Assembly (NCBI GenBank): GCA_963971535.1
Contig: OZ020598.1
Span: 100,733,169-100,797,168 of the forward strand
Direction: 5' to 3'
Length of the DNA stretch: 64,000 bases
Origin: Notolepis coatsorum
Taxonomy: Eukaryota > Chordata > Actinopteri > Aulopiformes > Paralepididae
A model generated the notes under the pieces. That model made no database searches. It was not told where the DNA came from and saw only the letters and a program-made list of their open reading frames with translations. Shown here one piece after another: positions 1 through 64,000 of the stretch. Made by a program: the position numbers and the translations under genes. Every line of letters begins with the position of its first letter. The stretch's first letter is position 1.

Positions 1-422
1 TACACCTGTGATTTATTGAAGTATCTTGAGTATGTGAGTGAGTTTAATCCTCAGAACATTGAACAGAGTCTACTGTACATTTAAAACAAGTATTGATGGA
101 TAATCAATTCAGTGGGTTGTTGGACACACAACCTGAGATGAGTCAGCCTCTGTGAATCGCCTCCAAGTGGAGTGAATGAAGGAGCTGACAGGAAGTGACC
201 TCGGGCCTGCCCCGTTGTAGCCATGATGAAAACAATCCTCTTCCACACAACCTCTGGTGCTGACGCTGAAGTGAACAGCCTGGGAGCTAGAGCCCAAGGT
301 CCCTGCCTCGGCCCCCGTCATCATGAGCAAGAGAGCGTTCCATCTGGAATGGAAAGAGAGACAATTTTTCCCGGGAATAAAATCCAGATGAAACGAATTG
401 CAGAAGTACATTGCTTTACACA

Positions 423-640
423 GGGCGTAACGAATGGAACAACATTCTGAATACCATCAAAACTGCTCAGTCACTGACTAGCTTCAAAGTCCAGCTAAAA
501 AAGTGGATGAGGGGCAGGTTAGGATAAGGGTCCAGGCTCCTGAGGCAGATACTTTACAACCTAATGTCTGCCCTTGTTTGACCTGAATTGTTTTTATTAT
601 GCTTATTGTAATGTTTTTATTGTGATGTGATATTTGTAGG
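423..640 (+). mobile_element. 3' end fragment of a LINE (C-terminal ORF2 codons)
   Basis: One frame from 423 reads RNEWNNILNTIKTAQSLTSF and continues to a TAA at 525. This matches the usual C-terminus of fish Jockey-superfamily LINE reverse transcriptases: an aromatic and WN-rich segment, then SLTSFK.QLK. No upstream RT domain is visible, so this is a 5'-truncated or eroded copy. The AT-rich sequence after it is probably 3' UTR. The clade cannot be set from so short a stretch. Confidence 0.35.
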
Positions 641-1618
641 ATATCAAGGAATAAACAATTGTATACAGGTTTCCCAGTACTGTGCTTGCTGCCGTGCCCT
701 AAGGACCGCAATGGGAATAAGTTTAACTTTTTTGCGTAATCCTGATGAATTCGTATGCATACGATGTGTATTCTTAATTTGTAGAATACAATTAAATAAA
801 ATGTAATTAAATTCAAGACAAGCGTTTTGGAATCCAAACTAAGCTGAATTAGACACCTTGGACAATGAGTTAGATGAAGCGGACCATACATTGCTCACAT
901 TGGCATCATGTATAATATACTTCTAACTTGACTTTGTAAGGTTTTCCTACCAACACAGGATACAGGATTATTTTGCCTGTGAATCAGAGCAATGTGACCC
1001 TGTCACATTTCTTTATGTCAATTAAACATGTGTTAATTTGATTTGTATGTTATGTTGTAAGTTAATGAATACATTTGCGTGATATCTGTGTCAGAAACAT
1101 GTTTGCATGTCCCTAGCCTCAGAATGTATGACTTTCAGCAAGACTGATGAATGTTAACTTAAAGCGTATTACAGTGTGTGCCTGTTAGACACACACACAA
1201 TTAAATTGATTTGGTTAATTTAGTTATTAATCATACAGATTTTGATTAATCGAGGCAATATAATTCATAGTTATGAATTATGTTTACATGTGTGTGCAGA
1301 AGAATGTTTGCAACTGTATGTGTGTTAACTTGCGTGTACATAATGTCTGTGCGTATTTGTACTGTATATGTATGTGTGTGCCTGTGTATGTCCATGTGTA
1401 TTGGTGTGTGTCTTCCTGTGATCATCTCAGTGTCAGTATGGATGTGACAGAGTCATTGACCTGTTCTCCAGGTCGACTCAGTGCTCCGTAAAAACGCTGA
1501 TCCGCGAGGAACACAACCTGAGAAAAATTACACCAACCAAAACCTCTGATGTCAGAGGACACAAAGTCACACAGGAGCGGAGCAAAGTGCCCTGTCTGTG
1601 AGCCACCACTAGGGACAG
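641..1618. other. no recognisable gene
   Basis: AT-rich sequence with stops in all frames. There is a short CA tract near 1183 and a TG-rich stretch at 1275-1420, a degenerate (TG/TATG) tract. I see no splice-flanked exon or RNA gene. Confidence 0.5.
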
Positions 1619-1742
1619 AATGACTGAATGAATGATTGAATGAATGAATGAACGAATGAATGAATGAATGAATGAATGAATGAATGAATGAATGAATGAA
1701 TGAATGAATGAATGAATGAATGAATGAATGAATGAATGAATG
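1619..1742. repeat. (TGAA)n tetranucleotide microsatellite
   Basis: About 30 head-to-tail copies of a 4-bp unit, TGAA/GAAT, with a few early substitutions such as TGACTGAATG and AACG. The long 'Phe-Ile-His-Ser' reading frame on the minus strand is only the translation of this array. Confidence 0.95.
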
Positions 1743-2529
1743 CATTAGTGAATCAGTAACATTGACAGCCTATGACAGTATTTTTTTGGGCCAGTGCCTC
1801 CCTATCCATTATCCAGGTCCCTTACCGCCAGTTAAATATAGGCTAATTGTCTACCCTGAATATTAGGCCTAACTATTATTATTCAAAAAGAAAAAAAAAG
1901 CATGTCATTGAATGCCAAAAGTTATAGTGTGATTGATCACTTTCTGGTGATATATCACATTCACACAAGTGATTTGAATTGACTTTACAACTGTCCAAAA
2001 AATGGCTTAAGTTAAAGGGACATAATTATGTGGTTCTTCAGTGCAAGGCTTTAATAAGGTCTCAATATTGATTACAAACAGCAGCCAATCAGAAGGCGGC
2101 AGTTTGACGCTGGTGCCAAACAAGAAGGATTATTTGTTCCAACGAAACAATAGCAGTCTACCAAAGAGTACGTCGGAGGCTGATGGGGGAAAAAAAGCTA
2201 AGATAAAAGATAAGATAAGATATTCCTCTATTGATCGCCTTGAGTAAATTCAGGACAGTGTAGTATTGGTACTGTAGGCTACCCTAAAGGCCTATTCATC
2301 CTAATGTTAGAAGGAATAAGCTAAATTGCTTTGAACTGCAGTGTGAGCCCTGAGCCTGGTGGTGCCGGTCTCTTCACAGCGGGTTGCAGAGTATTTAGCT
2401 TCAGCCGTAGCCGACCTGACGCCGTCAAGTCCAAGCGAGTGTGGTACTTGGACTGCCTGTGGAGGACCTGGCTGACTCCCTGCCAGTGATGCGTTCTTCA
2501 TGGGACGCAGTGCAGCCAAAGTTTTGTGA

Positions 2530-2600
2530 GCAAAAGCGCGTGCACGCACACGCGCGGATGTGCACGGCACGCGCGTGCACACAGGAATGCGCTGCACTCG
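2530..2600. other. alternating purine-pyrimidine patch (Z-DNA-prone)
   Basis: A run of GCGCGTGCACGCACACGCGC type followed by GCACGGCACGCGCGTGCACAC. Purine-pyrimidine alternation is almost perfect and CpG is dense, in contrast to the AT-rich surroundings. Such tracts favour left-handed DNA. No gene start is evident beside it. Confidence 0.5.
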
Positions 2601-2775
2601 CCAACTCGCTATAAGTACCCACCTGGGCTACTTTGCATATCAATAGCGCCGGTCGTCAGGTGTGTTAAATACGTTCTCAGATACATTCACACAGAACTTG
2701 TGAATGAAATGTGTTACATTCCATTCGTAGAGGCAATTAAGCATTGTCTTTAGTCTGTGCTTAAGCGAGGGAACA

Positions 2776-2850
2776 TTTATGCGCATGCGCGGGAGCGCGT
2801 GCACGCGCCCTGGAGCGCGCGTGCATGTGGCGTCATTGGCGTGCGTGCAA
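2776..2850. other. second alternating CG/CA patch
   Basis: Repeated GCGCATGCGCGG, GCGCGTGCACGCG and GAGCGCGCGTGCATG blocks, about 180 bp after the first patch and of the same composition. The pair may be remnants of one diverged tandem array. Confidence 0.45.
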
Positions 2851-4189
2851 CCAGTGTTGATATGACGAATGCAACACTGCTCCCTGCTGAACGAGGTATG
2901 TTGTTGGGAAAGCAAGAAGAAGAAGCTTGCTCTTCTCCCAGAGAGCCGGGTAACGCTGGGCATGTTTGATGTGGTGCTCGTTAAAGGAACTGAGGCAGAG
3001 AAGTTATTTCAGCCTGAAGCACTGGATCGTTTAACAGTCACAAATGTGCCTATTTCTGTTGTTATTTAGTTGCAGTGCCATGTTTGGCCACTGAGTGGCG
3101 CTCCATTGTTTGTACCTAATGTGATTTAACCTGAGCCAGTGACTTCTTCACTTCCTGTTCCACCTGACGTTCGACCATAGATATATATAGATATCTATGC
3201 GTCCGACAGCAGCGTAAACTTGTTATTGTAGTTCTCTAGTAACAATGTGGCTAGTACTGTAGTTGTGTTGTAATTGTATTGAATGCCGTATGACCAGGCA
3301 TCGTATGTTTATATATTTTTTTGTAAATAATAAATGGGTTTGTCCCAAATCCCAAAAGCAACAAAGTCTGTTAAGCTCCTTTGCTAAGCTATCCTGGTGC
3401 TGTTATTTTTATGCTGTTAAGTTGACGTCACATAGCCAGACACATTACAAGCACCGCACACAGTGAAAAACAGTGAAAAGCTGTGTGCAAGCGATTCAGA
3501 AAAAGACCCTTGTCTTTAGCAAGGAAAGCCTCGTCCAAAAAAAGTTTTTGATCCCGGTAAAAGCAAGTCTAATGATAAAATAGTGTAAATGTGCATTCGA
3601 ATGTAGGACTAAACTGCCATTTAAAAACAGACAACACACAAACACCCTCCAAGAACACCTCAACGCCCCCCTTTCAACTATTCTGCACCCAGCAAGGTGA
3701 ACAAAACAAAAAACAAAACAAAGGTTGAATAGCAAAAATAACCAAATCTTAAAAGGATAGTTTTGGAACCAATAGCCTTTTAATTACCAATGCTGGGGTC
3801 GAGCTTGTGTCTGTACAAGCTGACTGAGGCTCACAGAATTATATTGTGTCTGGACTTTGGACTGAGAATACTCCACTAATCAACATCATCATAGTAAGAA
3901 ATATGGATAGGGTTCCACAAATCTGAACTATTCCTTTAATGTCACAAACAAATTGGATCAGTTGAGAAAGATAAAGAAAAATAAACATTTCCCATACAGA
4001 CAAGGTCCAACGCTGCCAACTTCTCAAGGAGAGAGAGTCCCACGAGGATAGAGGAGGCCCAACGTGTAATTATTGATGTCCTGGCAGACCCAAGAATATC
4101 CTAATTTATTTTATTGAAAGGATGTTGATTAAAGATTTACCAGGTTCTGACATAATCAGAGGCTAGAACTCCTTCCACCATAGACCGTC

Positions 4190-4440
4190 TTCTTATGTCT
4201 CCTCTTTTCTATTCTTCTCTTCTCTACTCTTTCTTCTCTTCTCTCTATTTTATTCTCTGCTTGCCTCTCTTCTCTTCTCTCTGCTCTTCTCTTCTTTTCT
4301 CTTTGCTCCTCTGTCTTCTCTCCTCTTCACTTCTCTCATATTTTCTATTTTATTCTCTTCTTGCATCTCTTCTCTCCTCTCCTCTCCTCTTCTCTTTTAT
4401 TTTCTCGTCTTTTCTCTTTTTATTTTTTCTGTTCCTCACC
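4190..4440 (+). repeat. imperfect TCTTC/CTCTT polypyrimidine tract
   Basis: About 250 bases that are almost all C and T on the plus strand (TCTTCTCTTCTCT and variants), with scattered TATTTTATTC interruptions. A mirror-symmetric pyrimidine tract of this kind can form triplex DNA. The leucine/serine-rich reading frame across it is a by-product. Confidence 0.85.
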
Positions 4441-5186
4441 CCATATGTTTAATCAAAACCATACTGATCTTTCATAATCATATCTTAATGCTATCTCAAA
4501 CCAGCACCTTTGTGATTCTAACTCTTTTTGTCACAGAAGCATCTGTCACTGAAATGTCTTTTCATTCCCACTAGGAAACCATAATATCACACATGGAAAA
4601 TGTCCATGGCCATATGTCATTGTTCAGGCAGTGCTCTCGCATTCCTGCATTCAAAGCAGACTGTCGTCCACCCTACGTGCCACACTTCAATACATCCTTA
4701 CACACCTTGATCACAGTGTCGTCTGACTTAATGAAAGATATGCGTGGGTGCACAAAGACACACACGCACATAGCATGGTCTTTGGGTGAGCCAAATAATA
4801 TTCTTTTGCGCGGGGGGGGGGGGGGGGGGTGCGCGGCGCGCGGCACGCCTCTCAGGGAGGAGTCGGACTGTTGGAGGATACTGTGATCGCTAGCCTGTAG
4901 CCTGTAGGCCTTGTGTATGTATGTATGTATGTGACAAATAAACCTCTTGAATCCTGTCATATATTCAATCAGTTTCAGTAACTACAGAACACATAATACT
5001 AGACAACTCACTTGTTGAGGTCCGGCCGTCTGGACGGTCTGGGCTTCCACAGCACATTCCATGATAAAAAAAAAGTATCCATTTAGTTAGATAGATGATA
5101 GATCATCATCCAACACTGTCTACAGTATCCTATCCTGTGTTCTGATACGACCGCAGGCGCCGGCACGGTCACCAGGCGTTGTAATA
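4441..5186. other. non-coding; G run and LINE-like tail
   Basis: Contains a G homopolymer of about 18 at 4812-4829 followed by a GCGCGGCGCGCGGC patch. At 4885-4960 a TGTATGTATG tract leads into GTGACAAATAAACCTCTTGA, which closely resembles the tail of the LINE ending near 47085. 4460-4570 also weakly resembles 48340-48420. No gene is seen. Confidence 0.4.
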
Positions 5187-5342
5187 CTAATAATAGTCCC
5201 CACCGGAGCAGCACCAGCAGCAGGTGTAATTGTAACGGCGTCGCCTGTAGATGATCCCGCGGCCCGCCTCCTGCTGCTCTGTCAGCTTCACTGTCTTCGT
5301 GAAACCAAAATTGGTTAGGCTTACTTGTTTTCGTTTAGACAT
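5187..5342 (-). CDS. short ORF, possible first exon of a hAT-related (ZNF862/KIAA1586-like) gene
   Basis: The minus strand has an ATG at 5342 opening a 51-codon frame, MSKRKQVSLTNFGFTKTV onward, that ends YTCCWCCSGGDYY then TAG. Short basic N-termini of the form MSKRKQ..L..FGF are, from memory, typical of fish proteins derived from hAT transposases with TTF/BED-type zinc fingers (ZNF862-, KIAA1586- or ZMYM1-like). The cysteine-rich end could be intronic read-through after a donor site. No following exon is recognisable to the left. It lies outside, but 158 bp from, the hAT element that starts at 5508. It could be a chance ORF or a domesticated or dead transposase exon. Confidence 0.35.
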   Translation of the reverse strand: MSKRKQVSLTNFGFTKTVKLTEQQEAGRGIIYRRRRYNYTCCWCCSGGDYY

Positions 5343-6204
5343 TATGCATTCCTGAGTGACCTTATTTACTGGCTGTCAAAACGATCACTGTGTCAACAAG
5401 TCACAGCCACAGGTTACAAAGTGGGTCAAGTTTGATTTGTGCCGTGCGTGCGTGCAGGCTGCAGCGCCGCCGCGCTCCGAATGGTAATTGCAAGAATAGC
5501 ATGCATGCAGTGGCGAATCCTTATGGAAGCCAACGGAAGCCATGCCTCCCTATTAAAATATGAATTCATATCAAATATGAAATATGAAAAAAAAAAAAAT
5601 AAAAAATTAATATAGTTTACATTCTTTTTCATCTGTGCATCTGTGTTATAATTTTTATTATGTCTCCCTCTTCTCCTTCTCACTCCCTCTAACACACTGT
5701 CAGACTCACTATGCTCACTGCAGCAGGAGAAGAGGCAGGGGGTAGGTCTCTTTCTCCAGGCTTCCAGCATGTGATTCATGTATCCAGTCCAAATCCGATC
5801 CTAGCCAATCAGATTCGAGCTGACTGCCACACCCTAAAAGTTTAAAACGGGACTGTGAGGAAAACACATTTCACATTTTCCCCCCTGGAGGCGGGGCAGG
5901 TCAGAACACGTCTGAAGTACGTCATCCCCTCGCGGGATTGATTGCAAATGTTATTAACAGAGCGGGCACGTTCGAAGCAGAGCACACCACTGTGGATATA
6001 AGGATATTATGATTTAAAAAATCTATCTGGCAAGAGAAGGACCACATTATTGACCAGGTAAGCACTGAGCAGCCTGACTAAGGACTAACTAACGTTATCA
6101 GGCAAGCTTGTAGACCCTTTCATACCCTAACTTTCTCACTTTATATGTATATGTTGTGTCTGTCCACTATGTTTGTTAATTTGTTATCTCCCCCCCCCTT
6201 ATGT

Positions 6205-6440
<236 letters not shown>

Positions 6441-6628
6441 TCATGACTGCAATGCAAGCCAGGGGCTGGATTACGCAGTCACTTATTCCTCTGTAGTAGC
6501 CAGGTTAATGTGCACCATCAAGCACTGCTTAAAAGCTAGCGGTGGGTCCAAAATATATCGGATATAAATGTCAAAGGTACCCAGCGTTCCATTAGGGTTT
6601 CACACACAGATGCGGCGGGGTTTGAAAG
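6441..6628. other. hAT interior, no gene
   Basis: Short unique stretch between the ATT array and the BEL-1 target site. Nothing coding is seen. Confidence 0.4.
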
Positions 6629-6633
6629 CTCGG
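6629..6633. repeat. BEL-1 target-site duplication (left), CTCGG
   Basis: Five bases CTCGG immediately outside the LTR, matched at 14632-14636. Five bp is the usual BEL/Pao spacing. Confidence 0.9.
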
Positions 6634-7964
6634 TGTAACTGAGGGGTACAATTCCCTGACTGTATTGATAAGTATGGTATCATTAAACCACTACCGTCTT
6701 ATGCACTTTAATTACTGGCCATACAGTACATGATATATATAATGATGAACACTTCCCACAATGAAATCGGTTCCACACAAAGTTGTAATTAAGTATTTAT
6801 TGCAGCAAAAGGTACATAATATACTTCTATATTTCACTTTGAATGCGCTTATAAGGCAAAGGAATGTGCATAGGCAAATCAACAACGAATGTCCATTCTC
6901 TGGTTACGCAGGAGGTAATTATACAACCTGAATCTTAGGGAATTATATCTATGGTACACTAGTAATATAGCGGGAGATACTGGAAGGGTCCCCCCGGTTG
7001 TAAGCCAGCAAGGGTAGAGGATCTGTCGGTAATAGAGTCTGGGTCAACGATGATAAGGAGACTCCGAGTACGGGAGACGGTGCAATAAGATCTTGATCCA
7101 CAGACGAATACAGCTGTTCTCCGTAGCCTGTAGCTCCACAGGGAAGAAAGCTAGCCTGCCTCAGGCTTCTGAGGGGCAGACTCGACGTGGCTCCTCACAG
7201 GGTAAATCCCACACACGTGTGGGCGTCGGCGATTCTCCGCTCCATTAATCACAGGACCAAAAGCAAATATAATCCAGCCGTAAAGGGCTATGCAGTCGTC
7301 GGGTAGATAATCCAGTGTACATGTCCACACGGTCCTCGTCTAGGGCTCCTCGGGTGAAAGCGCCATGAAAGCAGCCCAGCCTGGATAAGCACTCTAGCTG
7401 ATACGAGGAAAACGTTGGTGATGCTGGTCACTGTAGAACTTTAGCCGCACGATACACTATACACAAATAGACTATTACTGACTTAATAGAATATGTCGCA
7501 CTCGACGGTATAGCACCAAACTCTGACACTTCAGTTATTAATTCGCACGCGGTCTCAATGCTCTATTTGGGGCAAACAGGCCATACTTCACCGCACGTAG
7601 TATCGTGGGTGAGGCTTCAACTTATTGGGTAACATACTTCTGTATTCACCTGCGCCGTATTTATACGCTTAGATGAATAAACTAGTACCAGCTTTATTCC
7701 TGTCTCATATCCTTGCGCAATACCATTCATGTCCAGGCATGTCCCCGGCGGTGACTTTGAACCTGACTTTGGAGGCATGGCCTTGGCGCCTGTGGACCGC
7801 TGTCCAATAGGAGAATGAAATATTATGGTCTGTACTAGGCTAAAGGGATATTCCGTGTATATGTACAAGGAATATACAAGGGATATCAAACGATATACAA
7901 ATATTATGCAATATATATCAATCAATAAATATATATATTCGGTTTAATCTGATCCTTTGTAACA
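6634..7964 (-). repeat. BEL-1 3' LTR
   Basis: 1331 bp, TG...CA ends. On the minus strand a TATA box (GTATAAATACGG, near 7655-7667) and an AATAAA signal (6796-6801) define the promoter and polyadenylation regions. A short purine stretch, AGGAGGCGGC (about 7965-7974, minus strand), abuts the LTR and is the likely polypurine tract. Confidence 0.92.
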
Positions 7965-8009
7965 GCCGCCTCCTAATTAGTCCCACCTAATTAGCTAAGC
8001 AGAGACAGA

Positions 8010-9600
8010 TTAACCGCACTGTCCACTACTCAATGTCTGTTGTGAGGGGTAGGGCAGTTCACAAATCATGGGGTCATGGTCGTCATCAATAGTCTCGGGG
8101 AGCCTTGGCAACTCTATTAGCCTCGCCACGGGTCGGGTGTAGATCCGCCCTTGGACGAGCACTTCGGCTGCTCGGACCTTTCCGTCGGCACCGGTGATCA
8201 CTTTGCTTACGCGGCCAGCCGGCCACATAGCTCGGGGTAGTGACTGGTCGATAATCATGACGACTGTTCCTTCTGTCAAATTGTCTCTCTCTTTCACCCA
8301 TTTCTGGCGGGTCTGTAGAGACGGTAGATAGTGGAGTAGGAAGCTGTTCCAAAACTTGTCAGCCAATACTTGACTGTACCTCCACATTCTTCGGCCGTTC
8401 GCTTCTTCAGGCCTGTACATTGTCTGTGGTAACGCAGGGTCCAGCCGCACCATCAAGAGTGTGTTGGGGGTGACTGGGTCGACATCTGCTACATCACTTG
8501 AGACATAACCGAGGGGCTTTGAGTTCAATACTCCCTCGATCTCCGTGAGGACTGTCATTAGGACTTCTTCCGCCACGGTCTGGGCCCCAAGCACGGCGTA
8601 CAGGGCTGTCTTTATTGAACGTACTTCTCGTTCCCAAGTTCCACCGAAGTGAGGTGCATTCGGGGGATTAAACTGGAAGTCAATCTGGGATGGAGCGAGG
8701 TGGGTCTTAAGTTCTGGGCCCATAGCTTGGAAGCTCTCTCTCAGCTCTCTTTCTCCGCCTTTGAAGTTTGTCCCGTGATCAGACAATAATATAGACGGTT
8801 TGCCTTTCCGCGATGTGAATCTTCGGAAGGCCATAAGGAATGAGTCTGTGCTCATGGTTGGAAGGAGTTCTATATGCATAGCTCGGGTGGTCATGCATTT
8901 GAATACAATACCCCACCGCTTCTCGGTTCCTCTTCCTTTCTTTACATACAGCGGGATAGATTGTTGCTTGCGTGGGGCTATTCTTGAGCGAGCCAGGATG
9001 AAAGCAGTATGTATTTCTCCTCTCTCCTCTCGGGCACGCAAGTAGGCCACCGAACCGTAGGCTACTTCGGAGGCGTCGCTGAAGACGTGCAGGTCCATCT
9101 GGCACGTCTCCGGCCTCACTGGGGGTGGGAAGTAGCTGCGGCGTATGTTGACACCTGGGAGTGAGCTGAGTTCTGTCTCCCACTCTCTCCATGTGGATGC
9201 AAGGTGTTCGGGTATGGGGTCGTCCCAGCCCTGGTCCTTGTCCCATAACGCTCTTACAATCATCTTTGCCCTGGTGGTGTAAGGTAGAATACATCCCAAC
9301 GGGTCATATTGTCTGGCGAGTGTTCTGTATACACTCCGTCTGGTGGTCGGTAGTGCAGTCGACCTTCCCTGCTCCTTGGTCAGGGGTGTGTGTTTATAAT
9401 GGAGCGAGTCTGTTTTGAAGCGCCAGACTAGTCCTAATGTCATTTCTTGGGCTTCTCCTGGGATGGTCGCCATCCAGGTCTCGCTGCTTGCTGCCTTGTC
9501 CTCGGGGGAGAGGCTGCGCAATACTTGCGGGTCGCTGCTGGCCCACTGCCTGAGATCAAAGCCGCCTTTGATCAGGGAGGCGCGGAGCTTGAGTAGAAGG
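8010..9600 (-). pseudogene. BEL-1 pol: RT end, RNase H start, integrase core (internally deleted)
   Basis: Minus-strand frame (first Met at 9521, open upstream to about 9600) starts in the RT thumb/connection (GGFDLRQWASSD, QYDPLG). It includes the RNase H start FSDAS (residues 147-151). At residue 190 (nt 8952) it jumps from APRKQQSIP straight to YVKKGRGTEKRWG, which is integrase core. The rest of RNase H, the HHCC zinc module and the first catalytic Asp of integrase are therefore missing. The second Asp (SDHGTNF, D248) and a Glu (GGTWERE, near 297) remain. The C-terminal part with TRPVARLI and the stop near 8010 is intact. It cannot encode a working integrase or RNase H. Confidence 0.88.
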
Positions 9601-9892
9601 GCCTCGGCTTCTTCTGGCGTCGAGAGGCTTTACAGTTGTCCACGTAGAAACTATTTCCTACACTTTGTCGGACCTCTTCATCGGCTGCTGGGTCCTCTGC
9701 GACGTGTTTTTGCAGTGCAAACGTAGCACAGCATGGGCTGCATGTGGTTCCGAAAGGGAGGACTTCCCATTGATAGATGGCTGGTTGCTCGTCCCCGATC
9801 CTCTCTCTCCATAGGAACCGCAGCAGGGGCTTGTCCTCCTCCACTAGTCTCACCTGCAGTAACATCCCTTTGATGTCGCCGCTGATGGCCAC
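9572..9892 (-). pseudogene. BEL-1 pol: reverse transcriptase palm fragment
   Basis: About 100 codons of RT: AISGDIKGMLLQVRL, KPLLRFLWR, YQWEVLPFGTTCSP and SFYVDNC. The catalytic box reads YVDN rather than the textbook YxDD. I recall similar YVDN forms in other fish BEL relatives, so this may be native. Frame breaks occur on both sides, at about 9893-9913 (stop codons after LGPSLLGV) and about 9600-9640, so RT is not continuous. Confidence 0.85.
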
Positions 9893-9913
9893 CTTGTCTT
9901 GGCGGAAACGTAG

Positions 9914-12240
9914 TCACACGCCTAGTAGAGAGGGGCCTAGTGTTGGGCCGGGCAAGAGCTCTTTATTCAGATTTTGTGATCCGATCTGGTAGCTGCAGTT
10001 GAACACAATACGATCCTTGCCGTTGTGGTGGACTTTGTGGTGCGGCACGTACCATGATTCGGTCGTCTGATCGGCCTCTTTAATGTCAATTTTCTTTATG
10101 TGTCCCGCTGTGATTAGCTTGTTAATCTCAGCGCGGTACACAGTCTCTTGAGCGGGGTCTCTGGCTAGGCGCCGCTCTGTGTTCAATAGATACCGCTCCG
10201 TCGCTTCTTTTGGGGCGTGGAAGGTAGGCATACCCTCTCGCCTCAGGAGTGGAGTTGCGTATCTCATCACTCCGTTGACTTTGACTCTCTTTGTCCCCTG
10301 CTCGAGGAGGGCTATAGCGTAAATGTCTTCCTTGGAACGAATGTCTTTCTTTTCGTTCTTAAAGGGCATTGTCTCTAGTGTCCATAGCCTCTCGACATGC
10401 TGTAGGAGGGTGGTGTCTTCTTCTGTCACTCTGGAGTGGAGGCAGCTAGTGGCTGCTGTTCGGTTAAGGGACCTAGCGAGGGGGCCTTGTAGTGTCCATC
10501 CTAGGCGGGTCTCGACTGCTGCAGGACAGCCTCTGGGCCCTGTGTGGACCCGGTCCATCGGGACGATGAGGTCTGCATCGTCGGAGCCTATCAGCAGGGT
10601 CGGGGTGGCACCGTCTATGAGCGGTATAGGTAGTTGACGCAGGTGCACATATTTATCCATCAGCTTGGCGATGGGGTAGGTGTACTGCGACAGGCCTATT
10701 TCTTGGCTGGTGAAAGCGTTAGTAATCCTATACCGTCTCTCTGGCTGCCTGCTTGCTGCGATAGTGAAGGAGACATTCTCGCCCTTTATCGTCTTTAGAT
10801 CTCTTCTTATTGTCCGAATCGTCATCTGGTTTTCGCTCCCCCGCAGCCCCAGCTGGGCCGCAGCGGACGCGAGGAGAAGGGTCTTCTCTGACCCGTCGTC
10901 AAGGACGGCGTAAGTGTCCATGACCTTGTCTTGGTAACTCAATGTTACGCGGACCACCTTTAAGAGCACCCGGGCGCCCCCGCTGCTGGCGGGGTCAATG
11001 TACATAACACTTGCCTTTGTGCTGCTTGAGGGTGCAGGCTTTCTTCTGTTACTTTCGTGTAGGACGTCTAAGTGGGCTCCGTCACACCGACTACACCTCT
11101 TCTTTAAGCGGCAATCGGCTGCCATGTGACTGCGCGCACATCGGTAACAGCGTCGGTTGGCCTTTATCCATTGACTCACCTCGTCGGCGGTCATCTTCTT
11201 GAACGTGTCACATTGTGACAGCCAGTGTTCATTTTCGCAGTACGGGCACACCATCTTCCACTTCTCTTTCATCGAGGGGGTACTGTGGTTCTTGCTGCTC
11301 GGTACTGATTCTGATTGGTGCATGACGGTCACCAATCTGCGGCCATCGTTTGCTCTCCTAGGTCCCTCTCTGGAGCTTGGTGTGCTCCGCATGAACGTAT
11401 CCAACCGTAGGCTGTTGACTTCTCTCGCCAGGAAGTCGGCTAGGTCTAGGAGGGATGGCTCGGGACCGTTAGGATCACGGTGGTCTCTTAGCCGTCTGAA
11501 GCGCTCTTGTCGGGCGGGCGGAAGCTTCTCTAAAATCCTCTCGACATTAGAGTTCGCGTACAGTTCGTGCATACCCTTTTCTCTTTGCGCCCCCAGCATC
11601 CCTACCAGGGATTGTACCTTGATAGACAGGTCATCTAGTGAGCGATTGTCTGTGGCTGGGGGTAGGCGGTCAATATGCCTTATCTCTTGTATTACGTAGT
11701 CCCATATGCGTCCATATCTTTGGTCGAGTGCTGCTAGAGCCGCGGTGTATGGGGTAGTAGAGGTGGCATAGGCCAGCGCTATATTGTGCGCTCGGGGCAC
11801 CTTGAGGTGCTTCAGTAGGATAGCATATTTGTACGGTTCATCAGCTACATCGGACATCATTGTCTCTAAGCACATTCGTAGCTCTGTGTACTGTGCTCTG
11901 TTCTCGTGTGTGAAGTCCGGGAACGTCGGTGTGCCAATGTATGATGCCATGGATGGCTGGCACATCGGTGAGCGTTGGAAGAGAGGCCTCCTAGGCGAGT
12001 CTCCTCTTACGCCTCTTGGTGGGCTGGTACCTGCTGGATACCATGGCCCGCGTACCCAGGTGCTGTTCCTCGGGGCTGGTCGTGCGTCAAGCTCACCCGT
12101 GAATTGAGTCAGGGGTCTGTATCGCAGAGCCGCGGGGGTAAAGCCTGGGCTGTACTGGACCTCCTGGTCCTGTGGAGTACTGTGCTGCTGTTGGGCTTGA
12201 CTCTCCTCCTCTCCCTCTTCTTCTTCCTCTGGCAGGTCAT
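9914..12240 (-). pseudogene. BEL-1 Gag C-terminus, zinc knuckles, protease and RT start
   Basis: Open from about 12240, with an internal Met at 11965. From that Met, residues 1-200 are the BEL Gag core (SYIGTPTFPDFTHENRAQY). Three zinc knuckles follow at 240-252 (CPYCENEHWLSQC), 273-285 (CYRCARSHMAADC) and 291-303 (CSRCDGAHLDVLH). The aspartic protease has DDGSE at 356-360. From about 600 the RT fingers begin (WYVPHHKV, KDRIVFNCS), ending at a stop near 9914. This is one long open frame inside an otherwise broken polyprotein. The Glu-rich start corresponds to a similar stretch in BEL-2. Confidence 0.9.
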
Positions 12241-13261
12241 CTAGATCCTGTAGTCGTCTATTAGCCTCTCCGCAGTGTAGACCGTTTCTTCCTTGTAGCT
12301 GGGTCTCACTTGGACCGGACGGGGAAGGGGTTCGGAGGGGGGTATAGGCTCTCTCTGGTGGTCAGACTCAGGGTCGCTTGATCGGGTCGGGGAGGGTGCC
12401 CTTGACCCTTGTCTTGACGAGGCCCTGGAGCCCCGTGCGGAGGGAGGGGGTGTTGCCCTGGTGATCAGCTGCTCCATTATCTGCGCTTGTAATCGGTCGC
12501 GCTCAGCTTCGCGTTTGGTGAGAGCGAGGTCGCGCTCTGCTTCTCTTTGGGCACCGGCAGCGGCGCGCTGGGCTTCGGCCCGGTCTCTTCCCATATTCTC
12601 TTCCGTCTGAAGGCGTCTAATCTCTAGACGTATACGATCTTCGTCGCTCCGTTGCTGCGCTTGAAGGCGTTCTCTTTCCATGGAAGAATGTTCGCGCTCA
12701 CTAAGCGTCTGTGCTTGGAGTCGATCGCGCTCTGTTGAGGCTGCCAGGCTGGCGAGGAAGGCCTGTGCCAGCATCTTGTCCGCCTCGCTGGGGGAAGACG
12801 CTGGTTGAGGTGATCCGCTCCTGGTAGTACTCGTTGGAGATCCGTTCTCCTGTGGCGAGTCAAGGAGATCCATCTCCGGGGTGCTCGCCTCTTCTTGTAG
12901 TGGGTCGAGTTCCATCCCTGGAGGGCTGTCTTTATCCTGGAGCTCTCCGGGGACTACTTCTTCGGTCTTGGCGGGGGGTAAAGTCATGTCAGGTCCCTCC
13001 TGGTCCCCTCCGTGAGCTTGGTCAGTTACGTTAGAACCCACTAGGGCCTCTATAGGCGGGGTAGCCTGGTCGGTCGATAGGGTCGGACATAATTTTACTA
13101 TCTACTTTTTCCGCGTTTACCGTCTGTAGAAAGCTAGGTAGTATATTGGCAACGTAATCCTCTAAGTACTGAGGTGTCTGCCGTCTACGCTGCGGGCGAT
13201 CTATTTTAGGAGAACCGTTTTGTGGAGTGTTCATCATTGGCCATGTCAATATTAATACCAC
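12241..13261 (-). pseudogene. BEL-1 Gag N-terminus, frameshifted
   Basis: Two overlapping frames. 13261-13031 begins NTPQNGSPKIDRPQRRRQ and is the true N-terminus by comparison with BEL-2. It shifts near 13040 into a second frame (VGSNVTDQAHGGDQ) that runs to a stop at 12241. The middle is a long Glu/Arg/Gln-rich coiled coil (STERDRLQAQ, REAERDLALTKREAERD), probably for Gag self-assembly. A second shift near 12270 joins it to the next fragment. Confidence 0.85.
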
Positions 13262-13286
13262 TATATTAATATTACACTAGTTACCC

Positions 13287-13303
13287 TCCGGCTCGAAGGC
13301 CCA
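13287..13303 (-). promoter_or_regulatory. BEL-1 primer-binding site (tRNA-Tyr type)
   Basis: Two bases inside the 5' LTR the minus strand reads TGGGCCTTCGAGCCGGA. This is complementary to the 3' end of vertebrate tRNA-Tyr (…CCGGCTCGAAGGA-CCA) with one mismatch. BEL-2 has the unmutated version. Confidence 0.75.
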
Positions 13304-13305
13304 AT

Positions 13306-14631
13306 TGTAACTGAGGGGTACAATTCCCTGACTGTATTGATAAGTATGGTATCATTAAACCACTACCGTCTTATGCACTTTAATTACTGGCCATACAGTA
13401 CATGATATATATAATGATGAACACTTCCCACAATGAAATCGGTTCCACACAAAGTTGTAATTAAGTATTTAATGCAGCAAAAGGTACATAATATACTTCT
13501 CTATTTCACTTTGAATGCGCTTATAAGGCAAAGGAATGTGCGTAGGCAAATCAATAACGAATGTCCATTCTCTGGTTACGCAGGAGGTAATTATACAACC
13601 TGAATCTTAGGGAATTATATCTATGGTACACTAGTAATATAGCGGGAGATACTGGAAGGGTCCCCCCGGTTGTAAGCCAGCAAGGGTAGAGGATCTGTCG
13701 GTAATAGAGTCTGGGTCAACGATGATAAGGAGACTCCGAGTACGGGAGACGGTGCAATAAGATCTTGATCCACAGATGAATACAGCTGTTCTCCGTAGCC
13801 TGTAGCTCCACAGGGAAGAAAGCTAGCCTGCCTCAGGCTTCTGAGGGGCAGACTCGACGTGGCTCCTCACAGGGTAAATCCCACACACGTGTGGGCGTCG
13901 GCGATTCTCCGCTCCATTAATCACAGGACCAAAAGCAAATATAATCCAGCCGTAAAGGGCTATGCAGTCGTCGGGTAGATAATCCAGTGTCCACACGGTC
14001 CTCGTCTAGGGCTCCTCGGGTGAAAGCGCCATGAAAGCAGCCCAGCCTGGATAAGCACTCTAGCTGATACGAGGAAAACGTTGGTGATGCTGGTCACTGT
14101 AGAACTTTAGCCGCACGATACACTATACACAAATAGACTATTACTGACTTAATAGAATATGTCGCACTCGACGGTATAGCACCAAACTCTGACACTTCAG
14201 TTATTAATTCGCACGCGGTCTCAATGCTCTATTTGGGGCCAAACAGGCCATACTTCACCGCACGTAGTATCGTGGGTGAGGCTTCAACTTATTGGGTAAC
14301 ATACTTCTGTATTCACCTGCGCCGTATTTATATGCTTAGATGAATAAACTAGTACCAGCTTTATTCCTGTCTCATATCCTTGCGCAATACCATTCATGTC
14401 CAGGCATGTCCCCGGCGGTGACTTTGAACCTGACTTTGGAGGCATGGCCTTGGCGCCTGTGGACCGCTGTCCAATAGGAGAATGAAATATTATGGTCTGT
14501 ACTAGGCTAAAGGGATATTCCGTGTATATGTACAAGGAATATACAAGGGATATCAAACGATATACAAATATTATGCAATATATATCAATCAATAAATATA
14601 TATATTCGGTTTAATCTGATCCTTTGTAACA
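13306..14631 (-). repeat. BEL-1 5' LTR
   Basis: 1326 bp copy of 6634-7964. It differs by about seven substitutions or 1-bp indels and lacks 6 bp (ACATGT-type) present in the other copy near 7318. The AATAAA signal of the other LTR is ATTAAA here. Confidence 0.92.
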
Positions 14632-14636
14632 CTCGG
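14632..14636. repeat. BEL-1 target-site duplication (right), CTCGG
   Basis: Second copy of the 5-bp duplication. It directly follows the terminal ACA of the LTR. Confidence 0.9.
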
Positions 14637-14754
14637 CGTTGCTAATAAACATTTTAAATCATTTTTATAAACGAGTAACTGAGGCTGAAATGTATGCTTC
14701 CTCATTTTACAGTAGGAGCGCTCTGATGGCTGGGCGCGCCGCGCAACAGACACG

Positions 14755-14810
14755 TGAATGAATGAATGAATGAATGAATGAATGAATGAATGAATGAATG
14801 AATGAATGAA
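14755..14810. repeat. (GAAT)n microsatellite
   Basis: About 13 copies of a 4-bp unit leading straight into the LINE tail at 14811. It probably grew from that tail. Confidence 0.9.
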
Positions 14811-14925
14811 AACTTTATTTAACAGATTGCAGAATGGGTACAATACAGTACGGCTCAATACACACCATTGTTAAGGTGATGCAGTCCAGAGAAATACGTT
14901 TGTCTTGTCTTGTTTGTCTAGACTC
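14811..14925 (-). mobile_element. LINE 3' tail fragment, left arm of an inverted pair
   Basis: On the minus strand this matches the sequence at 15155-15290: the same tracts AGATTGCAGAATGGGTACAA, CAGTACGGCTCAATACAC and CAGAGAAA.ACG occur in inverse orientation. A third copy lies at 51100-51205. All share a terminus ending in TTAAATAAA. It is a fish LINE 3' end whose family I cannot name. Confidence 0.6.
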
Positions 14926-15150
14926 TAGACGTCATATTCTCTCCCGGCCGTATGTATATTTCTCTCCCACCCACCCACCCCCTCCTAATGTACAGTCTCC
15001 TCCCCATCATATACTCTGTCAGGATCTATGGGTAACAGTACAGTATATTTGAATATCGTATATGTCACAAATGTAACCATACTAAATACCTGTATGTCAT
15101 GTATGTCCCTATGCCATAAATGTCATGATGTCTTGTATGTCATAAATGTC
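14926..15150. other. spacer between inverted LINE tails
   Basis: C-rich CCCACCCACCCACCCCC stretch near 14968 and a run of TGTATGTCATAAATGTCA-like short repeats. No gene. Confidence 0.4.
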
Positions 15151-15295
15151 ACTATGAATTGAAAATGGGGGACCCTGATGTAAACAAGACAAACGTCTTT
15201 CTCTGGTCTGCATCCCCTTATACAATTGTGTGTATTGAGCCGTACTGTATTGTACCCATTCTGCAATCTGTTAAATAAATAAAAAGAAAGTTTGA
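15151..15295 (+). mobile_element. LINE 3' tail fragment, right arm of the inverted pair
   Basis: Contains GAATTGAAAATGGGGGACCC, TTTCTCTGGTCTGCATCC and TGTTAAATAAATAAAAAG. It matches 51100-51205 in the same orientation and 14811-14925 inverted. Its AATAAA-rich end looks like the element's own 3' end. Confidence 0.6.
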
Positions 15296-15700
15296 CTGGC
15301 CGCCGAGCCATATTGTAGTGTACATGGTGACTGATTGACTAAAAAAAAGAAAAAAAAAATAATAATATTAATAAAAATATTTAATAATTTTTTTTTTTAT
15401 TAATTTCTTTTGGCTTCCCCTGTTATTTTACCCACGCAACGCCACTGCATGCATGATGCCATATTACGTGTGAATTAGTGCGCAAATCATTAATCATACA
15501 TCCAAAATAGCATACGTTTATTATTATACACGATGATGATACAGAAAATTACAGAAAAATTAGAAATGCATGGCAAAAGTAGCATTTATTTTCAGTAATT
15601 TAGAGACCCCCCAAAAAATCACAAATCATGTATTCAGGGGAGCTGATGTCTGATCTAGGGGAGCTATAGCGGACCCAGCTCCCCCCGTGGATCGCACCCT
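15296..15700. other. AT-rich right arm of the hAT element and flank
   Basis: A- and T-homopolymers to 15400, then the hAT terminus at 15447, its duplication, and AT-rich flank to the CA array. No gene. Confidence 0.4.
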
Positions 15701-15703
15701 GCG

Positions 15704-15986
<283 letters not shown>

Positions 15987-16055
15987 TGCAAAGAAACAGA
16001 CTAAGAAATGACATTAACTCAATGATCACTGCAAAAAAGAATTTCATCAATCACA

Positions 16056-17156
16056 AAAACTGAGGAAAACAAAAATAAACCCTGTGAACTTTGGAAATTA
16101 CTGAATAATCAACTAGGCTGCAGTAAAAAACATAAAACCAGATTTTCAAACATAAACATAAAGACAGATAACACGCTCATCACAGACAAGCTGGATGTGG
16201 CCAATTACTTAAAAATGTTCTTCACAAACATAGCCACAACACTGGTAAATAAACTACCCTCCCACATTTTGGGGTAGAACACATCATAGCCTACTACAAT
16301 AACCTAGGGGTCTGCAAAGACGACTTCAAACTAGAAATGGTAACAACAGCTGAGGTACACAAAAAACTGAGCGCCCTCCAACCTAACAAGGCCACTGGCC
16401 ATGACAATATCCCCTTCAAATTCCTCAGAGACTCAGCAGCCGCCATCGCCCCAGTCATCACACACATAATAAATCTCTCCATAAAACAGGGACACGTACC
16501 CAAAGACTTCAAAATTGCGAGAGTAACCCCCCTGCACAAAAAGGGCAGCAAATTGGACCCAAGCAACTACCGCCCTGTTTATATTCTTACCTCCATCTCG
16601 AAAGTCATGGAAAAAATAGTATACAAACAGGTCGAAAAGTACCTCGCAGAAAAAAATCGAATCTACGAATTCCAACATCCCACTCCACTGACACATGACT
16701 TCTCTATTTGAACGACCACATCAAACAAGAGGTGGACATGGGCAAATACTGTGGCATGGTCATGCTGGACCTACAAAAGGCCTTCGACACTGTCAATCAC
16801 TCCATTCTAATTGACAAGCTAAAAGCAATTGGTTTTGATAGTCTATCAGTGAGCTGGATGCAATCCTACCTGGTGGGGAGAGAACAGATATTGGAGGTAA
16901 ACGGTACCCTACCCCCCCCCCCCCCCCCCCCCCCCTACCAGTGAGCTGTGGTGTTCCACAAGGAAGCATACTAGGACCGTTACTGTTCCTAATTTATGCA
17001 AATGACATGTCGTCAGCTTGTGACTGCAACTTGTTCCTGTTCGCGGACGACTCAGCCCTGCTGGTCTCTGACAAGAACACAGGTTGAAAAAACCCTCAGC
17101 TCGGAAGTCGGCAGAATCTGCACCTGGCTCGCTGATAACAAACTATCATTACACCT
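16056..17156 (+). mobile_element. Jockey-superfamily LINE, RT domain (first part, broken)
   Basis: Segments of one RT are spread over shifted frames. 16056-16330 holds the region before RT (NYLKMFFTNIA). 16337-16690 holds HKKLSALQPNKATGHDNIPF, DFKIARVTPLHKKGSK, SNYRPV and SKVMEKIVYKQV. 16708-16944 holds MVMLDLQKAFDTVNHSILID, and about 16950-17080 holds CGVPQGSILGPLLFLIYAND and FADDSALL. A C homopolymer (16912-16935) replaces normal coding and breaks the frame. The catalytic FADD is still readable. It fits L2/Rex-like fish LINEs. The copy is dead and is split at 17156 by an insertion. Confidence 0.85.
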
Positions 17157-17702
<546 letters not shown>

Positions 17703-18163
17703 CTCGGCAAGACCGAAGCTTCTCAGTTACAGCGAGTGACAATATTGTCACAAGGAAAGATGAAATTACATACCTGGGTTCCATCCTAGAGGCAAATCTT
17801 TCCTGTGACAAAATGGCATCCAATGTAATAAAAAAATTCAACCAACGAACTAGATTCTTGTACCGGATCTCCTCTCTGGTAAACAAGAATACCCTGACGA
17901 CTCTGGCAGGAGCACTCATTCAAGGGTACTATGACTATGCTTGCACTTCATGGTACCAAAGCACCTCAAAGGCGCTAAAAACTAAATTACAAACATCACA
18001 AAACAAACTGGTCAGACTAATGCTTGACCTTACTCCTAGAACCCACCTCACCCCTGCCCACTTTGACAACCTAGGATGGCTTAGAGTAGACGACAGAGTA
18101 CAGCAACTTGCAATGGGCCTGGTCTACAAGATACACTACACCACTCAGGTACCCATTGAAGGA
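17703..18163 (+). mobile_element. Jockey-superfamily LINE, C-terminal part (second piece)
   Basis: Frame reading ITYLGSILEANLSCDKMASN, NQRTRFLYRISSLVNKNTL and YYDYACTSWYQ, the conserved region after the RT domain, up to VYKIHYTTQVP at about 18150. It continues at 19080. The LTR and palindrome at 18280-19070 interrupt it. Confidence 0.85.
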
Positions 18164-18279
18164 TGTCTATGTTTTTCAAGGTGTAATGTAAAATATTGGT
18201 GGGTATATAATGTAAAATATTGGTGGATGACAGCATCTACTCATAGTCATCTCAGAGGAGGAGGATAACAGAGAGAGAG
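18164..18279. other. leader of the second insertion in the LINE
   Basis: Not LINE-like. A 23-bp direct duplication, (TGTAATGTAAAATATTGGTGG), occurs at about 18182 and 18208. The sequence then runs into GAGAGAGAG, where the probable LTR begins. Confidence 0.4.
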
Positions 18280-18827
18280 TGTGTGTTAGGAGCTGACTAA
18301 CCCCAGCAGATGAGGCTGTGCTGTTATCATCAACAGCTGATAGCCAGAGCGTTTGTTTGGGGTAAGTTAATATCAACATCACCGCTGCCATAGTGATTTG
18401 GGTCAAAAGACAGCGTGTCACATAGCAACGAGAAGAGGGGCCGGGCCTGTCGTTGCTATGGCAAGAATATTATAATGTGAGTTTCCTTCCGGGGAAGTTA
18501 GATTCAGATTCGACGCACAGACGAGAAGAGCTTGATCAGAGACTTTGAAACGATCCCCCGGGGAGGGGTGGAGGGGAGGACTGAAGTGCCACGACGACAG
18601 GGAAGGCCTTTTGGATAACAGCTAGGCCGCGACGACCACCGAGCGGGGTGAAAGGAGAAATCCATTAGAATAATGAATTTAGTTCCTTCTAAAGATTTTT
18701 CAAGGACAATACAGAACTGGTTTACATCTTGTACAAGGCTATGTTTATAAGAATAAACATGAGGATCTAAGGAAAGAGATCAAGTTGCAGTGTCGTTTCT
18801 TATGACTATGGACTAGGGGTTGCAACA
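18280..18827 (+). mobile_element. probable solo LTR
   Basis: 548 bp beginning TGTGTGTTAGG and ending GGGTTGCAACA (TG...CA), with GAGAG on both sides (18275-18279 and 18828-18832). Near the 3' third, TTTATAAGAATAAACATG offers an overlapping TATA-like and AATAAA element, as in retroviral-type LTRs. No internal coding is present, so this would be a solo LTR. The GA-rich flank makes the duplication easy to match by chance. The terminal 29 bp form part of the palindrome that follows. Confidence 0.4.
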
Positions 18828-19070
18828 GAGAGACGCACAACAGAGAGAGTCACAAAAGAGCCATGATGAGATGAGATTGGCTGATTGCCAGAATCCAACA
18901 CCATGTACATGTCAAAATACTTCCCAAACTTGACCTTTGGGAAGTATTTTGACATGTACTGTACATGGTGTTGGATTCTGGCCATCAGCCAATCTCATCT
19001 CATCATGGCTCTTTTGTGACTCTCTCTGTTGTGCGTCTCTCTGTTGCAACCCCTAGTCCATAGTCATAAG
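18799..19070. repeat. near-perfect palindrome, about 270 bp
   Basis: The arms 18799-18928 and 18936-19070 are reverse complements (CTTATGACTATGGACTAGGG pairs with CCCTAGTCCATAGTCATAAG). The loop is 7 bases (18929-18935). I see one substitution (GATTGCC versus GATGGCC) and a 5-bp insertion in the right arm near 18958. The left arm starts inside the probable LTR. Transcription would give a hairpin of about 130 bp. Confidence 0.92.
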
Positions 19071-19079
19071 ATATACCAC

Positions 19080-19275
19080 GACCACAACACCAGAGGGAGC
19101 TCCACAAATCATGTCAAACCCAGATTCGGCTCAAACAAGGGACTAAACACTTTCGCAATTATGCCACATCAATGTGGAATGCTCTACCCACAGCTGTAAA
19201 GGAATGCGAATCACTACCCACTTTTAAAACCACTCTCAAAGAGCACCTACGAGAGACTGCAATTCAAAACTGGCC
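19080..19275 (+). mobile_element. Jockey-superfamily LINE, extreme C-terminus (third piece)
   Basis: Reads NTRGSSTNHVKPRFGSNKGL, then, after a frame shift, a MWNALPTAVKECESLPTFKT-type ending. This is the standard C-terminal 'W-N-sLP.....sl.sFK' of these LINEs. It completes the element split at 17156 and 18163. Confidence 0.75.
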
Positions 19276-19282
19276 CCTGTAC

Positions 19283-19890
19283 ATTTACATTTAGTCATTT
19301 AGCTGACGCTTTTATCCAAAGCGACTTACAAGTTCTGTATGACAAGTCATCAAGAAGGGTACAACTCTATCAGCTGAGTAACAATGTTCATCAAAGTGTT
19401 GCGTGTTACAGTGTAGGTTAGTTTATTAGGACAAGTGCATGACAGTAAGGTTAGTTGGGGTTAGATATTTTTTTATTATTTTTTTTTTTTATTATTTCAG
19501 ATAATGGTTGAAGAAGTGCGTCTTTAGTCGACGGCGAAAGATTGGACGGGATTCGGCTGTCCTAACAGGGGTGGGTAGTTCATTCCACCATTGTGGGGCA
19601 AGGACTGAGAATAGGCGGCTTCTCTTTGATGACCCTCCCGGAGCTCGGATAGGAGTAGGTCTGAGGCGGCCAGAAGATGCAGAGCAGAGCGTAGGGGTCT
19701 TGAGGGTGTGTAGTTAGAGACCATTGACCGGAGGTAGGCGGGAGCGGTTCCCTTTGCTGCACGGTATGCTAGGTCGAGGGCCTTGAAGCGGATACGTGCA
19801 GCAATGGGGAGCCAGTGCAGGTCCCTAAGAATGTAAATGTCCAAAGCCAACCCCCTCCAATGTACAGTTCCCCCCCACCCCACCTAGTAT
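19283..19890 (-). mobile_element. L2-like LINE 3' end
   Basis: Minus strand, 19883 to about 19590: LRDLHWLPIAARIRFKALDL, LAYRAAKGTAPAYL. A shifted frame then gives WWNELPTPVRTAESRPIF and RRLKTHFFNHYLK to a stop near 19500. The 3' UTR ends TAAGTCGCTTTGGATAAAAG and GCTAAATGACTAAATG, the common L2 tail in fish. It is 5'-truncated with one frame break. Confidence 0.85.
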
Positions 19891-20154
19891 ATATATTAGA
19901 GCTGGGACTTTAACGCATTCATTTCTAGTATTTTCTATGTTGTATTTGTATGAATTGGTTAATAAAACAAAAAAAAACTACTTAATGTAATAGAATATAG
20001 CTGTGACGTCACACATCTGGCCATATGGAAATAAATACATCTGTAGCACCACTTTTCTTGGATCTCTACTTGAGTCCATACTGTAGGTGTCGATGTCCTT
20101 CAAGAATCCTGTATCTCCAAAAAGGAATAGTCTTATTTACAGCAGGACAGCAAA
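19891..20154. other. AT-rich stretch and first copy of a minisatellite-embedded segment
   Basis: 20077-20153 (GTAGGTGTCGATGTCCTTCA onward) is repeated almost exactly at 20628-20698 inside the array that follows, so it belongs to a higher-order repeat. Nothing coding. Confidence 0.5.
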
Positions 20155-20974
20155 CATTATGGTTCATCACTATGGTTACTATGGTTCATGATCACTATGG
20201 TTACTATGATTCATCACTAGGGTTTATCACTAGGGTTAATCACTATGGTTACTATGGTTCATGATCACTATGGTTACTATGGTTCATCACTAGGGTTCAT
20301 CACTAGGGTTAATCACTATGGTTACTATGGTTCATCACTATGGTTCATCACTATGGTTCATCACTATGGTTACTATGGTTCATCATCACTATGGTTACTA
20401 TGGTTCATCACTAGGGACCATCACTATGGTTCATCACTATGGTTACTATGGTTCATCATTAGGGTTCATCACTATGGTTCATCACTATGGTTACTTTGGT
20501 TCATCACTAGGGTTCATCACTAGGGTTAATCACTATGGTTCATCACTATGGTTCATCACTATGGTCCATCACTATGGTTCATCACTATGGTTACTATGGT
20601 TCATCATCACTATGATTACATACTGTAGGTGTCGATGTCCTTCAAGAATCCTGTATCTCCAAAAAGGAAAAGTCTTATTTACAGCAGGACAGCAAACACT
20701 AGGGTTTATCACTATGGTTCATCACTATGGTTCATCACTATGGTTACTATGGTTCATCACTATGGTTCATCACTATGGTTCATCACTAGGGTTCATCACT
20801 ATGGTTCATCACTATGGTTACTATGGTTCATCACTATGGTTCATCACTATGGGTACTATGGTTCATCACTATGGTTCATCACTATGGTTACTATGGTTCA
20901 TCAATATGGTTCATCACTATGGTTCATCACTATGGTTCATCACTATGGTTACTATGGTTCATCACTATGGTTCA
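20155..20974 (+). repeat. GGTTCATCACTAT / GGTTACTAT minisatellite, left block
   Basis: Built from a 13-bp unit (GGTTCATCACTAT) mixed with a 9-bp unit (GGTTACTAT) and variants with CTAGGG or CATCAT. A non-array segment of about 75 bp (20628-20698) recurs from 20077. The same array continues at 29368-29426 and 35535-35835, so two LTR elements have split it. The Tyr/Gly/Ser/His-rich frames across it are artefacts. Confidence 0.93.
20970..20974. repeat. LTR-3 target-site duplication (left), GTTCA
   Basis: GTTCA just outside the LTR, matched at 29368-29372. Both copies are part of the minisatellite unit. Confidence 0.88.
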
Positions 20975-22422
20975 TGTTGAGCACCGGTCGTAAACCGAGG
21001 TCAGATTGATTATCCCATAACTCTTTAGTCCGAATCCCAGCTTCAAGCAGCGTCCCGCGAAGCGTGAGACCTCTAGGACTCAATTTGTCTATAACGTTCA
21101 GGGCTTAAACTCAGCAGACCTCGGCTCACACACAGGAACCCCCCGTCCCCTCCAGTAATACAGTTGATTAAATGGAGTTGCGGGGTATATTTTTATTCTA
21201 TTTGCACTGGGAAGGACTCTCTTTACTTAGATGAGGTCCATTTTCCCTATCCTATGTACACGTATTATCACTATATGGCTTTACTTGATAATCCCATTAT
21301 ACAGAATGCACCTTTAGTCCTTAATGCATAATCATAAGTCTCCTTTTACTTTATTTGATAATGCCACACTTCTAAAGTTTTTATCATTAATCAAAAATTG
21401 CATGGGGTGAAGTTACAATGCAAAACACATTTCATGCTTACCCGGTCGTCTGGTCAGAAGAAAGGATACAAATCATATTTATAAAGAGGTAATTTTAATT
21501 AGAAAAAGCTAGTTACAAAAAGATACTGAAGTGGAAAGCACCCAATTCAGTTTAAAATATGCACAGAACAAAACATCTCATCTCTGCACGGCTTGTGCCC
21601 CGTGTCTGGCAGCATTCTTCTCATCTCTCAAAAAAGTCAGTAGGCACCATTCTTCTTCTCTCTCCAGCTCCGTGTAAAAACCCGCTCTTGAAAGGGCAAC
21701 CGTCCCTTTTATATCCATCTTACAATATTTCCGATTGGTCTAAACACAGTGAAGTCACAGGCTGTCATTTTTGTTTAGCAAACCAGAGTACAATACGTAA
21801 TTCGTATGAGCTCCTCCTTCTTGGTACTAACGTTACTTCTCGTTACCTAGTGATTTTTAAGTAACCGAAAGTCCCTTTTCCCTTCTAAACAGACAACGGC
21901 TTTGTCTGTGGTGACCACGTGATTTCGTACCATGTACGAGGCCTCTCCAGTATCTCTTAAGGATCCCTCCAGACAAACAGTTTTTACACATTATTCTGTT
22001 AGTATTATTCTCTACTGACACTCAATTTATAAGCATGCCATTTTGAAAACTTTTACTGTACACATCAAACATTTAATTGTTATATAGTTTCCTTTTTTAA
22101 GATCTCCCTCTATAGATTCAAGACTCTGTTTTTCAACCAGCAACCCTTCCCGTCTGAAAGGGTTAACATTTACAGCTCCCTCTCCTCTCCTCTCCTCCTC
22201 TCCTCTCCTCTCCTTGTCTCAGGGCCACATTCCTCAGGTTAACTCCCCTTTCACAGACACCAGCTCCTTCTATGGAGACATTTAAAGGCTCAGTTCCATT
22301 TTTTTTATAAGTAGAGCCATCATAGTCTTTCCAGAGTTTAGTTTACAGATTTATACTGGTCATATAGGAACGACCCAGGATGTCATTGTCCAAAAGTGTC
22401 ACTCGTTCTGTGGCATTTCACA
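20975..22422 (-). repeat. LTR-3 3' LTR
   Basis: 1448 bp. Begins TGTTGAGCACCGG and ends GGCATTTCACA. Just inside, the minus strand reads ACAGAGTGGG, a short purine tract that may serve as the polypurine tract. Confidence 0.93.
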
Positions 22423-22910
22423 CCCACTCTGTCATTCTGGGAGATCATTGTCCATCATCAATTGAATAATGAAGCATATAATTACATGTGAGAAATAGGT
22501 ATATACGGCTATATTGGAACGACTCAGGATGTCTATTTCAAAATGTGTCATTTGTTTTGTGACACTTTACACCCACTCTGCCATCCTGTGAGGTCTTTGT
22601 CCATCGTCAATTGAATAATTGAAAAAATGAAGCATATGATTACATGTGAAAAATAGGTAAATAGGGCTATATTGTAACGACTCAGGATGTCATTGTCAAA
22701 AAGTGTCATTTGTTTTGTGACACTTTACACCCACTCTGCCATCCTGTGAGGTCTTTGTCCATCGTCAATTGAATAATTGAAAAAATGAAGCATATGATTA
22801 CATGTGAAAAATAGGTAAATAGGGGTATATTGTAACGACTCAGGATGTCATTGTCAAAAAGTGTCACTTGTTCTGTGGCACTTCACACCCACTCTGTCAT
22901 TCTGGGCGGT
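22340..22910. repeat. tandem repeats of about 160 bp crossing the LTR border
   Basis: Three to four imperfect copies of a unit containing GGAACGACTCAGGATGTC, then TTTGTTTTGTGACACTTTAC, CCACTCTGCCATCCTG and AATTGAATAATTG. The first copy spans the end of the 3' LTR (22360-22422) and continues into the interior. The LTR end has therefore been copied inward, or the LTR was defined from within an older array. Confidence 0.8.
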
Positions 22911-23435
22911 CATTTTCCATTGTCTTAATAGCGTCTGTACTGGGGGACGAGATGGCGATTGTGGGGTCACGTGGCTGTGACTCTCCACACCCCCTCTGCC
23001 ATCTCGGTACCTTGTTACCCTGGTAGCCGGCGGGAAGACTTGCATTTGTTGTTCCCTGGCTGGACGGCTCGACAGGATAGGGGTCACGTTGTTGCTTGGT
23101 ATCCGGCGGGAAGACTTGCATCTGTTGTTCCCGGCCGATGCACCCAGGCTGTTGTCGTCTTGGTCATCTTGGTCACCTTGGTCATCTTGGTCACCTTGGT
23201 CATCTTGGTCATCTTGGGGTCGCCCCCTCTGACCTCTTGGATCTCTCCCATAGTTTGAGGTAGGCTGATTTGTCACTTCTCGGGCGACCCCCACGGATCC
23301 CCGAGAATTGTAGCAGCAGTCCTCTATTGAAGTGTGGTTGGCCTGGTCTTGTGACCCTGTCCGTAGGCCTCGCAGGACATGTATTACAGATACAGTCCAC
23401 AGAGGACTCATTCCTTTTCTCTCTTTCAGGTCCAT
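22911..23435 (-). pseudogene. LTR-3 interior with Asp/Gln repeats; no recognised domain
   Basis: A 193-codon minus-strand frame (22854-23435) contains a 12-bp/24-bp repeat array encoding DQDDQGDQDD (about 23148-23220) and a Cys-rich start whose residues fall in three frames (CNTC, GHKTR, DCC). This hints at a ruined zinc knuckle, but it is too degraded to call. A 58-bp segment (GTATCCGGCGGGAAGACTTG) is duplicated at 23022 and 23100. No homology is recognised. Confidence 0.3.
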
Positions 23436-23640
23436 TCAGGGCTCTCGTCGCCCTGTAACCTGGGTCCAGGCCGATGTCTCTCTGTCCGGTCTGGGAGGTC
23501 TAGGAGGTCTGGGAGGTCTGGGAGGTCTGGGAGGTCTGGGAGGTCTGGGAGGTCTGGGAGGTCTGGGAGGTCTAGATGAGGACCCTGAGGATGCTCTGGA
23601 GCTTGACCTATCCCGGTCTTCCTCCACTGGTTCAGGTTTT
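23436..23640 (-). pseudogene. duplicated piece of the LTR-3 Gag RS region with 9-bp expansion
   Basis: The minus strand reads EEDRDRSSSRASSGSSSRPP and matches Gag residues 199-216 (nt near 25870-25925), for example GGATGCTCTGGAGCTTGACC in both. Next to it a GGTCTGGGA unit repeats about 11 times (23479-23575). A Gag segment was thus copied to the 3' half and then expanded. Confidence 0.7.
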
Positions 23641-24405
23641 GTCCCTTTACCAGCGCACCTTTACCAGCGCACATTGTTCACAGGCCTTTCGGACTGTTAT
23701 CGCTCTTTGTTTGGCTTTATGTATGAGAATGTTGTTAGTTCTCAGGTATACCAACATCCTCCTGCTTCCGGCATGTCCAAGGTTATCATATACCTGTCCG
23801 ATCATGTGAGTAGCCTCGTCCTGTTAGCAATGGCTAGTTAGCCTGCTATTCGCTCCTATTCGCAATGGCTATTTCAGCCTGCTCGCAATGGCTATTTCAG
23901 CCTGCTATTCGCAATGGCTATTTCAGCCTGCTATTCGCAATGGCTATTTCAGCCTGCTATTCGCAATGGCTATTTCAGCCTGCTATTCGCAATGGCTATT
24001 TCAGCCTGCTATTCACAAAGTAGAGTTTTTTCTACTTAAGTTCTGACTTTAAGTAAGCATTTAGTTACTTCAAGTTCAAGTGACTTTAGGGCTCCCTAGC
24101 CCTATTAGTCGCGAGTAAACGCCACTTCAAGTGGTTTCTTATGAACCCTCTCTTGTTCCTGATAGATTTTTTACCTCTTAGGCTGTCTGCTGCGCTTTGC
24201 AGACCTCTACGTCACTCATTGTTCCAGATCTCGAGCACTTAGGAGGAGTCTTGGTTGGAGAGGATTGCTTGCTGATAAGATCACACTTGAGTAAGGTTTT
24301 AACTCAAATCTGTAATAAATTTTACTCCAGAGGCCCCTGACCGCAGTTATTTCAGTTCATATTCTTTCGGCTTTTGATACCTATTCAATTAGCATAAAGC
24401 CCAAC
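23641..24405. other. LTR-3 interior: 27-bp repeats and copy of the leader end
   Basis: 23855-24010 holds six copies of a 27-bp unit (GCTATTTCAGCCTGCTATTC). 24300-24395 resembles 27810-27905 next to the primer site: both have TTTTACTCCAGAGGC and later ACCTATT..TTAGTATAAA-type motifs. The element's leader has been partly duplicated into its 3' half. No coding is seen. Confidence 0.55.
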
Positions 24406-24746
24406 TCACGAATGTTCTAAGCCCCAGAACCTCCAATCCGTTTTGACAGACCTATAAACCAGTGACTCGGCCGCCCAAGCATCACAGCGTCCTGTATGCT
24501 GAAGCTTCCGAGTCCCCACAAATCTGATAGGCCCGTCGGATATAGAGACCCTGATGCTCGCTCTGTCCCCCCGCGTCAAGGTGCTAAGCTTGATGAGAGT
24601 TTGCAGAGTCTCAATTTTTATCCATAGGCGCTGGTGAGTGTACATCTCACGCAGCTGATATGGTTGGTACAGGTGCTAACCTACCAGATGGTAGCTGTCA
24701 GGAAATCCCCTTTGCATGAAATAGATTACAAATTCTTTCGTCCTCT

Positions 24747-26510
24747 CTACTCTGGTTTAGAGAAAAGACGGACATCTTTACAGTATTTGTGTTGAGAAAG
24801 CATTTTGACTTGGTCATACAGCATGCATTCCGTCCGTAACTGGTCTCGGGACCATGCTGCGCATTTGGCTGCAAGACGGTTACCACCTGGTACACCGATG
24901 AATAGCTTTTCAAGCAGTAAGCCTGATCTTTGCCTAGGCGTTCCACGTATGACTGATTCTGCTGCAACAGTGAGAGACAAGCTCCCGTCTCGCACCTGTG
25001 GGATTAGTTTCTCCACCATATTTTCCCCTGGATCTTGACCGGGGATTCTTACTTCCATTTCCATCATTTGGGCCATTGAAGCCCCTTCGGGGACCTCCAG
25101 TCCTTTGAGGTGTCTCAAAATGCGAGCGGCCTCCGGGTCATCATAGAGAGGTGACCCATGGAAAATCTGAGCACACTTATGGATATAAGCAGCCTGGGTC
25201 TCCCCTCGAAGCATTTCTGGGGCCAGTTTTTTGAGCACTTGGGTTTTGCTTAACAATTCTTGTGCTTTGTTGCTTTCTCCATATTGGGTGCTGTCACGCA
25301 GACTCCTGCCTGTTTGTGAACTCTTTCCTCTCGGTCGGTAAATGTCTCCGGGAGATTGGGCTAGTATGGAGTGAGGGCTCACTTCCGGTCGGTGTTCCTC
25401 TGTGCTGTGTCTCAGGGCTCGGATTGGGCTTATGGACGGGGCCTCGTTCAACCAGTTTCTTTCTCTCTTGGCTATTTCAGCCATGGCCCTGTCTAGCTTG
25501 TACACCTGTTCACGTAGTATGTCATAGCCTGCATGTAAGTGTGCATGCTTGTATGGTTCTGTTACCCCAGGGTGAGACAACACTTTTTCTGCCACGGGTG
25601 ACCGGGCTAAGGCCTGAGCCGTTCCCCATCTCACGGGATATGCTGGCATAATATCCCCTGTTTTCTTTCCTTCCAAGTCTCCTTCACTCTCTTCGGAGAC
25701 GTCCTCCAATCCTGAGCTCCAGGTCAAGCCCGAGGGTGACTGAAAGGTGGTGCCTTTCAGAGTAGGCCCCTTGCCTATAGGTCTCAGTTTGACCGGTTTC
25801 GCTCTCTTGTTTCGAGGTCTAGGAGGTTCGCCCCTCGGGTACCGAACTCTCTCCCTAGATCTTGATCGAGATGAAGACTTGGAGGATGCTCTGGAGCTTG
25901 ACCTATCCCGGTCTCCCTCCATTCCTGAGTCCTGATTTAGGTCAGTATACTCCTGTTCGCTACTTGCTGGGTCGTCCCCTGAGTCCGGGGGACGGCCTAG
26001 AAGTCTATGGATACTCCTGGCCTGAGATCGCGCAGGTTCCGCCTTTTCAGGTTCGAACGGTACTGTCGGTCTCCTGGGTGTGGATGATCTCCCTCTCTCC
26101 GCTGCTCGGGAGGAGTTCTGGGAGTTGGACCTTTCTTTCCTGGGTACGGGTCCCGATCCCTTAGGGTTCGGAGGGGGAGTGAGAGGTACCAATGCAGGCT
26201 CATCGTCCTCGTCTTCCTCACCCTCCCCGGCTCTATCCACGGCCAGGGTTATTGACTCATGGTCCCTAGGTTCCTTCAGCTCCTCCTCAAACTCCTCCTT
26301 CTCCAGACGAGACTGCAGCAGCTCCTGTTTGGTGCTTCGCAGTTCGTCTCTGGTGGTGTGGAACTGCTCCATCCAGTGGGCACTCTCGTCCCTGCAGTCC
26401 TCTAGCTGCTGCTGCAGGGAGCGCACCGAGGTGTTCACACGCTGCCGCTCTGCCTCGATACCTGCCTGAGACTGGGACACCTGCTCCATGCTGCTCCTCA
26501 GCCTCTCCAT
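24747..26510 (-). CDS. LTR-3 Gag-like protein with cingulin-like N-terminus
   Basis: 587 codons, uninterrupted, ATG at 26510. Residues 1-80 are a heptad-type coiled coil (MERLRSSMEQVSQSQ, TKQELLQSRLEKEEFEEEL) that resembles cingulin. At residue 81 (PRDHES) the character changes to an acidic, Pro-rich stretch (90-160), an RS/basic region (201-239) and a helical C-terminal part from about 420 (LRGETQAAYIHKCAQIFHG, AARILRHLKG, RSGLLLEKLFIGVPG) that could be a capsid-type domain. There is no CCHC knuckle. The call as Gag rests on position after the primer site and leader, composition, and the absence of enzymatic motifs. No close family is recognised. It would encode a self-assembling structural protein. 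Confidence 0.6.
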   Translation of the reverse strand: MERLRSSMEQVSQSQAGIEAERQRVNTSVRSLQQQLEDCRDESAHWMEQFHTTRDELRSTKQELLQSRLEKEEFEEELKEPRDHESITLAVDRAGEGEEDEDDEPALVPLTPPPNPKGSGPVPRKERSNSQNSSRAAERGRSSTPRRPTVPFEPEKAEPARSQARSIHRLLGRPPDSGDDPASSEQEYTDLNQDSGMEGDRDRSSSRASSKSSSRSRSRERVRYPRGEPPRPRNKRAKPVKLRPIGKGPTLKGTTFQSPSGLTWSSGLEDVSEESEGDLEGKKTGDIMPAYPVRWGTAQALARSPVAEKVLSHPGVTEPYKHAHLHAGYDILREQVYKLDRAMAEIAKRERNWLNEAPSISPIRALRHSTEEHRPEVSPHSILAQSPGDIYRPRGKSSQTGRSLRDSTQYGESNKAQELLSKTQVLKKLAPEMLRGETQAAYIHKCAQIFHGSPLYDDPEAARILRHLKGLEVPEGASMAQMMEMEVRIPGQDPGENMVEKLIPQVRDGSLSLTVAAESVIRGTPRQRSGLLLEKLFIGVPGGNRLAAKCAAWSRDQLRTECMLYDQVKMLSQHKYCKDVRLFSKPE

Positions 26511-26649
26511 GTCGGTGCTGTACTGCTCCCTGAGGGTCTCGGATCTCCCGGTCGTGCGTGGCCACCTTGTCCTTCAGCGCCCCCTTCAGGGCCGTGAGCT
26601 CCCGCTCCCGCTGCCTCAGCGTCTCCTGGAGCTGGAGGTTGTCATCCAG
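26271..26649 (-). other. captured host sequence: cingulin coiled-coil segment
   Basis: The minus strand from 26649 reads DDNLQLQETLRQRERELTAL, then KGALKDKVATHDREI, then, one frame over, TLREQYSTDMERLRSS and on into Gag residue 80 (EEFEEELKE). Vertebrate cingulin and paracingulin contain RERELTALKGALK followed, at the right distance, by a TKQELLQ.R.EKEE.EEEL block, so I match both ends of about 125 codons. A 1-bp insertion near 26548 puts the first 45 codons out of frame, and a stop (26650-26652) precedes them, so Gag starts at an internal Met. The match is from memory of the family. No intron is visible, which suggests capture from mRNA. Confidence 0.65.
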
Positions 26650-26689
26650 TTAGCATTCAGTTCACTCCTGGCTTGTCAGCCCATGTTCC

Positions 26690-27601
26690 AGTGAACACGC
26701 CGTTTCAGCTAGCGTCACGTAGCCTCGGGCTAGGTAGCCATCCAGGGAACATTCAGTGAACGGTCGTCTTGGCTGCGTGTCACGTAGTCTCCCCTCCTCA
26801 CAAACAGTATCTTTGGGCTAGGGGAGCCATCGCCTTTCTGTGAACGGTCGTTTTGACTTCGCTTCACATCCAGTCTCCCCTCCTTACAAACAGTGTCTTT
26901 GGGCTAGGGAGCCCTCGCCTTTCTGTGAACGGCCGTTTTGGCTTCGCTTCACATCCAGTCTCCCCTCCTTACAAACAGTGTCTTTGGGCTAGGGAGCCCT
27001 CGCCTTTCTGTGAACGGCCGTTTTGGCTTCGCTTCACATCCAGTCTCCCCTCCTTACAAACAGTGTCTTTGGGCTAGGGAGCCCTCGCCTTTCTGTGAAC
27101 GGCCGTTTTGGCTTCGCTTCACATCCAGTCTCCCCTCCTTACAAACAGTGTCTTTGGGCTAGGGAGCCCTCGCCTTTCTGTGAACGGCCGTTTTGGCTTC
27201 GCTTCACATCCAGTCTCCCCTCCTTACAAACAGTGTCTTTGGGCTAGGGAGCCCTCGCCTTTCTGTGAACGGCCGTTTTGGCTTCGCTTCACATCCAGTC
27301 TCCCCTCCTTACAAACAGTGTCTTTGGGCTAGGGAGCCCTCGCCTTTCTGTGAACGGCCGTTTTGGCTTCGCTTCACATCCAGTCTCCCCTCCTTACAAA
27401 CAGTGTCTTTGGGCTAGGGAGCCCTCGCCTTTCTGTGAACGGCCGTTTTGGCTTCGCTTCACATCCAGTCTCCCCTCCTTACAAACAGTGTCTTTGGGCT
27501 AGGGAGCCCTCGCCTTTCTGTGAACGGCCGTTTTGGCTTCGCTTCACATCCAGTCTCCCCTCCTTACAAACAGTGTCTTTGGGCTAGGGAGCCCTCGCCT
27601 T
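26690..27601 (-). repeat. 85-bp tandem repeats in the LTR-3 leader
   Basis: Nine near-identical copies of an 85-bp unit from about 26836 to 27601 (TTCTGTGAACGGCCGTTTTG, GCTTCGCTTCACATCCAGTC, TTGGGCTAGGGAGCCCTCGC), preceded by one or two degenerate copies from 26690. The unit carries AGGGAGCCCT-type and CGGCCG dyads. It lies between the primer site and the Gag start, so it is transcribed leader. Because 85 is not a multiple of three, the identical 74-codon frames on the plus strand are by-products. Confidence 0.95.
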
Positions 27602-27907
27602 GGGTAGGGCCAGTTCGCTTCCTGTGGGCAAAGCACGAAATTATGCTGCACTTGTAACTCCCCCCAGAGCTCTATAAACATTATGTTACCCTTTAGTTGT
27701 GAGTAAACGTTGCTTTAATCACCAAGATAGAGCTTTCTATTCATTTGTGATATCCCCGAGTAGAGCCTTCCACTCGAGTCGCCAGTAGAGCTTTCTACTT
27801 TAATTTTAGCCAAATCTGTGATTTAATTTTACTCCAGAGGCTTTTGACAGTAGTCCTGTCTTCTTCGGCCGTTTAGCACCTATTTTGGTTAGTATAAATG
27901 CACATCG
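27602..27907 (-). other. LTR-3 leader proximal to the primer site
   Basis: No gene. Short TAGAGCTTTCTA-type repeats (27730, 27760, 27783) and a segment also found at 24300-24395. By position this is where a packaging signal would be expected. Confidence 0.4.
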
Positions 27908-27919
27908 CCAGGGACGCCA
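27908..27919 (-). promoter_or_regulatory. LTR-3 primer-binding site (tRNA-Asn type)
   Basis: Directly against the 5' LTR the minus strand reads TGGCGTCCCTGG. This is the complement of the 3' end of vertebrate tRNA-Asn (…CCAGGGACG-CCA). Twelve bases match before divergence, and this match sets the element's orientation. Confidence 0.7.
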
Positions 27920-29367
27920 TGTTGAGCACCGGTCGTAAACCGAGGTCAGATTGATTATCCCATAACTCTTTAGTCCGAATCCCAGCTTCAAGCAGCGTCC
28001 CGCGAAGCGTGAGACCTCTAGGACTCAATTTGTCTATAACGTTCAGGGCTTAAACTCAGCAGACCTCGGCTCACACACAGGAACCCCCCGTCCCCTCCAG
28101 TAATACAGTTGATTAAATGGAGTTGCGGGGTATATTTGTATTCTATTTGCACTGGGAAGGACTCTCTTTACTTAGATGAGGTCCATTTTCCCTATCCTAT
28201 GTACACGTATTATCACTATATGGCTTTACTTGATAATCCCATTATACAGAATGCACCTTTAGTCCTTAATGCATAATCATAAGTCTCCTTTTACTTTATT
28301 TGATAATGCCACACTTCTAAAGTTTTTATCATTAATCAAAAATTGCATGGGGTGAAGTTACAATGCAAAACACATTTCATGCTTACCCGGTCGTCTGGTC
28401 AGAAGAAAGGATACAAATCATATTTATAAAGAGGTAATTTTAATTAGAAAAAGCTAGTTACAAAAAGATACTGAAGTGGAAAGCACCCAATTCAGTTTAA
28501 AATATGCACAGAACAAAACATCTCATCTCTGCACGGCTTGTGCCCCGTGTCTGGCAGCATTCTTCTCATCTCTCAAAAAAGTCAGTAGGCACCATTCTTC
28601 TTCTCTCTCCAGCTCCGTGTAAAAACCCGCTCTTGAAAGGGCAACCGTCCCTTTTATATCCATCTTACAATATTTCCGATTGGTCTAAACACAGTGAAGT
28701 CACAGGCTGTCATTTTTGTTTAGCAAACCAGAGTACAATACGTAATTCGTATGAGCTCCTCCTTCTTGGTACTAACGTTACTTCTCGTTACCTAGTGATT
28801 TTTAAGTAACCGAAAGTCCCTTTTCCCTTCTAAACAGACAACGGCTTTGTCTGTGGTGACCACGTGATTTCGTACCATGTACGAGGCCTCTCCAGTATCT
28901 CTTAAGGATCCCTCCAGACAAACAGTTTTTACACATTATTCTGTTAGTATTATTCTCTACTGACACTCAATTTATAAGCATGCCATTTTGAAAACTTTTA
29001 CTGTACACATCAAACATTTAATTGTTATATAGTTTCCTTTTTTAAGATCTCCCTCTATAGATTCAAGACTCTGTTTTTCAACCAGCAACCCTTCCCGTCT
29101 GAAAGGGTTAACATTTACAGCTCCCTCTCCTCTCCTCTCCTCCTCTCCTCTCCTCTCCTTGTCTCAGGGCCACATTCCTCAGGTTAACTCCCCTTTCACA
29201 GACACCAGCTCCTTCTATGGAGACATTTAAAGGCTCAGTTCCATTTTTTTTATAAGTAGAGCCATCATAGTCTTTCCAGAGTTTAGTTTACAGATTTATA
29301 CTGGTCATATAGGAACGACCCAGGATGTCATTGTCCAAAAGTGTCACTCGTTCTGTGGCATTTCACA
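27920..29367 (-). repeat. LTR-3 5' LTR
   Basis: 1448 bp, essentially identical to 20975-22422. On the minus strand a good TATA box (GATATAAAAGGGACGG, about 28647-28662) precedes the likely start site, and AATAAA lies further on (near 28288-28297). A plus-strand frame of 101 codons present in both LTRs is antisense to the transcript and is not supported as a gene. Confidence 0.93.
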
Positions 29368-29426
29368 GTTCATCACTATGGTTACTATGGTTCATCACTA
29401 TGGTTACTATGGTTCATCATCACTAT
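29368..29426 (+). repeat. minisatellite, middle block (59 bp)
   Basis: GTTCATCACTATGGTTACTA and further units, the same as 20155-20974. It starts with the LTR-3 duplication GTTCA and ends with the BEL-2 duplication ACTAT, so it is the only array DNA left between two independent insertions. Confidence 0.93.
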
Positions 29427-30624
29427 TGTTACAAAGGGTCAGATTAAACCGAATATATATATTTATTGCCTGAGATCCCATGTATAATATTTGTATATCG
29501 TTTGATATCCCTTGTGTATTCTTTGTACATATACACTGAATATCCCTTTAGTCTACAGGACAGACCATAATATTCGTTCTCCTATTGGAAGCGATCCCCT
29601 AGGCGCCAGTGACTTACCCCTAGAGCTGACTTGAAAGCTACCGACACGAACATGTCCCAACTAGCCCCGGTTCCGCGTAGGAATACGGCTACCGAAATAC
29701 GAATGGTACTATTTGTTCACCGTGCACATAAATAGGGCGCAAGAAATGTAGAACTCCTCTTAGTCCCTTGTCCCGTTCAGTCTCGTTCAGTTCCAGTTAT
29801 CCAAGTGACGTCTCTCCCCACTACGCAACGTGGGCAGAGTAGGGCTCGCATCGCCCCAAGATAGAGTCTCGTGTTATCCTAATACGTTTGTTTAACGTAT
29901 CGTTCGCTATTTATTAGTAAACCTTCATTACGAGTCAAAGACCACGTGAAGTGGGTAATTGTGCGTCTACATAGAGCATTTATTGCCGCGTACTAATAGG
30001 ATAGTAACGTCAAGTTCAACCGTGCACTACCGCGCACCGGAGGATACCTACACCGGACCAGCAGAGCCACTTTCCGGCAAGGATTATTATTCTTCATTGC
30101 TTTGACCAAGCTGCTGGAGCAGAGAACCGCCTACCCCACTGCTACTGTGGGATCTACACCTGCCCGTGAGACCATCACTCGAGCCCGTCTCTGTCGTACC
30201 AGAGGCTCCACGGCTTTCACCTACGCGGCGCGCACCCTGGGACCAGGCTGCCTTTCCCCGCTGCTCCAGGGAGTAAGATCGCCTCCGTGGACCATTGACT
30301 TTCATAGAGCATTGCCTCCCCCTGCTGGCTTACAACCCGTAGTACACCCCCCCTCCCCAGAATACCAGATCTAATTCCTAACATTCCATATTGATTTACT
30401 TACGTACATTCTTTGCCTTATAAGCGCACCAAAGTAATGTAATATTATATTCTTAATGTAATAAATATTCTAAACAAGTATTTGTGTGGAAACCGTTTCA
30501 TTGTGGAAGTGTTGTCATCTAATATACTTGTGTACAGTAAGGCCAGTAATGTACATACACGGTAGTAGTTTAATGATACTAATACTTGATTAATACAGTC
30601 AGGGAATTGTACCCCTCAGTTACA
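29427..30624 (+). repeat. BEL-2 5' LTR
   Basis: TGTTACAAAGGG…CAGTTACA. TATA box CATAAATAGGG at 29727-29737 and AATAAA at 30460-30465, so transcription should start near 29760. A 90-codon frame (30102-30374) is repeated in the other LTR and is probably chance. Confidence 0.93.
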
Positions 30625-30626
30625 AT

Positions 30627-30643
30627 TGGTCCTTCGAGCCGGA
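30627..30643 (+). promoter_or_regulatory. BEL-2 primer-binding site (tRNA-Tyr)
   Basis: TGGTCCTTCGAGCCGGA, two bases after the LTR. It is an exact complement of the vertebrate tRNA-Tyr 3' end including CCA. Confidence 0.8.
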
Positions 30644-30684
30644 GATAATAATTAGCGTAATATTAATATAATATTAATATTGAC

Positions 30685-33600
30685 ATGGCCGATGACGAAC
30701 ACTCCACAAACGGTTCTCCTAAGCTAGATCGCCCGCAGCGCAGACGGCAGCCACCTCCCTATCTAGAGGCATACGCTGTCAGTCCAATACCTAGCTTTAA
30801 AGGGAAGTTAAACGCGGAAAAAGTAGAAAGTAAAATTATGTCCGACCCTAACAACCAGGTTACCCCGACCACAGAGGCCCTAGTGGGTTCTAATGTAACT
30901 GACCAAGCTCACGGTGGGGACCAGGAGGGAACTGACACGACTTTACCCGCAGACAATACCGAAGAAATAGTCCCCGATCAGCTCCGGGAGGAAGACAACC
31001 CTAAAGAGACGCGCACCCAGGAGACGGATCTCCTCGGTACGCAACAGGAGAACGGATCTCCAACAAGTACTGCCGGAAGCCGATCGCCCCGAACGGCGTC
31101 TTCCCCCAGCGAGGCGGACAAGATGCTGGCGCAGGCACTCATCGCCACCCTGGCAGCCTCCACCGAACGCGATCGACTTCAAGCGCAACAGACGTGCGAG
31201 CGCGAACATTTTGCAGGCGAGCGAGAGCGCTTCCAGGCGCAACAAAGGAGTGAAGACAACCGAATAAGACTGGAGACCAGACGCCTCCAGACAGAAGAGA
31301 ACATCGAGAGAAGCCGCGCCGACGTCGCAAATGCACAGCTCCACGCCGCCCATGCCAGCGCCAATGCCCAGCGTGACGTCGCCAACGCACAGCGCGACGC
31401 TGCCCAGGCCAGCGCCAATGCGCAGCGCGACATCGCCAATGCCCAGCGCGAAGCAGCGCGCGACGCAGCCCATGCCCGGCGCGAGGCAGAGCGCGACCGG
31501 CTGCAGGCGGAGCTGATGGACAAACTGGTTGCCATGGCGACACCCCCTCACTCCACACGGTGCTCTCAGAGATCGTCAAGACATGGGTCTAGGACACATT
31601 CCCCTACCCGACGAAGCGACCCGGGACCCCGCCAACAGGAGGATCCTGTCCACGTCTCCGAACCCCCTCCCCAGCCGGTCCATACGAGACCCAGCAACCG
31701 GGAAGAATCGGACCACGCCGAGAGACTGAACAGAAGACTCCAGGTCCTAGCAGAGGGAGAGGAGGAGGAGGAGGAGGAGTGTCAAGCCGACCAGCAGCAA
31801 CGTACTCTGGCCCAGGAGGCCCAGTACAGCCCCGACCAGCAGCAACGTACTCAGAACCAGGAGGTCCAGTACAGCCCAGAAGTCAGCCCCGAGGCCCTGC
31901 GCTACAAACCCCCGACTCAACTCACGGGTGAGTTTGACGCACCGTCAGCCCCGAGGAACAGCACCTGGGTACCCGACCTTCGGTACCCACCAAGTACCAG
32001 CCCAAGACGACACGCAAGAGGAGACTCGCCGAGGAGTCCTCTCCCCCAACGCTCACCGATGTGCCAGTCATCCATGGCATCATACATTGGCACACCGACG
32101 TTTCCAGACTTCACCCATGAGAATCGAGCACAGTATACGGAGCTCCGGATGTGCTTAGAGACAATGATGGTGGATGTCGCTGATGAACGCCACAAGTATG
32201 CAATATTACTGCAGCACCTGAAAGTGCCCCGGGCGCACAATATAGCGCTAGCCTATGCCACCTCTACGACCCCATACACCGCGGCTCTAGCAGCGCTGGA
32301 CCAGAGATATGGACGTATATGGGATTACGTAATAGAAGAGATAAGGCATATTGACCGCTTACCCCCAGCAACAGACAATCGCTCACTAGACGACCTGTCT
32401 ATAAAAGTACAGTCCCTGGTAGGGATGCTGGGAGCGCAACGAGAAAAGGGTATGCACGAGCTATACGCCAACTCTAACGTCGAGAGGATTTTAGAGAAGC
32501 TGCCGCCCGCCAGACAGGAGCGCTTCAGGCGGCAAAGAGACCACCGTGATCCTAACGGTCCAGAACCATCCCTCCTAGACTTGGCCGACTTCCTGGCGAG
32601 AGAAGTCAGCAGCCTACGATTGGATACGTTCGTGCGGAGCACACCAAGCTCCAGAGAGGGACCTAGGAGAGTAAACGATGGCCGAAGATCGGTGACTGTT
32701 ATGCACCAAGCCGAATCAGTACCGCAGCACCAGAACCACAACACCCCCTCGACGAAAGAGGACCAGTGGAAGATTGAGTGCCAGTACTGTGAGGGAGGAC
32801 ATCGGCTCTATCAGTGCGAAGATTTCAAGAAGCTGACCACGGATGATGTGAGCCAGTGGGTCAAGGACCACCGCCGCTGCTTCCGCTGCGCGCGCAGCCA
32901 CCTAGCAGCTGAGTGCCGCTTGAAAAAGAAGTGCAGCAGGTGCGGTGGCACCCACTTGGAGGTCCTGCATGACATCAACAGGCGTCAGCCAGGACAACAG
33001 AGTGGGCCCGTCGCGGTAATGTACCATGCCGAGGCGGTGGCACCAGAACCAAAGTTCCACCAGACCGCTCCCTGGTGTCCCGACTGCTACGGCAGACACT
33101 GGGAGTCAAGGTGCGACTCGCACCATATAGAGTCTACGTCACCACCCGAGACAGGAGTGCTCCACATAGACCCCCAGCATAGCGGGACCCCCCGTGTGCT
33201 CCTCAAAGTGGTCAGAGTGCTCCTGAGCCACGAGGACAAGGTCCTGGACACTTACGCCGTCCTGGACGATGGGTCTGAGAAGACTCTCCTCCTCGCTTCC
33301 GCAGCAGCCCAGTTGGGCCTGCGAGGTGTCAAAGATACGATGACCATACGCACCATCAGAAGGGACCAGAAGACCATAAAGGGTGAAAAGGTCTCCTTCG
33401 AGATAGCAGCGGTGGACAAGCCCGAGAAGCAGTATAGTATAAGTAACGTCTTCACCAGCCACGACATAGGCCTGTCGCAGTACACCTACCCCATCCCACA
33501 GCTGATGGCTAAGTATGGGCACCTACGTCAACTACCTATACCGCTTATCGACGGCGCCACACCGACCCTGCTCATCGGCTCCGACCACGCGGACCTCATT

Positions 33601-34218
33601 CTCCCAATTGAGGCGGCCCACGTCGGACCCAAAGGATGCCCGGTCGCGGTTCAGACCCGACTGGGATGGACGCTCCAAGGCCCCCTCTACGGACTTGACA
33701 GTCAACCCACGTCTACAAGCTGCCTACACACAGAGGCGAGCGACACCGGCCTCTCCCCCGTACAGCAGAGGCTATTGACATTAAGCGAGAGGCCCGTGAG
33801 AGAACCGTGGGTACCAGAGGGAGTTCGGAACTCCACCCCCCTCAGCTGCGCTTCAGACGTAGCTGACCTCGAACCCAGCACCCCAAGCGACTCCTTGACG
33901 GGGCGGCCGGGACCGGCCCCTCCTCACACGGGGTACAGAGCGAACAAGAGAAACAGACGGAGGAGGAGAAAGCACAGCCAAGCACAGATCAAAGCAGTCT
34001 CAGGCCCGCTTCCTCCTAAGCCCACCTTCATCCCGTCCAGTCGTCATGACCATAGACCAGTCACCACCCCGAGCTGCGTGGCCGGCCGGCCGCGTAAGCA
34101 AAGTGACCACTGGTGCCGACGGAAAGGTCAGAGTGGCAGAAGTGCTCGGCCAAGGGCGGATCTACAACCGACCCGTGGCGAGGCTGATAGAGTCGCCAAG
34201 GCTCCCCGACTCGCCTAA
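30685..34218 (+). CDS. BEL-2 Gag-protease polyprotein with integrase remnants
   Basis: 1177 codons without a stop. The start MADDEHSTNGSPKLDRPQ matches the BEL-1 Gag N-terminus. Residues 140-285 form an Ala/Arg/Glu-rich coiled coil with an expanded NAQRD..AN repeat. The Gag core (SYIGTPTFPDFTH) follows near 470-660. Zinc knuckles lie at 699 (CQYCEGGHRLYQC), 732 (CFRCARSHLAAEC) and 750 (CSRCGGTHLEVLH), and a fourth, CPDCYGRHWESRC, at 798 is absent from BEL-1. The protease DDGSE is at 861-865. After about residue 1035 the sequence jumps from the Gag-Pol linker to an integrase C-terminal piece (SDVADLEPSTP). The last 65 or so residues read integrase DNA in a shifted frame, whose native frame is at 34046-34237. 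It could make virus-like cores but no polymerase. Confidence 0.88.
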   Translation: MADDEHSTNGSPKLDRPQRRRQPPPYLEAYAVSPIPSFKGKLNAEKVESKIMSDPNNQVTPTTEALVGSNVTDQAHGGDQEGTDTTLPADNTEEIVPDQLREEDNPKETRTQETDLLGTQQENGSPTSTAGSRSPRTASSPSEADKMLAQALIATLAASTERDRLQAQQTCEREHFAGERERFQAQQRSEDNRIRLETRRLQTEENIERSRADVANAQLHAAHASANAQRDVANAQRDAAQASANAQRDIANAQREAARDAAHARREAERDRLQAELMDKLVAMATPPHSTRCSQRSSRHGSRTHSPTRRSDPGPRQQEDPVHVSEPPPQPVHTRPSNREESDHAERLNRRLQVLAEGEEEEEEECQADQQQRTLAQEAQYSPDQQQRTQNQEVQYSPEVSPEALRYKPPTQLTGEFDAPSAPRNSTWVPDLRYPPSTSPRRHARGDSPRSPLPQRSPMCQSSMASYIGTPTFPDFTHENRAQYTELRMCLETMMVDVADERHKYAILLQHLKVPRAHNIALAYATSTTPYTAALAALDQRYGRIWDYVIEEIRHIDRLPPATDNRSLDDLSIKVQSLVGMLGAQREKGMHELYANSNVERILEKLPPARQERFRRQRDHRDPNGPEPSLLDLADFLAREVSSLRLDTFVRSTPSSREGPRRVNDGRRSVTVMHQAESVPQHQNHNTPSTKEDQWKIECQYCEGGHRLYQCEDFKKLTTDDVSQWVKDHRRCFRCARSHLAAECRLKKKCSRCGGTHLEVLHDINRRQPGQQSGPVAVMYHAEAVAPEPKFHQTAPWCPDCYGRHWESRCDSHHIESTSPPETGVLHIDPQHSGTPRVLLKVVRVLLSHEDKVLDTYAVLDDGSEKTLLLASAAAQLGLRGVKDTMTIRTIRRDQKTIKGEKVSFEIAAVDKPEKQYSISNVFTSHDIGLSQYTYPIPQLMAKYGHLRQLPIPLIDGATPTLLIGSDHADLILPIEAAHVGPKGCPVAVQTRLGWTLQGPLYGLDSQPTSTSCLHTEASDTGLSPVQQRLLTLSERPVREPWVPEGVRNSTPLSCASDVADLEPSTPSDSLTGRPGPAPPHTGYRANKRNRRRRRKHSQAQIKAVSGPLPPKPTFIPSSRHDHRPVTTPSCVAGRPRKQSDHWCRRKGQSGRSARPRADLQPTRGEADRVAKAPRLA

Positions 34219-34336
34219 TGACGACCATGACCCCTGACTTTGTGAACTGCCCGACCCCTCACAGACATTGAGTAGGGGACAGTGCGGTTAATCTGTCTCT
34301 GCTTAGCTAATTAGGTGGGACTAATTAGGGGGCGGC
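34219..34336 (+). other. BEL-2 3' untranslated segment and polypurine tract
   Basis: Matches the BEL-1 3' end (TGCGGTTAATCTGTCTCTGC). AGGGGGCGGC just before the LTR is the likely polypurine tract. Confidence 0.7.
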
Positions 34337-35534
34337 TGTTACAAAGGGTCAGATTAAACCGAATATATATATTTATTGCCTGAGATCCCATGTATAATAT
34401 TTGTATATCGTTTGATATCCCTTGTGTATTCTTTGTACATATACACTGAATATCCCTTTAGTCTACAGGACAGACCATAATATTCATTCTCCTATTGGAA
34501 GCGATCCCCTAGGCGCCAGTGACTTACCCCTAGAGCTGACTTGAAAGCTACCGACACGAACATGTCCCAACTAGCCCCGGTTCCGCGTAGGTATACGGCT
34601 ACCGAAATACGAATGGTACTATTTGTTCACCATGCACATAAATAGGGCGCAAGAAATGTAGAACTCCTCTTAGTCCCTTGTCCCGTTCAGTCTCGTTCAG
34701 TTCCAGTTATCCAAGTGACGTCTCTCCCCACTACGCAACGTGGGCAGAGTAGGGCTCGCATCGCCCCAAGATAGAGTCTCGTGTTATCCTAATACGTTTG
34801 TTTAACGTATCGTTCGCTATTTATTAGTAAACCTTCATTACGAGTCAAAGACCACGTGAAGTGGGTAATTGTGCGTCTACATAGAGCATTTATTGCCGCG
34901 TACTAATAGGATAGTAACGTCAAGTTCAACCGTGCACTACCGCGCACCGGAGGATACCTACACCGGACCAGCAGAGCCACTTTCCGGCAAGGATTATTAT
35001 TCTTCATTGCTTTGACCAAGCTGCTGGAGCAGAGAACCGCCTACCCCACTGCTACTGTGGGATCTACACCTGCCCGTGAGACCATCACTCGAGCCCGTCT
35101 CTGTCGTACCAGAGGCTCCACGGCTTTCACCTACGCGGCGCGCACCCTGGGACCAGGCTGCCTTTCCCCGCTGCTCCAGGGAGTAAGATCGCCTCCGTGG
35201 ACCATTGACTTTCATAGAGCATTGCCTCCCCCTGCTGGCTTACAACCGGTAGTACACCCCCCCTCCCCAGAATACCAGATCTAATTCCTAACATTCCATA
35301 TTGATTTACTTACGTACATTCTTTGCCTTATAAGCGCACCAAAGTAATGTAATATTATATTCTTAATGTAATAAATATTCTAAACAAGTATTTGTGTGGA
35401 AACCGTTTCATTGTGGAAGTGTTGTCATCTAATATACTTGTGTACAGTAAGGCCAGTAATGTACATACACAGTAGTAGTTTAATGATACTAATACTTGAT
35501 TAATACAGTCAGGGAATTGTACCCCTCAGTTACA
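34337..35534 (+). repeat. BEL-2 3' LTR
   Basis: 1198 bp. It differs from the 5' LTR at about five bases (for example near 34485, 34594, 34632, 35248 and 35471). Confidence 0.93.
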
Positions 35535-35835
35535 ACTATGGTTCATCACTATGGTTACTATGGTTACTATGGTTCATCACTATGGTTCATCACTATGGTT
35601 CATCACTATGGTGCATCACTATGGTTACTATGGTTCATCATCATCAGTATAGTTCATCATCATCACTATGGTTAATCACTATGATTCATCATCACTATGG
35701 TTCATCACTATGGTTACTATGGTTCATCACTATGGTTCATCACTATGGTTCATCACTATGGGTCATCATCATCACTATGGTTCATCACTATGGTGCATCA
35801 CTATGTCCTATCACTATGGTGCATCACTATGGTTG
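35535..35835 (+). repeat. GGTTCATCACTAT minisatellite, right block
   Basis: Continuation of the array split by LTR-3 and BEL-2. It starts with the ACTAT duplication, then 13-bp and 9-bp units, with more ATCATC and GGTGC variants toward the right edge. Confidence 0.93.
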
Positions 35836-36660
35836 GGTATCGTTTGATATTTTTCAATCTCTGTGCCAAAATCTCTGTGCATCTATCTCCCTTGCATGTT
35901 GTACAGTGATTCTACACATTGCCCAAGTGTGTTGCAGGCTTAGCTTGCTAAGTAGCATTAGCCTAGCTCCCTGAGCCTTCTTCTTTGTATCAGAGTGGCC
36001 TATTGTGACCTACTGTGTGCTTTGTTTGCTTTTGTTTCTGCGCAGTACAAGGGTTTGCGTATTTGTGACACAGATACTAACACTGAATATTAACTCCTGC
36101 TGTTCAGACAGTAAGTGTGTCAAATATAGTGGTAGGTCAAGGTCTGCCAGAGGGCCCCCCCACCTGGTCAGAGAGCTTCACAAACTTTGATGCACTGATT
36201 GATTGTAATAAAATGTATCGTTACTTATTTTCACCCATTGTGTCTGTCCACTCTGTCTGGGAACCTACTAATCCATTATGTTACATGCAGGTTTTAGCCT
36301 TTTAGTCTTTCTGTTTCATCTGCTTTTTCTGAAGCACTGCAATGGCCAGGGGGTTAGATTCATATTTATCCAAAATACGATCTGGGGCGCTTCCTTTCAA
36401 AAGCGTGTTGTGATCTTACCTATACTGCACACTCCGACATGATGCTGTTCTGCTTATTGGATTTTTCTGAAGTGTACTGTATGTGAGACTGCTGGCTGGG
36501 CAGTTGATGAGAGAAAAGTGCTCTGCAAATTTCCCGATCATAAAAGGGAGATTTATTATCATTATGCATAAGGTGCGGCACCGAAATGTGGTACCTAATT
36601 GAATGTAGTGATTGGGTCCAAGTAGTTGGCACCAGTACTCTGTTCTCTTTAACACACTCT
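35836..36660. other. unclassified interspersed repeat, paralogous to 48535-48880
   Basis: 36185-36480 and 48540-48870 share TGATGCACTGATTGATTGTA, TGTGTCTGTCCACT.TGTCTG, GGGAACCTACTAA and TTTCTGAAGCACTG in order, at moderate divergence. No coding was recognised. This is probably an old fish transposon or SINE-like unit. Confidence 0.5.
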
Positions 36661-37120
36661 ATTTATCACGACCTGTCAGAACCTTTAGCACCATGTTCCG
36701 ATTCTCCAGTATGCCATACCTTTAGATTAGAAATGTTTATTCTGTATTAATTAGATATATTTATTATTAATTTGAATATTGATACATTTAAATTCGATAT
36801 CTTTATTATCCATTTCATTATACTTTAATTTAAGATGTTTATTAACTTTAGATTAGATTAGATTAAATTCAAATGTATTATCATTATACAGTAAGTACAG
36901 TTTAACGAAGATAAGTTTGGCATCTAATCAGAGTACAAATGTAACAGTAAAGTGCAATAGTAACATACAATGCACAGGTGATTAAACTGGGTATAACATA
37001 TATAAATACTACTGAGTAATAGTGCTCATCAGATGCATGTACAGAGCTGTACAGTAGTATTAATATGTACAGTGCTACAGGTATAAAGACCCTATAGTAC
37101 TAGTAGTAAGTCATACGGTA
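36661..37120. other. AT-rich DNA and a fish interspersed-repeat tail
   Basis: 36848-37060 (AGATTAGATTAGATTAAATT, then GTACAAATGTAACAGTAAAG) resembles a very common fish repeat that starts GATTCAACTTTATTGTCATT. No gene. Confidence 0.4.
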
Positions 37121-37124
37121 GAAC

Positions 37125-37973
37125 ATGGCATCTCAGCCCGACCGATCACCAGCGGTGCCCCCTCAGCCCGACCGATCACCAGCGGTGCCCCCTCAGCCCG
37201 ACCGTCCACCAGCGGTGCCCCCTCAGCCCGACCGTCCACCAGCGGTGCCCCCTCAGCCCGACCGTCCACCAGCGGTGCCCCCTCAGCCCGACCGTCCACC
37301 AGCGGAGCCCCCTCAGCCCGACCGTCCACCAGCGGTGCCCCCTCAGCCCGACCGTCCACCAGCGGTGCCCCCTCAGCCCAACCGTCCACCAGCGGTGCCC
37401 GTGGCAACATGGTCCAGACAATGCTGGACAGCCTGGAGAGGTTCGCCAACAGCCTGGAGAGGTTCGTCCAAAAGCCAGGAGAGGTTCGCCAACAGCCTGG
37501 AGTGGTTCGTCCAACAGCCTGGAGAGGTTCACCAACAGCCTGGAGAGGTTCGCCAACAGCCTGGAGAGGTTCGCCAACAGCCTGGAGAGGTTCACCAACA
37601 GCCTGGAGAGGTTCGTCCAACAGCCTGGAGAGGTTCGTCCAACAGCCTGGAGAGGTTCGTCCAACAGCCTGGAGAGGTTCACCAACAGCCTGGAGAGGTT
37701 CGTCCAACAGCCTGGAGAGGTTCGTCCAACAGCCTGGAGAGGTTCGTCCAACAGCCAGGAGAGGTTCGTCCAACAGCCTGGAGAGGTTCGTCCAACAGCC
37801 TGGAGAGGTTCGCCAACAGCCAGAGGACCGCAGTGATGATGGAAGCACTTGCGGCTACCTTGGCGCAAATAAAATGTACAATTCCCTGGCACCCTTGTTT
37901 GAGTATTACTGAAGTGATGTGTTTAGTTCTTGAGATAAATTGTAAACTATATTTAATAATAGTAACACAATAA
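37125..37973 (+). repeat. two adjoining minisatellites (30-bp and 21/22-bp) inside one ORF
   Basis: 37130-37395 has nine copies of a 30-bp unit (CCTCAGCCCGACCGTCCACC) encoding PQPDRPPAVP. 37420-37825 has about 18 copies of a 21- or 22-bp unit (AACAGCCTGGAGAGGTTCG). A 282-codon frame from an ATG at 37125 runs through both and ends at 37973. The second unit is read in rotating frames as its length alternates, so constraint on protein is unlikely. AATAAAGG at 37969 is a possible polyadenylation signal. Most likely repeat DNA, though a transcribed proline-rich ORF is not excluded. Confidence 0.75.
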
Positions 37974-39070
37974 AGGTACTGTTTGCTGATGGCAGCAGGA
38001 AGTTCCTTCATTGCTAGCTTTGAATTAGCATCCCATGGTATGTAGGCTGCAGTCAAAGCCTGTGAATTCCCTGTGCTGATAGAATGTAATTTGAGATATT
38101 CCACGTTAGCAGAGCAGTGACTCACATTATAGTGCTGATCTATTGCATTATACTTGAATTACTTGTATTAGCCATTTAATTATTCTTTAATTAGATATTT
38201 CAATTATTAATTAAAGTATTCTTTAATTAGATATCTGTGTTATCTATTTCTGTCTTCACTATGGTTGTATGAAAAAACGATGTTTATGATTCCATATTCT
38301 TTACATTCTTGGCAGTGTGTCACCATAGCAATATATTTAATTATCATTGTCAATCAAGCAGAATTGATTGAAACCGCACCACTGGCTGCTGCTTGCTCTT
38401 TTTATCTTTCTCTTTTTGTCTTTTGTCTATGTTCATTTACTGTCCTATGGTTGTTCTTGACTTTATGTTTGTTGTGGTTTTATGTCAGGTGTTGCTTGAA
38501 AGAGAGCTCTTTGAGCTCAAGCTTATTACCTGGTGAAATAAAGGTTAAACAAATATTCAAACAATGTCATTGTATGTGATTGTTTGTAATCATCACATTA
38601 ATCATACTTATATTTGATGAATGAATGAACAAATTCATGTGCAGCTTAGATATAAATATACAAAACACCAGACATATATATATATATATATATATATATT
38701 AACAACATATAACATCAAACACAGAGTGTATCATCGTGAGAATTCATTATTCAACAATAATATAAGCCCTACCATCAGTCAGGTGTCCCCCTGCTCCACA
38801 CCCCCCCCCCCTCTATGGGCTGCTCCTAGGGCTGTAATTGTAAACTCTATTTTGCACTGACAACATATCATGAGCCACTGCACTTTATTATCTTGCCTTG
38901 TTGTATCACAGTTTTGTCCTGTTTTGCACTCATTTTTATCTGTGAAAAAAGTGTATGCACTGTACTGTAAATGCTGTATCAAGTTCCTATGTGTTTTTTT
39001 GTAAACATAATATATAGTAAATGGCTACTTTTTGTATCCAAAGAGCTTTACAATTGGTTCCTCACATTTT
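37974..39070. other. non-coding, with a LINE tail and small (AT)n
   Basis: 38495-38560 on the minus strand reads AACCTTTATTTCACCAGGTA, a frequent fish LINE/SINE end. A (TA)n tract of about 26 bp lies at 38673-38699, and a C run is near 38802. No gene. Confidence 0.4.
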
Positions 39071-39074
39071 ACAC

Positions 39075-39148
39075 TGACGGCGGAGGCACATCGACACGCT
39101 GCCCGGGAGGAGCGGGAACCGAACCGAGCCACTGTCGCCCCTAATATA
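39075..39148 (-). mobile_element. fragment of the tRNA-derived SINE seen at 63350
   Basis: The minus strand reads GGGGCGACAGTGGCTCGGTT, then CTCCTCCCGGGCAG and GTCGATGTG. This is the same 5' region as 63350-63440 with an internal deletion. Confidence 0.55.
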
Positions 39149-39508
39149 GCGATTAACCCTCTTTTTTACATAATATGAAACTACAGGTTCATACCTTCAA
39201 AATAAGACATCAATTGTAAAATTCGAGCCAATTTTTCAATGTCCTATGAAACATTCTGGTATAATCATTACCAATTAGCAGCAGGATGGTCTGAAAGAAA
39301 TCAGTGAATTCAGCAAAATTATATGAGAACTACACTCCTTCCCAGAATGCAATGTGAGGTCAATGTCACTAGACCAATTCACACTTGGAACAAAGGCCCT
39401 TTGTTATTCCAATGACTGGGCCCAGGCAGGCCTAAATTGACACACACTTTGATTTGATGCCATGTACACACACTAGATAGATCGAGTTTACCTGAAAACA
39501 TTCGATAT

Positions 39509-39660
39509 AATTAGGGATGTCCGATATTATCGGCCTACCAATATTGGCATTAAAATGTGATATCGGAAACTATCGGTATCGGTTTTCAATCTTTTTTTTT
39601 TTTTTTACATTTATTTAACCTTTATTTACCCAGACAAGCAAGTAAGAGAGAGACATTTAT
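39509..39660 (+). mobile_element. hAT-type left end fused to another repeat tail
   Basis: TTAGGGATGTCCGATATTAT and CGGTATCGG is the left terminus of a frequent fish non-autonomous hAT. It is followed after a T run by ACATTTATTTAACCTTTATT, a LINE/SINE tail. No right terminus was found. Confidence 0.45.
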
Positions 39661-39804
39661 AATAATTATAATTATAATTATTTTTATTAAATTGAATAAT
39701 TTTCTTAGATTAAAGAAAAACACAGACACTGTAGTTTACACTGTAAAGATATGACTGTCTGAGAGGTTAATCCCTTTTATTGTATTTTCTGTGATCTGAT
39801 ACTC

Positions 39805-39940
<136 letters not shown>

Positions 39941-39941
39941 G

Positions 39942-40623
39942 CAGGGGTAGGCAACCCTAGGCACGCGTGCCTGCAAAGGCACGCAGGGGCATTTTCATTG
40001 GCACAGGAGGCAGCATTAAAATATATATATATATATATACTTTTTTTTTTTTTTTTTTTTTTTGCTTTGAAATATTATAGTGAAATATTTTGCACTGTTG
40101 TCGCATTTATCTTGTTGAAATCCTCCCACAGGTTCTTTTTTGTAAGTCGAGTATATCAAGGAGGCTTTTCTCTGTAGCTCAGATGTTTTGTTTGAAGGCT
40201 TGCCAAACAAAGAGACAATCAAATCAAGGATAAAAGATATCCCCATGTCAGCTTGAAGTGTCGAGCGACGCATCAACGAAATGTCAGAAAATATCAGAGA
40301 ACAGCAAACAGCTGGATTAAAAGATGCTCCGGTGTGCAGTTTAAAGTGACCAACTACAGCCTCCAGATAACGGAGCTCAGTAAAGCAAAACTGTTTGTCT
40401 GCATTGCACCCCCGCCCCAACTCAGATTTAGGGTTGATACAACCATCATAATAATATTGTTAATAATAACAATAACAATAATGATGTAATAATGTAAAAA
40501 TTATCATTAAAAATACCTGATTATGAGAAAAAAAAATTACGATGCATGGAATATTGTTGAGGCACACTAGTTACAACTATATTTCAAACAGGCACTCCAT
40601 GTCAAAAAGGTTGCTGACCCCTG
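39942..40623. mobile_element. non-autonomous hAT (Charlie-like) element
   Basis: The left end CAGGGGTAGGCAACC and the right end (complement) CAGGGGTCAGCAACC match at 13 of 15 bases, the typical Charlie-type terminus, followed by GGCACGCGTGCC. The 682-bp interior has no transposase. The 8-bp flanks do not match (ACACAGGG and CACTAGAG), perhaps because the CA array on the left was rearranged. Confidence 0.7.
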
Positions 40624-40626
40624 CAC

Positions 40627-40919
40627 TAGAGGCTGACATGTGAGTGGATTTTGACTCCCGCTCTTTCCCACTCCCACAGAAATAATCCCATCCCATCCCA
40701 ATCCCGAGTGAGAGTTTCAAAAAAATCCCACTCCCTCCCACTACCACAGAGACTGATCCCACTCCCTCCCACTCCCGCCCGAATCCCATTGATTTTGTTG
40801 TCATAGTTCCCACTCCCTTCTGCTCCCGTTGACGTTTACTCCCGGTCCTGCCCAATCACGTGATTCAAATTGAATTTGACTCCCATCCCGTGGGAATCCC
40901 GAAAAAATGTCATCCTCTA
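40627..40919. mobile_element. short hAT-like MITE with TAGAGG..GACAT termini
   Basis: The left end TAGAGGCTGACATG and the right end (complement) TAGAGGATGACATT form an inverted pair. Both are followed by GACTCCC/CCCATCCC-rich sequence. 293 bp, no coding. It starts three bases after the previous element ends. No clear 8-bp duplication. Confidence 0.5.
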
Positions 40920-40959
<40 letters not shown>

Positions 40960-41321
40960 GCGTCATCTTTCCTTCACAAAGCGCATCGATGCGTAAGCTG
41001 TCAATTGGAAAGCAGTCCGTGTTTAGACAGCAGGGCGGGTAGTTCACGTAGCCTGCTTGAATGAACTGCGAGAGATGATTCATAACTTGTATACACACAC
41101 GCACTCTGCCATTAAGCACATTATTCTGCGAAGCAGCCCAGCGCACACACATGCACACACACACATCCCATTATTCTGCTTAGCTTAGTTGGAATACTCA
41201 GTTAGCCGATAACATTACAGTAGTTAATGTTTTAGCGCGACGTGGGTATATACAGGACTGGCGAGGATGCAAAGCATGTTAGACTATTGGAACCGCTGCT
41301 CGCAGAGTTTTCGTTGCACAT
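40920..41321. other. non-coding; CA tract
   Basis: A (CA)15 tract at 40921-40951 and a few shorter CA tracts. The motif AAGCAGCCCAGCGCACACAC (41132) recurs at 42568. No gene. Confidence 0.4.
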
Positions 41322-42513
41322 AGAAGCAGCTCGAGATATTCAGCAGCTATTCAATAACAATGCACTCCTTATTGCACAACGACCTATCAGATATCCCAAA
41401 TGGGAAAAGCAAGGCATACATACATTGGGAGATATCTTCAACGAACGGGGTTTCTGTAGCTATCATGAAATTTATAACACATTTAACCTCGCCAACTCCA
41501 CTTATTATTTCTATATACAGTTATTAGCAACTTTGAAGGCTCATGGAGTCCCATTAAAGATACCACTTGAGCACCACATATATCACAAATTCTTCTATGA
41601 AAGGGAGACATCGAGAGGCTTCGTATCAGACTTTTATCATCACTTACTTACTTCTTCGTATGGAGTCCTCCCCCTAGACTCAGTCTGGAGGAGGGATATA
41701 CCAGACTTGGAAGTGTATTTTGATTGGCAAGAAGTCTGGGCAAACGTTCGACTAGCGTCACGCAACCCGGATCATCAACAGATTAATCTTAATTATATTC
41801 ATAGGACTTACCTGACTCCTATAAGATTGAACCGAATGGGGCTTAAACAAGACTCTCTATGCTCCTTGTGTTCAAGGGGCGATATCGGTACATTTATACA
41901 TATGTACTGGGAATGCCCCCCTGTTAAGATATTCTGGGAAGAAGTAACCACGCAATTATCAGAATTTTTATTTCTGAACATACCTGTACTGCCTTCTGTA
42001 TTGTTGTTGAATGATGTTTCTCAAATAGCAGCTACTAAACAGCTAAAGAGAAAAATTTTGTCCGGTCTTACGGCTGCTAAAAAGCTGATTCAACCGGATA
42101 AAATGTGCCTAAAGGTATGGGCTCTTACTTATCTCGATGTGATTTATCTAGAGATATCTACAGCAAGAATTTTAGGTGTCAATGAAGCCAGCATTGCAAT
42201 CTGGTTAGAAGTGGTGGAGAGAATAAAGGTTAGCATATGAATTGTAATCCTAGGTTAGAAGCAAAATAATGGATGGATTATCCAAGGGGGGTCCTGAGGG
42301 GGGGGAAGAAGAGCGAGTAAGAGCATATGTATGTATTGTATTGTATTGCAAGTATAATGTATATATCTCGTAAACTACATTTATATTGATTCAAATATTG
42401 GATCCTGTGATTTATTGTGGATATTTACTGTAATGCTTGTGTGTCTAGTTTTATGTTATGTCAAAAAAATTATAAAAAAAATTTGTTCACAAAAAAAAGA
42501 AGCAGCTCGAGAT
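41322..42513 (+). mobile_element. 5'-truncated L1/Tx1-type LINE (C-terminal third of ORF2)
   Basis: Flanked by a perfect 16-bp duplication, AGAAGCAGCTCGAGAT, at 41322-41337 and 42498-42513. The insert runs from 41338 to an A-rich end at about 42497. It encodes, without a break to a TGA at 42238, the ORF2 C-terminus: RPIRYPKWEKQGIHTLGDIF, LNYIHRTYLTPIRLNRMGL and the zinc-knuckle-like CSLCSRGDIGTFIHMYWECP. It is similar to but clearly diverged from the copy at 55357-59101. The long duplication and A tail show L1-style target-primed insertion. Confidence 0.92.
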
Positions 42514-43330
42514 TAGTTGTTACAGAGTGGTCCACGCTGCGTGTCTATTATGAAATGAAAATTGCGAAGCAGCCCAGCGCACACACATACACACAAAAGC
42601 AGAACAGAAAAGCCAATCTGTTGTTTAGAATTTGGATGGGGGGTAGGCTGATACCTCTCACCTCTGCGGGGTCTTAACACCTTTTCACAGCGCACACGCC
42701 GCTCTTGTGTGTGTGTGGATGCGTGCGTGTATGTGCGTTTCTTGACGTGATGTAGTTCTATGGCAAACGGAGATAATTACATTCATACCATCTAGCAAGA
42801 ATTAAACGTATTTACAAGTTGTATTACGTTTAGCAAGTAAGGATACATATATATAACATCTCAAAGCACTCGAAAATGTCATTTTTCTATTTTTACCGAT
42901 TTCTGAAAATAGGTACTTTCTGAGCATTTGGGAGAAATTCTAAATCCTTTTGTTCTCCACCCACGGGTGCAAACAGGACTTTCGACTCTCAAGGGTTAAA
43001 GTTACCTGAATCTGAATCTGAGCAACTGTGCCCCTAACACATCAACTAATTTAACAAATATAGCTAAATAAGCTGGATGACAGTTGATGGGCATTGGCCA
43101 CAGTGCTATTACAAAGGAAGTAGTGTTAGCTGTCACTCAACAGTGACAGTGCCGTTTCATGTTGTAGCTACATGGTTGCAGAAGGGATCAGCTGCAACAC
43201 AATACAAAATATGAGTAGCAGCTACTAACTTAGCATTAGCTGTGTCATACGTTTGTTGGCCTACTAAGCTGTTAGTGTTAGCTAGCAAGTCTAACCAGTC
43301 AACATTATTGGCAGCTTGGCCTACAATCTG
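42514..43330. other. non-coding
   Basis: Short TG/CG tracts and AT-rich DNA. 42880-42990 (AAATGTCATTTTTCTATTTT, then TTCTCCACCCACGGGTGCAA) looks like part of an old repeat. No gene. Confidence 0.4.
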
Positions 43331-43360
43331 AAGCTCTGAGTTTACTGAGTTTGCAGTAGT

Positions 43361-45050
43361 ATGGCGCGGCTCAGGTTAGTCGCCATTGGTTTTGCTCCGC
43401 AACGATTGTGCTTACTTTTAGTCATTATGTTTATCTGTACTACTTTTTTTATGGAAACAACACTGGCGGGGACGTCATACGCCCGCCAATCACTTATTGG
43501 CCTAAACTCCGGACTTAAAGAGGAGTTTAGAGACACTTTATGCCAAGATTGGCCATCGGAGATCAGGCAGGCCAGAGACAAAGAGAAATGCGACGGCAAG
43601 AAGAAGCATAGAGGCAGGATAAGCGGAATCAGATTAAGGTTAAAAAGATCTGCTTACCGTCCGGCGATCCCATCCATCTTTCTGGCGAATGTACGCTTGC
43701 TAGAGGGTAAGATGGACGATTTACGGGCGCAGGTCCGATTCCAGCGAGAGGTGAGGGACTGTACCATCATGTGCTTCACAGAGACATGGTTGAAACCAGC
43801 GACTCCAGACCACAGCATCTCTCCCTCGGATTCCTTCACGTCTTCCGAGCGGACCGCACAGAAGCCTACGGGAAGAGCATCGGCGGGGGTGTCTATCTTC
43901 TGACCAACAACGGCTGGGTTAGCCCCAAGGAGATTAAGATACTCTCCCGTTCATGCTCGCCGGACCTGGAGAATCTGGCCATTCAATGTCGCCCATTCCA
44001 CCTTCCCGAGAGTTTACTGCGATTATCATGACTGCGGTGTACATCCCTCCCCAAGCGAACACCGCCAGGGCTCTGGCGGAGCTACAGTTGCATCTCAACA
44101 TCCACCAGATAAAACACCCGGACGCAGCCATGGTCATTGCCGGCGATTTCAACCAGGCAAATCTGAAGAAAGTGATGCCATCCTTTTTTCAGCACATCAC
44201 CTGCTCCACCAGAGGGGGAAACACGCTCGACCACTGCTACACCCCGTTCAGAGCCGGCTACAAGGCTGTACCGGCTCCACCATTAGCGGGAGCTACAAGC
44301 ACATCTGATCATGACTCCATTTTCCTCTATCCTGCTTACAGGCAGAGATCATGTGACGCCGTCGTGTCACGTGAGGTAAAGAGATGGTCCGACCAATCAG
44401 AGGCCACGCTTCAGGACGCCCTCGAAGACGTCGATTGGGATATGTTCGAGGGAAGCGCCAGTGACATCAGCGAGTTCGCAGACACTGTTGTTAGCTTCAT
44501 AGCAACCTTAGCTGATAGTATCATCCCCACAAAGAAGGCGAGGGTGTTCCCAAACCAGAAACCGTGTGTGGACAGTACTATCAGAGCAGCTCTGAAAACT
44601 CGCACCACTGCCTACAACCTGGGCAGAGAGACAGGAAACATGGAAGAGTACAAGACAACAGTCTACACTCTGCGCAAGGCTGTTAAACTTGCGAAAAGGA
44701 CATATGCTGACAAAATGGAGGCACAAATGGCACAGAATGACACAAGAGGCTTATGGCAGGGACTGAGGACGATAACTGACTACAAAGTCAGCGCCCCCTC
44801 AATGGGGAGCGACGACGCCTCTCTCGCGGACCAGCTCGATTCCTTTTATGCGCGATTTGGAGCAAACAGTGGCGCCGCTAGCTCAACGGCTAGTCACGTC
44901 ACTGGCGCGCCAGCTGTTGTGGAGGGGGGGGCATCCGCGGGGGGGCGGGGACGCTCTCTCATTGACGGTACACAGTGTGAGAAGAGCATTTATGCAGGTG
45001 AACACCAGAAAGGCTGCTGGCCCAGATGGAATAACAGGACGCATACTTAA
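43361..45050 (+). pseudogene. LINE endonuclease region (frameshifted)
   Basis: 43361-43903 opens with an N-terminal extension of about 105 residues (a hydrophobic LCLLLVIMFICTTFF stretch, then a Lys/Arg-rich segment) before the endonuclease start (ANVRLLEGKMDDL, IMCFTETWL). The frame shifts near 43790 to YLLTNNGWVSPKEI and back near 43990 to MTAVYIPPQANTARAL, VIAGDFNQANLKKV and the STSDHDSIFL catalytic box. A linker to RT follows, ending at SLADQLDSFYARFG. All APE-type catalytic motifs are readable, but in different frames. Confidence 0.85.
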
Positions 45051-45990
45051 GTCCTGTGCTAACCAGCTAGCCCCTGTGTTCACCACCATATTTAATCTAT
45101 CCCTGGCGGAGTCAGTGGTCCCTGCCTGCTTCAAGATTATCCCGGTACCAAAGAAATCCTCCCCAACAGGTCTCAATGACTACAGACCGGTGGCACTCAC
45201 CTCTGTGGCCATGAAATGTTTTGAGAGGCTGGTCAAGGATCACATTTGTGCCTCCCTCCCCAGTGATATGGACCCTATGCAATTTGCATACAGGCCAAAC
45301 AGGTCCACTGATGATGCGGTCTCCCAAGTACTGCACAGCACCCTCTCTCACCTAGACCGTCAGAAGGGGGGCTATGTGAGACTGTTGTTCATTGACTACA
45401 GCTCAGCGTTCAACACCATAGTCCCCACCAGACTGGTGGACAAGCTGATCGAGCTGGGTCTGAGCTCCGCTCTGAGCGCCTGGATACTGGACTTTCTGAG
45501 TGAAAGGCCTCAGGCAGTCAGGGTGGGGGGTCAGACCTCCAACACCATCACCCTGAGCATCGGGTCCCCCCAGGGCTGTGTTCTGAGCCCCCTGTTGTAT
45601 TCACTATACACACAAGTTCAGCTCCAACTCCATAGTGAAGTTTGCGGACAACACAGTGGTGGTGGGGCTGATCTCAACAACAACAAGAAGGCCTACCGGG
45701 AGAAGGTTGAGGTACTGGAACGCTGGTGCCAGGACAACAGCCTGCTCCTGAACATTGGTAAAACCAAGGAGACAGCAGGAGACACACACACCACTGAGGA
45801 TAAACGGGGCTACCGTGGACAGGGTGAGCAGCTTCAAGTACCTGGGGGTCCACAACTCAGAGGATCTGACATGGACAACACACATAGACTCAGTCGTAAA
45901 AAAAATGAAGCAGCGCCTCTACCACCTGAGACAGTTAAGGAAGTTCAGAGTATCTGGGAAGATACTCCACTCCTTCTACTCAACTTCACT
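44940..45990 (+). pseudogene. LINE reverse transcriptase (active site altered)
   Basis: Frame entered near 44930 after a G run. It reads VNTRKAAGPDGITGRILKSC, NDYRPVALTSVAMKCFERLV, MQFAYRPNRSTDDAVSQVLH, LLFIDYSSAFNTIVPTRLVD and SPQGCVLSPLLYSLYT. A shift near 45610 then leads to VKFADNTVVVGLIS, where the catalytic FADD is FADN, and to WCQDNSLLLNIGKTKE. The next stretch, SFKYLGVHNSEDLTW, is in yet another frame. It cannot make active RT. Confidence 0.88.
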
Positions 45991-46305
45991 TCAACTTATT
46001 TTCCTTTCGGAACTTCATTTGTGCAGTGGTTGAAAGACAAACATACAGTCACAATAGACACTCACCACTATATATAAAAAAAATAGTTAAAACTACAATA
46101 AAAATACCACTATATAAAAAAACACCAACTACATTAAAACGACAGTACTTAAAACATGATATATTAAAAACCATGTGGAGCAGTTCTGTATGTATATAAA
46201 TAATAAATAATAGTAGTACAGGTACATAGTATGTGTCCATCAGGTGGAAGGGGGAGTCTATTTTAAGTAGTCCAAAGTCCTTGGGGGTACTCCGGAGCTG
46301 TAGAG

Positions 46306-46632
46306 AGCATCTTGACTGGAAACATCACTGCCTGGTATGGAAACAGCACAGCACAGGACAAGAAGGCCCTACAGAGAGTGGTGCGCTCAGCCGAGCGTAC
46401 CACGGGTATTGCACTACCACCACTGCAGGTCTTATACAACAAGAGGTGCAAATCCAAAGCCTGCAGAATAATGAAAGACCCTCACCACCCCAACAACAGC
46501 CTGGTCATGCTGCTGCGGTCAGGCAAACACCTGCGAACACCAGCAACTAGGACAGAAAGACTTCGGCTCAGCTTCTTCCCCCAGGCCATCAGAGCCTTGA
46601 ACACTGAACTCTCCACACACAAGCACACATGA
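46306..46632 (+). pseudogene. LINE C-terminal region
   Basis: Reads ILTGNITAWYGNSTAQDKKA, RVVRSAERTTGIALPPLQ, PHHPNNSLVMLLRSGKHLRT and FFPQAIRALNTELS, the conserved C-terminal module of these fish LINEs. It ends at TGA near 46630. The 3' UTR runs on to the CTTGA tail. Confidence 0.85.
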
Positions 46633-47090
46633 GCACACACACAACACACACACTGTACACGTTCACACACTAGCAGCCACTTTAACATGAGCACACACAC
46701 ACTCATGCTGCACATGCTCACACTTATGGTCACTTTACAAAAGGAAAGGTCACTTTAAGAATAGCATAGTATAACTTGAGATTGTATAATATAGCATTGT
46801 ATAACAGTGTACATAAAGACCCAGTGCCTCATCCGTAGCTAACAGTTTATTGCACTACCACAGGACCTAGCATGTCCTGCCATGCTCTGTAAATAACTCA
46901 TGTACATATACCGATATGCCCTACTTTGTTTACTTGTTTTATTGCACAATGTCGTTCTATTGGATTCGTATTATATATTACTATTGTATTACGCACATCG
47001 TTGCGGGCAAGACCCCCCCGCATTTCATTGTATACTTGTATGCCGTGACAAATAAAACTCTTGACTTGACTTGACTTGACTTGACTACTC

Positions 47091-47840
47091 TGTATAGCTG
47101 CCTTCATTTAAGACCGATCGCCCCGCTTTTTGTTTGACTCCACTATGCCATCTGGAGGGATTCGATCGTCCTTGCAATTCCAATGTAGGCAGCTGTACCA
47201 GGGAGACACAGGCAGCTGCAAGCGAGTGTTTAGAACGGGGATCAAAGGAAAAATATCAAAGGATCCAAACACGAGTATACTAGTTTTTGGCACCCAATGA
47301 GTTAATGTTGCGTTTCTTTTTCAAATGTAGCCAAGAGACCCTAACCCTGTCAAAACAGTAGTCAAAGTGTATATTTTCAGCACTACGTTTGTTTACCAAT
47401 GATTTTAAGTGTTATTAGCTAAATATGAGTTTATAAAAATCTCGCCGCATTGCATCGGAAACCGGATGATTTAGACGCGAAGAAATTACGTAGGGCTTAA
47501 GAGTTTGTTAAACATTTTACAGAAATGTGATTACAAAAAGTAGAATAAATGGCTCGATTTATGATAAAGAAAAGCAGGGTCCCCTATAGGGGGACCTTAA
47601 GGCTTAACAGGTTAAGTTTATATTGTGTACCAACTCTAGTGGCAAAGTAAAAGTAGTGGAAGTAAGATGATTGCTATCAGCTCTATCTTTAATCTTTCAA
47701 AATGTTCAGTTGCTATCGCTATTAGCTCTTATCTTTAATTTTTCAAAATGTACAGTTGCTATTGCATGCACTCATCTGTGTTCCACTACACACATGAGTG
47801 CATGCTTACCAACTGTCCGTCTGCAACACTACTATCACCA
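47091..47840. other. old interspersed repeat, related to 62700-63240
   Basis: 47320-47390 matches 62762-62830 inverted (GTAGTCAAAGTGTATATTTT and TAGCCAAGAG). 47548-47605 matches 63183-63235 in direct orientation (GATTTATGATAAAGAAAAG, CCCTATAGGGGGACCTT). Ends such as TTAACCTCTTAAC and CTTAACAGGTTAA could be TTAA-target (piggyBac-like) termini, but no complete element can be bounded. Confidence 0.35.
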
Positions 47841-48165
47841 ACATCTAAGAAGGGAGATCCCCCCTTGAATGGCCCTTCTAAGGTTTCTCTCCTCCACACT
47901 GCCTGTCGAGCTTTTTTCCCTATTGTTAGGTTTTAGTGAGTTTTTCCTTACCTTCGCGTGGGGTATGTCTGGGAGTGCTTGCATTCTTTCATTTATTTGC
48001 ATCCATCTAAAAATGTTTGCACCTTATGGTGTTCTTGTTCTGTTCTTGACTTATTGTTATGTTTTCTTCTTGACTTGTTTAAAGAAGATCTGTACGGCCC
48101 ATGGGGACATTAACGTGTGTTGTCGGGCCCTATAAATAAATTTGATTTGATTTTGATTTATGATT
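47841..48165 (+). mobile_element. fish LINE/SINE-type repeat with TTTGATTTGAT tail
   Basis: AAGGTTTCTCTCCTCCACAC, then GTGAGTTTTTCCTTACCTTC, ending GGGCCCTATAAATAAATTTG and a (TTTGA)n tail. This order is a well-known fish repeat 3' end. The 88-codon frame inside is not a gene. Confidence 0.6.
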
Positions 48166-49490
48166 ACATTACTGACTTGGAATAATAAAAAAAGAATAAA
48201 GAAAATCTAATATATTAGTAATAGGCTCATAATCAGTAATAAGTGGGTTGTACTTTGAAAACATTTTAATCTTAACCTAACCCAGTCCTATTGAGGTGTT
48301 CTTCTTATTTATCATCAAAGCATTGTGAACCCTTTTCATCTTATTCTCATTTCTCATACAGCCTTTACGATTCTAAATCTTTTCATCATTGAAACATCTG
48401 TCACTGGATCTTCTGTGTGTAATCTCTCCCAACCTCATTACAAAGCATTATGTCTGAAAACTTTTCAGCACGTTTGTTCATTATTCCAAAGCACCAGTGG
48501 AAAAAAGGGACATTTCCCCTATTTTGTGTTTCTTGTACTTTGATGCACTGATTGATTGTACAATACAATTAATTGTTACTTCTTTTTACTCATTGTGTCT
48601 GTCCACTATGTCTGGGAACCTACTAACCTGTTATTTTACGTCAATGTCGATATAGGTCGATCTGTGACCTATGTACAGTGTATTTAATTGTTTAGTTGTT
48701 GTACTTTATCTGAATACTTTCTGTCTTTCTGTTTCATCTGATTGTGGTACTGGTTGAATTTCTGAAGCACTGTACAGACCAGGGGGGGTAGAGGCATATT
48801 TCTCTTGAAATACGACTCTGGGCGCTTCGTTTAAAACGTGTGTTGTCATCTACTGTAGCCTATACAGTACTGCACACTGTGAGCCAGAGGAGGAGAGAGA
48901 GACTCAACAGCTTAGCTTGTTAGTTTAGCAGAATAACCATATTCATCCCAACAATTAAGAACATTTAGCACCATGTTCTGATTATGAACTTTACAAACAA
49001 ATAAAGAAGGTACCTTTACCTGGAGTTCTGCCTGTTGCACCTCCACCAGTGCCCTAAAGCTGCACCTACCAACACTCAGGATATTATGCAAATAATCCTA
49101 TGGTAGATTTACACAATGAAATATATCTTTCCACATATCCCTCTTAGATACAAATTCCCCTACACATACTGCATGTGTTTCATCAGAGAGGTCATTGCGC
49201 AAAGTCGCCAGCATTACAAGCCACTGGAGCAGTTCAGTGCCTTTGCACTTTGGCAGACATGGTCGACATAGATGTAAAACCAGCCTTGCGTCCATTTTGC
49301 TGCTCAAAATACACACTCCTGTCAGGGTCGGAGATCAAGGTCGCTCTCTCTCTACCTGCAGGCCATTTCCACATCATATAGTTTCATCGTATTGTCTTTA
49401 TCTACCCGTAGGTAGATACCCTGTAGATTCACTGAGGACGGAGGCTGTTTCTTAGCAACACCCTGCTCATACTCACACAGTTCCACACAT
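48166..49490. other. non-coding; paralogue of the 36-kb repeat
   Basis: 48540-48870 is the second copy of the unit at 36185-36480. The remainder shows nothing coding. Confidence 0.4.
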
Positions 49491-49494
49491 TCAC

Positions 49495-50406
49495 ACCTGG
49501 GAGCTGCCCGGTACAACCACAGTCTGACACTGTTGACCACTAGGAGCTGCCCGGTACAACCACAGTCTGACACTGTTGACCACTAGGCGCTGCCCGGTAC
49601 AACCACAGTCTGACACTGTTGACCACTAGGAGCTGCCCAGTACAACTACAGTCTGACACTGTTGACCACTAGGAGCTGCCCAGTAAGACCACAGTCTGAC
49701 ACTGTTGACCACTAGGAGCTGCCCAGTACAACCAGGTTGACACTGTTGACCACTAGGAGCTGCCCAGTACAGCCACAGTCTGACACTGTTGACCACTAGG
49801 AGCTGCCCAGTACAACCACAGTCTGACACTGTGTTGACCACTAGGAGCTGCCCAGTACAACCGCAGTCTGACACTGTTGACCACTAGGAGCTGCCCAGTA
49901 CAACCACAGTGTGACACTGTTGACCACTAGGAGCTGCCCAGTAAGACCACAGTCTGACACTGTTGACCACTAGGAGCTGCCCAGTACAGCCACAGTCTGA
50001 CACTGTTTACCACTAGGAGCTTCCCGGTACAACCACAGTCTGACACTGTTGACCACTAGGAGCTGCCCAGTACAACCACAGTCTGACACTGTTGACCACT
50101 AGGAGCTGCCCAGTAAGACCACAGTCTGACACTGTTGACCACTAGGAGCTGCCCAGTACGACCACAGTGTGACACTGTTGACCACTAGGAGCTGCCCAGT
50201 ACAACCACAGTCTGACACTGTTGACCACTAGGAGCTGCCCAGTACAACCACAGTCTGACACTGTTGACCACTAGGAGCTGCCCAGTACAACCACAGTCTG
50301 ACCCTGTTGACGACTAGGAGATGCCCAGTACAGCCACAGTCTGACACTGTTGACCACTAGGAGCTGCCTATTACAACCACAGTCTGACACTGTTGACCAC
50401 TAGGAC
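49495..50406. repeat. 43-bp minisatellite, about 21 copies
   Basis: Unit AGCTGCCCAGTACAACCACA plus GTCTGACACTGTTGACCACT and AGG. Copies are 90-100 percent alike, with recurring variants (CCGGTAC, AGTAAGACC). There are no spacers, so this is a plain tandem array. Confidence 0.96.
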
Positions 50407-50480
50407 CACCACTCCTTAGTTAGGGGTTAAGTGCCTTGCTCAAGGGCACTTCAGCAGTTGGTATTGAGTAGTGGGGAGAG
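50407..50480 (-). mobile_element. SINE-like fragment
   Basis: The minus strand reads AGTGCCCTTGAGCAAGGCAC then TTAACCCCTAACT. This matches the conserved centre of the SINE at 63440-63470. Confidence 0.45.
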
Positions 50481-50548
50481 TACTTCCCAGCCCAGACTCT
50501 TGCTGCCGGTCTAAGCGATCTATCAGACGTCCTTCCAGTCACAAGCCC

Positions 50549-50720
50549 ACTTGTAGGTGTCAAACTCATGGCCCGCGGGCCAAATGCGGCCCGCAACGTC
50601 ATTTGATGTGGCCCCCCAAGAGCTCGGGTAAAAAAAAAAAAAAAAAAAAATTTTTTTTTTACATTAATCTTGGGTTAAAAAATAGCTGCGTTAAAATAAT
50701 TGTGGGTTAATGCGTTAATA
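50549..50720 (+). mobile_element. hAT (Charlie-like) terminus with A/T homopolymer
   Basis: TAGGTGTCAAACTCATGGCC and CGCGGGCCAAATGCGGCCCG is the classic left end of a hAT-Charlie family. It is followed by A20/T10 and then AT-rich DNA. No right terminus was identified. Confidence 0.5.
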
Positions 50721-51610
50721 AAGCTTTGACAGCCTTAGTTATTACACATTCTTACACATACATGTGTGTTGAACATCTGAGGTATTGATGAAGTAACAAA
50801 GGAAAAAAGCCAAAAGCACTTACTCCTCAGACATTCTTTGACAATTTTACAGCCCAAAATACAAAAAAGATCCAGGCGGAATAGGTAACAAAGGGTTGAA
50901 GAAATATTGTCTGAACTGTCAGATGCGAGCTGGCTGTGTGACATAACCGAGCATCTCGCTCAATTGAATAAGAAGCTGTAGGGACGCAAACAAGTCCCAC
51001 CCAAAACTTGACCAATATAGTTGTGAACTGAGACAACCCTTATTTTGTTATTTTTGAGTACAGTTACAGTTGTGTGTTCATGCAGACACATAATAGCAAT
51101 TTCATTACGAATTGAAAATGGGGGACCCTGATGTAAACAAGTCGAAAGTCTTTCTCTGGTCTGCATCCGATTAACAATTGTGTGTATTGAGCTGTACTGT
51201 ACTAGAGAGGCACGCTGAGGAGGCCGTGCAAACTGCAATGGAATATGGGGCATCTCTCTATCTTTACCTAATATTTTGATTCTATCCTGACATTTTCAGT
51301 TGGAAGGGCAGTCAATATGCAAAAAAATTATAAAAAAAAATTACTTTTTTTAATTTTATTTTTAATGGCACTTTTTTATGATGCTCAAAAAGACAGGTGC
51401 TCAAGCACCCCTTGGGCTCTATGTGTGCACGTGCCTGGTCACGGTTGCTCAGGGGTTCAATTCCCGAGAGGGAATTAAGTCTATTATAAGTGAAACCTTT
51501 TTCATCTCTCAGAGTCACCGTCGACATACTGTACCTGTTCAGATCCTAATGTTGTAATTTGATTTGTGTCACACCAGAGCATTAGTAGATGGTCTTAGGG
51601 AATTTTATTG
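50721..51610. other. non-coding; third copy of the GGGGGACCC LINE tail
   Basis: 51103-51205 (GAATTGAAAATGGGGGACCC, TTTCTCTGGTCTGCATCC, TGTGTATTGAGCTGTACTG) is the same tail as 15151-15295. The rest is unremarkable. Confidence 0.45.
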
Positions 51611-51622
51611 TATTCTAAATTA

Positions 51623-52024
<402 letters not shown>

Positions 52025-52194
52025 ATTTTTCCTTTCATTCCCTTTTCAGTCTCTTTTGCTTTCAAATGTTTCTCTCTCCTATCTTATCTCTCTTTCTCTC
52101 AAGTGTTCTCTATTTTCCTCTCTCTTTCTGGCTTTCTTCCTCGTTAGGGGAGAAGATGGGGAAAAACAGCCCAGTGCACAGTTGTTAAGTTTCT

Positions 52195-52336
52195 CTGTCT
52201 ACTTCCACCTAGTGTCGCATAGTCCCCATGAGATTTTCAACCCTAGTTCCACCTAGTTTTATATAGTCCCCCCTGAGACATATTCAACCCTACTTCCACC
52301 TAGTGTTGCATAGTCCCCCATGAGACGTATTCAACC
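52195..52336 (+). repeat. three copies of a unit of about 57 bp
   Basis: CTTCCACCTAGTGTCGCATA, GTCCCC.TGAGA, TATTCAACCCTA repeats three times. A fourth partial copy, CACCTAGTGTCGCATAG, resumes at 52666, after the LINE fragment that landed in it. Confidence 0.8.
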
Positions 52337-52667
52337 CTACTTCCACCTTACTTATGGAACTCTAAAACTGGAGTCCAATGTCAACATCTTCAACAGAGGA
52401 CTAAAAGTATGGCTGAAATCAAAGCAGCAGTGCTCACAGTAGACGTGGACTGGTTTTGTTGTTTTGATCATGGACTCTTGTTCTGGTAACTATTTGTTCT
52501 GATTTTAATTCTGTATTATAGGCCTACTGTTCATTTTATTCAATCTTATAAAAGCCTCAATGGACTAGTGTTGAAAACTAGCACGTGTGCTATAAACAAC
52601 ACACTGTGACTGGTCCAATGTAGCTGTGGTGTCCGCATTTTAAATAAAAGTTTTCATTCATTCATTC
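52337..52667 (+). mobile_element. 5'-truncated LINE 3' end with (ATTC)n tail
   Basis: Reads YGTLKLESNVNIFNRGLKVW and LKSKQQCSQ to a stop near 52440, a typical LINE C-terminus. The 3' UTR ends AAATAAAAGTTTTCATTCAT. It interrupts the 57-bp array. Confidence 0.7.
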
Positions 52668-53066
52668 ACCTAGTGTCGCATAGAGAAAGTTTTCATGTGA
52701 AACAACAACACTTGTGTCATCATAAAATAAAATAGGCAACACATATTTGCAGACCCTAGGTAGGTCATTTATATAAATAAAAAACAACAGAGGTCCAACA
52801 ATTTAATTATGCCTATTAATAATTGTGCAGTATGTTGCTCTCATCCATATGTATTTATAGTCTTGGATATACTAGTTTATCAAGGACTTTAGAAATACAG
52901 GGTGGACTTCCGGTTTAGCTGCAATATGTAGCGCACGCAATTGGTTACAGCTCCGCTCCCGTTATCGTTAATTTCGTTTAAAAACCTTATTTGGACAGTA
53001 CCAAAAGAGATTAGACCACATCGTATGTATTGATAAGACCTTCTACTAACTATATCAAAAGACAAC

Positions 53067-54197
53067 ATGGTTAGGGATAAGGAAAGGACGGGAAAGAAAC
53101 AAGAAACGGCAAATCTAACGGCGCAGATTGAAACTCGGTCAAAGACAATGACAGGCGACGCTGTGGCAGATCCGTTGGTGAGCCCCGGCGCGGGGAATAT
53201 AGAGGAGAATACACAGGGACCAAAGACAACTGTCCCCGAGAGGAAGACAACAGATGACAACATAACAGGAACATCAGAAAAAAATACCGTGAAGGAAAAA
53301 GCAGGCGATTTTGAGAAGATAATAGCAAAATCATCCATCGGATCCCTCACTGCTCCAACAACATCAACTGACACAAGCAGTTCAATTACACAACCCGACT
53401 TCAACTCTCTGACTATCCTGATAAAAGAACAGATGGTCGCTTTCAAAGCACACGTTGAACACATCGATACTAAATTCGAAGAGGTTATGAGAGCGGTCGC
53501 TTTACAGTCCATGCGAATCACGACAGTGGAGAATACGGTGACAGAAATCACAAAAGCAGTCAAGGCGAACGAAGGTGGCATGACAGAGATGGGACAAGAG
53601 ATGGAAAGAGTGAAAGAAGAATATCGGAGGGAAATACAAGGGCTTAAAAACGAAGCGGCGGAGAGGCTACTAGAAACCCAACGCTACCACAGGCGGAATA
53701 ACATCCGCATTGTAGGGCTTGAAGAAGCAGTAAACTGCGAAGATTCCAACTTTCCAACAGTGTTATCAACGATTTTGAATAACATCGATCCAAACAAAGT
53801 GCCAGAAGTGGATCAAGTTTACAGAATCGGTTCTCGGGGGCAAAGAATCAACGGGCCAAGAGTCATCATTGTCACCCTGCGGAAGACTACAACAAGGGAT
53901 GACATCATCAAATATGCTCGCAACCAACGTGGGAATCTGAATTATGATGGTAAACCAATATTTATCTACGAAGATTTGAGCAAAGATGCCATCAACCGAC
54001 GTCTACCATACAAAGATGTGATGCAAAAGCTGTTCAAAGCCGGTTACAAGCCAAGGCTATCATACCCAGCGCTGTTATCATTCTTGGGCAGTGACGGTCG
54101 CAGGTCAGATATACACACACCTATGGAAGCTGAGGATTTTCTGAATCGAATTGGAGCAAATAACCCAAGGCAGGGCGAAAATGTCGGAAACATATAA
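53067..54197 (+). CDS. L1/Tx1 ORF1 protein (RNA-binding)
   Basis: 376 residues, intact. Residues 1-110 are basic, Thr/Lys-rich and disordered. 112-205 form a heptad-rich coiled coil, the trimerisation region in L1 ORF1p. From 209 (RRNNIRIVGLEE) to about 300 lies an RRM-like fold, including GPRVIIVTLRKTTTRDDII. 300-370 is the basic C-terminal domain (KDAINRRLPYKDVMQKLFKA, DIHTPMEAEDFLNR). By analogy it coats the LINE RNA and acts as a nucleic-acid chaperone. The ATG is in good context (ACAACATGG), the first after the 5' UTR. Confidence 0.9.
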   Translation: MVRDKERTGKKQETANLTAQIETRSKTMTGDAVADPLVSPGAGNIEENTQGPKTTVPERKTTDDNITGTSEKNTVKEKAGDFEKIIAKSSIGSLTAPTTSTDTSSSITQPDFNSLTILIKEQMVAFKAHVEHIDTKFEEVMRAVALQSMRITTVENTVTEITKAVKANEGGMTEMGQEMERVKEEYRREIQGLKNEAAERLLETQRYHRRNNIRIVGLEEAVNCEDSNFPTVLSTILNNIDPNKVPEVDQVYRIGSRGQRINGPRVIIVTLRKTTTRDDIIKYARNQRGNLNYDGKPIFIYEDLSKDAINRRLPYKDVMQKLFKAGYKPRLSYPALLSFLGSDGRRSDIHTPMEAEDFLNRIGANNPRQGENVGNI

Positions 54198-55356
54198 GCC
54201 TCTTTCTCATTGTATACCAGTGTTAGAATGACTTTATTGTGTTCATCAAGGTAGCAGACGATATGCAAGCCGTCTATAACAATGTGTATTGTGTATAATA
54301 CGATTCATAATACATTATAATTTCAGACTCTGGTCTCTGAGGAGACAAATACATATCATTGCAAAAAGATCTATCTGGAATATTCTGGGTTTATCGCTCA
54401 AATGCCCTGAGTCTCTTAGATCATTCTGGAACATAAAATAGTCTAGGCAATAGTATACTCTACAACCTTCTAGAATATAAGGCACCATGACAACGAAGCC
54501 TACAACTCTAACAATAAACATCCGGTGTGTATACACATAGCAGATAATAAATTAAATGAAGTTCTATCAATCTTTAATAATAGTTTAAAAATTAACCACA
54601 CTTAAACGTATGAACACTACAAGGTTATTCTAACAATTTAAGTAATCACTCCATTGAGGGCACATTGAAGCTCTAAAAGGCGCTGCTTTTCTATCATATC
54701 TAATCTGTTAATTCGAGACTAGTGGCATCTCCACGTTGATAATTATTCTTTCTCTCATTCCTTATCTATATCTTTCCATTGATTTTTATTTTATTTAATT
54801 TTTTCTTCTCATTACTCTATATTTTTTAAAATATATTTTAACTTACATTGTTCTTTTCCAATGTTCTTCACATTAAGGTGTCAATATTGCTCTACAATCT
54901 TTTCCTTTTTTCCTTTTTTCCACACGTTAGTAGAGGGTTCAAATGAATATGTCGATAAAAGTTTATTCTCTTTTTTTTATTGTTTATTTTATTTTTTCTG
55001 TCATTTATCACAACACTTCATTACAGTAAGGGAAGGGGCAAGACCAAAAGCGACATTCTATTGCAATAGAATGGAAATGTTAGATCCTATGGCAATTAGC
55101 ATAGGTAGATTAAGATTACAATGCTCAGTTTGGGCAATCCGGTGGACTAGGGGAGAAAGTCAATCGTGGAGGATGTGTTCTTGGAACACAGGCCTGTACG
55201 ACTTTCTGGGTGAGGGGAAATTAGGGGATTTTTATTTGTATATATATATGTTTTTAAGCTCAGCTCTCAACGGGACCTCATTAATTGGATGTACATCTAT
55301 TGTAGCTTCACACTCCAGAAACATTACCAAAAACTACACAAAAACATGCATAGATT
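54198..55356 (+). other. inter-ORF region of the Tx1-type LINE
   Basis: 1.16 kb of AT-rich DNA with no conserved frame. A 167-codon frame (54861-55364) is phenylalanine-rich and looks accidental. It is unusually long for the L1 class. An internal insertion is possible but I could not bound one. Confidence 0.5.
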
Positions 55357-58332
55357 ATGGCTAGTTTGAATATAATGGTATGGAACACCGGCGGGATAAA
55401 CAAACAACACAAACGCAAAAGCGTGCTCACACTGATGAAAAAAGAACATGTGGACGTGGCTCTATTAAGCGAAACGCACATTTTAGAGGAAGACATAAAT
55501 ACGTTAGCGGATAACATATACCATAATATTAGTCACTCTTCTTTTGTTACGAGAACTAGAGGGGTAGCCATAGTCGTCAGACGCAAATTAAATATCGAAT
55601 TGAAAGGGGTATGGTCGGATGCTGAGGGGCGCATAACTATAGCTAGGATTATACACAATAACAGGAAAATTGCATTAGCAGCGGTATATGCCCCAAATTT
55701 GTACGAAGTGAGTTTCTTCACTTCACTAACCGGAGAAATGTTAAACCATCCCGAATACTCATATATAATAGGTGCGGATTTTAATGCCATTTGGAACCCA
55801 AGGATGGACAAAACTTACCTTACCTTTTCCAGCGAACAAAAAAATTCATCTAAAGCATTAAAAGATTGGTCGAAATCAACAGGGGTAACTGATTTATGGC
55901 GTTCACTTAACCCCATGACCCGCAAGTACTCCTGTCGTTCGTCGAGACACAACACACTATCCAGAATTGATTACGTCTTTGCATCCCCGAGAATATTTGA
56001 TAAATACGAAGTGGAAATGACACCCAATGCGCTATCAGATCACTGCTACTTAATCCTGAAAGCAACATTTGGTACACTATCTTCCCGGGCCCCAAGATGG
56101 CGTTTTAATTCTATGCTGCTTAACAACAATGAATTCATTACACAAATTAAAGAAGCTCTCACAATATTCCTACGGGATAATGCTAACTCGGTGCATAATC
56201 CCAGAATATTATGGATGTCGGTAAAGACTATGACTACCTCCATATTGCGCAAAAATCAAAACACAAAACTATCTGAAATGGAAACGCTTTACTCAACGCT
56301 TTTTAATTCTTTAAAATACAACAACTCTACTAGACTAGAAAACCAAGTAAACATTCTAAAGACAGAGATCAAAGCAATATACAGACAAAAATCTGAATTG
56401 CAAATACGCAGCACAAGACAACAGCAGTACTTCCAAGGCTCTAAACCTAGTCACCTATTAGCCATGCGACTAAGAATTAATGCAAAATTTGCAGATATAA
56501 CTGCCATTAGGAAACAACAAACTCTAGTAACAGAACCCAAAATAATAAACGATATATTCAAAGAATTCTACTCCGATTTATATAATTCAGAAACGACCTT
56601 TGATCAAGACAAATTAGACACATATCTTAATCAAATTACTCTCCCTAAAATTACGGAGGAAGACGCTAAACAGTTAGAAGTAATGATCACATTAGAAGAA
56701 CTCAAGGAGGCCATATCCGGAATGAAAAACGGCAAGGCTCCGGGAATTGACGGTATCCCATCAGAAATGTACATTTCTTGCTGGGACATATTTGGACCCT
56801 TATTACTAAATATGATCATATACTCAGTCAAAGAGGGAAGCTTCCATAAACACCAAAATACCGCACTTATTTCAGTTCTTCACAAAAAAGACAAAGACCC
56901 CACTGAGTGCGGTAGTTACCGTCCTGTAAGCCTCCTCGGAACCGATGTCAAACTGTACTCTAAGATTTTAGCCATCAGATTGCAAAAGCATATGACGTCT
57001 TTAGTTCATCCGGACCAAACAGGCTTCATAAAAGGTCGCCTGATCAATGATAACATAAGGCGAATACTGCACGTACTAGATGCTGACAAAGAGGACACCA
57101 CACCTAAGGCGATACTATCCCTGGATGCTATGAAAGCATTTGACAGGTTAGAATGGTCGTTTCTATGGGCAGTATTAGAAAGGATGGGGTTAGGAAAAGG
57201 ATTCATTGATATGATTAAAGTACTATACAAGGACCCATCGGCCAGGATTACAACAGGCACATTCATCTCCGATATCTTTCCGGTATCACGCTCAGCCAGA
57301 CAGGGTTGCCCTCTTAGTCCCGGACTATTCGATCTATCATTAGAACCTTTAGCACAATTTATAAGACAATCCCAACACATAGAACCAATAGTAATCAAGG
57401 GCACACATCTTAAAATTAGTTTATATGCGGACGACGTAATATTGTTCATGCAAAACCCCAACAACACATTGCCGCATATACTCAAGTTGATAGAAAACTT
57501 TGGTGATTTATCGGGATTTAAAATAAATTGGCCTAAGTCGGCGTTTCTTCCTCTTAACACCAGTGCAAAAAAAGACACAACCCTCCCAGGTGCGATACCC
57601 ATGGTCAAACATTTCAGATGCTTGGGTGTGGAAATATTTCCCACCATAAGACAAACGGTGAAGCACAATTACACAAAAATACAGAACAAAATCAAAGACG
57701 ACCTGGACAGGTGGGCAAAACTTAAAAACTCAGTACAGGCAAGGGTATCAATAGTTAAGATGGATGTATTACCAAGAATCAATTTCTTCAGCTCAATGCT
57801 TCCGTTACCTCCTCCAGAGGGCTACTGGAAAAGATTACAAACCTCCACATACAAATTTATTTGGAATAACAAACCACCTCGCATAAAAAGATCCACCGCA
57901 CAGAGAAATAAAGCAGACGGTGGCATGGCAGTCCCAGATTTTTTACAATATTTTAAGGCCTTCACTTTAAGACCAGTGAAGATATGGTTTGACCCCCAGG
58001 CTTTGGTATCTTGGAGAGAATTAGAAGAAAACATGGTAGCCCCACAGAGACTGGAAGACATAGCACACACTAAAATTTCAATCAAGCATTGTGAGCGAGA
58101 ATTTGGCCCAATAATTACCCATGCAATCAGAACATGGCGGGAAACACAAAAGAAATATCCTAACCCTCAAGAATGGCATAATCACACTCCCATATTCAAT
58201 AACAATGCACTCCTAATGGGAAAACGACCTATAAGATTCCCTATATGGGAAGAGAAAGGCATACACTCATTAGGGGATATTTTTAATAACAAGGGCCTCT
58301 GTAGTTTATGTCGAAATATGCATAAAGTTTAA
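55357..58332 (+). pseudogene. L1/Tx1 ORF2: endonuclease and reverse transcriptase
   Basis: 991 codons before a frame break. Residues 1-230 are the APE-type endonuclease (WNTGGI, LLSETHI, VYAPN, IGADFNAIW, SRIDYVF, ALSDHCYL). RT spans about 440-760: GKAPGIDGIPSEMY, YRPVSLLGTDVKLYSKILAI, GFIKGRLINDN, LDAMKAFDRLEW, ARQGCPLSPGLF and the catalytic YADDV at 690-694. From 800 the L1-type C-terminal region begins. A single shift near 58310 (after GDIFNNKGLCSL) stops translation. Relative to the diverged copy at 41338, the frame resumes at FNLTESTW. All enzymatic motifs are intact, so only the C-terminus is lost. Confidence 0.92.
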
Positions 58333-59101
58333 CCTCACCGAGTCCACATGGCTTTTTTACATACAGTTACGACTTTGTATGAGATCTCACGGTGTTCCAT
58401 TACTCGTACCAATTGAACACCACAGATACCACAAATTTTTCTATGAAAGAGATACATTGGGAGGTTTTGTATCAAGTTTTTATTATCAATTACTAACGTC
58501 CTCGTATGAAACCCTTCAAATAGACACTGTCTGGAGGAGGGATATACCAGACCTGGAATATGACTTTGATTGGCAAGGAGCCTGGGAAAATGTCCGACTT
58601 ACATCAAGGAACCCGGATCATCAACAAATCAATCTGAACTATATTCACAGGACATACTTGACTCCTATAAGGCTGTGCAAAATGGGGCTTATACAAGACT
58701 CCAAATGCTCCCAATGTACAAATGGGAACGAAGGAACATTTATGCACATGTATTGGGACTGCCCACCAGTTAAGGCATTCTGGAAAGATGTGTCCCAACA
58801 ATTATCAACACTCGTATTTTGGAATATACCTGTACACCCCGCGGTATTACTATTGAATGATGTTTTTGAGTTTGCAGTGAATCCACAACTAAAAAGATTG
58901 GTTTTATCGGGTATCACAGTAGCTAAAAAACTGATCGCATCACGTTGGTTTCAACCGGAAAAAATGTGCCGAAAAGTGTGGTTTCTTACATATCTTGATG
59001 TGATATATCAAGAAATATCTACAGCAAGAATTCTGGGGATCAATGAATCCAAAATGTCAATGTGGTTAGAAGTGGTGGAGAGAATAAAAGCTAGCTTATA
59101 A
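58333..59101 (+). pseudogene. L1/Tx1 ORF2 C-terminus (after the frameshift)
   Basis: Continues FYERDTLGGFVSSFYYQL, RRDIPDLEYDFDWQGAW, NYIHRTYLTPIRLCKMGL, the CCHC-like CSQCTNGNEGTFMHMYWDCP, and ends WLEVVERIKASL at a TAA (59099-59101). It is in the +1 frame relative to 55357. The same C-terminus appears at 42238 and 61243. Confidence 0.92.
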
Positions 59102-59416
59102 TGGTGGTGTCTGGTTAGGAGTGAGGGATAATGGAGGTACTATCCAAGAGGGGGTCTGGGAGGGGGGGGTTTGAGCTGGAGCATATGTGTGTAGGGTTTT
59201 AGAAAATAGGTATTAGGGGTATATTATATACTAACATTTATATAATTGTAATTTCGTTGGATATACACTGTATACGGCTAAAATGTTATTATAGACTATT
59301 TTTGTTTTATCCTGTTTCTGTACTTGCATATATTATAACCACCTTTACTGAAAGTTTCATTATGCATTGTGTGTTGAGTACTGACTTTTAATAACTTTTT
59401 GTTCTGCAATAATAAT

Positions 59417-59440
<24 letters not shown>
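59102..59440 (+). other. 3' UTR and poly(A) of the Tx1-type LINE
   Basis: Contains a G run (GGGAGGGGGGGG, about 59158-59169), a feature also present in the copies near 42300 and 61305, and ends in A27 (59414-59440). A G-rich 3' UTR is characteristic of L1-type LINEs. Confidence 0.85.
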
Positions 59441-59447
<7 letters not shown>

Positions 59448-59501
59448 GGGTAAAACTGATATTGACAATAATCAGTAAATATACTTGAATCACTTTGTTA
59501 A

Positions 59502-60860
59502 GGTGCCAGACCAGAGACCCAGACGCAGAACACAGCAGAACACAGAGTGAAGAGAAAACCCAATGCTGGGTGTATTTATTGAGGTCTGAGAGTATGTGAT
59601 CCGGTCCAGTGGTGGAGAGCGAAGTCCAGGGTGAGCAGGGGTCCAGGGTGAACAGGGGTCCAGGGTGAGCAGGGGTCCAGGGTGAGCAGGGGTCCAGGGT
59701 GAGCAAGGGTCCAGGGTGAGCAGGGGTCCAGGGTGAGCAGGGGTCCAGGGTGAACAGGGGTCCAGGCTGCAGCAGGGGTCCAGGGTGAGCAGGGGTCCAG
59801 GGTGAGCAGGGGTCCAGGGTGAGCAGGGGTCCAGGGTGAACAGGGGTCCAGGGTGAGCAGGGGTCCAGGGTGAGCAGGGGTCCAGGGTGAGCAGGGGTCC
59901 AGGGTGAACAGGGGTCCAGGCTGCAGCAGGGGTCCAGGGTGAGCAGGGGTCCAGGGTGAACAGGGGTCCAGGGTGAGCAGGGGTCCAGGGTGAGCAGGGG
60001 TCCAGGGTGAACAGGGGTCCAGGGTGAGCAGGGGTCCAGGGTGAGCAGGGGTCCAGGGTGAGCAGGGGTCCAGGGTGAACAGGGGTCCAGGGTGCAACAG
60101 GGGTCCAGGGTGAGCAGGGGTCCAGGGTGCAGCAGGGTAGAGCAAGCTGCAGCAGGGGTCCAGGGTGAACAGGAGTCCAGGGTGAACAGGGGTCCAGGGT
60201 GAGCAGGGGTCCAGGGTGAACAGGGTTCCAGGGTGAGCAGGGGTCCAGGGTGAGCAGGGGTCCAGGGTGAGCAGGGGTCCAGGCTGCAGCAAGGGTTCCA
60301 GGGTGAGCAGGGGTCCAGGGTGAGCAGGGGTCCAGGGTGAGCAGGTGTCCAGGCTGCAGCAGGGGTCCAGGGTGAGCAGGGGTCCAGGGTGAGCAGGGGT
60401 CCAGGGTGAGCAGGGGTCCAGGGTGAGCAGGGGTCCAGGCTGCAGCAGGGTTCCAGGGTGAGCAGGGTTCCAGGGTGAGCAGGGGTCCAGGGTGCAGCAG
60501 GGGTCCAGGCTGCAGCAGGGGTCCAGGGTGAGCAGGGTTCCAGGGTGAGCAGGGTTCCAGGGTGAGCAGGGGTCCAGGGTGCAGCAGGGGTCCAGGGTGA
60601 GCAGGGGTCCAGGGTGAGCAGGGGTCCAGCAGGGGTCCAGGCTGCAGCAGGGGTCCAGGGTGAGCAGGGGTCCAGGGTGAACAGGGGTCCAGGGTGAGCA
60701 GGGGTCCAGGGTGAGCAGGGGTCCAGGGTGAGCAGGGGTCCAGGGTGAGCAGGGGTCCAGGGTGAGCAGGGTAGAGCAGGCTGCAGCAGGGGTCCAGGAT
60801 GTGAGGCTATATAGCAGACTGAGGCTGGGGTCCTGGTTCAGGGCTGGGGTCAGGCAGAAC
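59502..60860 (-). repeat. 17-bp G-rich minisatellite, about 65-70 copies
   Basis: From about 59628 to 60795 a TCCAGGGTGAGCAGGGG unit repeats, with GAACAGG and GCTGCAGCAGG variants giving higher-order structure. The flanks (ACCAGAGACCCAGACGCAG and GGTGTATTTATTGAG on the left; AGGCTGGGGTCCTGGTTCAG on the right) look like ends of a fish non-autonomous transposon that carries the array inside. A 430-codon minus-strand frame survives only because 17 x 3 = 51 keeps repeating. It is not a gene. Confidence 0.9.
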
Positions 60861-60967
60861 TGTGCCACATTAGAATATGATCAAAAAACACAAAATTCAG
60901 CATCATTATGATTGAGCACCTCCTCCCAAGAAACCTCCTCCATCAAGGCTTTAAATGAGTCCTCATT

Positions 60968-61498
60968 TCTTGGAATATACCTGTACACCCCCTCGGTATT
61001 ATGATGTTTTTGAGTTTGCAGTGAATCCACAGCTAAAGAGATTGGTTTTATCGGGTATCACAGTAGCCAAAAAGCTGATCGCATCACGCTGGTTTCAACC
61101 GGAAAAAATGTGCCGTAAAGTTTGGTTTCTTACATATCTCGATGTAATTTACCATGAAATATCTACAGCAAGAATTCTGGGTCTCAATGAATCCAAAATG
61201 TCAATGTGGTTAGAAGTGGTGGAGAGAATAAAAGCTAGCTTATAATGGTAGTGTCTGGTTAGGTGCGAGGGATAGTGGAGGTACTTCTCAAGGTGGGGTC
61301 CGGGAGGGGGGGGTTCGAGCTGAGCATATGTGTGTAGGTTTTTTTTAGATAACAGGTATTAGGGGTATATCTTATATAAGACAACTAACTAAAATGTGAT
61401 CTCATTGGATGTGCCCTGACAATTAATGCTTGTATATCTTATCGTGTGTTGTCATGTTTGTTTATATGTTTGTTTAAAAAATAATAAAAAAATAAAAT
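60968..61498 (+). mobile_element. second 5'-truncated copy of the same Tx1-type LINE
   Basis: Starts within ORF2 (TGGAATATACCTGTACACCC) and encodes FEFAVNPQLKRLVLSGITVA to WLEVVERIKASL, then the 3' UTR with a G run and an A-rich end (AATAAAAAAATAAAATAC). It is nearly identical to 58820-59101, with a small deletion near 61003. The close identity implies recent activity of this subfamily. Confidence 0.9.
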
Positions 61499-61599
61499 AC
61501 AAAATATGTTGTCAATCAAAGTTTCAGATGAACTTGTTATCCTAGTTAGTTTGTAGATGAGAGGTTAAAAGTAAGAAAGCATAAAGAATATTCAGAAAC

Positions 61600-61925
61600 T
61601 CACTTGAATGAATGAATGACTTTTATTTATATAGCACCCTTCACAGCACGTGCTTTACACTACAGCTTAATATATAAACACTTGATAAATTACTTACTTT
61701 TGAGTGGGCTGTTAATGTTGAAGTCTTTCCCTTGTTAGTTATAAACTCCACGGTAGAAGACAGAGCATCACTGAAGATACCAACAGCAGCATCAGGTGGA
61801 CGATAAATGCAACCGATTATAACAATTTTCCCACCAAAAGTACTGGAACTTGGTATTTCTATGAAGAGTGATTCAAACGCAATGTTATCAAAACTAATGC
61901 TGAGCTCCTTCCTCTCAATAAACAA
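61600..61925 (-). mobile_element. LINE endonuclease fragment with GAAT tail
   Basis: The minus strand reads ESLFIEIPSSSTFGGKIVII, GCIYRPPDAAVGIF and SDALSSTVEFITNKGKTSTL: the central APE-type endonuclease with the 'IYRPP' box of Jockey-type LINEs. Directly downstream is TATATAAATAAAAGTCATTC and a short (CATT)n tail. The 3' end is therefore joined to endonuclease DNA, with RT missing, so the copy is internally deleted. Confidence 0.65.
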
Positions 61926-63345
61926 AAAATTGCTGTCGAGAAAGATTTTTTCTACATTAACGCACTGGATTATATTGAGGTACTGAATAGAACCATACTA
62001 CATCATTATTAAACCATGTTTTTGATGTAGCACGCACTGAAAATGAATGATTTCAAGTCGACAGATATTGGGTTAGATTGTCATAATATTTTGCTAGACT
62101 GCATATCGTATCATGGAAAGTTGAAAAATAATAAAGAAAACGCTATGGCCTGGAAAATTTATTAAACTCCTCTTTGTTGTAATAATTGCCAAGGGCCCTT
62201 CTTGACCTGTTAAGCTGTAGGAATATTTCGCCTACATGCCTAAGGAAATGGAAGATTGCTCCACTTCTGCAAGGTCAATTAGCATGTTCTTGGTATCTAG
62301 GAACATCTAGGGACCTGGGGGTATGTATTTCCAGTGTCAGAAATATTGTGTCTGTTACTAGGCTGAGTAAATTGTAATGAAGAAAAGGAGAATATAAATT
62401 ATGATTTATGATTTTTGCATCTTTGATCATGTTAAATCTGCGGGGTACGAGAAAATGCTCACTGAGCTCATTCACCACCTTATTGAGATCATGTGTACAA
62501 AAAATCTAAGCAAACGAATAAAGGGAAGATGATTTAACAGAAGGATTTGTAGATACAGTAATTAATGATAATCGATTTTTGACCTTGACCTTGACCTTGA
62601 CCTTATTATGGCCAAATCATACATCTATGGATAGGGAAATGCTCCTCTTTCCAATGGCAGGGTTGAATCTGGATTTAGTCATTTCCTTGCGGTTTTTACG
62701 ATAATTAGCATTTTCCAATAAATTTGTATTTCCGATAATCGTATAAAACATCGGTAAAAATGAAAATATACACTTTGACTACAGTTTTTGATAGGGTTAT
62801 GGTCTTTACTCTTGGCTACACAAACAAATATTTAAAAACATTAACCTCTTAACATCCAAGGGCCCACATGTGCACGATTCTTTGCTGACTTCTAGTGGCT
62901 CGGGTGTGCATTTCTTTTAATACAATATATAGATAGAATTAAATCCCTATTTGTTGCCTGTCGATTGCCCTTTCAGGTGACAAAATCCGTTGAGCGGTTC
63001 TCGAGTTACATGCCGATATGTGAGGCGTGCCCCAAAGTACGCAAAAGTACACATTACCACCCCCGACTCCCGGGGCTCTAGCTCCGTCAATCATTTGGCG
63101 ATCTCGAAAATCTTTGGACAGGGTTGTAGCCAATGAGTGTGGCTTTCCAATGATACCCCATGATATGATAATTGGGGATCTAATTGATCGATTTATGATA
63201 AAGAAAAGAAGGGTCCCCCTATAGGGGGACCTTGTTGAGATTTTTTTTTACGAAGGAAATCAAGGAATACATACTTTTTTTAAGAGGATCATACTCTCAG
63301 TCAGATTTAAACCCTGGCACAGATAAAGGGCAGGGACACATATTA
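61926..63345. other. non-coding; old repeat shared with 47.3 kb
   Basis: A GACCTT hexamer repeats four times at 62581-62604. 62700-63240 shares segments with 47310-47605 (see there) and includes AACCTCTTAACATCCAAGGG and the self-complementary CCCCCTATAGGGGG. No gene. Confidence 0.45.
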
Positions 63346-63349
63346 TCAT

Positions 63350-63575
63350 GGGGCGACAGTGGCTCGGGAGGTACAGCAGTCGTCTGGCAATCCGGAGGTT
63401 CCCGGTTCGATTCCCGGTCCTCCCGGGCAGCATGTCGATGTGTCCTTGAGCAAGACACTTAACCCCTAATTGCTCCCGATGAGCAGGTTGGCACCTTGCA
63501 TGATTGCCTCCACCGTCGGTGTGTGAATGTGTGAGAATGGGTCAAATGTGAGCAACAAGTTGGAACGACTGATTA
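63350..63575 (+). mobile_element. tRNA-derived SINE
   Basis: The 5' tRNA-like head has an A-box (TGGCTCGGGAGG, about 63359-63370) and a B-box (GGTTCGATTCC, 63404-63414), an RNA polymerase III promoter. The conserved body (GTGTCCTTGAGCAAGACACT, CACCTTGCATGATTGCCTCC, GGTGTGTGAATGTGTGAGAA) is a common fish SINE. A truncated minus-strand copy is at 39075 and a body fragment at 50407. It is not a functional tRNA gene: no cloverleaf acceptor end is present. Confidence 0.75.
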
Positions 63576-63604
63576 TAGATATAAATGTATCATATATCAA
63601 ATAA

Positions 63605-64000
63605 GACTCCCAAGATGTAGCACTGAACGGCACAGGAAGTCCTTCATTCCGACCGCCATCAGACTTTATAACACATCACTGTGCCTCACTGCCTCACTGA
63701 GCACAGAGTGACAGTACTATCAAATCTCCCTGGACTTTTACTTTACTCTTAATTCGACACTACAATTCCACACTTTTTCCACTTACTGTATATTTCTACT
63801 GTATATTTTATATTAGAATGTATATACATAACATAGAAAATGTAGCCTATATCCCAGACTGTATTTTATTCTTAGTCTTATTTGTATTCTTATTCGTGAC
63901 TGTTGCTTTTGTCTACCTAAATGTTTACTGTTTACTGTGAGCGATCTGTAGTGCTGAATTTCCCTCAGGATGAATAAAGCATTTCTATTCTATTCTATTC
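63605..64000 (+). mobile_element. 3' end of a Rex/L2-like LINE, reaching the window edge
   Basis: Reads CSTERHRKSFIPTAIRLYNT in one frame, the typical C-terminus of these LINEs. A 3' UTR follows, ending AATTTCCCTCAGGATGAATA and a (TTCTA)n tail at 63980-64000. It is 5'-truncated, and the tail may continue beyond the window. Confidence 0.75.

Follow-up and report, generated by a model that had tools for sequence, protein, structure and literature searches.

Evidence that a pol-less, foamy-like LTR retroelement of Notolepis coatsorum has captured host cingulin coding sequence containing the start of its Gag frame

The window analyzed here, a stretch of 64,000 nucleotides of Notolepis coatsorum DNA, carries on its minus strand an LTR element at 20975-29367. 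The paired LTRs, each of 1448 bp (5' LTR, 27920..29367, TG...CA on the minus strand; 3' LTR, 20975..22422), differ at 1 of 1448 sites, and the target-site duplication GTTCA is found on both outer flanks. The primer-binding site TGGCGTCCCTGG adjoins the LTR at 27908..27919, and we take it to be a match to the 3' end of tRNA-Asn; in one cingulin-free relative it reads TGGCGTCCCTGGGTGGGC. Further along the minus strand are a leader array of ten 85-bp repeats (26752..27601), ∼92% identical to the repeats of a cingulin-free relative (L064, described below), and a Gag ORF of 587 aa (24747..26510), in which ∼79 cingulin residues are followed by retroviral Gag lacking 224 residues. The 3' region (22423..24746, minus strand) consists of simple repeats and a 56-bp gag-derived stretch. 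Neither the reverse transcriptase piece of one relative (L065) nor the Gag of another (L063) had a match in window 22423-24746 at E ≤ 0.01, and no long frame was detected in the first 1.4-1.6 kb downstream of gag in three other copies. With paired LTRs, target-site duplication and primer-binding site all present, the window element is a non-autonomous LTR retroelement, and the comparisons described below support its being a pol-less derivative of a retroviral family with a foamy-virus-like reverse transcriptase. The 56-bp stretch, at window 23571-23626 (minus) within the 3' region, is 89% identical to the element's own gag, which suggests a rearrangement at the time of pol loss. The insertion site of the element is a tandem array of 13-bp-type TATGGTTCATCAC repeats (window 20158-20975 and 29368-29419).

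A preliminary description of this DNA had placed the coiled coil of cingulin, read on the minus strand, between the leader repeats and Gag, and the homology that we find, 26649..26272, agrees with it to within one base. The Gag ATG, said to lie inside the captured piece, is at 26510, the first such codon to follow the preceding in-frame stop, and the host-derived Gag N-terminus, given then as 80 residues, corresponds to the ∼79 residues noted above. When compared with fish cingulin, residues 1-68 of the ORF were identical at 63 of 68 positions to cingulin of Myripristis, and the source name shown reads cingulin for 18 of the 24 matches in the protein search; the match is specific to cingulin and is not a generic coiled-coil similarity. 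The host cingulin gene was located on contig C46 of the same genome (assembly G000, 3.42 Gb), and the captured piece is collinear with it. On the minus strand of the window, the piece comprises a fragment of exon A (26621..26649), part of exon B (26472..26627), which ends at the host splice donor and holds both a 1-bp insertion and the Gag ATG, exon C (26323..26471), with splice boundaries at both ends, and the start of exon D (26272..26322), which is 14 nt longer in undeleted copies, extending to ...CTGCAGGAGCGAG. Copy L031 is the same as the window copy at 378 of 378 bases of the piece, and over the part to the right of the A-to-B jump it is identical to host exons B-D at 364 of 370 positions, the differences being 4 substitutions and 2 single-base gaps. 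One of these gaps is the 1-bp insertion common to the copies; the other, which disrupts the host reading frame, is possibly an assembly error. The paralogue on contig C7 is 72-82% identical in the matched pieces. The C-terminal exons of host cingulin lie on the opposite strand (C46:79.396-79.404 Mb vs. 79.455-79.468 Mb), representing either a local inversion or an assembly error.

The comparison of exon boundaries bears on how the piece was obtained. At B|C and at C|D, the joint falls on a GT-AG boundary of the host gene, two introns having been removed exactly, and therefore the source was spliced mRNA. Upstream, two separate exons of cingulin meet within the stretch LDDNLQLQ|ETLRQ. Arrival of the segment as genomic DNA or by gene conversion, without mRNA, is very improbable, since the two introns are absent at GT-AG boundaries and all 40 copies carry the B|C and C|D joints exactly or with a single mismatch; we found no point in its favor. 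Still less credible is an assembly artefact or a chance resemblance. Coiled coils are prone to false similarity, but the piece has 98% DNA identity to one host gene, with the paralogue clearly more distant, on which basis chance similarity was rejected; furthermore, the genome contains 100 exact matches to the 42 bases of the left joint, compared to 0 for the reversed control. We consider the capture of a coding segment from host cingulin, one that includes the Gag start, to be supported, because the splice joints are exact, identity to the resident gene reaches 98%, cingulin-free relatives exist, and the left joint is found exactly at 100 places. The 1-bp insertion reported previously is real (26541-26542, in 40 of 40 copies including the window), and the upstream codons that it leaves out of frame belong to the 5' leader, because the Gag ATG lies downstream of the insertion.

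Short stretches of common sequence mark all three non-splice joints. At the left joint, the relative's leader reads ...GCTAACTGGATGGCTACC, the host ...TGTCTGGATGACAACC and the hybrid ...GCTAACTGGATGACAACC, with CTGGATG (window 26649-26643) common to them. At the right joint, where GCGAG is the common sequence, the host reads ...CAGGAGCGAGTGAAC and the hybrid ...CAGGAGCGAGATCACTCC; of 5 native pieces from relatives, 4 read ...CAGGGCGAGATTACTCC and the other, L070, reads CAGGGTGAGATTACTCC, and a sister copy without cingulin (L080) reads CAGGGCGAGATCACTCC. The step from exon A to exon B is made at a common AGGAGAC (26627-26621), and because both breakpoints are exon-internal, we rejected exon skipping and consider this step to be a jump without splicing. 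Intron-free host sequence and microhomology joints are both present, as in a retroviral transduction of host mRNA, and the short matches between the donor and the outer joints suggest template switching on the spliced message. In three copies (L038, L078 and L079), the same cingulin start is joined to an 85-bp leader repeat through ACTGGATG, instead of to the leader end.

A genome search revealed further copies of the element both with and without the cingulin segment. The hybrid copies compared here are the best 40 of 126 candidates from a DNA search, hence the most similar ones, and are 99-100% identical over the piece. At a tolerance of 1 mismatch, 39 of the 40 have the left joint, the exception being L038, and 39 of 40 have the right joint, where the exception is the window copy itself. 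There, a deletion joint at 26271..26272 (minus strand) has removed 672 bp in frame (224 Gag codons) at a GGA microhomology, and none of the other 39 copies has this deletion. The window copy is a shortened member, and its direct cingulin-PRDHESI joint is secondary. A different internal deletion is carried by L008 (the same copy as L028). Among the 39 non-window copies, 28 retain an ORF that begins at the cingulin ATG and reaches the common stop (26 of 811 aa, one of 809 and one of 808), and the other 11 are truncated. Pairs of left joints were also seen 7-8.5 kb apart on one strand (C27:108984512/108992525, C44:6472799/6479912 and C4:101691385/101699896), suggesting tandem elements with a common LTR.

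Relatives lacking the segment identify the family from which the hybrid was derived. P0001 was the only Gag relative among the matches listed in two protein searches carried out with word, length and candidate limits, and its use as a query scored 59 places of 11369 candidates in the genome. Starting at the right joint, 2163 bp of one relative (L063) align to the hybrid at 86.9% identity, and beyond this stretch the relative continues into a protease-like frame, LVDTGAE. A second (L064, L066) agrees with the window element in LTR end, primer site and leader repeats, and the window and one relative copy are 93% identical over 454 bp across the LTR end and primer site. In L064, the Gag frame begins further upstream and contains a macro domain (Pfam PF01661, E 4.9e-8, above its cut-off), located at residues 160-278 of the Gag frame on minus strand 3-1265 of that piece. 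A third copy, L065, contains reverse transcriptase and RNase H; within the best 60 of 211 PDB matches, the top one is simian foamy virus (7kse, E 1.6e-71) and the best non-foamy one is 4ol8 (E 4.6e-26), in a structure library that we presume may lack epsilon and class III reverse transcriptases. Simian foamy Pol is also the only named virus in the protein matches of L065 (31% over 98%), and is outscored by unnamed fish and ENA proteins. Six cingulin-free gag pieces are 86.1-90.5% identical to the hybrid; no cingulin was found in these six, and the gag match begins at the joint in 5 of them and 7 bases later in L070. Because the gag family is common to the pieces, they appear to come from one full-length autonomous element, known here from pieces of different copies. 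By these comparisons, the reverse transcriptase of the family, as represented by one relative (L065), appears closest to that of spumaviruses, and the common LTR, leader and gag place the window element in this foamy-like family. The Gag pieces L014 and P0001 matched no Pfam family at E ≤ 1.

Closer relatives of the hybrid provide information about the state of Gag at the time of capture. The hybrid gag end, where pol is missing, is present at a minimum of 132 places in the genome, and 17 listed gag-end places without the exact left joint were picked by eye. Cingulin was present in 8 of these, 2 (L075 and L090) had no gag in the piece, and the remaining 7, which lack cingulin, are 97.9-98.6% identical to the hybrid from the right joint onward. 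In six of the 7 sisters, the Gag frame upstream of the joint is open over 168 codons or more and includes 13-15 LAQ-type units encoded by a 15-bp repeat, and this pentapeptide array apparently serves as their Gag N-terminus. The repeat in these sisters (L076, L081, L082, L087, L088 and L092) is an in-frame minisatellite coding LAQEE/LAQQM pentapeptides. The array is helix-prone, without a heptad pattern. In the three array sisters that were read upstream, by way of neighbors L083-L085, the frame spans 209-239 codons and is preceded by a stop and leader-type repeats, with no room for the macro region. The seventh sister (L080) is without an array; its frame is open for only 48 codons ahead of the joint, with a stop further on, and its leader is joined downstream of the macro region. 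Accordingly, the macro region is absent in 4 of the 4 sisters (of 7) seen far enough upstream.

These N-termini affect how the earlier proposal, that the coil replaces or adds to Gag multimerisation, should be read. Relatives examined upstream of the joint carry other N-termini, so simple N-terminal addition to Gag was rejected and replacement of an N-terminus was retained. The macro-less Gag seems to occur with two helical N-termini, cingulin being one of them, and the cingulin piece was probably captured in a lineage already devoid of both pol and the macro region. One tentative extension, which we put forward as a possibility rather than as the favored reading, is that Gag in this family has an N-terminal half that can be swapped as an oligomerisation module, and that after macro loss the pol-less lineage was equipped twice independently, by expansion of the 15-bp repeat into the LAQEE-type array and by capture of the cingulin coil.

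The cingulin coil would most likely act as a dimerising N-terminal module, letting the macro-less Gag multimerise. Hydrophobic heptad spacing in the 82 cingulin residues tested was significant by shuffling (p = 0.0002, 5000 shuffles). A PDB sequence search with the coil gave only three weak matches (best E 0.06), and Pfam gave three weak coiled-coil-type matches on the window Gag (E 0.033-0.34), all below cut-off. The N-terminal domain of prototype foamy virus (PFV) Gag is reported to dimerise through a coiled coil, which is one of two regions described as required for assembly (PMC3649970). By analogy with foamy Gag, we would give about an even chance to the idea that the coil lets this Gag self-associate, and the Gag of a foamy-like family, without its macro half and carrying a host coil or a helical array, fits such a role.

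Translation would start at the cingulin ATG (context CCGACATGG), as we infer from the reading frame. Gag changes among the 40 copies comprised 79 nonsynonymous, 42 synonymous and 4 stop changes (expected shares 0.677/0.284/0.039), near neutral expectation by simple comparison of the shares, and those found in at least 2 copies (17 nonsynonymous, 12 synonymous and 0 stop) lean a little to constraint, judged in the same way. The leader repeats misalign, and hence offer no usable noncoding control for selection among copies; the cingulin codons vary at 4 sites only (3 nonsynonymous, 1 synonymous) and are uninformative either way. Between the hybrid and one relative, dN was 0.109 and dS 0.311 over 727 codons, figures that show constraint on Gag, and most of this divergence probably predates the capture, because there are few cingulin changes by comparison. 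The neutral-passenger alternative, in which the piece was captured accidentally, happened to be in frame and spread along with a successful master copy, bears only on the functional step, and we consider it a real possibility, although not the probable one. It is consistent with the near-neutral shares of changes among copies, with a frame kept at a one-in-three chance, with the 18 ATGs found in the window leader ahead of that of Gag, and with the youth indicated by window LTRs that differ at a single site. However, the hybrid lacks the start regions seen in its relatives, and the start codon that Gag then needs is available in the piece; a helical N-terminus is also found in 6 of the 7 cingulin-free sisters; and the frame is kept in 28 of 39 copies, though intact frames could be explained by youth alone. 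Retargeting of Gag by the coil to host cell junctions or actomyosin, shifting the site of particle formation, is quite unlikely. Cingulin is a junction protein, and Pfam matches a myosin tail in another part of the fish cingulin P0004, with 618-866 as its best stretch, but only 84 residues from the middle of the protein are kept, and the cingulin head, which binds ZO-1, is absent.

The sequence of events that best accounts for the data begins with a pol-less, non-autonomous descendant of a family with foamy-like reverse transcriptase, which would have gained cingulin from spliced mRNA, most likely co-packaged. Reverse transcriptase would have switched templates at CTGGATG, AGGAGAC and GCGAG, setting ∼392 nt of cingulin cDNA in frame between leader and Gag. 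The piece would then have given Gag its start codon and 84 residues replacing another N-terminus, with enzymes presumably supplied in trans by pol-bearing relatives, and subsequent amplification would have produced the exact left joints now found throughout the genome. We regard this explanation as a whole as highly probable, a judgment that applies mainly to capture and route, with the functional step about evenly balanced within it.

Retroviruses are known to transduce oncogenes as Gag fusions, including v-abl, v-fps and similar cases. The hybrid resembles them in that a spliced host mRNA was captured and fused in frame with gag, and in being a defective derivative, presumably helper-dependent. 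In oncogene transducers, however, the host part is a signaling protein downstream of gag sequence, whereas here a structural coil makes up the N-terminus and offers the start codon, in a germ-line element present in many copies. Foamy viruses (Spumaretrovirinae) and fish foamy-like endogenous retroviruses are similar in the reverse transcriptase, that of the relative being closest to simian foamy virus among structures (best 60 of 211). In contrast to foamy viruses, the scanned Gag pieces have no Pfam family, the relative's Gag has a macro domain, and pol was not detected in the window element. Among teleost retroviruses, cases with cellular genes, including those for macro-domain proteins, have been described (Basta et al., 2009, as cited in PMC4977317); these host-type genes are described as additional ORFs on epsilon-like sequences, whereas here the macro domain is within the Gag frame of a foamy-like family, and cingulin is N-terminal in a derivative. 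Coding sequence has also been acquired by LTR retrotransposons of bdelloid rotifers, where captured, additional ORFs are described (PMC5408684), as opposed to the exchange of a Gag N-terminus. Host-gene capture is known in kind, and in the open-licence literature we found no report of this exchange; by title, none of the papers there on cingulin with a retrotransposon or endogenous retrovirus concerns it.

The record of host-gene capture is unusually complete, with donor, pol-bearing relatives, cingulin-free sisters, joints and amplified product in one genome, and it concerns host sequence incorporated into a structural viral protein, as opposed to a passenger oncogene. It also makes testable now whether Gag assembly needs a specific N-terminal fold, or anything that brings Gag molecules together. 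Beyond the element, on the plus strand of the window at 30685-34218, lies an ORF of 1177 aa with zinc-knuckle-like and protease-like stretches and sub-cut-off Pfam matches to REV (E 0.0082) and DUF1759 (E 0.046), which we take to resemble a BEL/Pao-type Gag-protease.
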